Source of the DNA: Alienimonas californiensis
GTDB taxonomy: Bacteria; Planctomycetota; Planctomycetia; Planctomycetales; Planctomycetaceae
NCBI RefSeq assembly: GCF_007743815.1
Contig: NZ_CP036265.1
Span: 4,781,823-4,845,822, forward strand
Direction of reading: 5' to 3'
DNA length: 64,000 nt
Below the pieces are notes generated by a model. That model made no database searches. It was not told where the DNA came from and worked only from the letters and a program-made list of their open reading frames with translations. The translations under genes were made by a program, and so were the position numbers. The number at the start of each line of letters is the position of its first letter. Positions within the stretch are counted from its first letter, which is position 1. Below are positions 1 to 64,000 of the stretch, in pieces.

Positions 1-1029
1 CCGTTCGACCGGCCCACCGGCGAGGGGATCGTCAATATCTTTAAGGTACTCTCCGCGATGGACATCACGGAGAAGCGTCGCCCGCAGGACGGCAGCTTCC
101 GGGCCGATCTGGACGGGCGGATGATCGACTTCCGGATCGCCACCGCCGGCACGCGGCACGGCGAGAAGATGTCCCTGCGCATCCTCGACCAGTCCAACGC
201 CGTCTCCAGCCTGCAACGGCTGGGCATGCGGAAGGGCCTGCGGGAGCGGTTGGAGGAACTGATCAACGAGCCGCACGGCATGGTCCTGTGCAGCGGCCCG
301 ACCGGCGCCGGCAAAAGCACCACGCTGTACGCCTCGCTCAACGCGATCGACAAGCTGCAGCGGAACGTGATCACGATCGAGGACCCCGTCGAATACCAGA
401 TGGACGGGATCAACCAGATCGAGATCAACACCAAAGCCGGCCAGACGTTCGCCGGCACCCTCCGCAGCGTGCTCCGCCAGGACCCGGACGTCGTCCTGCT
501 GGGCGAAATCCGGGACAAGGAGACCGCGGAGATCGCCTGCCAGGCGGCGAACACCGGGCACATGGTGTTCAGCACCGTGCACGCCAACGACAGCATCACG
601 GCCCTGTTCCGGCTGATCGAACTGGGCGTGGAGCCGTTCATGATCTCGAACAGCCTGACGGCGATCGTCGGGCAGCGGCTCGTCCGCCGCCTGTGCGAGC
701 AGTGCAAGCAGGCCTATCAGCCCAAGCCGGAACTGGTGAAGAAGGCCGGCCTGCCGGTGGACAAGATCGAGGCCTTCTACCGTCCCCCCCGGGCCGAAAG
801 CGGCGCCTGCCCGAAGTGCGGCGGGCTCGGCTACATGGGCCGGGTGGGCGTGTACGAGGTGCTCGAGATCAACGACCGGATCCGCGATCTGATCCGCGAC
901 AAAGCCGCCGCCAGTCAGATCCGGGCCGAGGCCCGCAAGAACGGGATGCTCAACATGCGTGAGGAGGGCCTGCGCCTGGTCGTCCGCGGCGTGACCAGCA
1001 TTGAAGAGCTCCTCAAGGTCGTGAAGTGA
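1..1029 (+). CDS. Type II secretion / type IV pilus assembly ATPase (GspE/PilB family), 5'-truncated by window edge
   Basis: The reading frame is open from base 1, so the gene begins before the window; 342 codons remain. The fragment holds the C-terminal ATPase half of the GspE/PilB family: Walker A GPTGAGKS near fragment residue 99, Asp-box region around ITIEDPVEY, Walker B LLGEIRD, the His-box STVHAND, and a tetracysteine zinc site made of CEQC and, about 35 residues on, CPKC. Proteins of this family are cytoplasmic hexameric motors that drive pseudopilus or pilus assembly at the inner membrane. All motifs are intact. The next gene starts inside its stop codon (GTGA overlap), so the two are probably co-translated. 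Whether it is GspE or PilB cannot be settled without the upstream genes. Confidence 0.93.
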   Translation, partial: PFDRPTGEGIVNIFKVLSAMDITEKRRPQDGSFRADLDGRMIDFRIATAGTRHGEKMSLRILDQSNAVSSLQRLGMRKGLRERLEELINEPHGMVLCSGPTGAGKSTTLYASLNAIDKLQRNVITIEDPVEYQMDGINQIEINTKAGQTFAGTLRSVLRQDPDVVLLGEIRDKETAEIACQAANTGHMVFSTVHANDSITALFRLIELGVEPFMISNSLTAIVGQRLVRRLCEQCKQAYQPKPELVKKAGLPVDKIEAFYRPPRAESGACPKCGGLGYMGRVGVYEVLEINDRIRDLIRDKAAASQIRAEARKNGMLNMREEGLRLVVRGVTSIEELLKVVK

Positions 1030-1739
1030 CGACCGCCGTCGCAGATCCCCTCGCCGGGCTGGAGGAAGTTCCCTGGGCGGACCTCACCCACGCCTACGGC
1101 TCGGCCTCCGACGTCCCGGACCTGCTCCGGACCCTGGTGTCCGGGCCGGAGGAGGCCGCGGAGCGGGCGATCCACGACCTGTTCGGCAACGTCTGGCATC
1201 AGGGCACGGTCTATCCGGCGACGCCGCACGCGGTGCCGTTCCTGCTTCGTTTGCTGGAGCAGGGCCGGCCGTGGGCGGAGCAGATCGCCGTGCTGCTCGG
1301 CGAGATCGCCGACGGCCACGGGTACATGCTGGTGCACGCCGCCGCCCTCCCCTCGCTGCGGCCGACCTACGAAAAGATCGCTGCCGACCGTGGAACGACG
1401 CTCGCGGCGGAGATGGCCGCAGAACGGACGGTGATCGCCGCCTGTCGGTCCGCCGTCGCCGCGGGGGCGGAGGCGCTGGCCCCGTTCCTCCGGCACGTCG
1501 AGGGCTCCGTCGGGGACGAATACGTCGTCCGCGAAACTGTGTGCCGGGGACTGGCCCGCTGCGTCGAGGACCGGCCGGAGTTGAAGGCGTGGGTTCTCGA
1601 AGCCTTGGCCGACGAGACCGACCCGAGAATGCCCGCCGAGTTGGACGGACGAGTGGACGATTTGCCGTGGCTCGCCGCGGCGGTGACATCAAAACGCGCA
1701 CGCCTCGGCCCGGCCGAGTGGGAGACGACTGATGATTGA
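1026..1739 (+). CDS. HEAT-like helical repeat protein, function unknown
   Basis: A 237-residue soluble protein starting with GTG inside the stop codon of the pilus ATPase gene. It has no signal peptide or membrane segment. The sequence is alpha-helical and Ala/Leu-rich, and contains a GTVYPATPHAVPFLLRL segment that I recognise from small HEAT-repeat proteins of unknown function in actinobacteria and planctomycetes. No catalytic motif is visible. It overlaps the ATPase gene by 4 bases and the downstream CvpA-like gene by 8, so the three form one tight transcription unit. A scaffold role is plausible from the fold, but that is inference only. Confidence 0.75.
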   Translation: MTTAVADPLAGLEEVPWADLTHAYGSASDVPDLLRTLVSGPEEAAERAIHDLFGNVWHQGTVYPATPHAVPFLLRLLEQGRPWAEQIAVLLGEIADGHGYMLVHAAALPSLRPTYEKIAADRGTTLAAEMAAERTVIAACRSAVAAGAEALAPFLRHVEGSVGDEYVVRETVCRGLARCVEDRPELKAWVLEALADETDPRMPAELDGRVDDLPWLAAAVTSKRARLGPAEWETTDD

Positions 1740-2475
1740 CCTGATCCTGCTCGCCCTCTGGGGCGGCGTGACCTACTTCGTGGCGAACGAGGGCGCCCTC
1801 GGGGCGGTGACCACGTTCTTCTGCGTGGTGCTGTCCGGCCTGTTGGCGATGAACTTCTTCGAGCCGCTGGCCGAGGCGATCGGCGGGTCCGACTTTCTGC
1901 GGGAGCGGGCGGACGTGATCTGCCTGCTGGGGCTGTTCGCCGCGTTCGTGACCGGCATGCGGCTGGCGTGCGAACAGATCGCCCCCCGGCTGCTCGAACT
2001 GCCCGCCCCCGCCTATCACGGTTTGCGGTGGGTCTTCGGCGCCGCGACCGGGTACGTGACGATGGCGATCCTGCTGACGGCCCTGCACGTCTCCCCGCTG
2101 CCGCGGACGTTCCTCGGGTTCGCCCCGGAACGCGGCTTCAGCAAGCCCGGGGGGAACCTGTTCGACGTCGACGCCCCGGACCGCCGCTGGCTGGCGTTCA
2201 CTCGGTACGTCTCGCTCAACCCGCTGAAAAAGGGCGGGGGGAACCGGTTGGAGGACGGCAACGGGACGTTGCTGAACACCCTCAGCGGGTTCGACAACCG
2301 CACCGGCTACGGCTGGGACGCCGTGACCAGCGACGGCTCCCACGCGGCGACGAAGTCGATGCCTTCTTTCGTGATCCGCTACGCCGACCGCCGGGCCAAC
2401 GGCGCCGGCGCCGCCCCGGCCGCCCCCGCCGCCCCGGCCCCCGGCGCCCAGCGATCGACCGGCCCCGCGTTCTGA
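1732..2475 (+). CDS. CvpA-like integral membrane protein
   Basis: A 247-residue protein starting at an ATG that overlaps the previous gene by 8 bases. About four hydrophobic helices fill residues 1-125 (for example the segment beginning MIDLILLALWGG and another near VTMAILLTALHV), in the CvpA/colicin V production family pattern. The C-terminal 120 residues are soluble and end in an Ala/Pro-rich tail. CvpA proteins sit in the inner membrane and affect envelope integrity, but their biochemical role is unsettled. The extended soluble tail is longer than in most CvpA proteins. The gene is followed by a strong hairpin terminator and converges on the VIT/vWA gene. Confidence 0.7.
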   Translation: MIDLILLALWGGVTYFVANEGALGAVTTFFCVVLSGLLAMNFFEPLAEAIGGSDFLRERADVICLLGLFAAFVTGMRLACEQIAPRLLELPAPAYHGLRWVFGAATGYVTMAILLTALHVSPLPRTFLGFAPERGFSKPGGNLFDVDAPDRRWLAFTRYVSLNPLKKGGGNRLEDGNGTLLNTLSGFDNRTGYGWDAVTSDGSHAATKSMPSFVIRYADRRANGAGAAPAAPAAPAPGAQRSTGPAF

Positions 2476-2506
2476 GCGCCCCCGGCACAAAGCCGACCTA
2501 CGAAAA

Positions 2507-2536
2507 CGCCCCGCGTTCCTTCCGGAACGCGGGGCG
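2507..2536. terminator. Hairpin terminator between convergent genes
   Basis: A perfect 13-bp inverted repeat (2507-2519 and 2524-2536) with a 4-base TTCC loop lies between the stop codons of the CvpA-like gene (+) and the VIT/vWA gene (-). A short A/T-richer stretch follows on each side, so it probably stops transcription from both directions. Confidence 0.8.
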
Positions 2537-2565
2537 AATCGTTTCGCCACAGCCGAAGTCGGCGA

Positions 2566-5085
2566 TCAACTGCCCGCCGCGGCGTCCTTCTCGGGGGCGG
2601 GCGGCGTGATGAGGTAGGTCGTTCCGCCGATCCGCACCAGCGCCGGCTCGGCCTGACTCAGCAGGGGGGCGAAGCGTTCGCCGGCCTCCTTCGCCAGCTT
2701 GAACCAGGCGTCGGTGAACTGCTCCACTTCGACCGGGTCCTTCTGCTGCTCCTCGGTGAGGCCGCTCTGTTCCCAGCGGCCCTTCTTGAAGAACAGCGTC
2801 TCCCCGGCGACCCGCTGCACGCGCTGGCGGGGTTCCTCCTGGAGCCCCTCGATCTCATCTCCGGCAACGACGCTGCCGGCCCCGTTCCTCTGGCCCGGCT
2901 GAGCCGAGGGCGCCGGGGCTCCCCCGCCGAAGGCGCCGCCGCCGAAGCCGCCGCCGCCGAGCCCGCCCATCCCGCCGCCCATGCGGCCGCTGCGCGAGTA
3001 AAAGCCGCGGTCGCTCTGCGGACGGATGGCGCCCGACACGGGCCCGCTCATTCCGAGCGAGGACGAGTTCGCCGGCGACGCCGCCTGCTCGCTCGCCCGG
3101 AAGGACTGCTTGGCGGCCCGCTGGTTCACACCGAAGGCGCCGTCCGTCTGGGCGAGGCCGCGCTCCAGGTTCTCCCGAGCCAAGCCGCGGTTCACGGCGA
3201 CGGCGTTCAGGTCCACGTCTTCTTCCGCCAAGAACGCCGTGTAGGGGGTGAGGATGCCGTACCGCTGCGAAAGCGTGACGAGTTCCTCCACCAGTTCCGG
3301 GTTCTCGCCGTCGAGGTCGATCCGGTTCAGCAGTTCGCCGATCCGCCGGGTCGCCCATAGGGCGGGAAGGAAGTCGGCAGCGTCGTCCGAGTCCTTCGGC
3401 AACGTGACGGGAAGGGAGAAGCTGAGTTGCTCCCCGTCCCCGGCCGTCGAGGTCCCGGTGAGGGTGAAGGTGCCCTCCAGGTCCTTTTTGTTCGCCCCGT
3501 ACCGGCCGACGATGGACAGCTGCTGGCCGGAGAACAGGTCCGGCAGGTCGCCGGGCAGCACGCGGTTCAGCAGCGAATCGGCGTCACCGCCCTTCTTTTC
3601 GAAATCCAGCGTGAGGCCGGTCAGCACCGGGGCGGCGATCTTGGCGTACAGGTCGGAGACGCTGGCTTCGACGTCCTCCTCCGGGGCGACGTAGGCGCTG
3701 ACGCCGCGGCCGCCGCCGGAGAGCCGGTCCAGCAGGCGGGCGTTCACGTCGTAGCCCACGCCGAAGGTGAACAGCCGGGCCTTCACGGCGTCGTCGGTCA
3801 CTTGATTGGCGTCGGCGACGTTCTTGGCGATCTGCTGTTCGTCGGTCACGCCGCTGGTCGGCTGGCCGTCGGTGAGGAACAGCAGGTACGTGGGGCGATC
3901 GCCGACGCCCTCCTCGGAGGGCTTGGGGATCATCTCCAGCGCTTTGGTGAGGGCGGCGTTGATGTCCGTGCCGCCGCCGCTGCGAAGGTTGTTCACGAAC
4001 GCCTGCCCGGCGTTGCGGCCGTCGGCGTCGCCCTTCTCCAGTTCGGGGCGGAAGCTGTTCACCGTGCTGCTGTAGGCGATCACGTTGAAGGTATCCCCCT
4101 CCCGCAACCGGCCGACGATGAAGGAGGCCGCGTTGCGGGCCTGCTCCATCTTTTCCCCGGCCATGCTGCCGGAGGTGTCGATGACCAACACGATCGTGCG
4201 TTCCGGCGGGGCGGCGTCCGGTTTCGGCACCTCCGGGGCGGCGAGCAGCAGGAAGAAGCCGTCGTCGTCCGTGGACTTCTCTTTATCCTCCTTGGAGGCG
4301 TCCGGGTCGCGGAAGGTCAGCACGTTCAGACCGACCAGCCCCTCGGCCGTGCCGAACAGCAGGCGCACGTCCTCACGCCCGCTGACGTTCTCCAGCTTCA
4401 ATTTTGCGGAGGCCGTTTTGTCCGTCGGCCGGTCCACCTCGACGGCGTGCGTCGGGCTGTAGACGACCTTCAGCGGGGACTCCGTGGTGATGCTGGCCGA
4501 GACCTCCACCTTCTTCGCCCCCACGCCGTTGGAGCCGGCGGAGCCGATCGGCAACGTTAGGTCGATCAGCCCCTCGCGCACGCCCAGCAGTTGGGTGTAC
4601 CGCAGTTGCACGGTGCGGCTGGCGTCCTTAGGGATCGGAAACACGCTGGTGCGGTACAGGCCGTAGCCGGCGTACTCCAGCAGGGCGGGATCGCGGTTGC
4701 GGCGGACGATCGCCTCGTAGGTTTCCCGGGCCTCGCCGGCTTTTTGAAGGGTGCCGGTGAGCTCTTTGCCGTCGACGAGCAACGTCAGTTCCCGCACCGC
4801 GGCATTGGGCGGGACCGGGAACAGCAACCGGGCCTCCAGCGGTTGCGAGCCGGTGTTCTTGAAGGTCTGCGACAGCCGGACAGAGGCGTTCTGGCCGGTG
4901 ACGTCCGCGTGGGCCGTCAGTTCCGTCACCTCCCAGGTGGCGGGAAATCCGGGGCGGGGGGCGTCCGTCAGTTCCAGCAGGGCCTGAGCGGGAGCCTGCG
5001 GCGCGAGCCAGCCCACGCAGGCCGCGGCGAGCAGGGCGGGCAGCGCTGCCGAGAACCGGGAACGAAGGGGCGGGGGGCGGAACAT
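2566..5085 (-). CDS. Secreted VIT domain / von Willebrand factor A domain protein
   Basis: An 839-residue protein. The ATG at 5085 is chosen because it is followed at once by an Arg-rich, then hydrophobic, signal peptide ending in a likely AQA cleavage site; the open frame runs further upstream without coding character. Order of parts: signal peptide (1-35), VIT domain (about 40-170), vWA domain (about 290-470) with an intact MIDAS motif DTSGS near residue 301 and a later GGTDI threonine, a beta-rich region, a Gly-rich low-complexity stretch (GGGMGGLGGGGFGGG), and a C-terminal domain ending in Pro/Ala. The layout resembles inter-alpha-trypsin-inhibitor heavy-chain-like proteins common in planctomycetes, probably exported and acting in metal-dependent protein or matrix binding. 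Its partner is unknown. Confidence 0.88.
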   Translation of the reverse strand: MFRPPPLRSRFSAALPALLAAACVGWLAPQAPAQALLELTDAPRPGFPATWEVTELTAHADVTGQNASVRLSQTFKNTGSQPLEARLLFPVPPNAAVRELTLLVDGKELTGTLQKAGEARETYEAIVRRNRDPALLEYAGYGLYRTSVFPIPKDASRTVQLRYTQLLGVREGLIDLTLPIGSAGSNGVGAKKVEVSASITTESPLKVVYSPTHAVEVDRPTDKTASAKLKLENVSGREDVRLLFGTAEGLVGLNVLTFRDPDASKEDKEKSTDDDGFFLLLAAPEVPKPDAAPPERTIVLVIDTSGSMAGEKMEQARNAASFIVGRLREGDTFNVIAYSSTVNSFRPELEKGDADGRNAGQAFVNNLRSGGGTDINAALTKALEMIPKPSEEGVGDRPTYLLFLTDGQPTSGVTDEQQIAKNVADANQVTDDAVKARLFTFGVGYDVNARLLDRLSGGGRGVSAYVAPEEDVEASVSDLYAKIAAPVLTGLTLDFEKKGGDADSLLNRVLPGDLPDLFSGQQLSIVGRYGANKKDLEGTFTLTGTSTAGDGEQLSFSLPVTLPKDSDDAADFLPALWATRRIGELLNRIDLDGENPELVEELVTLSQRYGILTPYTAFLAEEDVDLNAVAVNRGLARENLERGLAQTDGAFGVNQRAAKQSFRASEQAASPANSSSLGMSGPVSGAIRPQSDRGFYSRSGRMGGGMGGLGGGGFGGGAFGGGAPAPSAQPGQRNGAGSVVAGDEIEGLQEEPRQRVQRVAGETLFFKKGRWEQSGLTEEQQKDPVEVEQFTDAWFKLAKEAGERFAPLLSQAEPALVRIGGTTYLITPPAPEKDAAAGS

Positions 5086-5263
5086 GAGTTGATCCGGGCG
5101 AGTGCGGGGAGAACCGGCGGCGAGCCGCCACCGTACCGGGCGCGGACGTTCCGAAGGCGACGAAAGTTCCGCCCGATCCGCTCCGGGATGCCGATTTCGC
5201 TTTCCCCCCGCGGCGGGGATCGGCACCTTGGGCCGCGCCCGCTTCCCGACCCACACCGCCCGC

Positions 5264-5671
5264 ATGGCCGCCGCCGCCGACCGCCCCGACGACGCCCCCG
5301 CCGCCCGCCGGAAAGGCAAAAACGTGCTGGGCGGGCCGCTCAGGGACTGCTCGCACGACCCGCTGACCGGCTGGCACCGCGACGGCTGCTGTGCGACCGG
5401 CCCCGGCGACGCCGGCGTGCACGTGGTTTGTGCGGTGATGACGGACGAGTTTCTGGCGTTCAGCAAGGCCCGCGGCAACGACCTGTCCACGCCGATGCCG
5501 ATGCACCAGTTCCCCGGCCTGAAGGCCGGCGATCACTGGTGCCTGTGCGCCCCCCGCTGGAAGGAAGCCTTCGACGCCGGGCAGGCCCCGCAGGTGGTCC
5601 TGGAAGCGACCCACATGGCGACGCTGGAGTACGCCTCGCTGGAGGAACTCCAGCAGCACGCCTTCGCGTGA
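5264..5671 (+). CDS. DUF2237 family protein
   Basis: A 135-residue soluble protein. The ATG at 5264 is chosen because the family core, starting with a KNVLGGPL-type motif and DPLTGWHRDGCC, begins shortly after it. Conserved Cys and Trp residues typical of DUF2237 are visible (GCC, HWCLCAPRWKEA), and the length fits the family's usual 120-140 residues. The function of DUF2237 is not known. The gene is divergent from the VIT/vWA gene, and its stop codon overlaps the GTG start of the EamA transporter gene. Confidence 0.85.
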   Translation: MAAAADRPDDAPAARRKGKNVLGGPLRDCSHDPLTGWHRDGCCATGPGDAGVHVVCAVMTDEFLAFSKARGNDLSTPMPMHQFPGLKAGDHWCLCAPRWKEAFDAGQAPQVVLEATHMATLEYASLEELQQHAFA

Positions 5672-6672
5672 CGACGGTTAGTCCCGGCTCCGACGCCGCG
5701 AGTCCGCTTGGCGAGAATACGGCGGGCGAGAAATCAGCCGGCGAGCGTGCGGCCGGAGAAGGCGTGAAGGTGGAGGGCCGCTGGGTCGGGATCGCGTTGC
5801 TGCTCGCCACGGCGACGCTGTGGAGCCTGGCCGGGGTCGCGGTGAAGGTCGCGGGGGTGGAACCGCTGGCGTTCACCTCCCTCCGCAGCGTCGGGGCGGC
5901 CCTCATCATGCTGCCGCTGTTGGGGTTCGGGGCGACCCTGACCGGCTCCGCTCGGCCGGCTGCGCGTCTGATGTGGCCGACGGCGCTCTGCTACACGGTG
6001 ATGGTGGGGGCGTTCATCGTCGCCTCCGCCGTCGGCACCGCGGCGGAGGCCATCCTGCTGCAATACTCGGCCCCCGCCTGGGCCGCCGTGATGGCCTGGG
6101 GGCTGCTGGGGCGCCGTATCACCCGGGTCCAACTGGCGGCCCTGGGCTGCGCCGCGGCGGGGGTCGGCGTGTTGCTGTTCCACCTCTGGAGCGAAGACCG
6201 CCCGAGCGGTCCGCTGGCGCCGGCGCTGGCCCTGCTGTCCGGGGTGGGCTACGCGGGGGTGATCGTCGGGCTGGACGCGGTGGACCTCGACGCCCGCCGC
6301 CGCACCGGCGGACCGGTGAACGTCGCGGCGGTCGTACTGTGGAATAATGCCCTCGCCGCGGCGGTCCTCCTGCCGTGGGCCGGGCGGCGGGGCGAGTTGT
6401 CGCTGTCCGCGGCGACGGTCGCCGGGTTGCTCGCGCTCGGCGTCTTGCAGATGGCGCTGCCGTACGTGCTGTTTCAACTCGGCCTGCGACGGGTCGGGCC
6501 GGTCGCGGCGGGGCTCATCCTGCTGATCGAGCCGGTGCTGAACCCGCTGTGGGCCTACCTCGGCGCCGGCGAACGACCGCCCCCGGGGTCCTACCTCGGC
6601 GGCGGGCTGATCGTCGCCGCGGTGGCGATCACCGTCCTCGCCGGCCGCCGGCGACGGCTTCCTCCCACCTGA
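5668..6672 (+). CDS. EamA-family (DMT superfamily) transporter
   Basis: A 334-residue inner-membrane protein with about ten hydrophobic helices in two EamA repeats. The start is the GTG at 5668 in the GTGA overlap with the DUF2237 gene; a later GTG near 5764 is also possible, since the first 30 residues are polar and poorly conserved. The second repeat ends with a typical EamA segment around GPVAAGLILLIEPVLNPLWAYL, in which the Glu-Pro pair is well conserved. Members export or import small metabolites or amino acids; the substrate cannot be read from sequence. Confidence 0.88.
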   Translation: MTTVSPGSDAASPLGENTAGEKSAGERAAGEGVKVEGRWVGIALLLATATLWSLAGVAVKVAGVEPLAFTSLRSVGAALIMLPLLGFGATLTGSARPAARLMWPTALCYTVMVGAFIVASAVGTAAEAILLQYSAPAWAAVMAWGLLGRRITRVQLAALGCAAAGVGVLLFHLWSEDRPSGPLAPALALLSGVGYAGVIVGLDAVDLDARRRTGGPVNVAAVVLWNNALAAAVLLPWAGRRGELSLSAATVAGLLALGVLQMALPYVLFQLGLRRVGPVAAGLILLIEPVLNPLWAYLGAGERPPPGSYLGGGLIVAAVAITVLAGRRRRLPPT

Positions 6673-6684
6673 GCGCCGGGTCGT

Positions 6685-9870
<3,186 letters not shown>

Positions 9871-9880
9871 TCGCTGCTCG

Positions 9881-9894
9881 AGGAAATATTTCCT
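9881..9894. promoter_or_regulatory. 14-bp AT-rich perfect palindrome upstream of the activator gene
   Basis: AGGAAATATTTCCT at 9881-9894 is a perfect palindrome centred 18 bases upstream of the GTG start of the activator gene. Such an AT-rich island is rare in this GC-rich sequence, which suggests an operator or part of the promoter. Confidence 0.4.
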
Positions 9895-9992
9895 GACAAC
9901 TTCCGTGAACCGTTAAGCTAAGGGGCGTAAGACATTTACGTCGCCTCTCCGGGTGTCGACAAACTGTCGGATCCAGCTGTCGAAAGACTGTT

Positions 9993-10008
9993 TGGCGCCC
10001 GTATTGCA
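9993..10008 (+). promoter_or_regulatory. Candidate sigma-54 promoter, rightward
   Basis: TGGCGCC-N4-TTGCA at 9993-10008 matches the sigma-54 consensus (TGGCACG-N4-TTGCW) with the exact GG-to-GC spacing. A start site near 10019 is expected. It points away from the activator gene into the intergenic region, toward the end of the oppositely oriented CinA-type amidase gene, and sits just right of three TGTCGA-type sites. No gene follows in that direction, so its product would be a short RNA or antisense transcript. Confidence 0.45.
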
Positions 10009-10168
10009 ACGAGTCCTTCCCTTACGCGGCCCCCGTGGGCCGGAGCGGTGGGAATGAAGTCGTTGGGGGTAATCGCAGAGCGCGCAGCCTGACTTGCTGG
10101 CACGCCGCGATTGAACGCCGGACCTCGTTCCCGTCCCACCCGCTCCGGTTCCGGGGGTTGTTTTCGTT

Positions 10169-10681
10169 TCAGGGCCGCCGTTCGTCGGCGCTCTCGCTCA
10201 GTGCCGCGGTCACGGCATTCAGGAACAGGGCCGCGGCCCGCTCCTGCCGCTTGCGGCGCCCGCCGGAGGTGAGAGGGAGGCGGAACTCGACCACCGCGGC
10301 CCCGCCGACCGGCGTCCGGAGCCCCACGACCAGCCGTCCGTTTTCAGCGGGCGGGGCGTCCGGACCGAGGTGCCCGGTGATCGCCGCCGCCACGGCGGCG
10401 TGGGGCGTCCGCACCGCGGCGCCGGCGGCCATCGCCGCGGCGACCTGGGGGCTGACCGCTCCGTATTGCGTCAGCATCGCCCGTGACACGCCCAGCCACG
10501 CGGCTTTGCTTTCCGTTTGATAGGTGACGAACGACCCGGCCAGCAGGTCGGACGCCCCCGGCAGCCCGACCAGGGCCGCCGCCGCCAGCCCGCCGGTGCA
10601 GCTCTCCGCCAGCACGAGCGATTCGCACCGCGACCGCAGCAGGTCCGAGAGGGCGACGGCGGCTTCTTCGAGCGACGGCAT
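10169..10681 (-). CDS. pncC: Stand-alone CinA C-terminal domain amidase (nicotinamide-nucleotide amidohydrolase type)
   Basis: A 170-residue cytoplasmic protein consisting only of the CinA C-terminal domain. The ATG at 10681 gives the usual family length. The catalytic nucleophile motif ESCTGG is present (Ser27), and the Tyr and Lys expected nearby are seen as Y54 and K59 in VTYQTESK. The family deamidates nicotinamide mononucleotide to nicotinate mononucleotide in pyridine nucleotide recycling. A second, full-length CinA-like protein in this window (33563-34771) has lost these same residues, so this one probably supplies the activity. The frame is open further upstream but without family sequence. 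Confidence 0.88.
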   Translation of the reverse strand: MPSLEEAAVALSDLLRSRCESLVLAESCTGGLAAAALVGLPGASDLLAGSFVTYQTESKAAWLGVSRAMLTQYGAVSPQVAAAMAAGAAVRTPHAAVAAAITGHLGPDAPPAENGRLVVGLRTPVGGAAVVEFRLPLTSGGRRKRQERAAALFLNAVTAALSESADERRP

Positions 10682-10889
10682 CGCGGGCGACCGACAGGGC
10701 TGGGGCGAGTTTATCGGCCGCGGCGCCCTTTCCGCCCGTGCGGGCAGCGCCGGACGTCCGGGCAATAACGGCGGTGACGGCTGTACCGCGAACGGACGGT
10801 TCATGCCGGTTCGCGGGGTGGGGCCGGTCGATCCTTGCGGGGCCGGGAGCCCTCGCTCGCGGCTCTCTTTTCCCACCGCGGGCGTTTCC

Positions 10890-11825
10890 ATGTCAAACCG
10901 CTTCGTCTTCCGCCCGTTCGGCGTCATGTCCGGACGGTCGCTGATCGCCGCGGCGGCCCTGTGCGTGGCGGCCTCGGCGCCCGCCGCGAGCCCGGAGGCG
11001 GAGCAGCTTGAGTCCGAAGCGCGGGCCCGGATCGTCACGGTGCAGGCGGGAAGCGGCACGATCCTCGCCCGTCGGCGTGCGGAGAAGGCGTTGCCGCTGG
11101 CCGCTCTCGACCCCGCCGCCCGGGCTCGGGCGGTGCAGGTGTTGGAGGACCAGACGCTGTTCCGCACGCTGCCGGTGCTGCGGTTCCCGATCCACGAGGA
11201 CGGGCTAACCTACTTCGTCCAACACCCGGACGTGGCCGTCGCTCTGTGGCGGGTGCTGGGGGTCAGCCAGTGCGACATGTGGCAGACCGGCCCGAACAGC
11301 TATGAGGGCGACGCCGGCGACGGCTCGGTCGGGTTGTTCGACGTGCTGCTGCGGGGGAAAACGGATCAGCTCGTGCTGGTCGAGGGGCAGTTCAAATCGC
11401 CGGTCCTGAACGACCCGATTCAGGCGACCTGCCTGTTCCACCTGCACACGGAGACCGCCTTCGACGCCGCCGGCGAGCCCGTCGCCGTGGGACAGGCGAG
11501 CCTGTTCGTCTCCTTCCCCAGCCGGGCCGTCGGGGCCGCGGCGAAACTGATCTCCCCAGTCACGAACGTGGTGCTGGACCGGAACTTCGAAGAGGTCTGC
11601 CTGTTCGCCCACCTGATGGACCGCTCGATGCAGACCCGCCCGGTATGGGTCGAGGGGCTGGCGTCCAATCTGGACGGCGTCCTGCCGCGGCGGAAGGTGG
11701 AACTGAGCGAGCTGTCGGAACGCGTCTACGCCTCCGCCCGCTACCGGGAACGCCTGCGGGACCGGGACCCCGGCCTGCGGACCGCGGCGCCGACGATCGA
11801 CGGCTACGGCGGGGTCCGGCGATAA
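10890..11825 (+). CDS. Secreted protein of unknown function
   Basis: A 311-residue protein. The ATG at 10890 precedes an Arg-containing n-region and a hydrophobic stretch (SLIAAAALCVAASAPAA), giving a signal peptide; an ATG 12 codons later would also work. The mature part has no recognised catalytic motif. It contains a conserved-looking core around FPIHEDGLTYFVQHPDVAVALWRV and VVLVEGQFKSPV-like segments that I associate with uncharacterised planctomycete exported proteins. It is divergent from the amidase gene with a 208-base gap between starts. The function is unknown. Confidence 0.7.
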   Translation: MSNRFVFRPFGVMSGRSLIAAAALCVAASAPAASPEAEQLESEARARIVTVQAGSGTILARRRAEKALPLAALDPAARARAVQVLEDQTLFRTLPVLRFPIHEDGLTYFVQHPDVAVALWRVLGVSQCDMWQTGPNSYEGDAGDGSVGLFDVLLRGKTDQLVLVEGQFKSPVLNDPIQATCLFHLHTETAFDAAGEPVAVGQASLFVSFPSRAVGAAAKLISPVTNVVLDRNFEEVCLFAHLMDRSMQTRPVWVEGLASNLDGVLPRRKVELSELSERVYASARYRERLRDRDPGLRTAAPTIDGYGGVRR

Positions 11826-11835
11826 GCCGGCGGGG

Positions 11836-12282
11836 TCAGCGTTCGGTCGGCAGCCGGGTCGGCGGCACGGCCTTCAGCCAGCGCCAGAACCACCAGCCGG
11901 CCAACAGCGGCAGCCCAATCTGCGGCGCGCGGAACGACAACAGGGCGCACAGCAGCACGAAGCCGACGGCTTTCCAGTCCCAGGCGGCCCACGCCGCCGG
12001 GCGATCGCGGGAGGGCAGGGCGAGCCAGAGCGCGCCCATCACGATGCCCACCCGCATCGCCCCCGCCCACCACAGTTCCAGCTCCGGGCGTATGGCGTAG
12101 ACGGTCGCCGCCCCGATCAGGCACCCCGCCGCGGCGAGCCCCACGCCCCAGCGTCCGGGCAGGGCGGAACTGTCGCGACGGGACGAAGCCGGGACGTCGG
12201 CCGGGGCGCCGGCTGCCGGCCCTATGGTCGGAACTTCCGCCGGGGCGGGCGGAACGTCCGACGGGGGCGAAGGTTGGGACAC
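11836..12282 (-). CDS. Small Pro-rich membrane protein, unknown
   Basis: A 148-residue protein. The GTG at 12282 is preferred because codons upstream are Arg/Gly-rich without protein-like character. The first 45 residues are Pro/Ala-rich and probably cytoplasmic. They are followed by about four hydrophobic helices separated by Trp-rich turns, ending in a basic tail. I do not recognise a family. It converges on the secreted-protein gene, whose stop is only 10 bases away. Confidence 0.6.
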   Translation of the reverse strand: MSQPSPPSDVPPAPAEVPTIGPAAGAPADVPASSRRDSSALPGRWGVGLAAAGCLIGAATVYAIRPELELWWAGAMRVGIVMGALWLALPSRDRPAAWAAWDWKAVGFVLLCALLSFRAPQIGLPLLAGWWFWRWLKAVPPTRLPTER

Positions 12283-12454
12283 GGGGGGAGTATAGGGCAG
12301 ACCGGGCGACGCCCGCCCCAAACGACCGGGGTTCCCCCGGGGGCCTCGACGACGTATCCTCCGCGCCCCAGGGATCGGGACCGACGCGCGCCCATTGCGG
12401 AGCGACGCCTGCCCGGCCCCGCCCCCCGGACGCCGACGGACGGATCCGCTCGCC

Positions 12455-13540
12455 ATGCCGCCGCAACAGGCCCGCCGCAATTCCCGCCCCGCCCCCGGCG
12501 GTTCGACGACCGGCGCCAACTCGACCGGCGCCAGTCCGGCGGAACCTCTTCGCACCGGCCCGCCGCGGATTCTGTGCGCCGCCGAAGTGCGGCTCGGCGG
12601 AATCCCCGCAGGATTGCCGCCGCTATCAGGCGAGGCGGCGGAGATCGCCGCCGGGGCCTCGCGGCGTCAGTGGGACGCCCTGGTGAACGCCGCCGCGGAG
12701 GCGGACGCCTTCGTTCTGATCGGCCGGCTGCTTGATCCCGCCGCCGACCTGCGGGCCGAACGGGCCCTGCGGGACGGTCTGGAACGCCTCGCCGCGGCGG
12801 AGGTAGCCACGTTCGCCCTCACTGACGAACCGCTGCCGGACGACCTGCCGCTCACCCTGCTCGCCCCGGACGAGCCGAGCGAAATCGAACTGTCCCGCGG
12901 GGGCGAAGGGCTCGCCGTGCTGCGGACCCTCGCCGGCGCCGCGACCTTCCCGATGCCGGACGGCTTGCCGGTCCTCGGGATCACCAGCGAGCCGGAGGCC
13001 GACGCCGAGGGCTGCGACGCCCTGTTCACCCTCTCATCCGCGGCCTCCGAGGCCGCCCCCGGCACGTGGTTCGTGCTCCCCGAGACGGCCGGCGCCGCCG
13101 GCGGCAGGACGGAGCCGCGGGGCGAACGGGCCGTGCGGTTCTTCGCCCCGGTCCTGGAACTGCCCGAGGAACCGCACGACCTGCCGGCCCGGCTCCGCAA
13201 CGCGGCGCCGCGGCGGGACGACGGCGAACGCCTGCGGATCGTGGACTGGACGCTGCACGTCGGTCCGTGGGGCGATCGCCTGACGGACGAGGACGCCCGC
13301 GCCCTCGCCGGAGCGCTGTCCGACACGTGGGCGCTGCACTCCGTGACCGTGCTGCCCCACCCGGGCCGCTTCGTCGACGGCGACGAGGACGAACCGGGCG
13401 AGGCGGCCGCGTTCCTCGAAGCCCTCGCCCACTTCGATCCGCTCGGCGACGCCCCGGCTCTGCCCGGCGTCGCCCCGGACCCGGACCGCGTGCGGACTTT
13501 GGCGACCCGCTTCGCCGCTCCGTTGCTGTCCGCCGGCTGA
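12455..13540 (+). CDS. SbcD/YhaO-like protein with degenerate metallophosphoesterase motifs
   Basis: A 361-residue protein starting at an ATG with a 45-residue low-complexity leader. The segment RILCAAEVRLGG (about residue 39) lines up with the RxLHxSDxHLG start of SbcD/YhaO nucleases, and ADAFVLIGRLLDP with their FVLIAGDLFD motif. The metal-binding residues are gone: the Asp and His of D-x-H have been replaced, and GD has become GR. The rest keeps a similar size and order. It lies 79 bases upstream of an SbcC/YhaN-like ATPase gene, where the nuclease subunit is normally encoded. This is best read as a non-catalytic subunit; the homology is inferred from position and residual pattern. Confidence 0.5.
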   Translation: MPPQQARRNSRPAPGGSTTGANSTGASPAEPLRTGPPRILCAAEVRLGGIPAGLPPLSGEAAEIAAGASRRQWDALVNAAAEADAFVLIGRLLDPAADLRAERALRDGLERLAAAEVATFALTDEPLPDDLPLTLLAPDEPSEIELSRGGEGLAVLRTLAGAATFPMPDGLPVLGITSEPEADAEGCDALFTLSSAASEAAPGTWFVLPETAGAAGGRTEPRGERAVRFFAPVLELPEEPHDLPARLRNAAPRRDDGERLRIVDWTLHVGPWGDRLTDEDARALAGALSDTWALHSVTVLPHPGRFVDGDEDEPGEAAAFLEALAHFDPLGDAPALPGVAPDPDRVRTLATRFAAPLLSAG

Positions 13541-13619
13541 TCTGCGTTCGATCTGCCGTCCGGCCCGGTCGTTTCTCCCTGATTTACACCCTGACCCACC
13601 GCCTGCGGAAGGACCCGCC

Positions 13620-16600
13620 GTGCAGATCACCGACATTGAGATCGCCCGGTACGGCGTGTGGCGGGACCTGACCCTGCCGCTGGCCGGGCCGGGACTGAAC
13701 CTGCTCTACGGCCCCAACGAGGCCGGCAAGACCACGCTGATGCGGTTCATCCGCGGCGTGCTGTACGGCTTTGAACCGTTCAGCGCCCACGGCTTCCGCC
13801 CGCGATCGGCCGGCCGGAACGGCGGGCGGGACGTCGAAACGACCGAGGGTTGGGACGGCACCCTCCACGCCGAGATCGACGGCGCCCCCCACGTCCTCCG
13901 CCGGTTCCGCGAACCCGGCGGCGCCCCCCGCGGCCGGCTGACCGTCACCGATCCGTTCGGCGAGGTGCACGGCGAGGAGTGGCTGCACGAACGGCTCGGC
14001 GGATTGTCCGAGGCGATGTACCGCAACGTCTACGCGCTGGGGATCTACGAGCTCCAGGAGCTGGCCACGCTGGAGCACGCGGACGTCGCCGCCCATGTGC
14101 ACGGGGTGTCGCTGGGTCCGGCGGGCCGCCGGTTCCTCGCCGCCGCCGACGCCGCCGAGGCCACGGCGTCCGGCCTGCTGACGCTCGACGCCCACGACGC
14201 CCCGGTCGGCGGCCGCATCGCCGAACTGATGCGGCGCCGCGATCGGCTGGACGCCCAACTCGCCGCCCTGCCAGACGGACGCGCCGCCGCGGGCGAGCTG
14301 CGGGCGGATCTGGACCAGCTCGACCGCACCTTCACCCGGTTGGAGCGGAAGAAGAAGCGGCTCCGCCGCGAACTGCGGGGGGCGCGGTACGCCGACAAGG
14401 TGCACGGCCCGTGGCGGCAGGTCCGCGACCTGCGGACCGAACTGGGGAAGCTCGGCGGGACCGCCGGGGTGCCCGCGGACGGCCTCACGCGGCTGATCGC
14501 CGCCGAGGCGAACCGGGACGCCGCCGCCAAACGGGCCGCCGAGGCCCGCCGCCGGGCTGACGAGGCCCGCAAACACGCCGAAGCGGTGCAGTTCGACGAA
14601 GGTCTGGTCGAGCACGCCGGGGCCATCCGCGCACTGGCGCCGCTGACGGAGTGGGCCGAGGAGGCGATCCGCCGCCGCGACGCCGCCTCCGAAGCCGCCG
14701 CGACCTTCGCCCGCCGGGCTGACCGGACGGAGGAACTGCTCGGCGACGACGCCGACGCGGACTTCGACGCGGAGGAGATGACCGACGACCAGCTCAAGGC
14801 ATTCGTCGCCCGCTTCGCCGCCGGCAACGACGCGGGGTCGAAGCGCTTCGCCCGCCTCGCCGCAGCGGCGGGGGCTGATCCGAAACTCGCCCTCGGTTCG
14901 CATGAGGACCGCGTGCGAGAGGTCGTCTTCTCGGATGAGGACGACGACGAGGACCGTCCGGAACCGGCCGACTTCGACCTGACCCGCTCCCCGAACGGCG
15001 TGGACGTCTCGCCGGAGGCGGAGGAACTGCTGACAGAGGCCGCCGCCTCCTACCGGGCCGCCGGCCTGAAGAATCGGCGGCTCAAGCGGACCTACAAACG
15101 CAAGGACCGCCTGTTCCGCAAACGGGAGGCCCGGCGGTCGGAACTGCTGGCCTCCGTCGGCGTGGACGATCCAGCGCTGGCGCTGGCCGCCGCGGACGAG
15201 CGGGCGGCCCAGCTGACCCGGCTGTGCGATCTGGTCCGTGAAGAAAACGTGCTGTCCGGCGGTCGCACCGCCGGCGGGCTGCGGCCGGACGAGTGGGCTG
15301 CCCGGCTGGAGGTCCCGCCCTGGGTCGGCCTCTGCTTCGGCGTGTTCATGTTCGGCGGAGCGGCGTTCGGGCTGCTCGGGCTGATTCAGGGACTGACCGC
15401 CGGCTGGCTCTCCGGGCTGATCTTCCTGCTGATCGGCATGTGCTGCTCCGCCTTTGCGTGGCGGATGCGGGAGCACATGGAAACGGTGCTGACCGACGCC
15501 GCCGCCGAAGCCGAAGCCCGCGTGCGGGCGTCGGAGGGCGATCTGGTCCGCACCCGCGAGGAGATCCGCACGCTGCTGATCACCGCGGAGCTGGACCCGG
15601 CGAAGTTCCGGGCCCGCAAGGCCGGCCCGGGCGTGGGCGAGTGGAGCCATAAGGCCGCCGCCGCCGCCCTACTGACGATCGAACGCCGCCGCACGAGCCT
15701 GGAGAAGGTCGCCGAGACCGCCGACGCCCACGCCAAGCAGCGGCGGGCGCTCTCGGCGCTGCGGGACCGCATTCGGCGCTCGCAGGGCGATCTGACCGCC
15801 GGCCGGCAGATGTGGTACGAGGCCCTCGAGGCCGTCGGCCTGCCGGAGGGGGTGAAAACCGCCGAGGCCCTGACGGCGTGGCGGGAGGAACACCGCGAGG
15901 CGTTGAAGCTCGCCGCGGACGCGGCCGGCCGGCTTTCCGGCCGGGGCGCGACGCGGGTCGTGGAGAAGCGGATCGCCGTGCCCGTCCCGGTGCCGACCGC
16001 CGGCGGGGCGCCGGGCGCTGCGGAGGTTCACGCCGTCCGCGACGCCGCCGCCCAGGCCGCCGCCCGCCAGGACGATCTCACCGCGGCTCTGGCGGCGCTG
16101 TCCGCCCGGGTGACGGACCTCGGCCGGGCGCTGAAGCGGCCGGTGGAGGGCAGCGCCGTTAAGGTTCTCGCCCGCTGGGCGGAGGAGCTGGACCGCCTGC
16201 AGGACCGCCGTGACGAGCGCACCCGCCGCGTCGCCGAGGCCGATCGTTTGAAGGCCGAGGCCGAGGAACTGACCGCCGCCGAGCGGCGCCACGACGGCGA
16301 GGCGACCGCTCTGCTGAAGGCCGCGGGCGTCACCGACCGGGCCGCGTATGAACGGCTCGCCGGGGGCTCCGCGAAGCGGCAGGAGGTCGCGGCGCTTTTG
16401 GAAATGGCCGAGGCCGACCTCGCTGCCGCCGCGGCGGAGTCGTCGGAGTTCGCCGTGCAGGAAGAGGACCTCGCCGCCTTCGACGCGGCCGAAAACCGGG
16501 CGTCGATCGCCCGGACCGAAGCCCAGTTGGAAGAGATCGAGGACGAACTGCGGGCCGCCCGGGAACGCCGCGGCGGCGTGGCCCGGGAGTTGGAGGGCCT

Positions 16601-17288
16601 CTCCGCCGACGATGCCCGCGACGCCGTGCGGCTGGAACTGTCCGCCGTGAACCGCGAGTTGCAGGACGCCTCGGAACGCTGGAACGCCGCGAAGCTGGCC
16701 GGTCGGGCCTTCGCCTCGATGCGGGCGGACGTCGAACGCACCCGCCAGCCGGCGGTGCTGGCCGCGGCGGGGCGGTATCTGGACCAGCTCACCGGCGGCC
16801 GCTACCGCCGGGTCTGGAGCCCGCTGGGCGAGCGTACCCTGATGGTCGAGGACCGGCACGGCGCCGCCCTGACCCCGGATGCCCTCTCCGGCGGCACCCG
16901 CGAGCAGCTTTACCTCGCCGTGCGGCTGGGCCTGATGGACCACGTCGCCGAGGCGGATCAAACCGCCACCGGGGCGGAGATCGACGGCAACGGCCTCGAC
17001 CTGCGTCCGCCGGTCGTGCTGGACGACGTGCTGGTCAACTTCGACCAGTTGCGCACCGAGGCGGCGCTGGACACGTTGCGAACCTTCTGTGCCGAGGAAC
17101 GTCGGGCCGACGGCTCCATCCGCCCGGCCCGGCAGGTGCTGTTCTTCACCTGTCACCTGCACCTCGCGCACCTGTTCGAGTCGGGCGGGGTGGAGCCGGT
17201 CTGGCTGCCGCGGAACGACGCCGCGGATCGGTTCGAGCCGATCCCGCAGGTGCTCGAACCGCGGTCCCGCGTGCTCCGGGCGGCGTAA
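13620..17288 (+). CDS. SbcC/Rad50-like AAA ATPase of the YhaN type with central membrane helices
   Basis: A 1222-residue protein starting with GTG. The N-terminal half-ATPase has Walker A GPNEAGKTT near residue 31. Long charged coiled coils follow (about 215-540 and 620-1030). Two hydrophobic helices sit between them (about 566-614), where Rad50/SbcC has its zinc hook. The C-terminal half carries the ABC-type signature LSGGTREQL near 1088 and Walker B VVLDDVLVNFD near 1136. Such ATPases process or bind DNA ends with an SbcD-like partner, here the degenerate protein just upstream. The central TM pair suggests membrane tethering at the coil apex, as in YhaN-type proteins. ATPase motifs are intact. 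Confidence 0.85.
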   Translation: MQITDIEIARYGVWRDLTLPLAGPGLNLLYGPNEAGKTTLMRFIRGVLYGFEPFSAHGFRPRSAGRNGGRDVETTEGWDGTLHAEIDGAPHVLRRFREPGGAPRGRLTVTDPFGEVHGEEWLHERLGGLSEAMYRNVYALGIYELQELATLEHADVAAHVHGVSLGPAGRRFLAAADAAEATASGLLTLDAHDAPVGGRIAELMRRRDRLDAQLAALPDGRAAAGELRADLDQLDRTFTRLERKKKRLRRELRGARYADKVHGPWRQVRDLRTELGKLGGTAGVPADGLTRLIAAEANRDAAAKRAAEARRRADEARKHAEAVQFDEGLVEHAGAIRALAPLTEWAEEAIRRRDAASEAAATFARRADRTEELLGDDADADFDAEEMTDDQLKAFVARFAAGNDAGSKRFARLAAAAGADPKLALGSHEDRVREVVFSDEDDDEDRPEPADFDLTRSPNGVDVSPEAEELLTEAAASYRAAGLKNRRLKRTYKRKDRLFRKREARRSELLASVGVDDPALALAAADERAAQLTRLCDLVREENVLSGGRTAGGLRPDEWAARLEVPPWVGLCFGVFMFGGAAFGLLGLIQGLTAGWLSGLIFLLIGMCCSAFAWRMREHMETVLTDAAAEAEARVRASEGDLVRTREEIRTLLITAELDPAKFRARKAGPGVGEWSHKAAAAALLTIERRRTSLEKVAETADAHAKQRRALSALRDRIRRSQGDLTAGRQMWYEALEAVGLPEGVKTAEALTAWREEHREALKLAADAAGRLSGRGATRVVEKRIAVPVPVPTAGGAPGAAEVHAVRDAAAQAAARQDDLTAALAALSARVTDLGRALKRPVEGSAVKVLARWAEELDRLQDRRDERTRRVAEADRLKAEAEELTAAERRHDGEATALLKAAGVTDRAAYERLAGGSAKRQEVAALLEMAEADLAAAAAESSEFAVQEEDLAAFDAAENRASIARTEAQLEEIEDELRAARERRGGVARELEGLSADDARDAVRLELSAVNRELQDASERWNAAKLAGRAFASMRADVERTRQPAVLAAAGRYLDQLTGGRYRRVWSPLGERTLMVEDRHGAALTPDALSGGTREQLYLAVRLGLMDHVAEADQTATGAEIDGNGLDLRPPVVLDDVLVNFDQLRTEAALDTLRTFCAEERRADGSIRPARQVLFFTCHLHLAHLFESGGVEPVWLPRNDAADRFEPIPQVLEPRSRVLRAA

Positions 17289-17362
17289 CCCGGTCCACCG
17301 GCGAAGGCGAGGCGGGTAGGATGCGGCGACCGGCCGCATCCTCCGAAGCCCGCCCGTTTCGC

Positions 17363-18859
17363 ATGTCGCTCCGCCTGACCCTCGTCGCGGCGACCGCCGC
17401 GGCGACCCTGTGTTTCGTCCCCTCCGCCGACGCCGCCCCCCCGTCCATCCACCGCCGAGCGGTGGATCGCCTGACGGTCGCGCTACCCGACGGCGGGGAG
17501 GCTGAGTTGCACGGCGTGTTCGCCGGCACGGTCGAGGCCGCCGCGGGCGGCGAGGCGGTGAAGAACCCGGCGGACGCGGTGCGATTTGCCGTGCGGCGAG
17601 ACGACGTGGACCTCGATCACCCGGGGCTCGTCGCGAAGTGGGAGCAGGCCCCGGCCGCTCCCGCCGCCGAGAAGCCGAAGCAGGCGCCGGCGAGCGACGA
17701 TCCCGTGGCAATTGCGGAGCAACTCCGCGATCGGCTGGTGCCGTGGATGGAACGGCGTGTCGGCGAGCCGTCGCTGTCGCTGTTCCTGGAAGGGGAGTTT
17801 GAGCGGGTCTCCGACCTGCTGGCCGATGCGGACGAGGGGCGGCCGATCGCGGACGGCGACGCGGAGCCGGAACCGGCCGAACCGGCGAGCGAGCCGTCCG
17901 TTCGCCGGCCGCGGGGGCCTTGGGCGGTGCTGGCGGTGCCGCGATCGGCCGTGCAGGAGATGCACCGCACGGCCCCGCACCGCCGCCGGCTGGCCCTGCA
18001 CGCCTGGGACGCCGGGTTGCGGAACGTCGCCCTCCGCGAGACCAACGAGTTGGAGGGGGAACTCCGCGAACGGGGCGGCGACGTTCGCTCCGTCCCCGCC
18101 GCCCCGTGGACCGGCGACCGCCCGGTGACGGCGGAACCGGCGGAGACGCCCTTCGTCGCCAAGCTCCAGTCGGAGCACGAATGGGCCGCCCGGGTGGCGA
18201 TCGTGGAGAGCGCGATGCGGGACGAGTTCTCCTTTCAGGGCACCGGCTCCACGTTGATGAAGACGCCGCAGGCCGGCGAGGCGGTCAACGGACAGGCCCT
18301 GATGATGCAGATGGCCGGCGGGCAGTACCGCGACCTGATCGACGAGCTGACCCAGCCCAACGCTTTCTCCCAGCGGGCCCAGCGGGAACGGCAACAGAAC
18401 CGGAATCAGACGGCGATCGAAGCGGCGGAGCGGGCCGGCCGCTCTGGGGTGCGGGTGACGCGGGTGGCAATGGACGCCGCCGCCCAACGCGCGACCGTCG
18501 AAAGCGAGTTCCTCGCCAAAGACGCCGACGGCAACTGGGGTCCGATCTGGTCCGCCCGTGAGGTCCGCGGCTTTGAGGAGGCCGACGCCGACACGGTCGA
18601 CCGCATCCGGCAGGACCCGCAGGTCGAAGGCCTGTTGAACGGCGGCGGGGCGCTGGGCGGCCTCGGCGGGTTGCTGGGCGGCGGCCTCGGGGGCGGCGGC
18701 CTGGGGGGAGCCGGCGGCAGGGGGCTGCTGGAGATGGCGGTGCAGGGCGGGGCGGCGACGAAGTCCGCCCTCGACGCGGTGAACGTCCGCTGGGAGCGGT
18801 TCCGTACGCCCTACCTGGAGCGCCTCGACGGCCCGCCGCTCCCGCTGCCCGGGGGATGA
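17363..18859 (+). CDS. Secreted protein with Gly-rich segment, unknown
   Basis: A 498-residue protein. The ATG at 17363 gives a clear signal peptide with a likely cleavage site after ADA near residue 24. The mature region is charged and Ala-rich with no known catalytic motif. Residues about 430-465 form a Gly/Leu repeat (GGLGGLLGGGLGGGGLGG), similar in style to the Gly-rich tract of the VIT/vWA protein. The gene lies 74 bases downstream of the YhaN-like gene and may share its transcript. I do not recognise a family. Confidence 0.7.
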   Translation: MSLRLTLVAATAAATLCFVPSADAAPPSIHRRAVDRLTVALPDGGEAELHGVFAGTVEAAAGGEAVKNPADAVRFAVRRDDVDLDHPGLVAKWEQAPAAPAAEKPKQAPASDDPVAIAEQLRDRLVPWMERRVGEPSLSLFLEGEFERVSDLLADADEGRPIADGDAEPEPAEPASEPSVRRPRGPWAVLAVPRSAVQEMHRTAPHRRRLALHAWDAGLRNVALRETNELEGELRERGGDVRSVPAAPWTGDRPVTAEPAETPFVAKLQSEHEWAARVAIVESAMRDEFSFQGTGSTLMKTPQAGEAVNGQALMMQMAGGQYRDLIDELTQPNAFSQRAQRERQQNRNQTAIEAAERAGRSGVRVTRVAMDAAAQRATVESEFLAKDADGNWGPIWSAREVRGFEEADADTVDRIRQDPQVEGLLNGGGALGGLGGLLGGGLGGGGLGGAGGRGLLEMAVQGGAATKSALDAVNVRWERFRTPYLERLDGPPLPLPGG

Positions 18860-18886
18860 AGCACGCCCAATTGCGCCTTACGTTCG

Positions 18887-20029
18887 TCACGCGACCGTGA
18901 GGTGCATCTCCTCCAAGGAATGGGCGCAGAAGGTCGCGGTCCGGGAGTGGGCGGAGGCGAGCAGGTCGGCCACGGTCGTCTCCGCGAGGCAACTCACCCC
19001 GTCGGTCGCCCCGTAATAGACCCGGACGTTCGCGCCGAATGGCAGCACGCCGTCCGGACCGGGCGGCTCGTGCGTGACGCCGTTGGCGAACACGACGTCC
19101 GGGAAGAACCCGGAGCGTTCGTACTCTTCCTCGGGCACGAGCAGCGGTTCGGCGCCGCGGGCGAGCACGATCGACGGGTCCTCGCGGTCCAGCAGGGCGA
19201 CGAACAGGGCGTAGGCGCCGGCGGCGGATTTGCCGTGGTAGATCTGCACCCAGCCCTCCTCGGTCAGCAGGCAGGGCGGGCCGCCGCCGATCTTCGCCCC
19301 CTCGAACGGCACGTCCGCCCGCGGCCGCAGGATGCAGCGGTGATCGCCCCAGCTGATGAGGTCCGGGGAGGAGGCGGACCAGATGCTCGCCTTGCCGAAG
19401 CCGTCGTTGTTCGGCCGGTGCAGGGCCCGCCAGAGGCCGCCGCAGCGGGCGGGGAACAGGCTGACGTCCTTATTGGACGGCGGGAAGATCACGCCGTGCC
19501 GGGTGACGGTGCGGAAGTCCCGGGTGCTGGCGAGCGCCGTGCACCAGCCGTCGCCGGAGACGGCCGTGTAGTTGATCCACCAGGTGTCCGCGATCCGGGT
19601 GATGCGGGCGTCCTCCACGCCGAACCGCTCCGCCGGGTTCGCGGGGAAAAGGAAAGGTTCGTCCTCGACCGTGAAGTTCACGCCGTCCGTCGAGCGGGCC
19701 AGCCGCAGGTGGGACAGCGTGCTGAGGTATTCGACGCCGTCCACCGCCACGCCGCGGGTGTCGCGGGGGATCACGCCGGGGTCGGTCAGCCCGACGTTCA
19801 GGACGTCCGGCACGCCGCGACCGTTCTCGAACCGCACCATCGGGACGGCGATCCGCCCCGGCTCGGCGGGAGCGTCCTCGGCGACGCGGAGGAGGAGCAG
19901 CGTTTCGTCCCCGAAGGTCGTCGCCGCCGGATTGAACGCCCCGCGGACGCGGAACGCAGGGTTGGACGGCCGCACGTCCACGGGGGAGACGAGCGGATTG
20001 GCAGGGTGGCGACGGATCAACGTGGGCAA
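18887..20029 (-). CDS. Glycoside hydrolase family 130 protein (beta-mannoside phosphorylase/hydrolase type)
   Basis: A 380-residue five-bladed beta-propeller enzyme of family GH130. The start is a TTG, chosen because the family N-terminus (RRHPANPLV) follows directly; no ATG or GTG lies close upstream. The family motif FGVEDARIT is near residue 135, and FNPAA and a GGGPP segment are also present. GH130 enzymes phosphorolyse or hydrolyse beta-1,2- or beta-1,4-mannosides. Which of these applies depends on phosphate-contacting residues that I cannot assign with certainty here. A second, longer GH130 gene lies 113 bases upstream in the same direction, so the two probably act on the same substrate. 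Confidence 0.85.
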   Translation of the reverse strand: MPTLIRRHPANPLVSPVDVRPSNPAFRVRGAFNPAATTFGDETLLLLRVAEDAPAEPGRIAVPMVRFENGRGVPDVLNVGLTDPGVIPRDTRGVAVDGVEYLSTLSHLRLARSTDGVNFTVEDEPFLFPANPAERFGVEDARITRIADTWWINYTAVSGDGWCTALASTRDFRTVTRHGVIFPPSNKDVSLFPARCGGLWRALHRPNNDGFGKASIWSASSPDLISWGDHRCILRPRADVPFEGAKIGGGPPCLLTEEGWVQIYHGKSAAGAYALFVALLDREDPSIVLARGAEPLLVPEEEYERSGFFPDVVFANGVTHEPPGPDGVLPFGANVRVYYGATDGVSCLAETTVADLLASAHSRTATFCAHSLEEMHLTVA

Positions 20030-20142
20030 CTCGGAAGCGACGGGCCGACCGGGCGGTCGGCAGGGGCGAGACGCATCACGCTAACGCATCGCAGCGTACC
20101 GATGTCCCAACGAGAATCCTCCTCAAACGGTCCGCTTTTCCC

Positions 20143-21636
20143 TCATGCCGGGTTGCGCTCGAGCGTTTCCAGCAGGTCGTCGAGCGGCACCGTGGCGAAG
20201 CCGCTGGCGTGATCGCTCATGGCGTAAGGGATGATCAGTTCGTTGTCGAAGATCTGACCGCCGCAGGAGTAGACGACGTTCGGCACGTAGCCCTCGCGCT
20301 CGTTGCCGGCGGGGGTCAGCAGCGGTTCGGGGAGCCGGCCGAGCACCTTCATGGGGTCGTCCTTATCCAGCAGGAACGCTCCGATGCAGTACTTCCGCAT
20401 CGGGCCGACGCCGTGCGAGAGCACCAGCCACCCGGCCTCGGTCTCGATGGGGGAACCGCAGTTGCCCAACTGCACGAACTCCCACGGCTGCGTGGGGCGC
20501 TGAAGGATCTCCTTCTTGTACCAGAAGCCCGGATTGTCGCTGAACATCAGATAAATGTTCTCGCCGTCCTGCCGCCCCACGCAGGCGTAGCGGCCGCCGA
20601 TCTTGCGGGGGAACAGGCCGAGCCCCTTGTTGGCGACTGCGGGGCCGTTGAGCGTATGGGCCTTGAACGCCAGGAAGTCGGGCGTTTCCAGCAGTTGGGG
20701 GAAGGCGGTGCGGCCGTCGTAGGCGGTGTAGGTCGCGTAGTAAGTGATCGTGCCGTCGTCGTCGGTGAACTCGACGAAGCGTGCGTCCTCGATCCCCTTC
20801 ACCTCGCTGGGGGTGGAGGGGAAGATGATCCGCTCGCACAACGGCAGATCGTCGTCGAACCGGATCTCGTAGTTGCTCTCGGCAAGCCCGACGACGGCGT
20901 CGGCCGCCTCCTGGGCCACCCGGGGCGGCAGCGGTTCGGTGCGGCGGGCCTCCTCGACCACGTCCCGCAGTTCCGAGAAGGTGAATCGCTCCGCGAGCCG
21001 GCCCATCACCGCCCGGACGAAATCGTACTTCACCCCCAGTTCGAGCAGCTTTTTGCCGAATAGCGACCGTTCGAAGGAGCGGTCCAGCGTGCGTTCCGGC
21101 GTGGTGACGTAGGCGGTGACGGGGTCGAGTTCGATCCGGGGCGAACGGCCGCGGCGGCCGGTCGCGTCGCCGCCCGGCGGGCTGATCACGCCGCTGCGGA
21201 ACTGCAAACTGGAGATGTGCCCCTCGCCGGTCGCCCGCAAACTGAGGATAAACCGCTTGGCACCGGCTTTCAGACCCGACTGGTCCGGGTGCCAGATCAT
21301 CGAGGGGTTGAAGAGCGCCGCCGCTTCGAGGCTGTATTCGTTGGTGAAATAGGCGCCGATGAGCAGTTCGCGCTCCCGGGAGAGCGGGGCGTCGGTCAGC
21401 CGAAGGTGGCCGACCTCGCCGAACCGGCGGGCGAAGAACTTCAGCAGGTTGCGGTGCCGATCGCCGAACTCCTCCGTCACCCAGTCCAGCTCGGACTGCA
21501 CCTCCGCGTCGGAGAGGGTCATGATCCGGGCGATGATCGTGCGGGCGCGCTCGGGGCCCCCGGGGAAGAACGGCCGGAACAGCACCCGGCGGGGGTCCGG
21601 CGTGATGGAAACGCCAGGAACGCGGCGGGCCTGCAT
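20143..21636 (-). CDS. Glycoside hydrolase family 130 protein, long form
   Basis: A 497-residue GH130 enzyme. The ATG at 21636 is chosen because it directly precedes the conserved N-terminal segment; codons upstream look non-coding. An N-terminal helical extension of about 220 residues precedes the propeller, which carries the family motif GIEDARFVEF and a later NCGSPIETEAGW segment. The long form resembles the oligomannan or mannobiose phosphorylase subfamily. Paired adjacent GH130 genes of unequal length are known from Thermoanaerobacter, where the two act on beta-1,2-mannosides of different chain length. A similar division here is inference. The gene is divergent from the JmjC-like gene. 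Confidence 0.82.
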   Translation of the reverse strand: MQARRVPGVSITPDPRRVLFRPFFPGGPERARTIIARIMTLSDAEVQSELDWVTEEFGDRHRNLLKFFARRFGEVGHLRLTDAPLSRERELLIGAYFTNEYSLEAAALFNPSMIWHPDQSGLKAGAKRFILSLRATGEGHISSLQFRSGVISPPGGDATGRRGRSPRIELDPVTAYVTTPERTLDRSFERSLFGKKLLELGVKYDFVRAVMGRLAERFTFSELRDVVEEARRTEPLPPRVAQEAADAVVGLAESNYEIRFDDDLPLCERIIFPSTPSEVKGIEDARFVEFTDDDGTITYYATYTAYDGRTAFPQLLETPDFLAFKAHTLNGPAVANKGLGLFPRKIGGRYACVGRQDGENIYLMFSDNPGFWYKKEILQRPTQPWEFVQLGNCGSPIETEAGWLVLSHGVGPMRKYCIGAFLLDKDDPMKVLGRLPEPLLTPAGNEREGYVPNVVYSCGGQIFDNELIIPYAMSDHASGFATVPLDDLLETLERNPA

Positions 21637-21863
21637 GGGCAAGGACGGGCGTGCGAGAGAGTGACGGACGGGAGAGGGAACCTCGAGGCGCGCGGATTGT
21701 AACGACCCTGCGGAAACCGGCACCGGAGTTCCCCGGGTTTGCGGCGGCCCGGGGCCGGCCCGCGGCGAACTGCCGCGCGGCCGGGTTTTGCGACCTACGC
21801 TCGCCGGACGGCCGCCCCCCGGCCGCCGAACTTCCCGACTCCTCCCGCTCCCGCAAGTTTCCC

Positions 21864-22916
21864 ATGTCCGCCGCTCTGCCTGACGGCCCGCTGCTGGATC
21901 TGCCCGCCGACTACCGCACGCCGGACGCGTTCGAGAACGGTCTGTTCACCGCGACGCACCGCCTCGCGGAGACGGGACTGTTCACGGAGGAGAACGTGCT
22001 CCGCATGCTGGAGACGCACCCGCGGGACCTGGCGAACGTCTCCCGCATGGGCCACGACCCGACCGTGCTGGAGTGGAGCGAAGGCCTGACGGAAGGGCTG
22101 AGCCCCGAAGACGTGCTTGCCGCCCTGAAGAAGGGCCGGCTGTGGCTGAACATCCGCAAGGTGCTGGACCACCAGCCCGAGGCCGCCGCGGCGATCAATC
22201 GGCTCTACGACGACTTGGAAGCCGCCTGCCCCGGCTTCACGGCGACCCGCCGCAGCGCCAACGTGCTCGTGAGCAGCCCGGGGGCGATGGTCTACTACCA
22301 CATCGACGTGCCGCAGAACATTCTCTGGCACGTCAGCGGGGAGAAGCGCGTCTGGGCCTACCCGCAGCGCCTGGCCGACACCCCGCGGGACGAGTTGGAA
22401 GCGATCGTTGCAGTGAAGAAGGCGGAGGACGCCGGCTACCACCCGGAGTGGGACGACGCGGCCTTCGCCGTCGATCTGAAGCCGGGCGAGTGGATCACCT
22501 GGCCGCAGCACACCCCGCACCGCGTGCAGAACACCGTCGGTCTGAACATCTCCGTCAGCACGGAGCACTACAGCCCGCGGGCGTTCCGCTACGTCCGGGC
22601 CCACCGGGCGAACCGCATGCTGCGGGACCGGTTCGGCCTGTCGCTGTCGAGCACGAAGACCTCCGGCCTGGGCTATCAGGCCAAGGCCGCCGCGTACCTC
22701 GCGGGTCGGGCGGTGCAGGAGTACGTGACGAAGAAGCGCGGTCTGTACCACTACCCGAAGACGTTCCGCGTCGACCCGAAGGCCCCGCACGCCACGGTCG
22801 AACTGAACGGCGGCCCCACGCCGGCGGCGTTCCTGCCGCGGGCGGCCGCCGAGCCGAAGGCTGAATCCGCCGCCGAGCCCGAGCGAGCCCGCGAGCCGGA
22901 ACTGGCGCTGGCGTAA
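21864..22916 (+). CDS. Cupin/JmjC-like Fe(II)/2-oxoglutarate-dependent oxygenase
   Basis: A 350-residue soluble protein. The ATG at 21864 is chosen because the preceding codons are Arg/Pro-rich and lack protein-like character. The facial triad is visible: His146-x-Asp148 in YYHIDVPQN, and a distal His at 216 or 219 in WPQHTPHRVQN. A SGEKRVWAYP segment between them matches JmjC/cupin-8 folds. Enzymes of this type hydroxylate proteins or small molecules using Fe(II) and 2-oxoglutarate. The C-terminal 50 residues are Ala/Glu-rich and probably disordered. The substrate is unknown. A hairpin follows the stop codon. Confidence 0.75.
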   Translation: MSAALPDGPLLDLPADYRTPDAFENGLFTATHRLAETGLFTEENVLRMLETHPRDLANVSRMGHDPTVLEWSEGLTEGLSPEDVLAALKKGRLWLNIRKVLDHQPEAAAAINRLYDDLEAACPGFTATRRSANVLVSSPGAMVYYHIDVPQNILWHVSGEKRVWAYPQRLADTPRDELEAIVAVKKAEDAGYHPEWDDAAFAVDLKPGEWITWPQHTPHRVQNTVGLNISVSTEHYSPRAFRYVRAHRANRMLRDRFGLSLSSTKTSGLGYQAKAAAYLAGRAVQEYVTKKRGLYHYPKTFRVDPKAPHATVELNGGPTPAAFLPRAAAEPKAESAAEPERAREPELALA

Positions 22917-22925
22917 CGCCAATCA

Positions 22926-22955
22926 GCCGCGATCACGCCGCGGCGTGCTCGCGGC
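22926..22955 (+). terminator. Hairpin after the JmjC-like gene
   Basis: A near-perfect 15-bp inverted repeat (22926-22940 against 22941-22955, one mismatch) begins 10 bases after the stop codon. There is no T tract directly after it; a T6 run lies further downstream near 23060. It may act as a factor-assisted terminator. Confidence 0.45.
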
Positions 22956-23105
22956 AGCGTCGTACGCCGCAGTCGCTGGGACGAGTCTGCGAGAGCGACG
23001 GTCGCCCGGAGGCGAAAATTCCGAGTCGAACGGCTGGGGCAAGTTTGCTGGCGGACTGGGTTTTTTGGATGCTGCGGCGACCTTGCCCCGCGTCGTCGCC
23101 TGCCC

Positions 23106-23807
23106 ATGTCGCGCACTCTCCTCTCGGTCGCCGTCGCCTGGTTCGGAGCCAGCGTCGCCTCCGGGGACCTCATCGTCGCCTTCCAGTCTAAAACTTCCTC
23201 GGGCACAGTCCCGGCGGGGCTGACGGGCGCCGGCGTCATCGATACCCCGCTGGAACGCGGCGGCGGCCTGAAGGCGGACTCCGGCGGGACGTTCAGCTCC
23301 ACCGGCTGGACGGTCGAAGGCGACGTGGCGACCGCGATCGCCGCGGGCGATTTTCTGACGTGGGGGTTCACGTCAGACGCCGCCTACGATCTGACGGACC
23401 TGGGAATCCGATATGATCGCACCTTCTCGGGGCCGGGATCGCTCGCGATCGACCTCTCCGTGAACGGCGGCAACTTCGAACGCGTGTTCTCGGACGACGA
23501 CGTCGACGCGACGGGCGAAACGCTGTCCGGTATCGATCTGTCCCGGTTCTCGGGCGTCACCTCCGCCACGTTTCGCCTCGCGGGATGGGACGCGCTGCTG
23601 TCGACCGGTCTGTTCGAGATTGAAAACGACTTCACGATCGGCGGAGCGAGTTATGGGATCGTGGTGAACGGCGACGTCGCCGGGCCGGCGGCGGTGCCGG
23701 AGCCGGGCGCGGCGCTCCTGCTGGGCCTCGCTGGGGCGGGGGGCTGGCTGCTCCGCCGGCGGACCGCGTCGCCCCGCGGCCGCCGACCGCTCAACGCCGA
23801 CCACTAA
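23106..23807 (+). CDS. PEP-CTERM-sorted exported protein
   Basis: A 233-residue protein with an N-terminal signal peptide (cleavage likely after VASG, near residue 20). The C-terminal sorting signal has VPEP near residue 196, a hydrophobic helix (GAALLLGLAGAGGWLL) and an Arg-rich tail. The beta-rich mature domain shows no enzyme motif. PEP-CTERM proteins are processed by an exosortase and displayed on, or released from, the surface. No exosortase is in the window. About 25 residues follow the Arg cluster, longer than usual for the motif. Confidence 0.85.
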   Translation: MSRTLLSVAVAWFGASVASGDLIVAFQSKTSSGTVPAGLTGAGVIDTPLERGGGLKADSGGTFSSTGWTVEGDVATAIAAGDFLTWGFTSDAAYDLTDLGIRYDRTFSGPGSLAIDLSVNGGNFERVFSDDDVDATGETLSGIDLSRFSGVTSATFRLAGWDALLSTGLFEIENDFTIGGASYGIVVNGDVAGPAAVPEPGAALLLGLAGAGGWLLRRRTASPRGRRPLNADH

Positions 23808-23862
23808 TCGACTAGGGATTCCGCCCGGTGCGCCTCGGGCGACTCCGGCTACGCTGGTCGCC

Positions 23863-24780
23863 ATGACGACCGACGCCGAGGAACCCGGGGAATCCGCCGC
23901 AGCCGCCGCGAATTCGCCCGTCGGGGTCGCGGATCCCGCAGAGGGTCGCGCTGACGGGGGGAAGCTCGACCTGGGGCCGGTCCAGCAAACCCTGCTGGTT
24001 CCGCTGTGGGCCCGGGCCGCGGAGACCCGCAGCCGGTTGTCGATCCTGTCGGACCCGCGGGCGGTCGAGATCGTCGACGCCCTCGGCGATCGATTCGGGC
24101 ATTTCAATCGCTTCGCACTCCGCAGTCGCATCGGCATCGCCCTGCGGACGTTGCAGTTCGACGACTGGCTGCGGGCGTTCCTCGTCGCTCATCCCGGCGG
24201 CACGGTGGCGGACGTCGGCGTGGGGCTGAACACCCGGTTCGAGCGCTGCGACGACGGCGTCTCGCACTGGCTGGAGGTCGACCTGCCGGACAGCATGGCC
24301 GTCCGCCGCCGGTACTTCGCGGAGACGGACCGGCGGACGATGCTGGCCGGCTCCGTGCTGGAACCGGACTGGATCGATCGGCTGCTGGAGTTGCCGCCGC
24401 CGTACTTCGTCTGCATCGAGGGGGTGCTGATGTACCTGCCGGAAGCGGGGGTCCGCCGCCTGATCGACATGCTGGGCGAACGCCTGCCGGGCGCGACGCT
24501 GACCTTCGACGCCCTCACGCCCGACGGCGTCGCCACCCAGTCCCAACACGACACGCTGAAGCACTTCGAGGCCCGCTTCGACTGGGGCGTGGAAGACGTA
24601 CGCTCGCTGGAGAGTTGGCGGAGCGACCTGACCTGCGAAGACGCGGTCACGCTGAAGGAGATCGCCGTGCGGAACGTCGCCCGGATGCCCTGGATGCTCA
24701 AGCTGATCGGTTTGGGCATGAGCACCGTCAAACGGCGGGCGGTGAAGGCCTACTGGTTGGCGAAATACCGGGTGGGTTGA
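23863..24780 (+). CDS. Class I SAM methyltransferase, leucine carboxyl methyltransferase / TcmP family
   Basis: A 305-residue soluble protein starting with ATG. After a 35-residue polar leader comes the LCMT-family fold: TVADVGVGLNTRF is the SAM-binding loop (GxGxxTR variant), WLEVDLP holds the acidic residue that contacts the ribose, and FVCIEGVLMYLP is motif IV. Relatives include polyketide O-methyltransferases such as TcmP and protein-phosphatase carboxyl methyltransferases. No biosynthetic cluster surrounds it, so the substrate is open. A weak sigma-54-like site overlaps its stop codon. Confidence 0.82.
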   Translation: MTTDAEEPGESAAAAANSPVGVADPAEGRADGGKLDLGPVQQTLLVPLWARAAETRSRLSILSDPRAVEIVDALGDRFGHFNRFALRSRIGIALRTLQFDDWLRAFLVAHPGGTVADVGVGLNTRFERCDDGVSHWLEVDLPDSMAVRRRYFAETDRRTMLAGSVLEPDWIDRLLELPPPYFVCIEGVLMYLPEAGVRRLIDMLGERLPGATLTFDALTPDGVATQSQHDTLKHFEARFDWGVEDVRSLESWRSDLTCEDAVTLKEIAVRNVARMPWMLKLIGLGMSTVKRRAVKAYWLAKYRVG

Positions 24781-24788
24781 GCTTTGCG
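24773..24788 (+). promoter_or_regulatory. Weak sigma-54-like site upstream of the hybrid kinase gene
   Basis: TGGGTTG-N4-TTGCG keeps the essential GG and GC with correct spacing but lacks the CAC of the upstream block. It overlaps the stop codon of the methyltransferase gene and would start a transcript near 24899, ahead of the hybrid kinase gene. It could easily be chance. Confidence 0.2.
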
Positions 24789-24904
24789 GAGGATCGCACC
24801 CGAAGGGGGGGACTGCATCACGCCCTGCGCATCCGGCGCCACCGGCCGGGGATTTCGCGGGCTGGCGGCGCCTCCGCCGCGAGGGCCGACGGCGTGACGT
24901 AGGG

Positions 24905-24939
24905 TTCGGAGCCGCCCGCTCTCGGACGGCGACTCCGAA
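24905..24939 (+). other. Leader hairpin just before the hybrid kinase start
   Basis: A 12-bp stem with one mismatch (24905-24916 and 24928-24939) and an 11-base loop ends 8 bases before the ATG at 24948. In RNA it would occupy the ribosome landing site, so it could restrict translation of the kinase. Confidence 0.35.
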
Positions 24940-24947
24940 TCGACCCG

Positions 24948-27347
24948 ATGCTCCGCCCGTCCCGCACCGCAGGCGCCTCCCGGCAGATCGAGCGGAAACG
25001 CTTGCGCCGGCGCATCGACCGTCGGGTCGAGCTGATGACGGCCCGGCTGGCCCGGCGGATCGACCGGCCCTTCGCCACGCTGATGCCGCTCCAGTGGCTC
25101 GCCTGCGTGGTCATCGCGGTCTGGATCTGCCCGCACCCCTACCAGGACACGCCGGCGGAGATCGCAGCGGCGGGGCCGAACCCGCAGTTGTTCGCCGCGG
25201 CCCTCGGCGGTGGGTTGATCGCCCTGATCCCGATGGTGCTGATCGCCACGCGGCCGGGGAAACCGATCACCCGCCACGTCATCGGCGTGGCTCAGGTGTG
25301 CTTCAGCGCCCTGCTGATCTACGAGACCGGCGGTCGGATCGAGACGCATTTCCACATCTACCTCTCGCTGGCGTTCCTCGCCGCGTACCGCGACTGGCGG
25401 GCGCTGGCCCTGCCGACCGCCCTAGTGCTGGCCAATCACTACGTCGCCGGGCGGCTGTGGCCGGAAGTGCTCTACGGCACCCCGAACCCCAGCCCCTGGA
25501 CCTGGGCCGAACACGCCTTCTGGCTGCTGTTCACGGACGCGGTGCTGGTGATCGGCTGCCTGCGTGGCACCGCGGAAACCCGCCGGATCGCCGCCGCCGT
25601 CGCCCGGGAGAAGGCCGCCCTGCGGGTGGCCGCCGCCGAGCGCGACGCCGCCACCGCCGCGGACCAGGCGAAAAGCGCCTTTCTGGCCAATATGAGCCAC
25701 GAGATTCGCACGCCGCTGAACGCGATCCTCGGCTTCACCGACATCCTCCGCGCCGGCGAATGCCCCCCCGCGGAGCGCGACGAGCACCTCGACACGATTC
25801 GCGGCAGCGGCGACCACCTGCTGTCGCTCATCAACGATATTCTCGACCTGTCCAAGGTGGAGAGCGGTCGGATGACGTTCGAGCACGTCGAGTGCGATCC
25901 GAACGCGATCCTCGCCGGGGTGCTCAGCGGGATGCGGGTCGTGGCGGCGGAGAAGGGGCTGTCGCTGGAATCCCGCTGGCGGGGGCCGGTTCCGCGGACA
26001 ATCGTCTCCGATCCGGCCCGCCTGCGTCAGGTTCTGCTGAATCTGGTGGGGAACGCGGTCAAGTTCACGTCGGAGGGCGGCGTGCGGCTGGCGGCGGAGG
26101 TCGTGCCGGCCCGCGACGGCCGCGGCTACCTGCTGGGGGTCGACGTCTTCGACACCGGTGAGGGCATCGCCCCGGAGAAGCTCGACTGCATCTTCGACCC
26201 GTTCACGCAGGCCGACGTCAGCGTGACCCGCCGACACGGCGGCACCGGACTGGGGCTGTCGATCAGCCGACAGATCGCCGAGCACCTGGGCGGCGGCATC
26301 GTCGCGGCCAGCCGTTGCGGCGCGGGCAGCCTGTTCCGGGTGACCGTCGCCGCCGGCGACCTGGAGGGGGTCGAGTGGATCGACTGCGCCCAAAGCGGCA
26401 CCCCCGCCGAAGCCGTCGGCAGCGATGCGGGACCCTCCTGTCCGCTGCCGCAACCGATCCAGCCGGACGCCCGCATCCTGCTGGTGGACGACGGCGACGT
26501 GAACCGCCGCCTGATCCGAGTGGTGCTCGGCCGCGCCGGCCTCGTGCCGGACGAGGCGACGAACGGACGGGCCGCGCTGGACCGGGCCCTCGCCGCCCGT
26601 CGCGCCGGCCGTGGTTACGACCTGATCCTCATGGACATGCAGATGCCCGTGATGGACGGCTACGCGGCCGCCACCCGCATGCGTGAGGAAGGTCTGACGG
26701 CGCCGATCGTCGCCCTCACCGCCCACGCGATGTCCGGCGACCGGGCGAAATGCGTCGCCGCCGGGTGCACGGAATATCTATCCAAGCCGGTCCGCCCCAC
26801 GGATCTGCTGGTGCTGCTCGGCGAGTTGATCCCGGCAGCCACGCCCGCCGACGCCGCCCCCCCGACTCTCCAGGCGCCCGTCGCAACGCTGGCCGCGCCG
26901 GTCGCCGCCGAATCGTCGGTCGCTCTGTCGCCCGTCGCCCCGGCGCCGACCGCCCCGGTTCTTGGTCCAATCCATGAGGACGAGGACGCCGCGGACGAGG
27001 TGCGTCCGCCCGGCTGCGAGTTGGACGAGGATGACAGCGATTTGTGGCCGATCGCCGCGGAGTTCCTCGCCTCCCTGCCGCACCGATTGCAGGAGTGCCG
27101 CTCGCTGCTCGACGCCGGCGACGCCGCGGGGCTGTGTGACGCCGCCCACAAGCTGGCCGGCACCGCGGGCACGCTCGGCTACCCGCGGTTCACCGCCCCC
27201 GCCGCCGCGCTGGAGGCCGCCGCGGAGGCCCGTCGGGACGAAGCGGAGTTGCTGCGGCTCGTCGCGGACCTGAACGACCTGTCCGCCGCCCTCCAAATCT
27301 CCGCCCCGCACGTCGCGGCCCCCGCCCCCGCAGCCGCCGGCGCGTGA
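24948..27347 (+). CDS. Hybrid sensor histidine kinase with receiver and Hpt domains, His-rich membrane sensor
   Basis: A 799-residue phosphorelay protein. A membrane sensor with about five to six helices (45-215) contains ETHFHIYLSLAFLAAYRDW and, further on, WTWAEHAFWLLF; this His/Glu-rich signature recurs in many planctomycete sensor proteins. It is followed by a HisKA domain with phospho-acceptor His251 in SHEIRTPLN, a HATPase domain (N box NLVGNAVKF, G boxes DTGEGI and GGTGLGLS), a receiver domain with Asp563 in LMDMQMP and a conserved KPVRP lysine, an Ala/Pro linker, and an Hpt domain with His734 in AAHKLAGTAGTLG. All relay residues are intact, so it can pass phosphate His-Asp-His to a separate regulator, which is not encoded nearby. 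Confidence 0.92.
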   Translation: MLRPSRTAGASRQIERKRLRRRIDRRVELMTARLARRIDRPFATLMPLQWLACVVIAVWICPHPYQDTPAEIAAAGPNPQLFAAALGGGLIALIPMVLIATRPGKPITRHVIGVAQVCFSALLIYETGGRIETHFHIYLSLAFLAAYRDWRALALPTALVLANHYVAGRLWPEVLYGTPNPSPWTWAEHAFWLLFTDAVLVIGCLRGTAETRRIAAAVAREKAALRVAAAERDAATAADQAKSAFLANMSHEIRTPLNAILGFTDILRAGECPPAERDEHLDTIRGSGDHLLSLINDILDLSKVESGRMTFEHVECDPNAILAGVLSGMRVVAAEKGLSLESRWRGPVPRTIVSDPARLRQVLLNLVGNAVKFTSEGGVRLAAEVVPARDGRGYLLGVDVFDTGEGIAPEKLDCIFDPFTQADVSVTRRHGGTGLGLSISRQIAEHLGGGIVAASRCGAGSLFRVTVAAGDLEGVEWIDCAQSGTPAEAVGSDAGPSCPLPQPIQPDARILLVDDGDVNRRLIRVVLGRAGLVPDEATNGRAALDRALAARRAGRGYDLILMDMQMPVMDGYAAATRMREEGLTAPIVALTAHAMSGDRAKCVAAGCTEYLSKPVRPTDLLVLLGELIPAATPADAAPPTLQAPVATLAAPVAAESSVALSPVAPAPTAPVLGPIHEDEDAADEVRPPGCELDEDDSDLWPIAAEFLASLPHRLQECRSLLDAGDAAGLCDAAHKLAGTAGTLGYPRFTAPAAALEAAAEARRDEAELLRLVADLNDLSAALQISAPHVAAPAPAAAGA

Positions 27348-27369
27348 GGGCAGGGGACCGTGGAAGCAG

Positions 27370-27443
27370 CGCGCCCGGGAGGATTCGAACCTCCGACCGC
27401 CGGATTAGAAGTCCGATGCTCTATCCAACTGAGCTACGGGCGC
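27370..27443 (-). tRNA. tRNA-Arg (anticodon TCT)
   Basis: Read on the minus strand, this folds into a standard cloverleaf: a 7-bp acceptor stem (GCGCCCG with CGGGCGC), a D arm containing AGCTCAGTTGGATAGAGC, an anticodon stem with loop CTTCTAA giving anticodon TCT, and a T arm with GGTTCGAATCC. The discriminator is G, and the CCA end is not encoded. It decodes AGA, a rare arginine codon in such a GC-rich genome. Confidence 0.95.
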
Positions 27444-27784
27444 TGAGAGTCGCACTCTAACCGTCCGCAAGGCGGCCGGCACGGGAACCGCCGGTGCGTC
27501 CTCCGGACCCGCCCCCTTCGCTCCCGGTTCGCGGCGGCTGGGTTTGCCGGAGGGCCGCATCGGGAATTGTCGGATGCGCCTGCAAGATGTTCCACGAGCC
27601 CCCCGGCGCCCGTTCGACGGAAGCGCCGCCGAGGCGGACTTGAGGATGAAAGTCGTTTCTCCAGCGTCACTTACGGGATTCCCCGAGGGAATCCCGAGGC
27701 CGCGGCACGGGAATCGCGTGGTCGTCGGATCGGCCGCAGGAAGCGGCCCGCACGACTCCCGACCGCCCGATCGAGAACCCCGGC
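27444..27784. other. 341-base intergenic region between tRNA-Arg and the peptidase-like gene
   Basis: The tRNA and the next gene are divergent, so both promoters should lie here. I see no protein gene. A perfect 10-bp hairpin with a 3-base loop is at 27674-27696, about 90 bases before the ATG of the peptidase-like gene, with no T run after it. No clear -35/-10 or SD element could be assigned. Confidence 0.5.
27674..27696. repeat. Perfect hairpin in the leader of the peptidase-like gene
   Basis: CGGGATTCCC (27674-27683) and its exact complement (27687-27696) enclose a CGA loop. The stem is strong, but no T run follows on the plus strand. It may be an operator palindrome or an RNA leader element. 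Confidence 0.4.
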
Positions 27785-29098
27785 ATGGATGCCTGGATCC
27801 GCCCCGCGCTGCTGTGCGCGACGTTGCTGTCGGTCTCCGCCTCGCCGGACCCGGCCCCGGACGCCAAGGCGGCGGCCGCCGTTCCCCCGAGCGAAGCCCC
27901 CGTGGCGGCCGAGCCGGGACTCTCCGACGCCCGCACCGCCGGTTTCGACGGCGCCTTCCGCGTCTCCGACCCGGCGGAAACCGAGACCGCGGCCGAGCGG
28001 ACCGCCGCCCGCAACGGACAGGCCCGGCACCGCACGAAGAACTTTATCTGCTACGCCAAGGACTCCCGCCTCGCCCGGGAGGTCTGCATGGAGGCCGAAC
28101 GGCAGCGGGAAGTGCTGGCGATGAAGTGGCTCGGCGCGACGATCCCGGACTGGCCGGAGCCCTGTCCCATCACCGTGACCGCCTGCTGGCCCGGCAAAGG
28201 CGCCGGCGGGGCGACAACCTTCGGCTTTCACACCGTGAACCGGAACGGCCGCGAGGAACCGGCCGTCGGCGGGTTCCGCATGCAGGTGGAGGGCAGCCGC
28301 GAACGCCTGCTCGACTCCGTCATCCCCCACGAGGTGAACCACACGATCTTCGCCTCGCACTTCCGCAAGCCGCTGCCCCGCTGGGCCGACGAGGGCGCCG
28401 CCACGCTGACGGAGTTCAAAAGCGAACGCATGCGGCAGCGGCACACGCTGGTCCGCCAGTGGAAGACCCACCGCTACCGCGTCTCCCACCTCATCACCCA
28501 GACCGAATACCCCGGCGACCCCCGCAACCCCTCGCCCGGCGACGCCGACAAGGTGATGCAGGTTTACGCCCAGGGCTACTCCCTTGCCGACTTCCTCGTG
28601 CAACGCGGCGGCAAAGCGGCGTTCCTGCGGGCCCTGGAGGACGCCTCCCGCCGCATCCCCGGCGGCGGTCGCGGGGGGATCGACTGGGAATACCCGCTGG
28701 ACCGCTGGAACGCGGCCCTGGAAAAGCACTTCGACCTGACCGTGCAGGACCTGGAACAGGAGTGGCACGGCTGGGTGATGGCCGGCTGCCAGCCGCTGAA
28801 CCTGCCGGACGGCGTACAGCTTGCGGAGAACCGCCGGGACGGGGACGCCCCGGTGCGGACCGCGGCCGCCTCCCGCCCGGCCGGGGACGACCCCGCCGTC
28901 CGCGCCCAGAGCCCGGACGCCCGGGCCGCCGACGACCGGCGGATCGCCGCCGCCGAGACGTCCGCCGCCTCGACCGCCCGCTCCGCGTCCTCCGGCGGTT
29001 CCTTCGCCGACTCCCGCCCCGACGCCGGCCCCGCGGCCCGTCCGGCACCGTTGAACTCCTTCGTTCCTTACGAACGCCTCGCCGGTCGCAACGACTGA
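27785..29098 (+). CDS. Exported gluzincin-type metallopeptidase-like protein
   Basis: A 437-residue protein with a short N-terminal signal peptide. A zinc motif H182-E-V-N-H186 is followed by Glu203 in RWADEGAA, the H-E-x-x-H plus downstream Glu arrangement of gluzincin (peptidase MA-like) proteins. The catalytic domain covers about residues 75-335. The last 100 residues are Ala/Ser/Asp-rich and low in complexity, ending in a NSFVPYERL segment. No pro-peptide is obvious. It probably acts in the periplasm or outside the cell; the substrate is unknown. All metal ligands needed for activity are seen, but catalysis is not proven. Confidence 0.78.
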   Translation: MDAWIRPALLCATLLSVSASPDPAPDAKAAAAVPPSEAPVAAEPGLSDARTAGFDGAFRVSDPAETETAAERTAARNGQARHRTKNFICYAKDSRLAREVCMEAERQREVLAMKWLGATIPDWPEPCPITVTACWPGKGAGGATTFGFHTVNRNGREEPAVGGFRMQVEGSRERLLDSVIPHEVNHTIFASHFRKPLPRWADEGAATLTEFKSERMRQRHTLVRQWKTHRYRVSHLITQTEYPGDPRNPSPGDADKVMQVYAQGYSLADFLVQRGGKAAFLRALEDASRRIPGGGRGGIDWEYPLDRWNAALEKHFDLTVQDLEQEWHGWVMAGCQPLNLPDGVQLAENRRDGDAPVRTAAASRPAGDDPAVRAQSPDARAADDRRIAAAETSAASTARSASSGGSFADSRPDAGPAARPAPLNSFVPYERLAGRND

Positions 29099-29209
29099 CT
29101 CGAGCGGCGGCAATCCCTCCGGGCCGCAGGCGCGTCGATCGGCGAAGCGTTGTCGGAAGCGCCGCACGGCTTACCATACCGGCGTTCCCTACTTCGCGGA
29201 TTCGCCCTG

Positions 29210-30055
29210 ATGGACCCCGGCCACTATGCCCTCCTGCTGTTGGCGGTGGGGCTGGCCGTGCTGGTCGTCGAGGTGTTCGTCCCGAGCGGCGGCCTGCTGG
29301 CGGCGCTGTCGATGTGCTGCCTGGCGGGCAGCCTGTTCTGTGCGGTCTGGGAGTGGTGGGGCGAAAACATGCTCGCCTTCTGGGCCTACATCGGCTGCAC
29401 CGCGGTGCTGATCCCCGCGACGCTGGGGGGCTCATTCTACATGCTGCCGAGGACGGAGTTCGGCCGCCGCCTGCTGCAGGAAGCGCCGACGCCGGAGGAA
29501 ACCGCCTCCTTCACCGAGGAACGGGCGGCCCTCGCCGCGGCGGTCGGCCGCCGCGGCAAGACGCTCACCCTGCACAACCCCGGGGGGCTGGTGGAGGTCG
29601 ACGGTGCCCGCTTCCACGCGGAGGCCCGCGGCCCGATGCTCGACGCCGGCGAGCCGATCGAGGTCGTCGGGACCCGCGGCAACCGCCTGCTGGTCCGGTA
29701 CGCAAAGGACGACGTCCCGCCGATCCTGCAAGAGATCGACGACGCCCCCCCCGCGGGCACGCCGCCGGGCGAACCGCGGCGGGCGGAGAACCCCGTCCCC
29801 CCGGTGATCGACCCGGACCCGGACCGACCCGGCGGGCATATCGACGCCCACGCCCCGGTCGGCTACGCCCACGAATCGCCCCCGGAGAAGTCGCCGCCGA
29901 CCGATCTGGAGGAGGTCTCCTCCCCGGACGACATGACCTCCGGAGACGCGAAGCGGCCGGGGACCGCGGCGACGAAAGATCAGGCGGTCAGCAACCGCAA
30001 CGACGAGGTCGCCGACCCGTTCGCCGCCGACGCGGAGCGGGAAGGGATCAAGTGA
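29210..30055 (+). CDS. NfeD-like membrane protein
   Basis: A 281-residue protein starting with ATG at 29210. Residues 1-80 hold two to three membrane helices, beginning LLLLAVGLAVLVVEVFVPSGGLLA, the typical NfeD start. A short soluble domain with the NfeD/OB-fold pattern follows at about 115-165 (the segment from GKTLT to LLVRY). The C-terminal 110 residues are Pro/Asp-rich and probably disordered, which is unusual for NfeD. It lacks the ClpP-like protease half of long NfeD proteins. Short NfeD proteins work with flotillin-like SPFH proteins, and floA follows 152 bases downstream. Confidence 0.82.
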   Translation: MDPGHYALLLLAVGLAVLVVEVFVPSGGLLAALSMCCLAGSLFCAVWEWWGENMLAFWAYIGCTAVLIPATLGGSFYMLPRTEFGRRLLQEAPTPEETASFTEERAALAAAVGRRGKTLTLHNPGGLVEVDGARFHAEARGPMLDAGEPIEVVGTRGNRLLVRYAKDDVPPILQEIDDAPPAGTPPGEPRRAENPVPPVIDPDPDRPGGHIDAHAPVGYAHESPPEKSPPTDLEEVSSPDDMTSGDAKRPGTAATKDQAVSNRNDEVADPFAADAEREGIK

Positions 30056-30207
30056 AGGGGTTCGAGATGAACCGTTCTCCCGCTCGCGACGTTGACGCGG
30101 CGGGGCCGGTGCGTTGTCGCCGGTTCTCCGCCGCGACTACGCTGCTCCCAGACTGAGAGCGCCGCCGCATCCCGGCCCGCGCCGCCCGCTACTCCCCGCC
30201 GCCCCCG

Positions 30208-31332
30208 ATGACCGCATCCGCGTTCCCCGCCGTCTCCGTCGCGGTCGTTCCCAGCGCAGCCGTCCCCGCCCCGGGTCTCCTACCGCCGCTGGCGCAGGAC
30301 GGGGACGGTTGGCAGCTCCTCGTCATCGGGGGGTTGCTCGTACTGCTGCTGGTGGGGCTCGTCGCCTTCGCCGTGCTGGCCCGCTACCTCGGCCTGTGGG
30401 TGCAGTGCAAGCTGACCGGCACCCGCATCGGCCTGTGGGATCTGGTAATGATGAGCGTGCGGAAGGTGAACCCCACGGTCATCACCCGCTCCCTGATCAT
30501 GGCCACCCAGGCCGGGCTGCTACGGGACTACAGCCTGACCCGCAAGCAACTGGAGGCCCACTACCTGGCGAACGGCAACGTGCCGAACGTCATTAAGAGC
30601 CTGATCGCCGCCCAGCGGGCGAACCTGTCGATGGACTGGAACATCGCCGCCGCGATCGACCTCGCCGGCCGCGACGTGCTGGACGCCGTGCGGACCAGCG
30701 TTTACCCCAAGGTCATCGACTGCCCGGACCCCAAAAAGAAGGCCGGTACCCTCGACGCCGTCGCCGCGGACGGCATTCAGCTCAAGGCCCGGGCCCGGGT
30801 GACGGTCCGGACGAACATCGCCCAGCTCATCGGCGGGGCGACGGAGGAGACGATCATCGCCCGCGTGGGGCAGGGCATCGTGCAGGCGATCGGCTCCAGC
30901 GCCTCCTACGAAAACGTGCTGGAGAACCCGGACGGCATCAGCCGGATCGTGCTGAACCAGGGGCTCGAAGCGAACACGGCCTACGAGATCGTCTCGATCG
31001 ACATCGCCGACATCGACGTCGGCGAGAACATCGGCGCCCGCCTCGCCGCCGACCAGGCGGAGGCGGATATGCGGGTCGCCCAGGCCAAGGCCGAGGAACG
31101 CCGGGCCGAGGCCAGCGCCGTCGAGCAGGAACACGTCGCCAGCGTGCAGGAGAACCGGGCCAAGGTCGTGCTGGCCGAGGCCGAGGTGCCCAAGGCGATC
31201 AGCGAGGCGTTCCGCGCCGGCCGGCTCGGGCTGATGGACTATTACGAACTGAAAAACGTCCAGGCGGACACCAAGATGCGGTCCGCGATCGCCGGCGAGG
31301 GCGCCAAGCCCAACGCCATCATGCAGCCATAA
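30208..31332 (+). CDS. floA: Flotillin-like protein FloA (SPFH family)
   Basis: A 374-residue membrane-associated protein. One hydrophobic segment (about residues 37-62) anchors it; the SPFH region follows (about 65-270) with conserved stretches such as [16 protein letters not shown] and the Ala/Glu-rich flotillin coil ([20 protein letters not shown]). FloA proteins form oligomers that organise membrane microdomains. The N-terminal leader before the anchor is about 35 residues, longer than in Bacillus FloA. It sits between nfeD and an unknown single-TM gene, a layout I associate with planctomycetes. Confidence 0.92.
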
Positions 31333-31383
31333 CCGCCGCCCGTCCCCCCGTTTCCGGCCTCCCGTCCCCGCCGGCTCCGCCCG

Positions 31384-32343
31384 ATGATCGTCCCGCCCGC
31401 CGCCGCCGTCCTTCCCGCCGCGGACGCTCTGCCGCCGCTGGGGGCGGTCGGCGTGGAGACGCTGATCTCCATCGCCGTGCTGCTGATGGGCGTGGTCGGC
31501 TGGATTGTCCAGATGGCCCAGCAGGGAAAGGCCGCCCAGGCGGCCCGCCGGCCGAATCCGAACGCCCCGGCCAACCGCCCCGCCGGCGGGGCCGACGAAA
31601 AGCTGCGTGACGAGATCGATTCCTTCTTGCAGGAGGTCGCCGGCCGCCGCGGACAGAACCGCGAGGCCAATCGCCCGCAACAACCCCAGCAACCTCCGAA
31701 GCGCCGCGGCCCCGTCGATCCGTTCGAGGAGCCCCCGCGCCGTACCGTTGCGAACCGACCGCGGGACGAACGGGAGTCCGACGGCGACGCCCGCCCCGGC
31801 CGCGGCGAGGTGCCGGACTTCCTCCGCCCTGCGGCCCGCCGCACCGAAGAACCCGCCCGCCGTCCGCTCGCCCCCCCGCAGCCGCAGCCGACGCCCCCGC
31901 CGCAGGCGACTCCCCCGGCCAAACGTCAGAGCCTCCGCGATCGCAAACTGAAGCGGCTGGGGAAGAATCTCGGCGGCGAACTGCGGGAGCACGTCGAACG
32001 GTACATGGCCGTCGACCAGGGCGATCTCGCCCGCCAACACGTGCAGGTTAAGGATCGGCTCTCGGCGACGGAGCGGGAACTGTCCGATCTGAAGCGGCGC
32101 CTCGCCGACCCCAACGACCCGACGCGCCTCGCCGGTCCCGCGTCAGCGGACGACGGCTCGCTCGGTCCCGCCCGGTTGCTGGCGCTGCTGTCCGACCCCG
32201 GCGGCGTGCGGGAGGCGATCGTCGTCAACGAGTTGCTCGCCAAGCCGCTGTCCCTGCGCCCCCGAACCGCCGCGGGCATTCGGCCGGCCGATCCGGGCCG
32301 CGTCGATCCGGCGTTGGTCGGCGGCGCCTCGGACGCCGCCTGA
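31384..32343 (+). CDS. Single-TM Pro-rich protein of the nfeD-floA cluster, unknown
   Basis: A 319-residue protein with one N-terminal membrane helix (about 20-42, GVETLISIAVLLMGVVGWIV). A long Pro/Arg/Gln-rich and probably disordered region follows (50-190), then a charged helical region (190-260) and a Pro-rich tail. No enzyme motif is seen. It starts 51 bases after floA and is followed 3 bases later by the GT4 gene, so it is probably co-expressed with both. A partner or scaffold role with flotillin is inference from position only. Confidence 0.65.
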   Translation: MIVPPAAAVLPAADALPPLGAVGVETLISIAVLLMGVVGWIVQMAQQGKAAQAARRPNPNAPANRPAGGADEKLRDEIDSFLQEVAGRRGQNREANRPQQPQQPPKRRGPVDPFEEPPRRTVANRPRDERESDGDARPGRGEVPDFLRPAARRTEEPARRPLAPPQPQPTPPPQATPPAKRQSLRDRKLKRLGKNLGGELREHVERYMAVDQGDLARQHVQVKDRLSATERELSDLKRRLADPNDPTRLAGPASADDGSLGPARLLALLSDPGGVREAIVVNELLAKPLSLRPRTAAGIRPADPGRVDPALVGGASDAA

Positions 32344-32346
32344 GCG

Positions 32347-33459
32347 GTGCCCGACGCCCCCCTGCCGCGCGTGCTGCTGCTGGCCGGCCGCTTGGAAGTC
32401 CGGGCGCGCAGCGCCTACACCCTCCGACTGGCCCGCGGCCTGCCGGGGGAGGGCTACGAGCCGCTGATCGTTTGCGCCGACGCCTCCCGCCTGTCTTCGT
32501 CGGTGCGGGACGCCATGGACGTGCGGGTCTATAAGGAACTGGACCGCCCGGCCTGGGGACTGGTCGTGCGGGCCGGGTTGCTCCGCGACCTGCGGGAGGA
32601 GCCGCCGGACGTGGTGCACGTCCAAAGCCCGGAGATGCTCGGCTGTGGGACCTACCTCGCCAAGCGGCTGGGCGTGCCGGTGGTCGTCACGTTCCCCGCG
32701 GCGCCGTACGGCATCGACCGATTCACCCGCACGGACCCGATCGTGCGGCGGGCGATCGCGATCTCCAAGAGCGTCGCCGCGGACCTGCTCGGCGTGAGCC
32801 GCTTCCCGGCGGACCGCCTGCGGATCATCCACAGCGGCGTGGACGTTGACGAGCAGCCCACCCACGTGCTGCCGCCCGGCCGGGTGCCGGTCGTCGGCTC
32901 GGCGGGTCCGCTGGAGGCGCCGAAGGGGCTGCCCTACTTCCTCGGGGCGGCGGCCCGGGTGAAACGGCGGTTCCCGGAGTGCCGGTTCCTCCTCTCCGGC
33001 GCCGGCCCGGAGGAGGAGAATCTTCGCCGCGTCGCCCGGGAACTGGGCTTGGAGAACGCGGTCACCTTCGCCCCGAACCTGCTCGATTTCTCCGCGGGCT
33101 TGGCGGCGACGGACATCTTCTGTCTGCCCAGCCTGTCGCAGGGATTGGGGGCCACGATGCTGGAGGCGATGGCCCGCGGCCGGCCGGTGGTGGCCAGCGG
33201 CGTCGGCGGGGTCGACAGCGTGATCGAGGACGGCGTGACCGGCCTGATCGTCCCGCCGGCCCGGGGGGCGGCGATGGCCGAGAGGATCTGCGAACTGCTG
33301 GCCGACCCGGAACTTGCCCGCCGCATCGGCGCCGCGGGCCGGGAGGTGGTGCTCGAACGCTTCGGCGTCGCCCAGATGGTCGCCGAAACGGCCGCCCTCT
33401 ACGGCGAGGCCCTCGCGGAGTGGAGCGACCTCGCCGGCAAAGCCGTCCCCGCCGCCTGA
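32347..33459 (+). CDS. Family 4 glycosyltransferase
   Basis: A 370-residue cytoplasmic GT-B enzyme starting with GTG 3 bases after the preceding stop. The N-terminal domain begins RVLLLAGRLEVRARSAY, and the C-terminal GT4 domain carries GSAGPLEAPKGL and FCLPSLSQGLGATMLEAMARG. The latter fits the EX7E-type donor-binding region, in which Glu of MLEAMA is conserved and the first Glu appears to be replaced by Gln (SQG). The acceptor and donor are unknown. The replacement of the first motif residue is a point to verify. Confidence 0.85.
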   Translation: MPDAPLPRVLLLAGRLEVRARSAYTLRLARGLPGEGYEPLIVCADASRLSSSVRDAMDVRVYKELDRPAWGLVVRAGLLRDLREEPPDVVHVQSPEMLGCGTYLAKRLGVPVVVTFPAAPYGIDRFTRTDPIVRRAIAISKSVAADLLGVSRFPADRLRIIHSGVDVDEQPTHVLPPGRVPVVGSAGPLEAPKGLPYFLGAAARVKRRFPECRFLLSGAGPEEENLRRVARELGLENAVTFAPNLLDFSAGLAATDIFCLPSLSQGLGATMLEAMARGRPVVASGVGGVDSVIEDGVTGLIVPPARGAAMAERICELLADPELARRIGAAGREVVLERFGVAQMVAETAALYGEALAEWSDLAGKAVPAA

Positions 33460-33562
33460 TCCGCCGCCGCTGCGGTCCCGCGGCGCCCGCCCCCGCCTTC
33501 GCCTTCGCCTTCCCGCTTTCCCGTCCCCTGGTCCGCTCGTCGGTTCGCCCCCGCCCGTCCTC

Positions 33563-34771
33563 ATGCACGCGGAGATCTTCGCCCTCGGTTCGGAACTGAC
33601 GACCGGCGCCAAGCTGGACACGAACAGCCAATGGCTGAGCGTGGAGCTGGCGGCGCTGGGGATCGAGACCCGCTTCCACCACACCGTCGCCGACGACCTG
33701 CCGGCGATGTTGGACGAGCTGCGGGCCGCCGCCTTTCGCAGCGAACTGGCGATCCTCACCGGCGGGCTCGGCCCGACCGCGGACGACCTCACCCGCGACG
33801 CTCTCGCCCAACTGGCCGGCGTGCCGCTGGAGGAGGACGCCGCCAGCCTCGCCCACGTGCTGGCCTGCTACCGCCGATTCGGACGGCCGATGCCCCCGAA
33901 GAACCGCGTGCAGGCGCTCGTCCCCGCCGGGGCCGAGGTCGTGCCCAATCCCCGCGGCACCGCGCCCGGCCTGTGGATGACGCTGCCGCCCGGCGCCGGC
34001 CCGGACGCCCCCGGCGGACCGGGCGGCTGCACGCTGGTCGCCCTGCCCGGGGTGCCGGCGGAGATGAAGCCGATGTTCCGCGAATCCGTCGCCCCACGGC
34101 TGCCGCGGGGGACGAATCTGATCCGCGTCGCCCGGGTGAACCTGTTCGGGGCGGGGGAGAGCTCCGTGGAGGAGCGGCTGGGCGACCTCACCGCCCGCGG
34201 GCGCGTGCCGGAGGTCGGCATCACCGCCCACGAGGCGACGATCACCCTCCGCATCGTTGCTCGGGGGACGGACGAGACGGAGATCGAACGCCAATTCGCC
34301 GAGGTGCGCCGCCTCGCCGCGGAGCGGGTCGGCGATCTGATCTTCGGCGAGGAGGACGACACCCTCGCCGGCCGCCTGCTGGCGACCTTGCGGGCCCGCG
34401 GCGAAACGCTGGCCGTCGCCGAGGTCGGCACCGGCGGGCGGTTAGCGGACTGGCTCTCCGAGGAGGACGACCCCGCCGCGCCCGCGTTCCTCGGAGGCGT
34501 CACGGAGAACCGCGACGACTACTGCCTGGGCGAACCCGTCGCCCCCGGCGACGCCGCAGAGCGGGTGCGGCGGCAGTGGGGGGCAACCTACGCCCTGTTC
34601 ACGCCCACCCTCTCGGCTGAGGGCGACGGCCCTGGCCTGACGCTGGCCACGCCAGACGGCCCGGTGCGGGAGCCGTATCGCCGCGTCGGCGACTCCACGA
34701 TCGCCCGCAGTCGGCTGGGGAAGGCCGCGCTCGACCTGCTCCGCCGGCATCTCGTTGGACTTGCAACCTGA
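33563..34771 (+). CDS. cinA: CinA-like protein with intact N-terminal domain and degenerate amidase domain
   Basis: A 402-residue protein. The ATG at 33563 starts the family sequence directly. The N-terminal molybdopterin-binding-like (COG1058) domain is well kept (SELTTGAKLDTNS, GGLGPTADDLTRD, LPGVPAEM). The C-terminal domain aligns with the CinA amidase, but the nucleophile motif ESCTGG has become E287-V-G-T-G-G, and the Tyr and Lys that should follow are Glu and a charged stretch (GGVTENRDDY). The amidase is therefore expected to be dead. An intact stand-alone amidase is at 10169-10681. COG1058 domains have been linked to ADP-ribose pyrophosphatase activity. Low-level homology of the C-terminal part is inferred from motif order and length. 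Confidence 0.85.
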   Translation: MHAEIFALGSELTTGAKLDTNSQWLSVELAALGIETRFHHTVADDLPAMLDELRAAAFRSELAILTGGLGPTADDLTRDALAQLAGVPLEEDAASLAHVLACYRRFGRPMPPKNRVQALVPAGAEVVPNPRGTAPGLWMTLPPGAGPDAPGGPGGCTLVALPGVPAEMKPMFRESVAPRLPRGTNLIRVARVNLFGAGESSVEERLGDLTARGRVPEVGITAHEATITLRIVARGTDETEIERQFAEVRRLAAERVGDLIFGEEDDTLAGRLLATLRARGETLAVAEVGTGGRLADWLSEEDDPAAPAFLGGVTENRDDYCLGEPVAPGDAAERVRRQWGATYALFTPTLSAEGDGPGLTLATPDGPVREPYRRVGDSTIARSRLGKAALDLLRRHLVGLAT

Positions 34772-34817
34772 TCGCCCAACGACCAGACCCGTCCGACGCC
34801 GGAGCGGTGGAGAGGAT

Positions 34818-34837
34818 CGAGCAGGTCACGCTGCTCG
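34818..34837. repeat. 7-bp inverted repeat upstream of the sigma-54 promoter
   Basis: CGAGCAG-N6-CTGCTCG at 34818-34837 is a perfect dyad 33 bases upstream of the sigma-54 GG element. It may be an enhancer site for a sigma-54 activator, or the terminator of the CinA-like gene 46 bases upstream; no T run follows it. Confidence 0.35.
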
Positions 34838-34869
34838 CGATGCGACCACGGGAGCAATCAGGCTCCGGC

Positions 34870-34885
34870 TGGCACCGCCTTTGCT
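34870..34885 (+). promoter_or_regulatory. Near-consensus sigma-54 promoter before the small membrane protein gene
   Basis: TGGCACC-N4-TTGCT matches TGGCACG-N4-TTGCW at every position but one, with exact spacing. The start site should be near 34896, leaving a 60-base leader before the ATG at 34956. A GTCGAC-containing palindrome (AGTCGACT, 34899-34906) lies at the expected start. This is the best promoter match seen in the window. Confidence 0.65.
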
Positions 34886-34955
34886 TGGCAGTGGCTGGAG
34901 TCGACTGACAACGCTCGGCCGGCCACGTTCCACAGCCCAAACGCACTCTCCAGCT

Positions 34956-35120
34956 ATGCTCAAGATCGCCCTCATCCTGTTCGTCGTGGCCATCGTCGCC
35001 GCCCTGCTCGGCCTCGGAGGGATCGCCGACTTCGCCCTCTGGGTCGCGGGAGTCATCGCGGTCGTCGCCGTGGTGCTGCTGATCATCCACGCCCTGACCG
35101 GCCGCACCCCCACGGTCTAA
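34956..35120 (+). CDS. DUF1328 / UPF0391-type small membrane protein
   Basis: A 54-residue protein with two hydrophobic helices (MLKIALILFVVAIVAALLG and a second after GGIADFALWVAG), the size and pattern of DUF1328. The ATG at 34956 has no Shine-Dalgarno upstream. Members are found in many bacteria, often induced by stress, with no known activity. A near-consensus sigma-54 promoter lies 70-86 bases upstream, and a second tiny membrane protein gene follows 73 bases later. Confidence 0.8.
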   Translation: MLKIALILFVVAIVAALLGLGGIADFALWVAGVIAVVAVVLLIIHALTGRTPTV

Positions 35121-35193
35121 CACGGTCTCACGTTCCCGCAGCGGGCCTCCCGCGTCACGGACGTCCCCATTTTCTCGCGACTGGATACGCACG

Positions 35194-35412
35194 ATGAGAG
35201 CCCTTGCCGCCGCGGCCGTGGTTCTCCTGATCCTCGGCCTGCTCGGCTGGTTTACCCTCTATTCAGACGGGGGTCGCTTCGGGGTGGACGTGGATCAGGG
35301 CCGGATTTCCGAGGACGTCGACAAAGCGGCGGACGCCGTGGAGGCCGGCGCCGCCAACGTGAAGGAAGAAGCGGATAAGGTCTCGGTCGACGTGGACGTC
35401 GACCGAGAATAA
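35194..35412 (+). CDS. Small single-TM acidic protein, unknown
   Basis: A 72-residue protein with one N-terminal membrane helix (AAAAVVLLILGLLGWFTLY) and an acidic amphipathic tail rich in Asp, Val, Lys and Ala, ending DVDVDRE. I recognise no family. It lies downstream of the DUF1328 gene and may share its sigma-54 promoter. A hairpin terminator follows at once. The coding call rests on GC-rich third positions, the TM plus acidic-tail design and position. Confidence 0.6.
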   Translation: MRALAAAAVVLLILGLLGWFTLYSDGGRFGVDVDQGRISEDVDKAADAVEAGAANVKEEADKVSVDVDVDRE

Positions 35413-35418
35413 CCGCCC

Positions 35419-35449
35419 GCGGGGCGTCGGTTTACAGCCGGCGCCCCGC
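35419..35449. terminator. Hairpin terminator between convergent genes
   Basis: GCGGGGCG (35419-35426) pairs with CGCCCCGC (35442-35449), extended inward by a T:G wobble and CGG/CCG around a TTTACAG loop. It lies between the stop of the small acidic protein gene and the last codons of the vWA gene on the other strand. Confidence 0.65.
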
Positions 35450-38266
35450 GTTCGCTTTCGCCGCCCCGAACACGTCGTCCGCGTTCGCCTTCGGCCCCTG
35501 CCGAACGGCGGGAGCGGGCGGCCCGGTTGAGCCCTCCGGCCGAACCGGGGCTGCAACCGCCCGACGCTCCCGCGTTCGCGGGGTCGCAACCACTTCGTTT
35601 GCCGCTTTCCACGGGAGTGCCCACTGCCAGCGGCGGCCGGCGATCTCCCAGAGCAGCAGGCCGACGCCCGCCGCCGCGAACCATGGCCATAGGGCCGTGG
35701 GCGCCGGGCGGGGCGGAGGATCGTTGAATACGGTCGCCACGTCGGCCCGTCGCACGCCGCCGGAGAGGGCGGCGATCTCTTCCAGCGTCGCGGCGCCCGG
35801 CGGCCGGTCGTCCCGCGGCAGGAACTCCGGCGAATAGGGCAAACTGACCGGCGGCCCCCGCGTGACCAAGCCGCCCGGGCGACGCAGCAGCGTCCGGTAG
35901 GTGCCGACGAGTTCCAGTTCGAACCGGCCGCTCAGCGTCGCCGGGCCGTCCCAGCGTAGGTCGACGGGGAACGGCGTCGCGGGGGGACCGGCGTCGGGGT
36001 CGTCCGCGGGGGGGACGACCAGCAGCTCCAGTTCGTCGCCGGCGTCGTCATCGGCACGCTCAGGATCGAGTTCCACCGTGACGGCGGCGGTCCGCCCCTC
36101 TCGCTCCGCCGTCAGATACGCCCCCCCGCCGTCCCCGCCGGACATAAGCCAGCGAACGTGCGTGAGGAGAAAGTCGTTCAGCCCGACCCAGTCGCCGACC
36201 GGCCCCGGCGCCCCGCCGTCGTCCGCGGCATGAAGGGGAAACGTCAGCGACGCGACTCGTCCCAGCCCGCGATACCACGCCGCGGCGAGCGGTGCCGCGT
36301 ACTGGTCGCGGGTGCGGACGGTCAGCGAGGCGTCGTCCCGCAGTTCGGTGAGGTTGTAGCCGCCCACGCCGGGGAATGCCCCGGCGCCCAGTTCCCCCAC
36401 CAGGGCGACGCCGGGGGCGAACTCGCCCGGGATGCCGGCGGGCGTCTCCGCGGTGACGAAGGTGTCCGTGACGACCGCCAGTGCGTCTTGGGCGAACAGC
36501 CGGGGGAGTTCGCGGGGGTCGTCCGTGAACAGCACGTTCCCCCCGCCGGCCGCGGCGACCGCCTCCAACAGCGGGGCGTCCGAATCCAGCCGAGAGCCGA
36601 GGCCGATCACGCTGACGGTCGCCCCCATCTGCCGCAGCCGTTCAAGCGGGCGAACGTAGTTCGTAGGGCTCTCTGCATCCGCGGCGTCGGCGAAGACGAT
36701 GACGTGCTTGGTTGCCGCGTCGGGGGCCTGATCCAGTTGATCCGCCGCGGCGTCGAGGGCGGCGTCCACGTAGATCCCCCCGCCGGAGGAGACGATCCCC
36801 CGGGCCGCCGCCGCGACCCGGCCGGCGCCGGCGTCGATCTCCGTCAGCGGCACGATTGCCTCGGCGGCGGTGTCCACGGCCAGCACCGCGGCCCGGTCGC
36901 CGCGGGACAGCACCGCGACCGCTGCTGCGGCGCCTTCGTTCGCCAGGTCCATCTTCGTCCGCCCGCCGCCGCCGGCGTCGCCGACGGGAACGGCCATGCT
37001 GCCGCTGCGGTCAAGGGCGACCACGATCGCCGACCGCTCCTTCTGGGCGTCCTCCCGCAGGTCCATGGAGACGGGCAACGCCGGGTCGAGCGGGCTCTCA
37101 AAGTACCCGCCGAGCGCGTAGCCGTTCCGGCCGCCGGTCGTCAGCAGCCCGCCGCCGAGATCTTCGACGAACCGCACCAGCGCCGTCATCTTCCGCCGGC
37201 CCAGCGAGGAGGCCGGCACGTCGTCGAGGATCACCGCCCCGTACGGGTCCAGCGAATCCTGCGTGAGCGGCCGCTCCCCCGGCGCCGCCACGTCGACCTC
37301 GATCCCCGCCGCGGCGAGTGCCCGGCCAATCCGTCCGCCGCCCGTCGCGCCGTCCGCCCCGCCGCCCGCGGCCGGTTCGCGGAGCAGCAGGACTCGGCGG
37401 GGGGCGTCGATCCGCAGGCCGGCTTCGCCCCGGTCGTTCTCCGAGCGGGGGTCGCCCGGGACCTCCAGCGTCGCCGTGTACAGGTGGAAGCCGTCGGCGG
37501 GCGCCAGATCGCGGAACCGCACCCGCCCCCGGCCCGCGGGGAGGTCCACCTCCCGGGAGGCGAGCGCGGTCGCCGGCCCCCCCGGTTCCCGCCGGGCGAG
37601 CGACACTCGGCCGCGGGCGGCGACGAGGCTGACGAACTCCACTCCCACCGCGATCGGCTCTCCCGGGGCGGCGGAGGCGGGCAGGGTGAGGGCGGTGATC
37701 GCCGCGTCGCCGGAGCGGACCGCGGGGAACGGCCGCACGTCGATCGGCGTGCCCGCGGCCCGAGCCCGGCGGGCCGCATCGCGGGGATCCGGGCCGTTCG
37801 CCTCGCCGTCTGACAGCGTCAGCAACCGGGCCGGCCGGCGGGGGTCGGTCAGATCGAGGGCGAGGTGCAGGGCGGCGTTGAGGTCCGTGCCGTCGGCGTC
37901 GATCGGGTACAGGAACTCCCCCGTCGCGGCCGCCGCGGACAGCGGCCGCTCCGCCGCCGGCCGGCCGCCGAACGTCACCACCCCCAGTCGATCGCCGGGG
38001 CCGCGGGCAGCGTCCACGTTTCGCACCAGTTCGGCCAGCGCGGCGTCGTCGGCGGGCATCGACCGGCTGCGGTCCAGCAGGAGCACCACGTCCGTCCCCT
38101 CGCCGGACAGATCCGCCACCGGCCCGGCCGCCGCAGCGATCAGCAGTGCCGCCAACGCCCCCCGCAGGCCGTCCGTCCGCCAGTCGCCGGTGCGGCCGAA
38201 CCGTTGCCACGCCCACCCGACCGGCAGGGCCAACAGCAACAGGGCGGGGCGGACGAAGGGGAGCAC
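35432..38266 (-). CDS. Double-vWA membrane protein with GATase-like domain
   Basis: A 944-residue protein starting with GTG. Two N-terminal helices (1-55) are followed by a first vWA domain with intact MIDAS (DRSRS near 65, later TDLN threonine and SDG), a beta-rich region, a GATase1-like Rossmann region (GAVILDDVPAS, GGLLTTGG), and a second vWA domain with DRSGS but no matching threonine (GGGIYVDAAL) and ADAAD in place of TDG, so its metal site looks incomplete. A final TM helix lies near residue 850. Last gene of the MoxR/ABC operon. It probably sits in the inner membrane with the domains outside the cytoplasm; the role is unknown. Confidence 0.83.
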   Translation of the reverse strand: MLPFVRPALLLLALPVGWAWQRFGRTGDWRTDGLRGALAALLIAAAAGPVADLSGEGTDVVLLLDRSRSMPADDAALAELVRNVDAARGPGDRLGVVTFGGRPAAERPLSAAAATGEFLYPIDADGTDLNAALHLALDLTDPRRPARLLTLSDGEANGPDPRDAARRARAAGTPIDVRPFPAVRSGDAAITALTLPASAAPGEPIAVGVEFVSLVAARGRVSLARREPGGPATALASREVDLPAGRGRVRFRDLAPADGFHLYTATLEVPGDPRSENDRGEAGLRIDAPRRVLLLREPAAGGGADGATGGGRIGRALAAAGIEVDVAAPGERPLTQDSLDPYGAVILDDVPASSLGRRKMTALVRFVEDLGGGLLTTGGRNGYALGGYFESPLDPALPVSMDLREDAQKERSAIVVALDRSGSMAVPVGDAGGGGRTKMDLANEGAAAAVAVLSRGDRAAVLAVDTAAEAIVPLTEIDAGAGRVAAAARGIVSSGGGIYVDAALDAAADQLDQAPDAATKHVIVFADAADAESPTNYVRPLERLRQMGATVSVIGLGSRLDSDAPLLEAVAAAGGGNVLFTDDPRELPRLFAQDALAVVTDTFVTAETPAGIPGEFAPGVALVGELGAGAFPGVGGYNLTELRDDASLTVRTRDQYAAPLAAAWYRGLGRVASLTFPLHAADDGGAPGPVGDWVGLNDFLLTHVRWLMSGGDGGGAYLTAEREGRTAAVTVELDPERADDDAGDELELLVVPPADDPDAGPPATPFPVDLRWDGPATLSGRFELELVGTYRTLLRRPGGLVTRGPPVSLPYSPEFLPRDDRPPGAATLEEIAALSGGVRRADVATVFNDPPPRPAPTALWPWFAAAGVGLLLWEIAGRRWQWALPWKAANEVVATPRTRERRAVAAPVRPEGSTGPPAPAVRQGPKANADDVFGAAKANAGRRL

Positions 38267-38324
38267 GCCGCAAGGGTAGCGGCCGCCGCCCGGATCGTCG
38301 GGCCTGGGGCCCCGCGGTTCAGGG

Positions 38325-40187
38325 TCAGACCGGCCGGGTCACCCACCAGTCGCCGACGACCGCCCCCAGTGCCGCGAGTGCCAGCAGGGCAATCGGCCAG
38401 GGGGCCGGGTCGTCGACGGTCGTCCCCGCCGCGTCGCCCTCGGGTTCGACCGTCCCGGCGCCCAGCCCGGTCAGGTCCGCCTCCCGGGCGTCCGCCAGCC
38501 AGACGGAGAATCGCCCCAGTTCCGGCCCGTCCGCACCGTCCTGCACCGCCCACAGACCGATCGCCGGCGGGGCGACCGTCACCGTCGCCTCGCGGGGCAG
38601 GTCGATCCGTTCGTCATCTTCCAGCGATTGAAGAACCAACGGTCCCGTCGCCGCCCGCTGGGTGGCGGTCAGCGTCAGCCGGGCCGGTTCGCCGATCCGC
38701 AGGTTCGCCCGGTCCGGCCCCGGCAGGGCGGCCCGGCGAGCCTCGACGAGATTCGAAATGAGGATCGGCCAGTCCGGGGTGCGGGCCAGCGTGCCCCGTG
38801 CCGGATCGACGTTCAGCAGGAACGACCTGTCCTGCCCCCCGTCCCGCCTCACCACCCGCCCCAGCAACACCCGATCGCCCGCCGAGATCACCGGCGAGAG
38901 GGGGGAGGCGGCACCGTCCGGTCCTGTCACGGACGTGCCCCCGCCGGCGCCGCCCCATACGGTTCCCGCCAGCGACACGCCCGCCGCCAGCGGGTCCGCC
39001 TGATCGATCAGGAACGGGCCGGCGACGGCGCCTGCAGCGTCCCCGCCGGGCAGCGACCCGACGCCGACGGTCCAATGTCCGTCGTCATTCGGCTCGAACA
39101 GCGCTTCGACCGGAACGAACCGCAGGTCCGCGGCATCGCCTTCGGTCCACACCACATCCGGCAGGGCGTCGACGGCCCGCTCCACCGCCGTGCGCGTCGG
39201 GCCGGGCGGCAGGGCGACGGCGACCCGCACCGGCCGCCGGGGCTCCGGCAGGAGCGTGGCGAGCGAGTCGGCGGCGAGGGCGTCCTCCTCCGCGTTGAGT
39301 CGAACGGTCACCGCCTGCCCACGGAGGTCCGCGGGCAGCGGCAGCATCGCGGTGACGCCGCCGCCGGGCGGGGCGTCGAGCGGGCGGGCGGCGCGCTCGT
39401 TCCCCGCCGCGTCGAAAACCGACACTGTCAGCGGGCCGGTCGCACCGTAGGACCGCGTGCGGAGGAACAACTCCTCGCCGGCTCCGTCGGCGGTGGGTTG
39501 TCGATGCACGGCCAGCAGCGCCGCGTTCGCCCGCGGGGCGCCGACGGCCTCCGCCGCGACGCCCTCCGGCAGGTCCAGCAGCACCGGGTCGCGGTCGGTG
39601 AGCAGCAGCACGCTCCCTCCGTCCGCAGCGAGGCGGGCGGCGAGGTCCAGAGCGGGGGTGAACTCGTGCCGCGGCCGGGCGGGGGCGGGACGGTCCCGCA
39701 GGTTCGCCAGCACGTCCCGCCACGGACGACGCGGACCGCCGACCACCCGGGGGCGGTCGCCGGTTTCGATCACCGTCAGCAGCGTGCGGGAGCCGAGGTC
39801 GCCCGCCCGGCCCGCGAGTCGGTCGAGGGCGGCGTCGCGGAAGGTCGGCGCCGGCTGGCCCCCGACGGCGGGCACCGTCGTCGCGGCCATGGAGGCGGAG
39901 CCGTCGAGCACGGCCACGAGATGCGGGGCGGTCGTCTCCCAACTCACCCGCGGCCCGCCCAGCAACAGGCCGAGGGCCAACGCGGCGAGCAGTTCCAACC
40001 ATAGGCTCGCCGTCGGCCGTAGCCGATCGCGGGTGCGGCCGCCGGCGGGGCGCCGGATCGCGTCGTCCCACAGGAACAGCCCGCCCACGGCCAGCGGGGG
40101 GAACCGCACCCGGTAGAGGTGCAGCCACAGCACCGCCGGGACCGCCAGCAGGCCCAGCAGTCCCCAGGGGTTGGCGAACGAGATCAC
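38325..40187 (-). CDS. BatA-like vWA membrane protein
   Basis: A 620-residue protein starting with GTG in the GTGA overlap with the DUF58 gene. The BatA N-terminus (FANPWGLLGLLAVPAVLWLHLYRVRFP) gives two membrane helices with a basic loop. A vWA-like domain follows with D-G-S-A-S near residue 94 and TDRD later. The middle is beta-rich. The C-terminus ends in one TM helix (PIALLALAALGAVVGDWWV). Bat-type proteins are usually encoded with MoxR and DUF58, as here, and have been linked to envelope stress resistance. It is followed, after a 58-base gap, by the double-vWA gene. Confidence 0.82.
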   Translation of the reverse strand: MISFANPWGLLGLLAVPAVLWLHLYRVRFPPLAVGGLFLWDDAIRRPAGGRTRDRLRPTASLWLELLAALALGLLLGGPRVSWETTAPHLVAVLDGSASMAATTVPAVGGQPAPTFRDAALDRLAGRAGDLGSRTLLTVIETGDRPRVVGGPRRPWRDVLANLRDRPAPARPRHEFTPALDLAARLAADGGSVLLLTDRDPVLLDLPEGVAAEAVGAPRANAALLAVHRQPTADGAGEELFLRTRSYGATGPLTVSVFDAAGNERAARPLDAPPGGGVTAMLPLPADLRGQAVTVRLNAEEDALAADSLATLLPEPRRPVRVAVALPPGPTRTAVERAVDALPDVVWTEGDAADLRFVPVEALFEPNDDGHWTVGVGSLPGGDAAGAVAGPFLIDQADPLAAGVSLAGTVWGGAGGGTSVTGPDGAASPLSPVISAGDRVLLGRVVRRDGGQDRSFLLNVDPARGTLARTPDWPILISNLVEARRAALPGPDRANLRIGEPARLTLTATQRAATGPLVLQSLEDDERIDLPREATVTVAPPAIGLWAVQDGADGPELGRFSVWLADAREADLTGLGAGTVEPEGDAAGTTVDDPAPWPIALLALAALGAVVGDWWVTRPV

Positions 40188-41092
40188 CGTCGCCCCCCCA
40201 ACGCCCCGGCGGGGGCCAGCACGGCCCGGCAGAGGTCGCCCAGCGACGGCCCGACGGTCAGCGTGACGAACGTCGCCCCCTGCGATCGGCAGGCGCGCGC
40301 CAGGCCGTCGATCAGCCCCCGCAGCCGGGTCCGGTAGGCGGCGACGGCGGGGCGATCGAGCGTCACCTCCGCGGCTTCGTGCGCCTCCGGGTCCGTCAGC
40401 CGCCGCCCGCCCAACTCCGGGGGGTCGGCTTCGAAGGGACTGAGAATTTGGATCAGCGTCGCGGCGTCCGACCCGCGGCAGAGCCGCCGGACCAGCGGAC
40501 CCGGATCGTGGGGGAACAGGAAGTCACTGAGGACCACCCGCACGCCGCGGCCGGTCGCCGGCAGGCCGCCTCGAACCGCGAGTTCGGCGAGGGAGGTGCG
40601 ACCTCTAAACGGTGTGCCGTCCAGCGTGACCAGCGGCCGGCCGCGGGGGTCGGGGCGGTCGGTCTCGCTGAGCAGGTGCAGGGTGGGGCGGTCGCCGTCG
40701 TTCGCGGCCATCCGCCAGCAGGCCGCGGCGAGGGTGCGGGCCAGTCGGCTCTTCGCCGCGTCGCAGCCCATCGAGGCGGAGCCGTCCAGCCAGACGGCGG
40801 TTTCCCGGGCGACCTCCTCGCGGAACACCTGCACGATCGGCACGTCGGTGCGGGCGAAGGCGGCCCAGTCCAGGTGCCGCACGTCGTCGCCGGGCAGGTA
40901 GGGGCGGTGCTCGCGGAACTCCAATCCGCTGCCGGCGGTGCGGCCGACGCGTTCGCCGACCGCCCCCGCGGCCCGCGGCGGTCGGCCGGAGAGCGTGTAC
41001 CGGGCGGCCGCCGCGAGCACGGCGGGATCGGTCGTCACCGGGTCGGTCGGGCCCGCATCGGCCGACGCCGCGTCGGGGGTCCTGAGGTTCAT
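40184..41092 (-). CDS. DUF58 domain protein
   Basis: A 302-residue soluble protein. The ATG at 41092 overlaps the permease stop codon. The DUF58 hallmark GLEFREHRPYLPGDDVRHLDW is near residue 57, written here as G-E-F-R-x-Y/H-x-P-G-D-D-x-R-x-I/L-D-W. A vWA-like region carries D-G-S-A-S-M. DUF58 proteins are encoded beside MoxR ATPases and are thought to act together in assembling or activating metal-dependent partners. Here it is the sixth gene of the operon. Confidence 0.88.
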   Translation of the reverse strand: MNLRTPDAASADAGPTDPVTTDPAVLAAAARYTLSGRPPRAAGAVGERVGRTAGSGLEFREHRPYLPGDDVRHLDWAAFARTDVPIVQVFREEVARETAVWLDGSASMGCDAAKSRLARTLAAACWRMAANDGDRPTLHLLSETDRPDPRGRPLVTLDGTPFRGRTSLAELAVRGGLPATGRGVRVVLSDFLFPHDPGPLVRRLCRGSDAATLIQILSPFEADPPELGGRRLTDPEAHEAAEVTLDRPAVAAYRTRLRGLIDGLARACRSQGATFVTLTVGPSLGDLCRAVLAPAGALGGRR

Positions 41093-42747
41093 GCCCGCGG
41101 CGCAGCGGGCGGGGTCGTCGCGTCGCCCGCCGTCGCCTGCGGCCGTGGGCGGAGCAGATCGCGGAGCTGCCCCACCACAAACGGCAGATTGGCCGCGACC
41201 GCCAGCGCCGCGAGCCCGCCCAACAACGCCAGATGCCCCGGCGTGGCTCCGCGGGTCACCAGCGCCGGCCCCAGCAGCATCGGGGTGAGGGCGTCCAGGG
41301 CTGTGGGTTCGTCCGCACTGACGAGCTTGAACATCCGGGCGGCGGTCGGGGGGATGAGGCCCATCGAACCGACGATGACCACCACCAGCCGGGCCGCCGT
41401 CGGCGGGCAGTTGCGGAGCAGCGCCGAGCCCAGCCGCATCGCCACGCCGCACAAACCCACGTACAGCAGCACGAAGCCGATCCCGCAGGCGACGATCTGC
41501 GTCCACGGATCGCCCGCCAGCAACGCCCGCGGCAGGTCGGACCAGACGTCCACCTCCGTCCCCGCCCGGCCGACCCGGCCCGAAAACACGGGGGCCTTCG
41601 CCACCCGCACCCAAGCGGCCAAGCCGGTCAGCACGGCGAGGTGAATCCAGACCAGCAGCACGCCCCGCGAACCGCCGGGCAGCCACGGCGCCGCCAGGAG
41701 ACGGAGAACGGCGGGGCGAGGGATGCCGCGGCGGACGCGGCGGCTCAACTCGTCCGGCTCCGCCGCGAACACCACCCCCCAGAACAACCAGTGGGCCAGC
41801 GAGAGCCCCGCGATGACGGACAGCGCCGGCGCCCGCAGCAGGTCCGGCCGGGCGACGTACACGCCCGCGGCGGCAGCGATCAGCAGCCAGAACTGGGCGG
41901 TCACAGTCAGTCGCACCGCGGTGGAGCGATTGTCCGCCTCGAAGGTCAGCCCCGCCGCCGCGGCGTTCACGAACAGCACCACATAACTGCCGCTGGCCGC
42001 CAGCAGCGCCGCGATCGACCATTGGAAGGCGGGCTCACCGAAGGGCAGCGGTTGCACCAGCGCCCCGCTGAACGCGCTGCCGACGTAGACCCATACGCCG
42101 CCGAACAACGCCGACCCCAGCGCCCCGGCCAGCAACCCTTGCCAGACCTTCTGCCGGACCACGGCGGCCAGCATCACGGCGAAGCTGCTGGCGACGATCG
42201 CCCCCCAGGCCGTCGCCGCGAGGAAGAACGCCGCCGTTTTCGGATCGAACCCCTGTAACAACGCGCAGAACGCCACGAACGGCGCCACGGCGCTGTAGTA
42301 GACGAGCATCTGCATCGCCGCGCAGGCGATTTTGCCCAGCACGATCTGCCGGGGGGAGAGCGAGGTGATGCTGAGCACCTCCCAGGTATTTTCCAGCCGT
42401 TCGTTCAGCACGCTGCGGTAAGCGCCGTAGGGCACCAGCAACAGCACCGCGAAGGCCAGCACGCTGTAGAACAGGGTAAAGAACGCCCCGCCGACCGCCC
42501 CGAACTCCACCGCGTCGCCGGCGAACAGCAGCCCGCAACTGCCGATCAGCCAGCAGATGCCCAGCAGGGCCCAGAAGGAGCCGAGAAACTGCTTCGACTT
42601 GAAGCTCTGCCGGACCTCCTTGATGAGGATCGGGTTGAGTAGATCGCCGCCGCGATCGAGCCCCTCGTCCAACCGCCCGGACCCGCCGGGCGCGGGGCGG
42701 ACGTGCGCGGTGGGGGCGGCGAAGTCGGCAATCGGGGCGGCGCTCAC
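41089..42747 (-). CDS. ABC-2 type transporter permease
   Basis: A 552-residue integral membrane protein starting with GTG in the GTGA overlap with the ATPase gene. After a 40-residue soluble leader, NPILIKEVRQSFKSKQF matches the cytoplasmic entry of ABC-2 permeases. About 12 helices follow, more than the six of a minimal permease. It forms a transporter with the ATPase encoded just upstream. The substrate is not predictable; the setting suggests export or assembly of an envelope component together with the MoxR/vWA proteins. Confidence 0.85.
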   Translation of the reverse strand: MSAAPIADFAAPTAHVRPAPGGSGRLDEGLDRGGDLLNPILIKEVRQSFKSKQFLGSFWALLGICWLIGSCGLLFAGDAVEFGAVGGAFFTLFYSVLAFAVLLLVPYGAYRSVLNERLENTWEVLSITSLSPRQIVLGKIACAAMQMLVYYSAVAPFVAFCALLQGFDPKTAAFFLAATAWGAIVASSFAVMLAAVVRQKVWQGLLAGALGSALFGGVWVYVGSAFSGALVQPLPFGEPAFQWSIAALLAASGSYVVLFVNAAAAGLTFEADNRSTAVRLTVTAQFWLLIAAAAGVYVARPDLLRAPALSVIAGLSLAHWLFWGVVFAAEPDELSRRVRRGIPRPAVLRLLAAPWLPGGSRGVLLVWIHLAVLTGLAAWVRVAKAPVFSGRVGRAGTEVDVWSDLPRALLAGDPWTQIVACGIGFVLLYVGLCGVAMRLGSALLRNCPPTAARLVVVIVGSMGLIPPTAARMFKLVSADEPTALDALTPMLLGPALVTRGATPGHLALLGGLAALAVAANLPFVVGQLRDLLRPRPQATAGDATTPPAAPRA

Positions 42748-43757
42748 TGCGTGATCCCCTCGGTGAGGGCCATGAAAGCGTCCTCGAGGCTTTCCGTTTC
42801 CGCGGCGAACTCCGTCACCTCGAAGCCCGCGGCGAGCATGTTCCGCAGCAGGGCGGCCCGTTCGGCGTCTTCGCCGTCGAACGTGAAGCCGACGGCCCAG
42901 CCGGCCTCCGAGGCGTCGGTCACGCCGGGCTGTTCGAGCAACCACCGCACCGCCGCCGTCGGATCGCCCAGCGTCCGCACGGCCAGCGCCGCCCCCATGC
43001 CGACGCCGCCGGCCGCCTTCTCCGCCGCCCGCGTCCGGCGGGCGGCCCGAATCTCGTCCACCGTGCCGGAGACGATGATTTTGCCCGCCTCGATGATCGC
43101 CGCCGCGTCGCAGATCTCGCCCAACTCCGTGAGGATATGCGACGAAATCAGCACCGTCTTGTTCAGATCGCGGGCCAGCAGGGCGATCAGTTCCCGCAGT
43201 TCGACCCGCGCCCGCGGGTCCAGCCCGGCGGCCGGTTCGTCGAGAATCAGCACCTCCGGGTCGTGCACCAGCGTGCGGCCCAGTCCCAGTCGCTGGCCCA
43301 TCCCCTTACTCAGTTCCGTCACGCTCTTGTGGGCGATGCGGCGGAGTTCCGTGAACACCAGCACCCGTTCGACGGCGTCCCGCCGGGCGGCGCCGGTCAG
43401 GCCGTAGGCCCGGGCGAAAAAGTCGAGGTACTCGACCACGGACATGTTCGGGTACTTGCCGAACCCGTCCGGCATGAAGCCGAGCTTGTCGCGGACGGCG
43501 TCGGCGTCGTCGATCACGCTGTGCCCGCAGACGAAGGCGTCGCCCTCGGTGGGGGTGTCCAGGGTGGCGAGAATCCGCATCGTCGTCGTTTTGCCGGCCC
43601 CGTTCGGCCCGATGAAGCCGATCACCTGCCCCGGCCGGGCGAGGAAGCTGACCTCGTCGACCGCCTTGAGCTTGCCGAACCGCCGCGTCAGCGAACGCAC
43701 CTCCAGCGAGGGCGGGGGACCGCCGGCCGCATTGGCACCAAGGACCGCCGTATTCAT
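42744..43757 (-). CDS. ABC transporter ATP-binding protein
   Basis: A 337-residue ATPase starting with an ATG in the ATGA overlap with the upstream gene. Walker A GPNGAGKTTT, Q-loop region, signature LSKGMGQRLGLGR (a variant of LSGGQ), Walker B VLILDEPAAGLDP and the switch His in ISSHIL are all present. A C-terminal 100-residue domain (after ARRTRAAEK) is typical of exporters of the ABC-2 class. It pairs with the permease encoded next. Confidence 0.93.
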   Translation of the reverse strand: MNTAVLGANAAGGPPPSLEVRSLTRRFGKLKAVDEVSFLARPGQVIGFIGPNGAGKTTTMRILATLDTPTEGDAFVCGHSVIDDADAVRDKLGFMPDGFGKYPNMSVVEYLDFFARAYGLTGAARRDAVERVLVFTELRRIAHKSVTELSKGMGQRLGLGRTLVHDPEVLILDEPAAGLDPRARVELRELIALLARDLNKTVLISSHILTELGEICDAAAIIEAGKIIVSGTVDEIRAARRTRAAEKAAGGVGMGAALAVRTLGDPTAAVRWLLEQPGVTDASEAGWAVGFTFDGEDAERAALLRNMLAAGFEVTEFAAETESLEDAFMALTEGITQ

Positions 43758-46066
43758 CGCCCGCCCCCCGGCCGCCGCACGCCGATCGCCCCGCCGGCGG
43801 TCGCCCGGTCGGCAGTCGCGGGAGCCGCCGTCGGGGCCTCGCCGTCCGCCGAGACCGGGCGCCCGATCAGCAGGTGGGTCCCGCCGCGGGCGTCGACCGA
43901 CTGGCCGCCGAACTCCGTCAGCGCCGGCTCCGCCAGCAGCGCGACGAACGTGCCCCGGGCGGCGGGCGCCAGCGGGGCCTCTTCGAACGCGTCGATCGGC
44001 TCAGAGTGCTCGTTCAGACCGCGAACGCTGGCCGCGGTGCGGTAAGCCAACGAGGCCTTGAAGCTGGCGTTCGTGTCCGGGTCGGAGTGCAGCATCGGGA
44101 ATTCGCTCAGCAGATCGTCCTGGTCCTTCTCCATGCCCGGCGGCGCCTGGGGCAGGCGCTCGTCGAGGGTTTCCCGCCAGAGGAACAGGTCGTCCCCGGT
44201 GATCGGCCGCAGCCTGAGCGCCCCGCCCGCGGGGAGGTCCGCGCCGTGGTACACGCGGCCCTTCTCGTCCGAGAGCGCAATCAAGGCGAAGTCCCGCTCG
44301 TAACCGTTCACCGCCGTCGGACGTCCGTTCGCCCACTCGATCGTCAGCCGGCCGCGTTCCGGACGGGGGGAGACGGTGACGAATTGCGTGCGGGTCCGGC
44401 TGCGGAAGGCGTCCCCGGACCAGGCCTGTCCCGAGGTCCAGTCGACCCGGCCGCCGCCGACGCTTGGGCCCGGCGGGGCGAGCGGCAGCACGGCGGTTTC
44501 GGCGGGGAAGATCAGCCCGCCGTCCGGCGACTGCGAGGCGAACACGGCCGTGCGGGCCCACTCCACCGCCCGGTCCTGGTCGGCGTCATGCACCGTCACC
44601 GCGAACTGCCGGGCCTTGGCACCGAAGCCGTGCATCAGCGTCGAATAGGCCAGCAGGGTTCCCGCGGTCGCGGCGGCGATCAGGGGCACCGTCAGCGCCA
44701 GCCGCCCGACCTGGTGCCGCCGCCGCAGGACCAGATAGTTGACCGGCCCGATGACGACGACGAACAGCGTGATCAGGGCCACCAGCGTGCCCACCGGAAC
44801 GCCGCGGACGCCGGGGATCAGAAACTCGATGAACTCCGCGTTCGGCCCGCGGGCGCCGACGCCGAAGCGGTCCGCCACGTTCAGCCGATCCGGCCCCAGA
44901 TCTTGAAAGACGGCGTACCAGTCGCTCACGCCGTCCGCGCCCGCCGCGAAGGCGTACACCCGGCCGCCGGCGACGTTCAACCGCCGCGGCGCCAGCCCGA
45001 CAGGGGGCCCGGGCCTTCTCCACGCTTCGCGACCGCTCTCCTCGGCTTCCTGCTCGAAACGCCGGCGGGACTGACGCCCATCCCCGTCGAACGGCCGAAC
45101 ATCCCCGTCAAACGCCCGAAACTCCGGGGAGCGAAACGGCGAGGGGTCGAACTCCGGCTCCGACCGCGTGCCGTCGCCGTCCGCCGCCGTCGCCGTCCAG
45201 CCTTGCAGGTCGTCGTCCAGCCCCAGCGCCCCTAACGCCGCCGCCGGAAGCGGGTCGGCGGGATTAGTCATTGCGTCCATCACCGTCAGCGTCCCGCCGG
45301 CGGCGACCCAATCCCGCACCGCCTGTCGGGCGCCGTCCGACAGCGCCGCCAGTCGCGGGGCGTCCGCCACGATGACGTCGACCGTGGTGAACCCGAGCCA
45401 CGTCTCCGGCAGAGCCTCCGGGGGGAGTGTCAGGCTTTCGCCCCGCCCGCCGCCGGAGGTGCGCCGCTCCCTGGCACGGCTGGAGTCCGCCTCGATCGCC
45501 GCGGTCGTCGCCCAGGAAACCCGCCGGAACGCCCGTTCGTCGGCCGTCGCCCCCGCGATCACCAGCGTCGCCGGGGGATGGATCGCGTTGAGGTCCGAAC
45601 GGGGCGGGTGCACCTCATGGATCAATCCGGGCACGGCGGCGTCCAGCAGGTCGTCGGGGTCGCGGGGATCGGCGGAGACGGCGCCGTCCTCCGGCAGCGG
45701 GTCCGCGAGGACCACCACCTCCCCGTCGCCGCGGGCCGCGGTCAGCGGCACCGGCAGGGTGAACCGGGTCGCGGCGCCGGCCGGCAGGGCGAGGGTCCGG
45801 GTGACGGTCATCGCACGCCCGCCGCCCCGCCGGGACTCGTACGGCAGAAACGCGACCGTGATCGCCCGGGCGGCGCCGCGGTTCGTCACCCGCACCCGCA
45901 CCGGCCAGTAGCCGCCCCGCGTCCCGCCGACCCAGCGGTCGTCGAACTCGCATTCCAGGTCGTCGGAACTCGATCGGGATTCACTCCCCGACTGCGCAGG
46001 CGCCGGCGCCGCCCGGCAGAGGGTCAAGGCGGCGATCAGCAGGAGGGCGAACCCACGGGAGGTCAT
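43754..46066 (-). CDS. Exported multi-domain membrane protein of the MoxR/ABC operon
   Basis: A 770-residue protein. The ATG at 46066 overlaps the MoxR stop codon and starts a clear signal peptide (FALLLIAALTLCRAAPAPAQ). A beta-rich domain follows (about 35-150), then a GATase/DUF4350-like Rossmann region with VRDWVAAGGTLTVMDAM, then two TM helices (about 440-505, VPVGTLVALITLFVVVIGPVNYL and a second), and a long beta-rich C-terminal half. It resembles the auxiliary proteins that go with ABC-2 transporters of the gliding-motility type, but only in general layout. Function unknown. Confidence 0.75.
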   Translation of the reverse strand: MTSRGFALLLIAALTLCRAAPAPAQSGSESRSSSDDLECEFDDRWVGGTRGGYWPVRVRVTNRGAARAITVAFLPYESRRGGGRAMTVTRTLALPAGAATRFTLPVPLTAARGDGEVVVLADPLPEDGAVSADPRDPDDLLDAAVPGLIHEVHPPRSDLNAIHPPATLVIAGATADERAFRRVSWATTAAIEADSSRARERRTSGGGRGESLTLPPEALPETWLGFTTVDVIVADAPRLAALSDGARQAVRDWVAAGGTLTVMDAMTNPADPLPAAALGALGLDDDLQGWTATAADGDGTRSEPEFDPSPFRSPEFRAFDGDVRPFDGDGRQSRRRFEQEAEESGREAWRRPGPPVGLAPRRLNVAGGRVYAFAAGADGVSDWYAVFQDLGPDRLNVADRFGVGARGPNAEFIEFLIPGVRGVPVGTLVALITLFVVVIGPVNYLVLRRRHQVGRLALTVPLIAAATAGTLLAYSTLMHGFGAKARQFAVTVHDADQDRAVEWARTAVFASQSPDGGLIFPAETAVLPLAPPGPSVGGGRVDWTSGQAWSGDAFRSRTRTQFVTVSPRPERGRLTIEWANGRPTAVNGYERDFALIALSDEKGRVYHGADLPAGGALRLRPITGDDLFLWRETLDERLPQAPPGMEKDQDDLLSEFPMLHSDPDTNASFKASLAYRTAASVRGLNEHSEPIDAFEEAPLAPAARGTFVALLAEPALTEFGGQSVDARGGTHLLIGRPVSADGEAPTAAPATADRATAGGAIGVRRPGGGR

Positions 46067-47148
46067 CGCAGCGAACCTTTGTCGACTTCGGAGACCTGTT
46101 CCAACACCGCCGCCGCCAGCTTCGGACCGTCCCAACCGTCCAGTCGGGCCGCGTAATCCGGCAAAATCCGGTGTCCCAGCACCGCCGGGGCCACGGACCG
46201 CACCTCGTCGAACCCCACGTTCGGTTTGCCCGCCAGCAGCGCGGCGGCCCGGGCCGCCGCGGCGAGGCCCAGCGCCGCCCGCGGACTCGCCCCGAACCGG
46301 GCGTGCGTCCGCACCGGCTCCGGCGCCCGCGAGTCGCGGGGGTGCGTCGCCGCCACCACGCGGCTGAGATACGCCAGCACCGCCGAGGGCAGGTGCACCC
46401 GGTCCGCCGCGGCGAACAGCGAGTTCAACTCCCCGGCGTCCAGAACCTGCGTCGGCTCCGGGGAACGCTGGGCGGAGCGGGCCGTCACAATGCGTTCCAG
46501 CACCTCCGGCCCGACGCCGCCGACGTCGATCTTGAACAGGAACCGGTCGAGCTGGGCCTCCGGCAGCGGATAGGTGCCCTCCAGCTCGATCGGATTTTGC
46601 GTCGCCAGCACGAAGAACGGGTCGGGCAGCGGCCGCGTTTCGCCGGCGGCCGTCACCCGCCGCTCCTGCATCGCTTCGAGCAAGGCGGACTGCGTCTTCG
46701 GCGTCGCCCGGTTGATCTCGTCGGCAAGCAGCAGGTTCGTGAACACCGGCCCGGGGCGGAACTCCAGCCGGCGCCCGCGGCCGTCTTCGTTCTCCTGCAG
46801 GATCGCCGAGCCGACGATGTCGCCCGGCAGCAGGTCCGGCGTGAACTGGACGCGGCGATGTTCCAGCCCCAGCAGCGCCGCGAGGGCCTTCACCAACTCC
46901 GTTTTTCCCAGCCCCGGCAGGCCCTCCAACAGCAGATGTCCGCGGGCGACCAGCCCGACGGTCACGAGATCCAGCAGGGTCTCCTGGCCGAAGATCACCC
47001 CCGCCAGACCGTCGCGGAGGCGGAGCAGCCCGGCGCGGGCGCTCTCCACCTCCTCGGGCGTCAGCAGGGCCGACGCGGGCGCGGCGTCAGACACGGGCGG
47101 GGGAATCTCGCGAAGGGAAACGGAGGCGGAGCGAGGGACGAACGTCAC
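46063..47148 (-). CDS. MoxR family AAA+ ATPase
   Basis: A 361-residue soluble ATPase starting with GTG in the GTGA overlap. It carries Walker A GLPGLGKTE, Walker B LLADEINRA, sensor 1 ATQNP, the Arg finger region LDRFLFK and a C-terminal lid. MoxR proteins act as chaperone-like ATPases for vWA proteins, and three gene products downstream contain vWA-type domains. Second gene of the operon. Confidence 0.93.
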   Translation of the reverse strand: MTFVPRSASVSLREIPPPVSDAAPASALLTPEEVESARAGLLRLRDGLAGVIFGQETLLDLVTVGLVARGHLLLEGLPGLGKTELVKALAALLGLEHRRVQFTPDLLPGDIVGSAILQENEDGRGRRLEFRPGPVFTNLLLADEINRATPKTQSALLEAMQERRVTAAGETRPLPDPFFVLATQNPIELEGTYPLPEAQLDRFLFKIDVGGVGPEVLERIVTARSAQRSPEPTQVLDAGELNSLFAAADRVHLPSAVLAYLSRVVAATHPRDSRAPEPVRTHARFGASPRAALGLAAAARAAALLAGKPNVGFDEVRSVAPAVLGHRILPDYAARLDGWDGPKLAAAVLEQVSEVDKGSLR

Positions 47149-48635
47149 TCGGCGACGGGCGGAGGAGTCTGCGCGGAAAAGTAACGCCGCACCACTCCCC
47201 GCAACCGCGGCGGCACCGGCCGGCCCGCCGTCAGCCGCTGCGACGGCGGGGCGGGGCCGGCCGTGGTTTCCGCTGGGGTCTCTGTCGCGACAGACGAGGA
47301 TTCGACAGGTCGAGAAGGAGTGAACGGGCTGGACGCCGCCCCGGCGGCGGGAGGACGGGCAGACCACAACCCGCCGGCCAAACCACTGACGGCGGAGAGC
47401 CCCGGAGCGAACGTCCGGGCCGCCAGTCGTCCGGCGTCCGCTGCCCCGTCGGGCAGGGGCAGGGAGAGTGCGGGCACACTCAATCCGCGGTCGGGGGAAT
47501 GGGGAGTCGTTGGGGGAGTCTCGCCAGCGGCGGGTCGCGGCCCCGGCCGGTCGGCCCCCGCGCGAACCTGAGCGACCACATCGGGCGGCAGGGCGGCGAG
47601 GAGTCCCGCCGGATCGCCCCCCGCGAGCAGATCGGCCCCCGCGGCGGCGAGGGCGGACCGTTGCTCATCCGTCAGGCCGGCAGCCAACTCGGCGAGCGCC
47701 TCTCGGTTCTCCCCCGCCGCGGCGAGCAGGTCCCGAAGCCTCGCCGGATCGTCCAGCCCCGCCGCGGCCGCCGCGTCCCTCACGGCGTCGGATTCGAGCA
47801 AGCCGGAGCCGGCCAGCAGGTCGGCGCCGTTCGCCAACGTGTCCGCGAGGCGCCCCACGGTCGCCCCGTCCGTCGCCCCCGCCGCGGCGACGGCACCCAG
47901 CATCCGCTCACGCAGGGCGTCGGCGGCTTCCAGCTGCGATCCGGTCGGCCCCTCCTCGCCGATCTCCGCGGTCAGTCGCCGCAAATCCTCTCCCGCCCGG
48001 GCCAGCGCCGCCGGATCGGCGGCGCCGGCGTCGGCGAGGGCCGCCAGCGTTTGGGCCAGTTCCCCAGTCAGCCGGTCGCCGGCGACGGTGCGATCGACCG
48101 CCGTCTCCTGCCCGGTCATCGATTCCACCGGCGCCGCCCAAGCCAGCAGGGCAAAGGCGGCCGGGACGGCCAGCGTCTTCGCCAGGCGACCCAGCGGCAG
48201 CGGCGGACGGGCGTCCCGCCAGCGGTCGCGACGCGGTTCCAACCGGGCGAGCCAGGCCGGGGAACGCTCCGCGGCGGGGCGGTCGGTAAGGGTCATTAGC
48301 AAACCGCCCGACCGCAGGGCGGTGTCGACCGCGGCGGCGGCGTCCCGGTGGGAGGGAAGGTCGCGGCGGGTTCTCTGCAGAGCAATTAGGCCGGTCATCG
48401 ACGTGCCGAGGGCCAGCGCCCACAGGGCGGGCGTCGGTTCGTCGCCCCGCAGCCGCAGGGCCAATGCGATCCCCCCGGCAATCAGCAGGGCGGCGGCCAG
48501 CGGGGCCGCGAGGTGACGGAGGAACCGGACGACCGCCACGCCCCGCCGATGGGCGGCGAGGCGGCGGTCGAGGTCCGCGGCCGTCAGCGCCGCCGCACCG
48601 GGTCGGGCGTCAGCGGTTGGGGACGGGGGGAACAC
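47145..48635 (-). CDS. Membrane-anchored Ala-rich helical protein, first gene of the MoxR/ABC operon
   Basis: A 496-residue protein starting with GTG at 48635; codons upstream are unlike protein. Two hydrophobic segments lie near residues 42-62 and 66-85, and one near 160. A helical Ala/Leu/Asp-rich region follows (180-370) made of short repeats such as LADTLANGADLLAGSGLL, ending in a Pro/Ser/Thr-rich, probably disordered tail. I see no catalytic motif. It is translationally coupled to the MoxR gene. Unknown family. Confidence 0.65.
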   Translation of the reverse strand: MFPPSPTADARPGAAALTAADLDRRLAAHRRGVAVVRFLRHLAAPLAAALLIAGGIALALRLRGDEPTPALWALALGTSMTGLIALQRTRRDLPSHRDAAAAVDTALRSGGLLMTLTDRPAAERSPAWLARLEPRRDRWRDARPPLPLGRLAKTLAVPAAFALLAWAAPVESMTGQETAVDRTVAGDRLTGELAQTLAALADAGAADPAALARAGEDLRRLTAEIGEEGPTGSQLEAADALRERMLGAVAAAGATDGATVGRLADTLANGADLLAGSGLLESDAVRDAAAAAGLDDPARLRDLLAAAGENREALAELAAGLTDEQRSALAAAGADLLAGGDPAGLLAALPPDVVAQVRAGADRPGPRPAAGETPPTTPHSPDRGLSVPALSLPLPDGAADAGRLAARTFAPGLSAVSGLAGGLWSARPPAAGAASSPFTPSRPVESSSVATETPAETTAGPAPPSQRLTAGRPVPPRLRGVVRRYFSAQTPPPVAE

Positions 48636-48738
48636 GCAGTCACGGTAGGCGGGCGGGGGGCGGCCTGCCACGGGGCGGGCCGCGAAGGGGCGTTGCCTCG
48701 GGCCGGTCGCGGGCGGACGATGACGCGGTTCGCTCCCC

Positions 48739-48768
48739 CGCTCGTCTCCCCCCCGCTCGTCTCCCCCC
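48739..48768 (+). repeat. 15-bp tandem direct repeat before the Uma2-like gene
   Basis: CGCTCGTCTCCCCCC occurs twice in tandem (48739-48753 and 48754-48768), ending 12 bases before the ATG. The pyrimidine tract could unwind easily or mark a recent duplication. Confidence 0.55.
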
Positions 48769-48780
48769 GCCGGTCGCCTG

Positions 48781-49365
48781 ATGGACGCCGCCACCTTCGC
48801 CGCGACACGTGCCGACCTGCCGGACGGCGGCCGCTGGACCGAGTTGATCGCCGGGGAGCCAGTCGCCTTCGCCCCGCCGGAGCCCCTGCACGGCACCTTC
48901 GTGCTGAACCTGTCGAAGGCGTTCGCCGCCGCCGTCGGGCAGGGGGCCGTGACCCAGCAGTTCGGAGTCGGGGCGGTGTTCGAAACCGGCCTGCAAACCG
49001 CCGCCGACCCGGACACCGTGCGGTTCCCCGCCGCCAGCCTGTTCGCCCGCGGCGTGTTCGAGCAGATGGACCGGGAGATCGCCAACGCCGTGCCGGCCCT
49101 CGTCGTCGAGGTCCCCGGCACCCCGGACCGCCGCCGGGAGGTGGGCCGCCGGATCGAGGAGTACCACGCTGCCGGCGTCGCCGCGGTCTGGATCGCGGAC
49201 CTGTTGGAGACGACCGTGAACGTCGTCCTCCCGCACGCCGCCCCGCGGACGCTGGGCGGTTCGGACCGCCTCACCACCGACCTGCTCCCGGCGTTCGGCC
49301 CGACGGTGGAGGAACTGTTCGCCGAGCCGGAGTGGTGGACCCGCGGTGTCCGACGCCCCGCGTAG
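48781..49365 (+). CDS. Uma2 family (DUF820) nuclease-fold protein
   Basis: A 194-residue protein starting with ATG. The Uma2/DUF820 fold is seen in the order HGTFVLNL, PDTVRFPAASLF, PALVVEVPGTPDRR and YHAAGVAAVWIADL. The PD-(D/E)xK core is only partly kept: the usual PDL before VVEV is PAL here, and the lysine in the helix after it is Arg. Activity is therefore doubtful. Uma2 proteins are very common in planctomycetes and cyanobacteria with unclear roles. The gene is divergent from the MoxR operon. Confidence 0.78.
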   Translation: MDAATFAATRADLPDGGRWTELIAGEPVAFAPPEPLHGTFVLNLSKAFAAAVGQGAVTQQFGVGAVFETGLQTAADPDTVRFPAASLFARGVFEQMDREIANAVPALVVEVPGTPDRRREVGRRIEEYHAAGVAAVWIADLLETTVNVVLPHAAPRTLGGSDRLTTDLLPAFGPTVEELFAEPEWWTRGVRRPA

Positions 49366-49381
49366 ACGGGCGGAACCACTG

Positions 49382-49741
49382 TCACTGGCTGGCGGCGAAC
49401 AGGAAGAACCGCCAGAGCAGAAAGGTGCCGCCGCCGGTGCAGAGAAACCCGCTCGCCGCAGCGACCGCGACGGCACTCCGTTTCTCCGCCCGCCACCGGC
49501 CGACGAGCCAGCCCGGCAGGAGGCCGAAGGGAGCCACAGTCAGCAGATTGCTCAACGTCAAACAGACCCACCCGCCGAGATCCAGGAAGGGCGCCAACCC
49601 GGGCGCGTCCGTCAGGACGTAATCGCGGGACGCCGTCAAAGAAGCCAGCGCCGCCCCGCACGGCGTCGCCGCCAAGCTGCCGGCGAAACCGCCCCAGAGG
49701 GCCGGTCGATTGCGGGGCGGGTCGGGCTCGGAAGGCGTCAT
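49382..49741 (-). CDS. Small membrane protein, unknown
   Basis: A 119-residue protein with ATG start and about three hydrophobic segments (GGFAGSLAATPCGAAL, LGGWVCLTLSNLLTVAPFGLL and AVAVAAASGFLCTGGGTFLLW), ending close to the membrane. No family recognised. It is the third gene of a minus-strand run starting with the methyltransferase gene, and converges on the Uma2-like gene. Confidence 0.6.
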   Translation of the reverse strand: MTPSEPDPPRNRPALWGGFAGSLAATPCGAALASLTASRDYVLTDAPGLAPFLDLGGWVCLTLSNLLTVAPFGLLPGWLVGRWRAEKRSAVAVAAASGFLCTGGGTFLLWRFFLFAASQ

Positions 49742-49829
49742 CTCCGCGAGGAGCCCATGAGTTCCCGGATGAACCGCACCAACACGGACACGGAGGGCTG
49801 ACGCCCACCGCTCGCCTACGCGAGAGCAA

Positions 49830-50186
49830 TCAGTTAATCACGCTCATGTAGACCACGAAAAGGGTGGGCACGGCTGCGGTGACCACGCCGGAGAGCAGCC
49901 CGACCGCGAACGCAATGCCGCCCCCACGGCTGTCATCGCGTCCTGTCCGCAGCATCCATCGATTGACGGTCCAGCAGAGCGGTGCCGACACGCACAGAGC
50001 CCAGAGCAACGACCAGATTCCCGCGACCGCCAGCGCCGCCAATCCGTCGGCGGGATCGACCCGCCCCTCCCAGGCCGCGGGCAGTAACGGGGCGAGCCAA
50101 ACCGGGCAGCACCCCGCGTAGACGCCCCAGAACGAGCCGAGTTCCCGCGGCGTCATCCCCGGTTCGTGATCGTAGCGGCGACTCAC
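49830..50186 (-). CDS. Small membrane protein, unknown
   Basis: A 118-residue protein with three to four hydrophobic helices. The GTG at 50186 is preferred since it gives the GTGA overlap with the methyltransferase stop seen repeatedly in this window; an ATG 10 codons later is possible. The start of the protein around PRELGSFWGVYAGCCPVWLAP is Cys-containing. No family recognised. Confidence 0.6.
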   Translation of the reverse strand: MSRRYDHEPGMTPRELGSFWGVYAGCCPVWLAPLLPAAWEGRVDPADGLAALAVAGIWSLLWALCVSAPLCWTVNRWMLRTGRDDSRGGGIAFAVGLLSGVVTAAVPTLFVVYMSVIN

Positions 50187-51022
50187 GGCATCAGGATCGC
50201 CGCAGGCGATGCGGCGGCTGACTGTTCCACCCGCCGGGCTTTGATCCGCACGTAGGGCGGCAGGAACCTTGCCCGGTGGCCGGCGCTGCCGGCGGGGGCG
50301 TTTGGGTCGGCGTGGTGGGGTTCGGTCAGGTCTTCGATCACGAAGCCGGCGGCGCACAGGTCGCCGATCAGTTGGCGCCAGGTGTGCAGATACTCGGCGC
50401 AACCGGCCTCCCGCAGGCCGGCGGCGGCGGTGTGCGGGTCCGGGTCCGGCAGACGACGGTTCCCGGTTCCCCCGGTCGGGCCCTCGCCGCGGTGGTATTC
50501 GGCGCCGAGGCGGTAGCCGCCGTCAGGCAGGGGGCCGAAGCACTGCAGGCTCGCCGGCTGTTTGTGCTGGACGATGTAGAGCCCGCCGGGCTTCAGCAGG
50601 CGGGCCACGCCGGCGTAGACGGCGGACAGGTCCGGCACATAGCAGGCGCTGACGGGTTGGTGCACGACGTCGAACGGCGCCCCCGGCAGGTCCGCGGGCA
50701 GGGCGCTCATGTCCGCCCGCACCGGCGTGATGAGGGAGGCGAACCCCCGGCGGGCGGCTTCGCGGCGGTCGAGGTCCAGCATCGCCTCGGACAGGTCCAC
50801 CACCGTCGTCCGGCAGCCGAGGGCCGCGTACAGCACGCTCTGCCAGCCGCCGCCGGCGCCGAGGCAGAGCGCGCGTTTCCCCTCCAACTCCGCCGGCAGC
50901 CAGCCGCGGGAGTCCAGCGTCCCCCGCGGATCGGCAATCTGCTCGTCCGTGGCGACGCGGGCGAACCCACTGCCCTCCCGGGCCAGCCGATCCCACGCGG
51001 CGGCGTTGCGGGGCAGGTGCAC
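50183..51022 (-). CDS. Class I SAM-dependent methyltransferase
   Basis: A 279-residue soluble protein with GTG start. Motif I is ALCLGAGGGWQSV, followed by an acidic residue in VVDLSEAML and by ADMSALP; FDVVHQPVSACYVPD is motif IV, and LLKPGGLYIVQHKQ the motif-VI strand. The order is that of the UbiE/BioC-type small-molecule methyltransferases. A long C-terminal part after residue 170 is specific to this protein and its planctomycete relatives. The substrate is unknown. A heptamer inverted repeat separates it from the gene upstream. Confidence 0.82.
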   Translation of the reverse strand: MHLPRNAAAWDRLAREGSGFARVATDEQIADPRGTLDSRGWLPAELEGKRALCLGAGGGWQSVLYAALGCRTTVVDLSEAMLDLDRREAARRGFASLITPVRADMSALPADLPGAPFDVVHQPVSACYVPDLSAVYAGVARLLKPGGLYIVQHKQPASLQCFGPLPDGGYRLGAEYHRGEGPTGGTGNRRLPDPDPHTAAAGLREAGCAEYLHTWRQLIGDLCAAGFVIEDLTEPHHADPNAPAGSAGHRARFLPPYVRIKARRVEQSAAASPAAILMP

Positions 51023-51025
51023 GAC

Positions 51026-51125
51026 GAAGGCGGAGGGCAGAGGGGGGATGGCGGAAGGAACTGGGGGACGCGGCCGGGATCAGGCCCCGTCGCCTTCCGC
51101 CTTCCGCCTTCCGTCCTCCGCCTTC
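51026..51125. repeat. Inverted heptamer repeat (GAAGGCG-type) between two genes
   Basis: The left arm 51026-51060 is five purine-rich heptamers, each beginning GA, starting with GAAGGCG. The right arm 51091-51125 is five heptamers of CGCCTTC with one variant (CGTCCTC). Read as complements, the arms agree at 28 of 35 positions and enclose a 30-base loop. The right arm overlaps the last codons of the 400-residue protein gene, giving the repeating residues KAEDGRRKAEG. Confidence 0.7.
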
Positions 51126-52282
51126 ACGAAGAGCGCCGCGGCGTAGCGGACCGGGTCGTCGGCCTCTTTGGCGGCGTCGGCGAGGGCGTCCAGGCGGTCC
51201 ACGTCCCGGCAGAGGTCGGCGAAGCTGAACAGGGCGTCCTCCCGGTCCCTCAACTCTTTGCGAGCCAAGGCGACTGCCCGGTCGACTTCGCCGCAGCGCT
51301 TCAGCAGGTGGACCAGTTCGATCGCCGCGGCCGGGCGGTCGTGGTCGTCCGCGGCGTCGATGCGGCCCTCGAAGTACCGGAACGCCTCCTCGCGACCCCG
51401 GCCGCTGATCGCGGCGAGGTAGCGGAGGTGCGACGGGTAGAACTCCGTGAACGGCGCGCGGCCGGGGTATTGCAGCGTCGGATCGAGTTTCGCGCCGTAC
51501 TCCGCCAGTTCGACGATCTTTTCGAAGGACGGGTGCTCCGGCGGCAGTTCGCGGCCGTTGCGGACGACCGCCTGCAGGTGGGAGACGTCCGTGTGGTAGG
51601 CGGTGTCCGCCATCAGCCACGGCCGGCCGGCCAGCAGGGGGCGGAGGGAGGTCGGGTTCTCCGGCAGCTTGCCGCCGGAGGGATGGGCGGCGATCTCCGC
51701 GGCGACGTTCGCCAGCAGTTCGCCGTGCAGATGGTCGGCCAGCACCGCGGCGACGGCGGTGCGTTCCTCCGGCTTGAACCGCGGCCACAGCGAGTCCACC
51801 GCCGTCACGGTGTTGCACGTCCCCCGGGCGGCCAGCATCAGCCGGGCCCCGAGTTCCGGGTGCACGCCCTCCTCCAAAGCGATGCTGGCCAGCAGTTCGA
51901 ACCGCTCCTCGTCCGCGTCCGGGCCGACGAAGGATTGCGGGTCGACGTCTTCCAGATACGGCCGGAGCAACGGCGGCTCGCCGATGGTACGGGCGTAGTC
52001 AAAGGCCCGGTCCAGCCGGCCGGCGTCCGCGTGGCGGCGGGCGGCTTCGCGGGCGGCGGCGAGGTAAGCCTTCTCGAAGGCCTCGGCCTGCTCCTCCGGC
52101 ACGCCGTCGAACGTCGAGGGACGCACGCCCGGGGCGCCGAGGTCCCGCTTGGCCTTCAACAGCAGGGCGTCGAACAGCAGGTCCGGCTCGTCGGCGGCGC
52201 GGAGCCGCTCCACCAACTCGTCCAGAACCCGGTCGGGCGGAGCGTCGGCGAGGGCGGCGAACAGGGCGGCGTGATCTGACAT
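51080..52282 (-). CDS. Helical TPR-like protein, unknown
   Basis: A 400-residue soluble helical protein starting at the ATG at 52282. Pairs of helices with Ala/Leu/Asp patterns run through its length and suggest TPR-like packing, without strict TPR consensus. There are no membrane segments or catalytic motifs. I recognise its overall look from conserved planctomycete proteins of unknown role. Its C-terminus is built from a DNA heptamer repeat (KAEDGRRKAEGDGA), so the true end has been extended by repeat growth. Confidence 0.7.
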   Translation of the reverse strand: MSDHAALFAALADAPPDRVLDELVERLRAADEPDLLFDALLLKAKRDLGAPGVRPSTFDGVPEEQAEAFEKAYLAAAREAARRHADAGRLDRAFDYARTIGEPPLLRPYLEDVDPQSFVGPDADEERFELLASIALEEGVHPELGARLMLAARGTCNTVTAVDSLWPRFKPEERTAVAAVLADHLHGELLANVAAEIAAHPSGGKLPENPTSLRPLLAGRPWLMADTAYHTDVSHLQAVVRNGRELPPEHPSFEKIVELAEYGAKLDPTLQYPGRAPFTEFYPSHLRYLAAISGRGREEAFRYFEGRIDAADDHDRPAAAIELVHLLKRCGEVDRAVALARKELRDREDALFSFADLCRDVDRLDALADAAKEADDPVRYAAALFVKAEDGRRKAEGDGA

Positions 52283-52354
52283 GGCTCCGATCTTATCCGG
52301 AACGCCGCTCTCCCGCCGGGTCGCCCGCCGCAGCGATTCCTCAGACACCCAGCG

Positions 52355-53572
52355 TCAGACTCGCAGCAGCGGGGAGACCTCCCCCTTGCGGGAGAACCGA
52401 GCGATCAGCGTTTCCCACGAGTGGTGATGCCCCAGCGCCGCCCGGGGGGCGGGCGAGTCGTCGGTGCGGCGATAGAGGAAAAGGTGGTGTTTCCGGCCGA
52501 TCCGCAGCCGGTGGGCGCCGGCGTGGGCGGCGCCGAGGCGGCGGCGGTTCTCGGTGACGGTCAGCGTCCGCCACTCGGCCGGGGCCTCCTCCCGCCAACG
52601 ATTCCAGTCGATCGCCACCGGAGAGACCAGCCCGCCGAGCGAACGGTGCCGCACCGTTAGCGTTGCGTCCGTCGTCTCGATTGAACCGGGCTCCAGGTCG
52701 CCGGGGTACTGCGGGACGGCGAGGGGGAACAGGCGGCCGCGTTGCCAGTTCTTCCGGCCGCCGAACAAGCGGGCCTCGCGAGTTTCCGGCGCCACGCCCG
52801 CCGAGAGCCCCGCGGCGACCGGCAGCGTCATCGCGTGCTCGACGGTTGCGTCGGGGGCCGCATCGGGTCCGGTCAGCCGGACGGCGTCCGACAGCGTCGC
52901 GAACCCGCCCTCCCGGGAGAGGAACGCCTGCCGTTCGACCCGCACCGGCCCGGCGCCGCAGGTCCCCGACCACTGCAACTCAAAGAACCCCCCGTCGTCG
53001 TCGGCGTGATGGCAGACGCAGGACCACCCGGCCGAGAGGTCCAGCGTCTCGCCCGCGATCGACACGGTCACTCCCCAATCGCCGCTGAACAGTCGGCGGC
53101 CCTTCGCCCGCAGCTCGATCGACATCTGCCCGTCCGGCCACGCCAACGCGACCGCGTCCGCGGTCCGCTCCCAGCCCGTTCGCAGCAGGCCGACCGCGGC
53201 GGGATCGGAAAGGAACCCCGGAGCGTCGTCCACCGTCCACTGGGGGAAGTTCAGCCGCCGCGTCCGATCCGGAGGCAGGGCGGCAAGGAGCTGGGCGAAC
53301 GGACCGTGCGGGGCGGCGTCCGCGAGTTGGCGCAGCGGCTCCGTGATTCCGTTCTCCCTCGCGGAGGGGGCGAATGCGGGCACGCCGCGACGGTCGCAGA
53401 GGGCCGCCAGTCGCCTGACCAGCGGAGCGAGGTTCTCCTCGTCAGACCGGGGGGCGAGTCCCGGCATCCACTGCGGCGCATCGATCAAACGGGCGGCAAG
53501 CGGCGTCCCGTCCGGGGCGACGTCGTGGTCCCAGTCGAAGTCGGCGGCGGTTCGAATCGTGGCGGCTCCCAT
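52355..53572 (-). CDS. Soluble protein of unknown function
   Basis: A 405-residue protein with ATG start and no signal peptide. It is rich in Trp and His, with a beta-rich middle (about 150-300), CVCHHADDDGGFFELQW, and a C-terminal segment HHLFLYRRTDDS. I do not recognise a family or catalytic motif. Clear codon bias and length support a real gene. It is divergent from rsmD. Confidence 0.7.
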   Translation of the reverse strand: MGAATIRTAADFDWDHDVAPDGTPLAARLIDAPQWMPGLAPRSDEENLAPLVRRLAALCDRRGVPAFAPSARENGITEPLRQLADAAPHGPFAQLLAALPPDRTRRLNFPQWTVDDAPGFLSDPAAVGLLRTGWERTADAVALAWPDGQMSIELRAKGRRLFSGDWGVTVSIAGETLDLSAGWSCVCHHADDDGGFFELQWSGTCGAGPVRVERQAFLSREGGFATLSDAVRLTGPDAAPDATVEHAMTLPVAAGLSAGVAPETREARLFGGRKNWQRGRLFPLAVPQYPGDLEPGSIETTDATLTVRHRSLGGLVSPVAIDWNRWREEAPAEWRTLTVTENRRRLGAAHAGAHRLRIGRKHHLFLYRRTDDSPAPRAALGHHHSWETLIARFSRKGEVSPLLRV

Positions 53573-53650
53573 CGTGCGGGATCGTACCGTCGGCGTCCGG
53601 CGTTAGAATGCCGGCTCGTCCGTCCCGCCGCGTTCGCCCCCCGACCACTC

Positions 53651-54313
53651 ATGCGAATCGTTGCCGGGAAGTTCAAACGGCGGAGCCTGCTCCCGCCCGC
53701 GGGGGAGCAGACCCGTCCGATCACCGACCGGGCCAAGGAACAGCTGTTCGAGAACCTCGGCGGCGACTTGTCCGGCCGCCGCGTGCTGGATGCCTTCGCC
53801 GGAACCGGCACGATCGGGCTGGAAGCCCTCTCCCGCGGGGCGGCGGGGTGCGTGTTCCTCGAGGCGGACAAGCGGACCCACGGCCTGCTGAAACAGAACG
53901 TGGAGCGGCTGGGCGTGACGGACGTCAGTGTGACCTGGCGGGTGGACATCCTGCGGACCAGCTTCCGCCCCCGCCCGGCTCCGGAGCACACGCTCGATCT
54001 GCTGCCGTACGACCTGCTGTTCTTCGACCCGCCGTACAAGATGGCCTCCGGCATCGTGGAGGGCCGGCCGCTGTACAAGAGCCTGCAGCGCGTCGCCAAG
54101 CCGGAACTATGCGCGGCGAACGCGGAGATGATCCTGCGGGTGCCGACGGAACTCGACATCGTGCCCCCGCCGGAGTGGACGCAATACCGCGAACTGCGGG
54201 TGGGCGGGATGAAGTTCCTGATGTGCGACCGGGCGCCGTTCGACGCCGACGCGGTTGGCGACGACGCCGAGGCGGACGACGAATCCGACGGGGCGGCGGG
54301 CGAGGAGGAGTGA
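53651..54313 (+). CDS. rsmD: 16S rRNA (guanine-966-N2)-methyltransferase RsmD
   Basis: A 220-residue SAM-dependent methyltransferase starting at ATG. The family start MRIVAGKFKRRSL and the loop RPITDRAKEQLFENL are present; motif I is VLDAFAGTGTIGLEAL, and the catalytic motif is FFDPPYK (NPPY/DPPY type). It methylates G966 of 16S rRNA in assembling 30S subunits. A 25-residue acidic tail (Asp/Glu-rich) extends beyond the usual end. Confidence 0.93.
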   Translation: MRIVAGKFKRRSLLPPAGEQTRPITDRAKEQLFENLGGDLSGRRVLDAFAGTGTIGLEALSRGAAGCVFLEADKRTHGLLKQNVERLGVTDVSVTWRVDILRTSFRPRPAPEHTLDLLPYDLLFFDPPYKMASGIVEGRPLYKSLQRVAKPELCAANAEMILRVPTELDIVPPPEWTQYRELRVGGMKFLMCDRAPFDADAVGDDAEADDESDGAAGEEE

Positions 54314-54474
54314 CCGGCCGCTCCGGTCGTGCGGGTCGTTCCCGCAGAGCCTGATTCTCCCCGGCGACTCGACGCGGGCGGGGGGCTGCGGACAATGGTA
54401 GGGTGCCGCGTCCGCCCCACGTGCGGGGGCGGAGGTTTCCCCGGTTCCGTTCCCCGTCGTTCCCGCCTGCCGTC

Positions 54475-56220
54475 ATGCCGGTCCCGGTCGTCTGCCCGGA
54501 GTGCGCCAAGAAGTTGAAGGCCCCGGACAAGGCCCGCGGCAAGGCGTTGAAGTGCCCGAGTTGCGGCGGTCGCGTGCCGGTACCGGCCGAGGAAGGCGCC
54601 GTGGCGGCCCCCGCCGCCCAGCGGAAGAAGACCCGCCGCCGGGAACCGGTCGCCGCCGGGCCGCCGCAGAGCGGCGAGTTCATCGCCGGGCTGGATCTAT
54701 CGCGGGTCGAAGACCGGGAGACGGAGGTCTGCCCCCGCTGCGGCACGGTGATCGAGCATCCGGAGGAGGGCGCCGAACTCTCGGAGTGTCCCAAGTGCGG
54801 AGCCGACCTCCTGACCGGCGGGAAGGGCGCCACGGCGAAGCGTAAGCAGAAATTCAAATCCCGCGGGGAAGATCCCCGGGTCTACTACTCGACGGCGCCG
54901 GGCGACGCCTGGGCGTTCCTCAAAAAGAACGCGGACGTCGTCGTACGGCTGGGAATCCTCACCCTGGTGTCCTCCCTGGTGGCGTGCGTCTGCTGGGTGA
55001 TCGTGCGGTACTGCGCCTTCACCCCGCCGAAGCTGTTCTGGGGCCTCCCGGCGGTGGTGGGCACGCTGTTTATCCCGGGGTGCCTGTGGGTCCTGCAGGA
55101 GGCGGTCACCTCTTTGACCTTCGAGAACAAGCAGAAGTTCAAGCGCTTCCGGTTCGACATGCTGGACTGCGTCTCCAAGGCCCCGCGGATCGCGGTCTGG
55201 GCGGCGGTCGTCGTCTGGCCGATGACGGTGCTGGACCTGATCGCCTTCGCGGGGTGGATGGTCATGGACACCGGCCCGATGATCTTCCTGGGCGCCCTGG
55301 GCCTGCACGCGCTGGCGGCGTTTCTGTTCTGGCCCGCGGGACTGGGGCACATGGCGATGCCGGTCTCGGGGCCGGGTTGGAACTTCTTCACGGTGGCCTC
55401 CGGCACGGCGAAGAACCCCGGCCCGGTGCTGTTCTGGGCCGCGCTGACGTTCGCCGCGTTTCTGCCGTTCCTGGGCCTGCTCGGCGGGGCCGCGGCGCTC
55501 GCCGGCCCGGGCGTCGTCGAGGCCCTGGACACGATGGAGGCGAACAACGTGGTCTACCGGGCCGCCGCGGCGGAAGCCGCAGAGGCCAAACGGGACGACG
55601 TGAAGGTCGACGAAGCCAAACTGACGACGGTCAACTGGAACGCCTTCCTGATCCCCGGCGTGGCCCTGATCCCGCTGTCGTTCCTGTTCGGCTTCGGGGC
55701 GGTCTACGCCTCACGCCCCGCGGGACTGCTGGCGAAGATGTTCCGGCCCAGCCTGGGGCTGATCACGCTCGCCAGGGAGAGGAAGTACGTCCCCAAGATG
55801 AAGCGGAAGGACGAACTGGGCGATCTGATGGACGAGGAGAAGGAGGAGTTCGGCCCGAAGCAGATCCTGGCGGTCCTGGGTGTGTGTGCGCTGCTCGGGG
55901 TGGTCGGCGGGTTCGCCTACTCCATGATGAACGACAACACGAACGCCGTCGCCAGCATCGGCAGCGGCCTGTTCGTCGCGGGGCTGATCCCCGGGCTGAT
56001 CTCCGGATTCATGCTGCTCGCCGCCGCGTTCAAGGAGAGCACGATGTGGGGCCTGATCTATCTGTTCCTCGGCCCGCCGGGACAACTCGCCTTCGTCGTG
56101 ATGAATTGGAGCCGGGCCAAGAACGGCTTCTTCCTCGCCGTCGGCGCGAACGTCATCATTTTCGTGGGGGTCGTCCTCATGATCGTCGGGGGCGGCGGCC
56201 TGATCGCCCCGTCCGCCTAA
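54475..56220 (+). CDS. Double zinc-ribbon multi-pass membrane protein, unknown
   Basis: A 581-residue protein. The ATG at 54475 starts a zinc ribbon (VVCPECAKKL ... LKCPSCGGRV). A second ribbon lies near residue 82 (VCPRCGTVIE ... ECPKCGADLL). After a basic linker, about eight to ten membrane helices follow from residue 160, with a soluble loop at about 440-460. The type (N-terminal MJ0042-like ribbon plus membrane domain) is frequent in planctomycetes. Function unknown. tatC begins 40 bases after its stop, so the two may be linked. Confidence 0.75.
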   Translation: MPVPVVCPECAKKLKAPDKARGKALKCPSCGGRVPVPAEEGAVAAPAAQRKKTRRREPVAAGPPQSGEFIAGLDLSRVEDRETEVCPRCGTVIEHPEEGAELSECPKCGADLLTGGKGATAKRKQKFKSRGEDPRVYYSTAPGDAWAFLKKNADVVVRLGILTLVSSLVACVCWVIVRYCAFTPPKLFWGLPAVVGTLFIPGCLWVLQEAVTSLTFENKQKFKRFRFDMLDCVSKAPRIAVWAAVVVWPMTVLDLIAFAGWMVMDTGPMIFLGALGLHALAAFLFWPAGLGHMAMPVSGPGWNFFTVASGTAKNPGPVLFWAALTFAAFLPFLGLLGGAAALAGPGVVEALDTMEANNVVYRAAAAEAAEAKRDDVKVDEAKLTTVNWNAFLIPGVALIPLSFLFGFGAVYASRPAGLLAKMFRPSLGLITLARERKYVPKMKRKDELGDLMDEEKEEFGPKQILAVLGVCALLGVVGGFAYSMMNDNTNAVASIGSGLFVAGLIPGLISGFMLLAAAFKESTMWGLIYLFLGPPGQLAFVVMNWSRAKNGFFLAVGANVIIFVGVVLMIVGGGGLIAPSA

Positions 56221-56260
56221 GCCGTCCCTCATCGCCCGAAGCCCTCGGCACTCGAACTCC

Positions 56261-57343
56261 ATGGCCGTCCCGGACCTTTTCGCCGACAGCACGATGTCCT
56301 TCGGGGAGCACCTCGAAGCGCTGCGGGGGCACCTGTTCCGGTGCGTGATCTACCTGCTGGTCGCCTGCATTCCGGCGGCGTACCTCGCCGAGGACGTGCT
56401 GGACCTCGCCACCGCCCCCATCAATGCGGCCCTGCAGGAGTACGTCCCCGGTGAGGAGAAGCTCGCCACCGGCGACGAGATCGTCGGCGGCGGGTTCTGG
56501 GACAACCTCATGAACGCCTTCTCCGGCGACGTCGCCGAGAAGACGGTCGAGCAGGCGACCGGCGAAGAGCCGATCGAAGAAGTCCCGGCGGCCAGCGACG
56601 GCCTCGTCATCCGGATGACCCGCGGGGCGTTGCGGAAGCTGCTCCAGGGGCCGGACGACGAGACGGTCTCCCTGTTCGTGGAACTCACCCCCCAGCAGGA
56701 GGCGGTCCTCAGCGGCCGCTCGAACCTCTCCAACGGCCTCGTCTCCAACGAGCTGATGGGGCCGTTCATGATCTACATCAAGGCGATCCTGGTCACCGCC
56801 TTCACCTTCGCCAGCCCGCTGATCTTCTGGGAGATGTGGATGTTCGTCGGGGCGGGGCTGTACCCGCACGAGCGAAAGTACGTCTACCTGTACCTGCCGA
56901 TCAGCCTGGGACTGTTCTTCTCCGGGGCGGCGTTCTGCTTCACGGTCGTGTTCCAGTTCGTGCTCCCGTTCCTGCTGAGCTTCAACGATCTGGTGGAGAC
57001 CGTCCCGCTGATCGACGCCAACAAGTGGTTCAGCTTCGCCCTGATGCTGCCGGCGATGTTCGGCCTGAGCTTCCAACTCCCGCTGGTGATGCTCGCCCTG
57101 AACCGGCTGGGCATCGTCGAGGCCCAGTTTTACCGAACGAACATTCGCATGGCGATCCTCGTCATCGCCGGGCTGAGCGTGGTCCTGACGCCGTCGGACC
57201 CGGGGTCGATGCTGGCGATGATGATCCCGCTGGTGGGGCTGTACTTCGTGGGTATCTGGATGTGCGAGCACTTTCCCACCCCCGGCGGCGTCGAGAGCCC
57301 CTTCGGCGAAGAGGCCGAGGAACCGGCGAAACTCGAGGCGTGA
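56261..57343 (+). CDS. tatC: Sec-independent protein translocase subunit TatC with large periplasmic-loop insertion
   Basis: A 360-residue protein, about 110 residues longer than usual TatC. TatC sequence is clear at both ends: MSFGEHLEALRGHLFR (cytoplasmic start) with TM1, then from residue 168 MGPFMIYIKAILVTAF, the ASPLIFWEMWMFVGAGLYPHERK motif and the remaining helices. The extra material lies between TM1 and TM2 (about residues 50-165), which would face the periplasm. TatC is the twin-arginine signal receptor of the Tat export system. No tatA or tatB is next to it. The insertion is acidic with helical character and shows no known motif. Confidence 0.92.
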   Translation: MAVPDLFADSTMSFGEHLEALRGHLFRCVIYLLVACIPAAYLAEDVLDLATAPINAALQEYVPGEEKLATGDEIVGGGFWDNLMNAFSGDVAEKTVEQATGEEPIEEVPAASDGLVIRMTRGALRKLLQGPDDETVSLFVELTPQQEAVLSGRSNLSNGLVSNELMGPFMIYIKAILVTAFTFASPLIFWEMWMFVGAGLYPHERKYVYLYLPISLGLFFSGAAFCFTVVFQFVLPFLLSFNDLVETVPLIDANKWFSFALMLPAMFGLSFQLPLVMLALNRLGIVEAQFYRTNIRMAILVIAGLSVVLTPSDPGSMLAMMIPLVGLYFVGIWMCEHFPTPGGVESPFGEEAEEPAKLEA

Positions 57344-57397
57344 TCCGTTCCCAGCCCGATTCGGACTCACGCGTCCGGCTTGGGCGGGGGAAGGGAT

Positions 57398-58327
57398 TCA
57401 GGTGACCGAGGCCACCCGTTTCAGCAGGACCGCGGGGACGAGCAGGAGCACGGTCGCCAGCGTCAGCGCCGCGTCGGCGGTCGCGGCCATCACGTGCACG
57501 CCGCCGAGAGTGATGATGCTCATCACCGCCACTCCCACCGCCGGGCCGACGACCTCCGGCCGGGGATCCGACAGCCCGGCCGCCATCCGGCGGATCACGG
57601 AGATCGCCACGGTCGCCAGCACCGCGATTGGCAGGAGCGGGGAGGCGGTGACCCATTTCTGCGTGTAATAGGCGTAAGCCAGCGTGGCGAAGCCCAGAGA
57701 GACGGCCGCGAGGCCGGCGGAGAGCAGGTGCGTGTCGCTGACGCTCGCTTCGCGGCGGGCGTACAGGGTCACCCCGCCGACGTAGCAGCCCATTCCCAGG
57801 GCGACCGTCCACACGCCGCCGTGATGCAGGAAGGGCAGGGCGCTGGCCCCAAGCAGCAGGTTCGTCGCCCGGCAGGCGCCCATCGTCGGGCAGGCCAGCA
57901 GGGTGCGTTTCAGCGGTCCGTCGTAGAGGATTACCAGCGCCGCGACGGCGAGGGCGACCAGTCCGCTACGGAGCGCGTTCCCGGCGAGGGCCCCGCCGAG
58001 GAACCCCAGCGCCACCCCGACCGCCAGCAGGCCGAAGCCCAGTAGCGCCGCGGCCTTCGGGCTGACCTCGCCGGAGGGCAGGGGGCGGTCGGAGCGTTCT
58101 GCGGCGTCGCGGTTCCGGTCGAACCAGTCGTTCAACACCATCCCGCCGCCGTACAGGCAGACGCCGGCGCCGACTAGCGCGACCAACGGCTGCCAGGGCG
58201 TCCAGCCGCCGTGCATGATGGCGAAGCCGGCCAGCACGTCCGCCGGGGCGGTAAACAGAGCCGGCAGGCGGACCAGCCGCAACCAGGGCCGCAGGTTGGA
58301 GGGCGCTTTCGGGTCCGTTTTCGTCAC
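57398..58327 (-). CDS. UbiA family prenyltransferase
   Basis: A 309-residue integral membrane protein with GTG start and about nine helices. The two Asp-rich motifs are present: N66-D-W-F-D-x-x-x-D74, and YDGPLKRTL near residue 136. UbiA enzymes move prenyl groups onto aromatic or sugar acceptors using a polyprenyl diphosphate. The N-terminus (RLVRLPALFTAPADVLAGFA) recalls EboC-type members, but no other ebo genes are present. The acceptor is unknown. Confidence 0.88.
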   Translation of the reverse strand: MTKTDPKAPSNLRPWLRLVRLPALFTAPADVLAGFAIMHGGWTPWQPLVALVGAGVCLYGGGMVLNDWFDRNRDAAERSDRPLPSGEVSPKAAALLGFGLLAVGVALGFLGGALAGNALRSGLVALAVAALVILYDGPLKRTLLACPTMGACRATNLLLGASALPFLHHGGVWTVALGMGCYVGGVTLYARREASVSDTHLLSAGLAAVSLGFATLAYAYYTQKWVTASPLLPIAVLATVAISVIRRMAAGLSDPRPEVVGPAVGVAVMSIITLGGVHVMAATADAALTLATVLLLVPAVLLKRVASVT

Positions 58328-58334
58328 GGGATTG

Positions 58335-58464
58335 CGTAGGGTCCGCTGTGCGGACCGTTCAGAGTGACTCGGCGGGATGGTGCAGGGGATCGCGTCGGCC
58401 GGGGATCGTCCAGCCGAACCGACGAGTCGCCCCGGCCGCGGCGGTCCGCGGAGCGGACCCTACG
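58335..58464. repeat. REPIN-like inverted repeat element
   Basis: Two 23-base arms, 58335-58357 and 58442-58464, are inverted copies that agree at 21 of 23 positions. The left arm holds its own stem (GGTCCGC-TGT-GCGGACC). Between them lie 84 bases with an inner GGCCGGGG/CCCCGGCC pair. The element resembles REP-type repeats that I know to be widespread in planctomycete genomes. The right arm supplies the TAG stop codon of the phosphohexomutase gene. Confidence 0.75.
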
Positions 58465-60313
58465 ACAGCTCGTCCAGCTGCGCCGCGACCCAGGCCGACA
58501 GGTCGCCCTGCACCTTGGCGAGGGTCGCGTCCGTGGCGGCTTTCACGTTCGGCAGGGCGCCGGCGTCGGAGACCGGGGCGGTGGCGAAGGTGTAAAATTT
58601 GATCTTCGGCTCCGTGCCGCTGGGCCGCACAGCGACCCGCACCGCCGTGCCGGAGCCGGCGTCGCTCTGGAAGATCAGCAGGTTCCCGTCCGGCTCCGGC
58701 AGGGCATCGATGCGTTCGTTGCCAGGCAGGGAGCGCACTTCGTGGTCGGCATAGTCGAGGACCTTCGCCAGTTCGACGCCACCCAACGCCGTGGGCGGAG
58801 CGCTGCGGAAGGCCTTCATCAACTTGGCGGTGATCTCCTTGCCCCCGCTGCCGGGCAGCTTCTCGCTGAACTGGCCCTCGGTGTGATAGCCGTGGGCGAC
58901 GAACAACTCGTCCAGCCGATCGTGCAGCGTTTTGCCGCCGGACTTCAGGCTGGCGGCGAGTTCCATCACGTACAGGGCCGCGACGGCCGCGTCCTTATCC
59001 CGGGCGTACTGCCCGGCGAGGTAGCCCAGCGATTCCTCCGCCCCGAACAGGAAGGCGTCCGGCCCCTCCTGATCCATCGTCTGCCCGATGTATTTGAAGC
59101 CGACCAACAGGTCGTCGATGACCCGCACCTTCTGGGCCTGGGCGATCCGACCGATCAGCCGGGTGGTCACCAGCGTTTCGACCACGTAGCCGTTCGCCGG
59201 CAGCGTGCCCTGCTGAGAGCGTTTCCGCAGTACGTGATCGCAGATCAGCGCCCCGACGCGGTTCCCGCTGAGGTGGCGGAACTCCCCGCCGGTCCCCTTC
59301 GCGCACACGCCGAGGCGGTCGCTGTCCGGGTCGGTGGCGAGGACGAGGTCGGCGTCGATCTCCTTCGCCCGGGCGATCGCCGGTTCGTAGACCTCCAGCC
59401 GTTCCGGGTTCGGGAAGTTGGCGTCGACGGTGGGGAAGCCGCCGTCCGGGTCCCGCTGGGAGTCGAGCAGTTCCACCCCGCGGAAGCCGGCCCGGTCGAG
59501 GACGTTAAAGACGTTCGTTTCGCCCACTCCGTGCAGGGACGTGTAGACGGCCGCGACGTCCCGATTGCTGGAGAGACTGAGGTCGGCGACGGCGGAGATG
59601 TAGGCGGAATCGATCTCCTCGCCGATCACCTCGATCAGGCCGTCGTCCACGGCTTCGTCGAAGCCGATCGTCGGGACCGCGGCGCTGGCGTAGACCGCGT
59701 CGATGATGCCGCGGTCGTGCGGGGGGAGGACCTGCCCGCCGGTGTTCCAGTAAGCCTTGAAGCCGTTGTCCGAGGGCGGATTGTGGCTGGCGGTGAGCAT
59801 CACGCCGGCGTCGCAGCCGAGGTGACGGACGGCGAACGACAGCTCCGGCGTGCTGCGGAAGCCACGGAACACGAAGGTCCGCACGCCCCGAGCCGCCAGC
59901 GTGGTGGCGGTCAGCCGGGCGAACTCTTCACTGCGATGACGGGTGTCGTGAGCGACGACGGCCGACAGCCCCCCCCGCTTGGCCGCCTTTTCCGGGAACT
60001 GATCGGCGAGGTAGCGGGCCAGCCCGTCGGCGCTTTCGGCGACCGTGCGGGGGTTCATCGTCGCCGTGCCGTGGTCGCTCATCCGGCCGCGGCGCCCGCC
60101 GGTGCCGAAGGGAATCACCTCGAAGTAGAGAGCGTCCAGCTCCGCCCAGTCGCCGGCGTCGATCAACTCGCGGATCGCCGCGTGACTGCCGGAGCGGTGG
60201 GCGTCGGCGAGGGCCCGGGCGATGTTCTCCGAGGCGCCGGCGGACAGGTCCCCGCGCTCCACGGCGGCGGCGACTTCGGGCGGGGCGGGGGGGGGCGGTG
60301 CGGCGTCTGGCAC
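58460..60313 (-). CDS. Alpha-D-phosphohexomutase (phosphoglucomutase/phosphomannomutase)
   Basis: A 617-residue cytoplasmic enzyme with GTG start. The four domains of the family are present: phosphoserine Ser176 in TASHNPPSDNG, metal site DPDSDR near residue 328, sugar-binding GAEESLG, and phosphate-binding RPSGTEPKIK near the C-terminus. It interconverts hexose 1- and 6-phosphates; the length and N-terminal extension of about 65 residues match the large PgcA/PGM2-like group. Which sugar is preferred is not clear. Its stop codon lies in a REPIN-like element. Confidence 0.9.
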   Translation of the reverse strand: MPDAAPPPPAPPEVAAAVERGDLSAGASENIARALADAHRSGSHAAIRELIDAGDWAELDALYFEVIPFGTGGRRGRMSDHGTATMNPRTVAESADGLARYLADQFPEKAAKRGGLSAVVAHDTRHRSEEFARLTATTLAARGVRTFVFRGFRSTPELSFAVRHLGCDAGVMLTASHNPPSDNGFKAYWNTGGQVLPPHDRGIIDAVYASAAVPTIGFDEAVDDGLIEVIGEEIDSAYISAVADLSLSSNRDVAAVYTSLHGVGETNVFNVLDRAGFRGVELLDSQRDPDGGFPTVDANFPNPERLEVYEPAIARAKEIDADLVLATDPDSDRLGVCAKGTGGEFRHLSGNRVGALICDHVLRKRSQQGTLPANGYVVETLVTTRLIGRIAQAQKVRVIDDLLVGFKYIGQTMDQEGPDAFLFGAEESLGYLAGQYARDKDAAVAALYVMELAASLKSGGKTLHDRLDELFVAHGYHTEGQFSEKLPGSGGKEITAKLMKAFRSAPPTALGGVELAKVLDYADHEVRSLPGNERIDALPEPDGNLLIFQSDAGSGTAVRVAVRPSGTEPKIKFYTFATAPVSDAGALPNVKAATDATLAKVQGDLSAWVAAQLDELS

Positions 60314-60474
60314 GGATCGAACCTTCAGGGCGGGCTGGCGCGGCGGGGAGTGTAACGACTGTCCCCCACAGGCGTCCCGCCTCCGCGCCGCAAACCGGCG
60401 CCGGTCCGCCGACGCATGCGGCGCCGGCCCCGCGTTCCTTACGATGCCCCGGCTCGCCCCGCAGGACCCCGCCG

Positions 60475-62364
60475 ATGATCCGTTCGCTCGCCCTCGCCCT
60501 GCTGCTCGCCGCCGGTCCGGCGGCGGCGGAGGACTTTCGCTCGATCCCGGCGAACCGGCCGAACGTCCTGCTGATCCTCACGGACGATCAGGGCTGGGGA
60601 GACATCCACTCCCACGGCAACGAACAGCTCGACACGCCGAATCTGGACCGCCTCGCCGCGGAGGGCGCCCGGTTCGAGCGGTTCTTCGTCAGCCCGGTCT
60701 GCGCCCCGACGCGGGCGGCGATGCTGACCGGCCGCTACAGCCTGCGGTGCGGCGTCCACGGCGTGACCCGCGGCCACGAAACGATGCGGTCGGGGGAGGT
60801 CACGATCGCCGAACTGCTGAAGGACGTCGGCTATCGCACCGGCTGTTTCGGGAAGTGGCACAACGGCGCCCACCCCGGCGTCGACCCGCTCGGGCAGGGC
60901 TTCGAGGAGTTCGCCGGCTTCACCGCCGGGCACTGGAACAACTACTTCGACCCCCTCCTGCCGCACCCGCCGAAGTTCGCCGCGACCCGCGTCGAGCCTG
61001 CAAATCCCGACGGCCCGCGGCGGGTCGAGGGCTATATCGCGGACATCTTCACCGACGCCGCAATCCGGTTCATCTCAGAGCGCTCCGGAACAGGGGAAGA
61101 CGCGAAGTCCGGCGAGCCGAGCGGCGACCCGTGGTTCTGCTACGTCCCCTACAACACCCCGCACTGGCCGCCGCAGGCGCCGGAGGAACTGTTCGCGAAA
61201 TACGTGGACCGCGGCGTCAGCGTCGAGGACGCTGCCGCCTACGCGATGGTGGAAAACATCGACCGCAACGTCGGCCGTCTGCTGTCGGCGCTGGATCAGT
61301 GGGGGATGGCGGAGAACACGATCGTGCTGTTCCTCACGGACAACGGCCCGAACGGCAACCGCTACAACGGCGACCTCCGCGGCCGGAAAGGCTCCGTCCA
61401 CGAGGGCGGCGTGCGGGTGCCGCTGTTCGTCCGCTGGCCGGACCGAATCGAGCCGGGCACGGTCGTGGAGCGGAACGCGGCCCACGTCGATCTGCTGCCC
61501 ACGCTCTGCGACCTGATCGGCGTCGAACCGCCCGCCGACCGCCCGCTGGACGGGGTGAGCCTCAAACCCCTGTTGATGAAGGGGATGGACGCCGCCTGGC
61601 CGGATCGGCGGCTGTTCACCTTCAAAGACTGGCGGGGCACGCCGAACGGTCGGCAGGGCGCCGTCCGCACCGACCGCTGGCGCTGCGTGCGGGAGGGTAA
61701 GGATTGGCAACTGTTCGATATGCTTGCCGATCCCGGCGAGACCACCGACGTCGGCGGGCAGTTCCCCGAAGTTCGCGACGAACTGGGCGCGGCGTTCGCG
61801 GCCAAGTGGGAGGAGGTGACCGCCGACGGGTTCGACCCCGTGCCGACGATCATCAGCACCGACGATGAGAGGGGCGTGGAACTGCCGGCCCACGAAGCCG
61901 AGCTTCATCCCGGCAAGGGCGAGGGCATCCGGTACACCGGGCCGAACGGGTGGGCGAACGACTGGATCACCGGTTGGACCGACGTCGACGCGAGCGCGTC
62001 CTGGCCGGTGCGGTTCGAGCAATACGCCGATTACGAGATCGGTCTGCTATACGCCGCGACCCCCGATCAAGCGGGCGCCGAGATCGCAATCGACTTCGAG
62101 CTCGCGGACCGGCCGGACGCGAAGCATCAGGCCCGCATTGGCCGGGTCGAGTACGACCTCAACCAGCCGCACCTCGCGCAGCCGTACCCCTCGCCGGATC
62201 GCTTCCCCCGCCCGGAGGCCTACGAGCGGCCATGGAGAGAGGTGCGGCTCGGCAGCCTCACGATCGGTCCGGGGGAGGGAACACTGCGACTGTTCGGCAA
62301 AAAGAAGGCCGGCGAGAGCTTTCCCGAAATCAAAGCGGTCCGCGTTCGGCCGATTCGTCGCTGA
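60475..62364 (+). CDS. Secreted type I sulfatase
   Basis: A 629-residue exported protein. The ATG at 60475 starts a signal peptide (SLALALLLAAGPAAAE). The sulfatase motif C76-A-P-T-R80 follows, whose Cys is converted to formylglycine by the maturation enzyme; metal ligands are in LTDDQG and LTDNGPNG, and GYRTGCFGKWHNG is the second sulfatase signature. An extra C-terminal beta domain (about 490-629) may bind sugar. Planctomycetes use such enzymes to desulfate algal polysaccharides; the substrate here is unknown. No formylglycine-generating enzyme is in the window. Confidence 0.92.
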   Translation: MIRSLALALLLAAGPAAAEDFRSIPANRPNVLLILTDDQGWGDIHSHGNEQLDTPNLDRLAAEGARFERFFVSPVCAPTRAAMLTGRYSLRCGVHGVTRGHETMRSGEVTIAELLKDVGYRTGCFGKWHNGAHPGVDPLGQGFEEFAGFTAGHWNNYFDPLLPHPPKFAATRVEPANPDGPRRVEGYIADIFTDAAIRFISERSGTGEDAKSGEPSGDPWFCYVPYNTPHWPPQAPEELFAKYVDRGVSVEDAAAYAMVENIDRNVGRLLSALDQWGMAENTIVLFLTDNGPNGNRYNGDLRGRKGSVHEGGVRVPLFVRWPDRIEPGTVVERNAAHVDLLPTLCDLIGVEPPADRPLDGVSLKPLLMKGMDAAWPDRRLFTFKDWRGTPNGRQGAVRTDRWRCVREGKDWQLFDMLADPGETTDVGGQFPEVRDELGAAFAAKWEEVTADGFDPVPTIISTDDERGVELPAHEAELHPGKGEGIRYTGPNGWANDWITGWTDVDASASWPVRFEQYADYEIGLLYAATPDQAGAEIAIDFELADRPDAKHQARIGRVEYDLNQPHLAQPYPSPDRFPRPEAYERPWREVRLGSLTIGPGEGTLRLFGKKKAGESFPEIKAVRVRPIRR

Positions 62365-62545
62365 GCGATCCGCCCGCCCTGACCGCGCGACAGGGAAAGC
62401 CCCCGGGTTCGCGTCCTGCGGGGCCGGATAGAGTGTGTGAACGGCCGAACACGCGACCCGCCGCCGGGGTCGGCCGTGATTGCCGGGTTCCGAACGACTC
62501 GGGCTCGGTCCCACAAAACACGGCGGGTTCGGAAGTCCCTTCCCT

Positions 62546-63811
62546 ATGCGTATCGGCTTCGTTTCGACCTACCCGCCGGCGGAATGCGGGATCGCCACGT
62601 ACACCCAGTACCTTCGGGAGTCGTTCAACCCGTCGCAGCACGAATCGTTCGTCATCTGTCAGGCCGGCGGCGCCGGCGAGGGCGTCTTTCCGCTGTGGCA
62701 CCCCGGCCAACGGTTCAGTGAGAACGTGTTCGGCACCGCGACGCGGATGACGCCGGACGTGGTGCATATTCAGCACGAGTACGGCCTGTTCGGCTCCCAG
62801 CACGGGGCCGAGGTGGTCGACCTGCTCCTCCGCCTCCGATTGGCGGAGGTGCCCGCGGTCGTCACGTTGCACACGGTTTACGAGACGATCACAGACGCCC
62901 AGCGGATGGTCCTGCGGCACATCGTCGAGGACTCCTCCGCGGTGATCGTCCATGAGAGCTACCAGAAGGAGACGCTGGTTCGGGAGTTCGGTCGCCCGGA
63001 GAAGGTGCACGTGATCGAGCACGGCATCCGCGAGGCGGACCCGGTGCCGGACGCCAAGCGGCGGCTGGGCCTGGAGGGAAAGAAGGTCGTGCTGATGTGC
63101 GGCTACTTCCGCAAATCGAAGGGCTTCGACGAGGCTCTCCGGTTCTTCCCGGAAGTCGCCGAGAACTGCGACGACGCCGTGCTGGTGATGGCCGGCAAGA
63201 TCCGCGGGATCGAAGCCAAGGACGTGCAGGCGGAGCTGTACTCGGCGCTGGATGAGATGCCCTTCGCCGATCGCGTGCGGTACTTCCGCGGCCAGTTCCC
63301 CCAGTACACCCTCGACGCCCTGCTGAGCGCCGCGGACTGCGTCGTGCTGCCGTACCGCGCCGGCGCCCAGAGCGGGATGCTTAGCCAGTGCCTCGCCTTC
63401 GGCGCCCCGGTGGTGTCCAGCGGGCTGCGGGCCTTCCGCGACGTCCTGGAACGCACCGGCGGCGGATTGGTCTGCGATCATCCGGAGGAATACGGCTCCG
63501 CGATCACTCGCGTGCTGACGGAACCGGACCTCGCCGAGGACCTGCGCCGCAGCGCCCGCCGGTACATCCGCGAAACCGGCGGCTGGAGCCGCATCGCCGA
63601 GCGTCACCTGGACGTCTACGAGCCGCTGGTGAACCCGCCCGGTTCCCGCGGGCAGTACGCCTTCCTCCCCGAGCCGGCCGTCGAGGCGATGAGAACGCCG
63701 AAGGCGCCGGCGCTCGATCGGCCGACCCGTCGGCCGGCGCTCAGCCGGGCCGCCGATCGCGGGACCTTCCGCTATCGGGACGGCCACACCGCGTTGGCGG
63801 CGGCCGAGTAA
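62546..63811 (+). CDS. Family 4 glycosyltransferase
   Basis: A 421-residue GT-B enzyme with ATG start. The N-terminus MRIGFVSTYPPAECGIATYTQYL is typical of GT4 enzymes acting on polysaccharide or lipid-linked acceptors. The C-terminal domain has GYFRKSKGFDEAL, and ADCVVLPYRAGAQSGMLSQCLAFG in the donor-site position; the usual EX7E is altered there (Gln and Gln/Cys in place of Glu). The last 60 residues are Arg/Pro-rich and variable. Acceptor and donor unknown. Confidence 0.87.
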   Translation: MRIGFVSTYPPAECGIATYTQYLRESFNPSQHESFVICQAGGAGEGVFPLWHPGQRFSENVFGTATRMTPDVVHIQHEYGLFGSQHGAEVVDLLLRLRLAEVPAVVTLHTVYETITDAQRMVLRHIVEDSSAVIVHESYQKETLVREFGRPEKVHVIEHGIREADPVPDAKRRLGLEGKKVVLMCGYFRKSKGFDEALRFFPEVAENCDDAVLVMAGKIRGIEAKDVQAELYSALDEMPFADRVRYFRGQFPQYTLDALLSAADCVVLPYRAGAQSGMLSQCLAFGAPVVSSGLRAFRDVLERTGGGLVCDHPEEYGSAITRVLTEPDLAEDLRRSARRYIRETGGWSRIAERHLDVYEPLVNPPGSRGQYAFLPEPAVEAMRTPKAPALDRPTRRPALSRAADRGTFRYRDGHTALAAAE

Positions 63812-63858
63812 TCCCCGTTCGCTCGCCGCCTGCGAGCGTGCGGTTCAAGACGAAGCGT

Positions 63859-63886
63859 ACGCCGCCGCGGGCTTCCGCGGCGGCGT
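63859..63886. terminator. Hairpin terminator between convergent genes
   Basis: ACGCCGCCGCGG (63859-63870) and its exact complement (63875-63886) form a 12-bp stem with a GCTT loop, between the GT4 gene and the stop codon of the next, oppositely oriented gene. Confidence 0.75.
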
Positions 63887-64000
63887 TCAGCAGTTATCAG
63901 GACTGTCTTCCCCGCGGAGCACGCGAATCAGTTCTTCCGGCGGGCCGCCCTTCGGCACGTAGGCGGCGGCGCCGGCCTGACACATCGCCTCAGCCATGTC
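63887..64000 (-). CDS. C-terminal end of a receiver-domain protein (partial)
   Basis: The minus-strand frame is open from the window edge to a TGA at 63887-63889. Its 37 residues read as the last helix-strand-helix of a response-regulator receiver domain: MAEAMCQAGAAAYVPKGG contains the conserved Lys preceded by Val-Pro, and PEELIRVLRG is the final helix. The protein stops 8 residues later, so the receiver domain is its C-terminal part (a hybrid kinase or single-domain regulator) and no LuxR-type HTH follows. Confidence 0.7.
   Translation of the reverse strand, partial: DMAEAMCQAGAAAYVPKGGPPEELIRVLRGEDSPDNC

Follow-up and report, generated by a model that had tools for sequence, protein, structure and literature searches.

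The 64,000-nt stretch of the Alienimonas californiensis genome considered here (the window; contig NZ_CP036265.1, positions 4,781,823 to 4,845,822) contains two very small genes for membrane proteins, the first of which resembles the DUF1328 family. The locus raises the question of which sigma factor and which activator control these genes, and to what kind of response they belong. To our knowledge, it is not settled how a general stress response is coordinated in planctomycetes. The genome in question (designated G000) comprises 5.48 Mb in one contig, and its congener is designated G001.

Organization of the Operon

The features of the locus are collected in Table 1. The operon is arranged in the order of sigma-54 site, 54-aa DUF1328-like gene, 72-aa partner gene, and terminator-like hairpin, with cinA lying immediately upstream on the same strand. 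The sigma-54 site, CTGGCACC-N4-TTGCT, has the full form TGGCACC-GCCT-TTGCT with a C just before it; its GG and GC elements are in register and near consensus, 70 nt separate it from the ATG of the DUF1328-like gene, and transcription of the operon would be expected to start near 34896. The original prediction had described a near-perfect sigma-54 site before a DUF1328 gene, followed by a second tiny gene with an acidic tail. Both were recovered, the site scoring close to the maximum and the second reading frame encoding an N-terminal membrane segment together with the acidic tail.

Table 1. Coordinates of the features discussed, given as positions within the window
Feature	Position	Strand	Remarks
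Enhancer-binding protein, 1061 aa	6685-9870	-	GAF-like, sigma-54 AAA+, Fis HTH; outside the DUF1328-linked clade
cinA-like gene	33410-34771	+	Molybdopterin-binding and KH domains present; CinA C-terminal domain matched only partially (positions 2-37 of 155, below cut-off), end divergent
Palindrome TGATCGCCCAACGACCA, likely activator site	34769-34785	+	17.6 bits, model trained without G000 and G001
Dyad CGAGCAG-GTCACG-CTGCTCG	34818-34837		Present; 32 nt before the sigma-54 site
Predicted sigma-54 promoter, -24/-12 elements	34870-34885	+	Score 20.7 of maximum 21.7
DUF1328-like gene, 54 aa	34956-35120	+	Two membrane helices; PF07043 full length, 24.8 bits
Partner gene, 72 aa	35194-35412	+	Membrane anchor and acidic tail; conserved unnamed family
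Terminator-like hairpin 3' of partner gene	35418-35450	+	15 pairs, 12 G-C

The 54-aa protein matches DUF1328 (PF07043) over the full length of the family (1-39 of 39) at 24.8-25.6 bits, and it is called DUF1328-like because this score lies under the Pfam cut-off of 27; its syntenic orthologue in the congener, located between cinA and the partner gene, reaches 27.9 bits. No family was found for the partner protein in Pfam and NCBIfam. The hallmarks of its family are a membrane anchor, a GWLTF-like motif, an ASVT-like segment, and an acidic tail, as seen in an alignment of 11 copies immediately 3' of DUF1328 from ten genomes, and a profile search places the family in 18 of 59 genomes. The conservation of this family and the terminator after the second gene support the reading of the pair as a two-gene unit. 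Among eight partner members not immediately behind DUF1328, four own a sigma-54 site, and three (G049, G057, and G040) lie less than 5 kb from DUF1328. At another locus (L051, G004:C154:62576-64409), the DUF1328 and partner pair occurs as a tandem duplication, with a strong sigma-54 site at the first DUF1328 copy only.

Conservation of the Promoter within the Class

DUF1328 was found in 33 of the 59 genomes, including that of A. californiensis, and 51 of its 52 matches were scored over 300 bp of upstream sequence by a simple weighting of the sigma-54 consensus (maximum 21.7; threshold 17.5). Conservation upstream of orthologues had been set beforehand as the test on which the original prediction could fail, and a site was found to be kept at 37 of the 51 DUF1328 genes, in 26 of the 33 genomes, in agreement with sigma-54 control of the operon. 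At the same threshold, the controls gave 38 of 1020 shuffles, 4 of 51 antisense regions, and 3 of 51 reversed regions, and at a score of at least 19 the comparison was 25 of 51 genes against 2 of 1020 shuffles. Genes for ribosomal protein S20 (S20p) in the same genomes carried a site in 2 of 29 cases, none of which reached 18. Three additional genes from the same family as A. californiensis all possess the site.

The remaining 14 genes have no site within 300 bp, and they include genes from genomes bearing the regulator discussed below (G002, G024, G025, G030, and G053). Two of the site-less cases have a site farther upstream, at about 330 bp in G021 and before a DUF3309 gene just upstream in G024, while none was found farther up for the others.

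The scoring was extended to 80 named loci outside this set of genomes, where the site was detected in three of four planctomycetes (Rhodopirellula sp. SM50, R. rubra, and Botrimarina colliarenosi, the exception being a Planctomicrobium MAG) and in 8 of 76 non-planctomycetes, and of the genes examined from other classes of the phylum, 7 of 24 reach 17.5. The sigma-54 link therefore belongs to this class of planctomycetes and not to DUF1328 generally. Sigma-54 control of DUF1328 outside planctomycetes was considered and rejected, as the eight loci at 17.5, of which two reach 19, are little above chance.

Genes Sharing the Promoter Type and a Probable Link to Stress

In the DUF1328 neighbourhoods of relatives, strong sigma-54 sites are located before DUF3309, DUF2383, CsbD, and partner genes, as well as before PRC-barrel-like and lipoprotein-like genes that were named by eye; a Dps-like gene near DUF1328 has a site lacking the -12 GC. 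Pfam confirmed a single example of each of the DUF2383, DUF3309, Pmp3, ferritin-like, and PRC-barrel proteins. CsbD is present in 28 of the 59 genomes, and 17 of the 30 CsbD loci examined have a sigma-54 site. It is absent from A. californiensis and its congener, and the regulon of A. californiensis may therefore be small.

Such genes are known as cargo of general stress responses elsewhere. In Salmonella, ytjA (DUF1328) is tabulated among small genes under tight sigma-S control (PMC5437024), and csbD and mscS are given as direct EcfG targets in Sphingopyxis (PMC7083833). The original prediction spoke of an envelope-stress regulon; the connection with stress-type genes is borne out in the relatives, but the word envelope rests only on the membrane location of the proteins, and the neighbours look more like a general stress set. 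A narrower interpretation, that the response in which sigma-54 controls the operon concerns the envelope, osmotic conditions, or nitrogen and not general stress, is the less probable reading. In its favour, both products are membrane proteins, CsbD is absent from the A. californiensis genome, and the aRpoN-DB survey (2025) predicts that in Planctomycetia sigma-54 controls MscS channels as well as UspA and chaperones (PMC12316311); against it, CsbD, DUF2383, DUF3309, a Dps-like ferritin, and Pmp3 are among the genes that lie nearby or carry such promoters in relatives.

The Candidate Activator

A PF00158 scan of 11 genomes showed, in 6 of them, genes for enhancer-binding proteins at a distance of about 2 kb or less from DUF1328. 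These DUF1328-linked activators constitute a single NtrC-type response-regulator family whose Fis HTH is distinctive (GNQSxAAxxLGITRG), and a profile of this HTH, built mostly from linked copies and applied at E 1e-12, marks 34 of the 59 genomes. Regulator and DUF1328 occur together in 30 genomes, DUF1328 only in 3 (G051, G054, and G058), the regulator only in 4 (G014, G032, G034, and G043), and neither in 22, an association with a Fisher value of 3e-9 that is uncorrected for ancestry. CsbD is present in three of the four genomes that have the regulator without DUF1328. The two genes are also linked physically: of the 30 genomes with both, 13 have them no more than 6 kb apart, and in 11 of those 13 the distance is about 2 kb or less. 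In three more genomes (G036, G002, and G025) the regulator is found beside CsbD or the partner family. In the phylum sample, close linkage was seen in two of three additional family genomes with both genes (G126 and G192; not G161), and strong matches to the regulator profile were confined to the class, beyond which the matches were weaker (E 1e-13 to 1e-15). In the Planctomicrobium MAG the regulator adjoins DUF1328, yet there is no strong sigma-54 site.

The A. californiensis member of this family, P0003 (G000:C1:3714407-3716032), comprises REC, sigma-54 AAA+, and Fis HTH domains and shares 81% identity with the congener copy. The congener copy in turn shows 50-56% identity to ten linked copies, against less than 45% for the remaining activators of the two genomes. 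In a phylogenetic tree P0003 joins the linked regulators with a support of 100/100 (other rows carry a long-branch warning). The loop motif reads GSFTGA in P0003 and GAFTGA in the G001 orthologue. On this linkage and orthology, a P0003-type response regulator is likely to be the activator of the operon.

Two islands of relatives additionally encode a hybrid kinase (PAS, GAF, HisKA, two REC, and Hpt domains) near DUF1328. In G018 (L248 15247-18416), a phytochrome-type HWE kinase lies in the DUF1328 island, as does a gene that appears by eye to be haem-oxygenase-like, which hints at light input.

The Candidate Activator Site

A 17-bp palindrome, TGATCGC-N3-GCGATCA, was discovered de novo by an EM motif search of the regions upstream of sigma-54 sites; two word-count searches for a common dyad in these regions gave nothing clear, so that the palindrome was returned by the EM search alone. 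The best match in the window is TGATCGCCCAACGACCA, the centre of which lies 93 bp before the -24 element, and the congener has TGACCGCCGCGCGGTCA at 94 bp. In both genomes the palindrome overlaps the cinA stop codon.

When each genome was left out in turn, 26 of 59 regions reached 10 bits, as compared with 27 of 590 shuffles, and 14 regions as compared with 9 shuffles reached 12 bits; windows at S20p loci reached 10 bits in 4 of 90 cases. Held-out matches in the three named planctomycetes with a site scored 13.9 (at 93 bp), 11.6, and 11.7 bits. On the weak side, 33 of the 59 promoters fall below 10 bits, 4 of 16 selected CsbD promoters outside islands reach that value, and none of the seven out-of-class genes with a site does. 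In two genomes of one genus, divergent DUF3309 and partner genes share one palindrome between two sigma-54 promoters (L250 7913-8114 and L251 6653-6835).

The palindrome of Table 1 is thus put forward as the likely, predicted activator site. In the original prediction this part had been assigned to the dyad closer to the promoter. The dyad itself is present, but it was not seen in the congener or other relatives, and the palindrome fits instead; the dyad is probably not the activator site. A terminator function of the dyad was likewise rejected, given that no T-run follows it and that the stretch folds no better than shuffles (z 0.24).

The activator had also been sought within the window. A suitable protein does exist there on the minus strand, but another regulator family is linked to DUF1328 in relatives and has its A. 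californiensis copy elsewhere in the genome, and the in-window protein is probably not the cognate activator. That the sigma-54 promoter is correct and yet served by another enhancer-binding protein, such as this GAF-AAA-Fis protein acting at the dyad, seems unlikely. In favour of this reading, the protein has a good sigma-54 AAA+ domain and a Fis HTH, the dyad lies at a usual enhancer distance, and the activator can differ between genomes, as shown by G058, where strong sites occur near an NtrC-type regulator of another kind; against it, the dyad was not seen in relatives, and in the tree the in-window protein pairs with one from the congener and stays out of the DUF1328-linked clade. Sigma-54 sites occur in both G051 and G058, where a regulator of the linked family is absent. 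In G058, the different regulator stands near a DUF1328 gene with a strong site (L258 17415-18890) and falls outside the linked clade, and this genome has possibly swapped its activator.

Occurrence of the Motifs in the A. californiensis Genome

The genome contains a single rpoN (G000:C1:3562634; 218 bits). The exact motif TGGCACN5TTGC occurs six times in 5.48 Mb (four forward and two reverse), as compared with seven occurrences of a reversed-pattern control, and is thus not enriched genome-wide, yet one of the six matches sits 70 nt before the DUF1328-like gene. Another (L053, around G000:C1:1869187) lies 84 bp before the gene for a 392-aa prepilin-like protein with a GFTLIELL start. It is very improbable that the site is a chance match and that transcription of the operon comes from a different promoter or from cinA read-through, for although the motif is no commoner than its control and no terminator was found between cinA and the operon, the site is kept in 26 of 33 genomes, well apart from the controls, and no sigma-70-like promoter was found at 34600-35500. 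The site at 34870-34885 is real and is probably the promoter of the operon.

The exact sequence TGRTCGNNNNNYGAYCA has three matches in the genome, and only the one at 34769-34785 has a strong sigma-54 site downstream; palindromes with one mismatch are not enriched (59 and 56 against 79 and 82). At another of the three (L319, around G000:C1:3345594), the exact palindrome is accompanied by a weaker sigma-54-like site (18.0), and the downstream gene encodes a His-rich protein of 266 aa, which begins like a signal sequence and contains HAGHDH repeats. This locus is a possible second target in A. californiensis.

Proposed Mechanism and Comparison with Known Systems

It is probable, judging from the sequence evidence assembled above, that the operon is under the control of sigma-54 and a P0003-type regulator acting through the palindrome, as part of a system that parallels the general stress response but is driven by sigma-54. 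According to this model, a kinase would phosphorylate the NtrC-type regulator P0003, for which the PAS-GAF-PAS hybrid kinase with REC-REC-Hpt beside DUF1328 in two relatives may offer an example; the phosphorylated regulator would bind the palindrome, and DNA looping and ATP hydrolysis would allow the sigma-54 complex to open, so that the DUF1328-like protein and the anchored acidic-tail protein could be produced from one promoter, presumably under stress. Other planctomycetes of the class would use a like promoter, often with the same palindrome, before CsbD, DUF2383, and DUF3309 genes.

Compared with the general stress responses run by sigma-S in enterics and EcfG in alphaproteobacteria, the cargo is alike, namely DUF1328 and, in the relatives, CsbD. 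The difference is that a sigma-70-family stress factor selects the promoters in those systems, whereas the planctomycete operon has a -24/-12 promoter that needs an enhancer-binding protein. The planctomycete system may work like the sigma-S, EcfG, or sigma-B response, but it is not a member of that group because its promoters are of the sigma-54 type. The likeness to NtrC-family activation lies in the REC, sigma-54 AAA+, and Fis HTH domains and in a palindrome about 90 bp before the -24 element; P0003 differs in belonging to a separate DUF1328-linked clade with its own palindrome, and the neighbourhoods inspected showed no tie of the linked regulator to nitrogen genes. In the phage-shock response, PspF and sigma-54 drive small membrane proteins under envelope stress, and PspF has no receiver domain, unlike P0003, which carries a REC domain.

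Several reports touch on sigma-54 and stress in planctomycetes. In R. baltica, a sigma-54 promoter has been proposed before a stress-induced thioredoxin gene, and rpoN is described as unregulated in heat shock and down-regulated in high salt (PMC2754498). The aRpoN-DB survey differs from the present analysis in that its main text mentions neither DUF, CsbD, COG5487, nor COG3237, and it is not known to name a regulator or a binding site for genes of this kind (PMC12316311). No link of sigma-54 to DUF1328 or CsbD was found in the open-licence papers searched. The sigma-54 activators of Pirellula were reportedly analysed in 2004, in work that may bear on this link.

Implications for Planctomycete Stress Biology

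The best reading is that A. californiensis would keep at least this operon of a class-wide, sigma-54-dependent regulon of the general-stress type. The chances appear evenly balanced that the general stress response of Planctomycetia as a whole is run by sigma-54 instead of a sigma-70-family stress factor, with one orthologous activator, the TGATCGC-N3-GCGATCA site, and near-consensus -24/-12 promoters controlling DUF1328, the partner, CsbD, DUF2383, DUF3309, and others. If so, the cargo of sigma-S and EcfG would have been placed under an enhancer-dependent, kinase-fed switch, and stress genes would have been rewired from a sigma-70-family factor to sigma-54, with activation requiring ATP and a dedicated activator. 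DUF1328 and its partner, two uncharacterised families of small proteins, gain a regulatory context, and with a named regulator, site, and set of targets, stress coordination in planctomycetes becomes testable by single-gene deletion.
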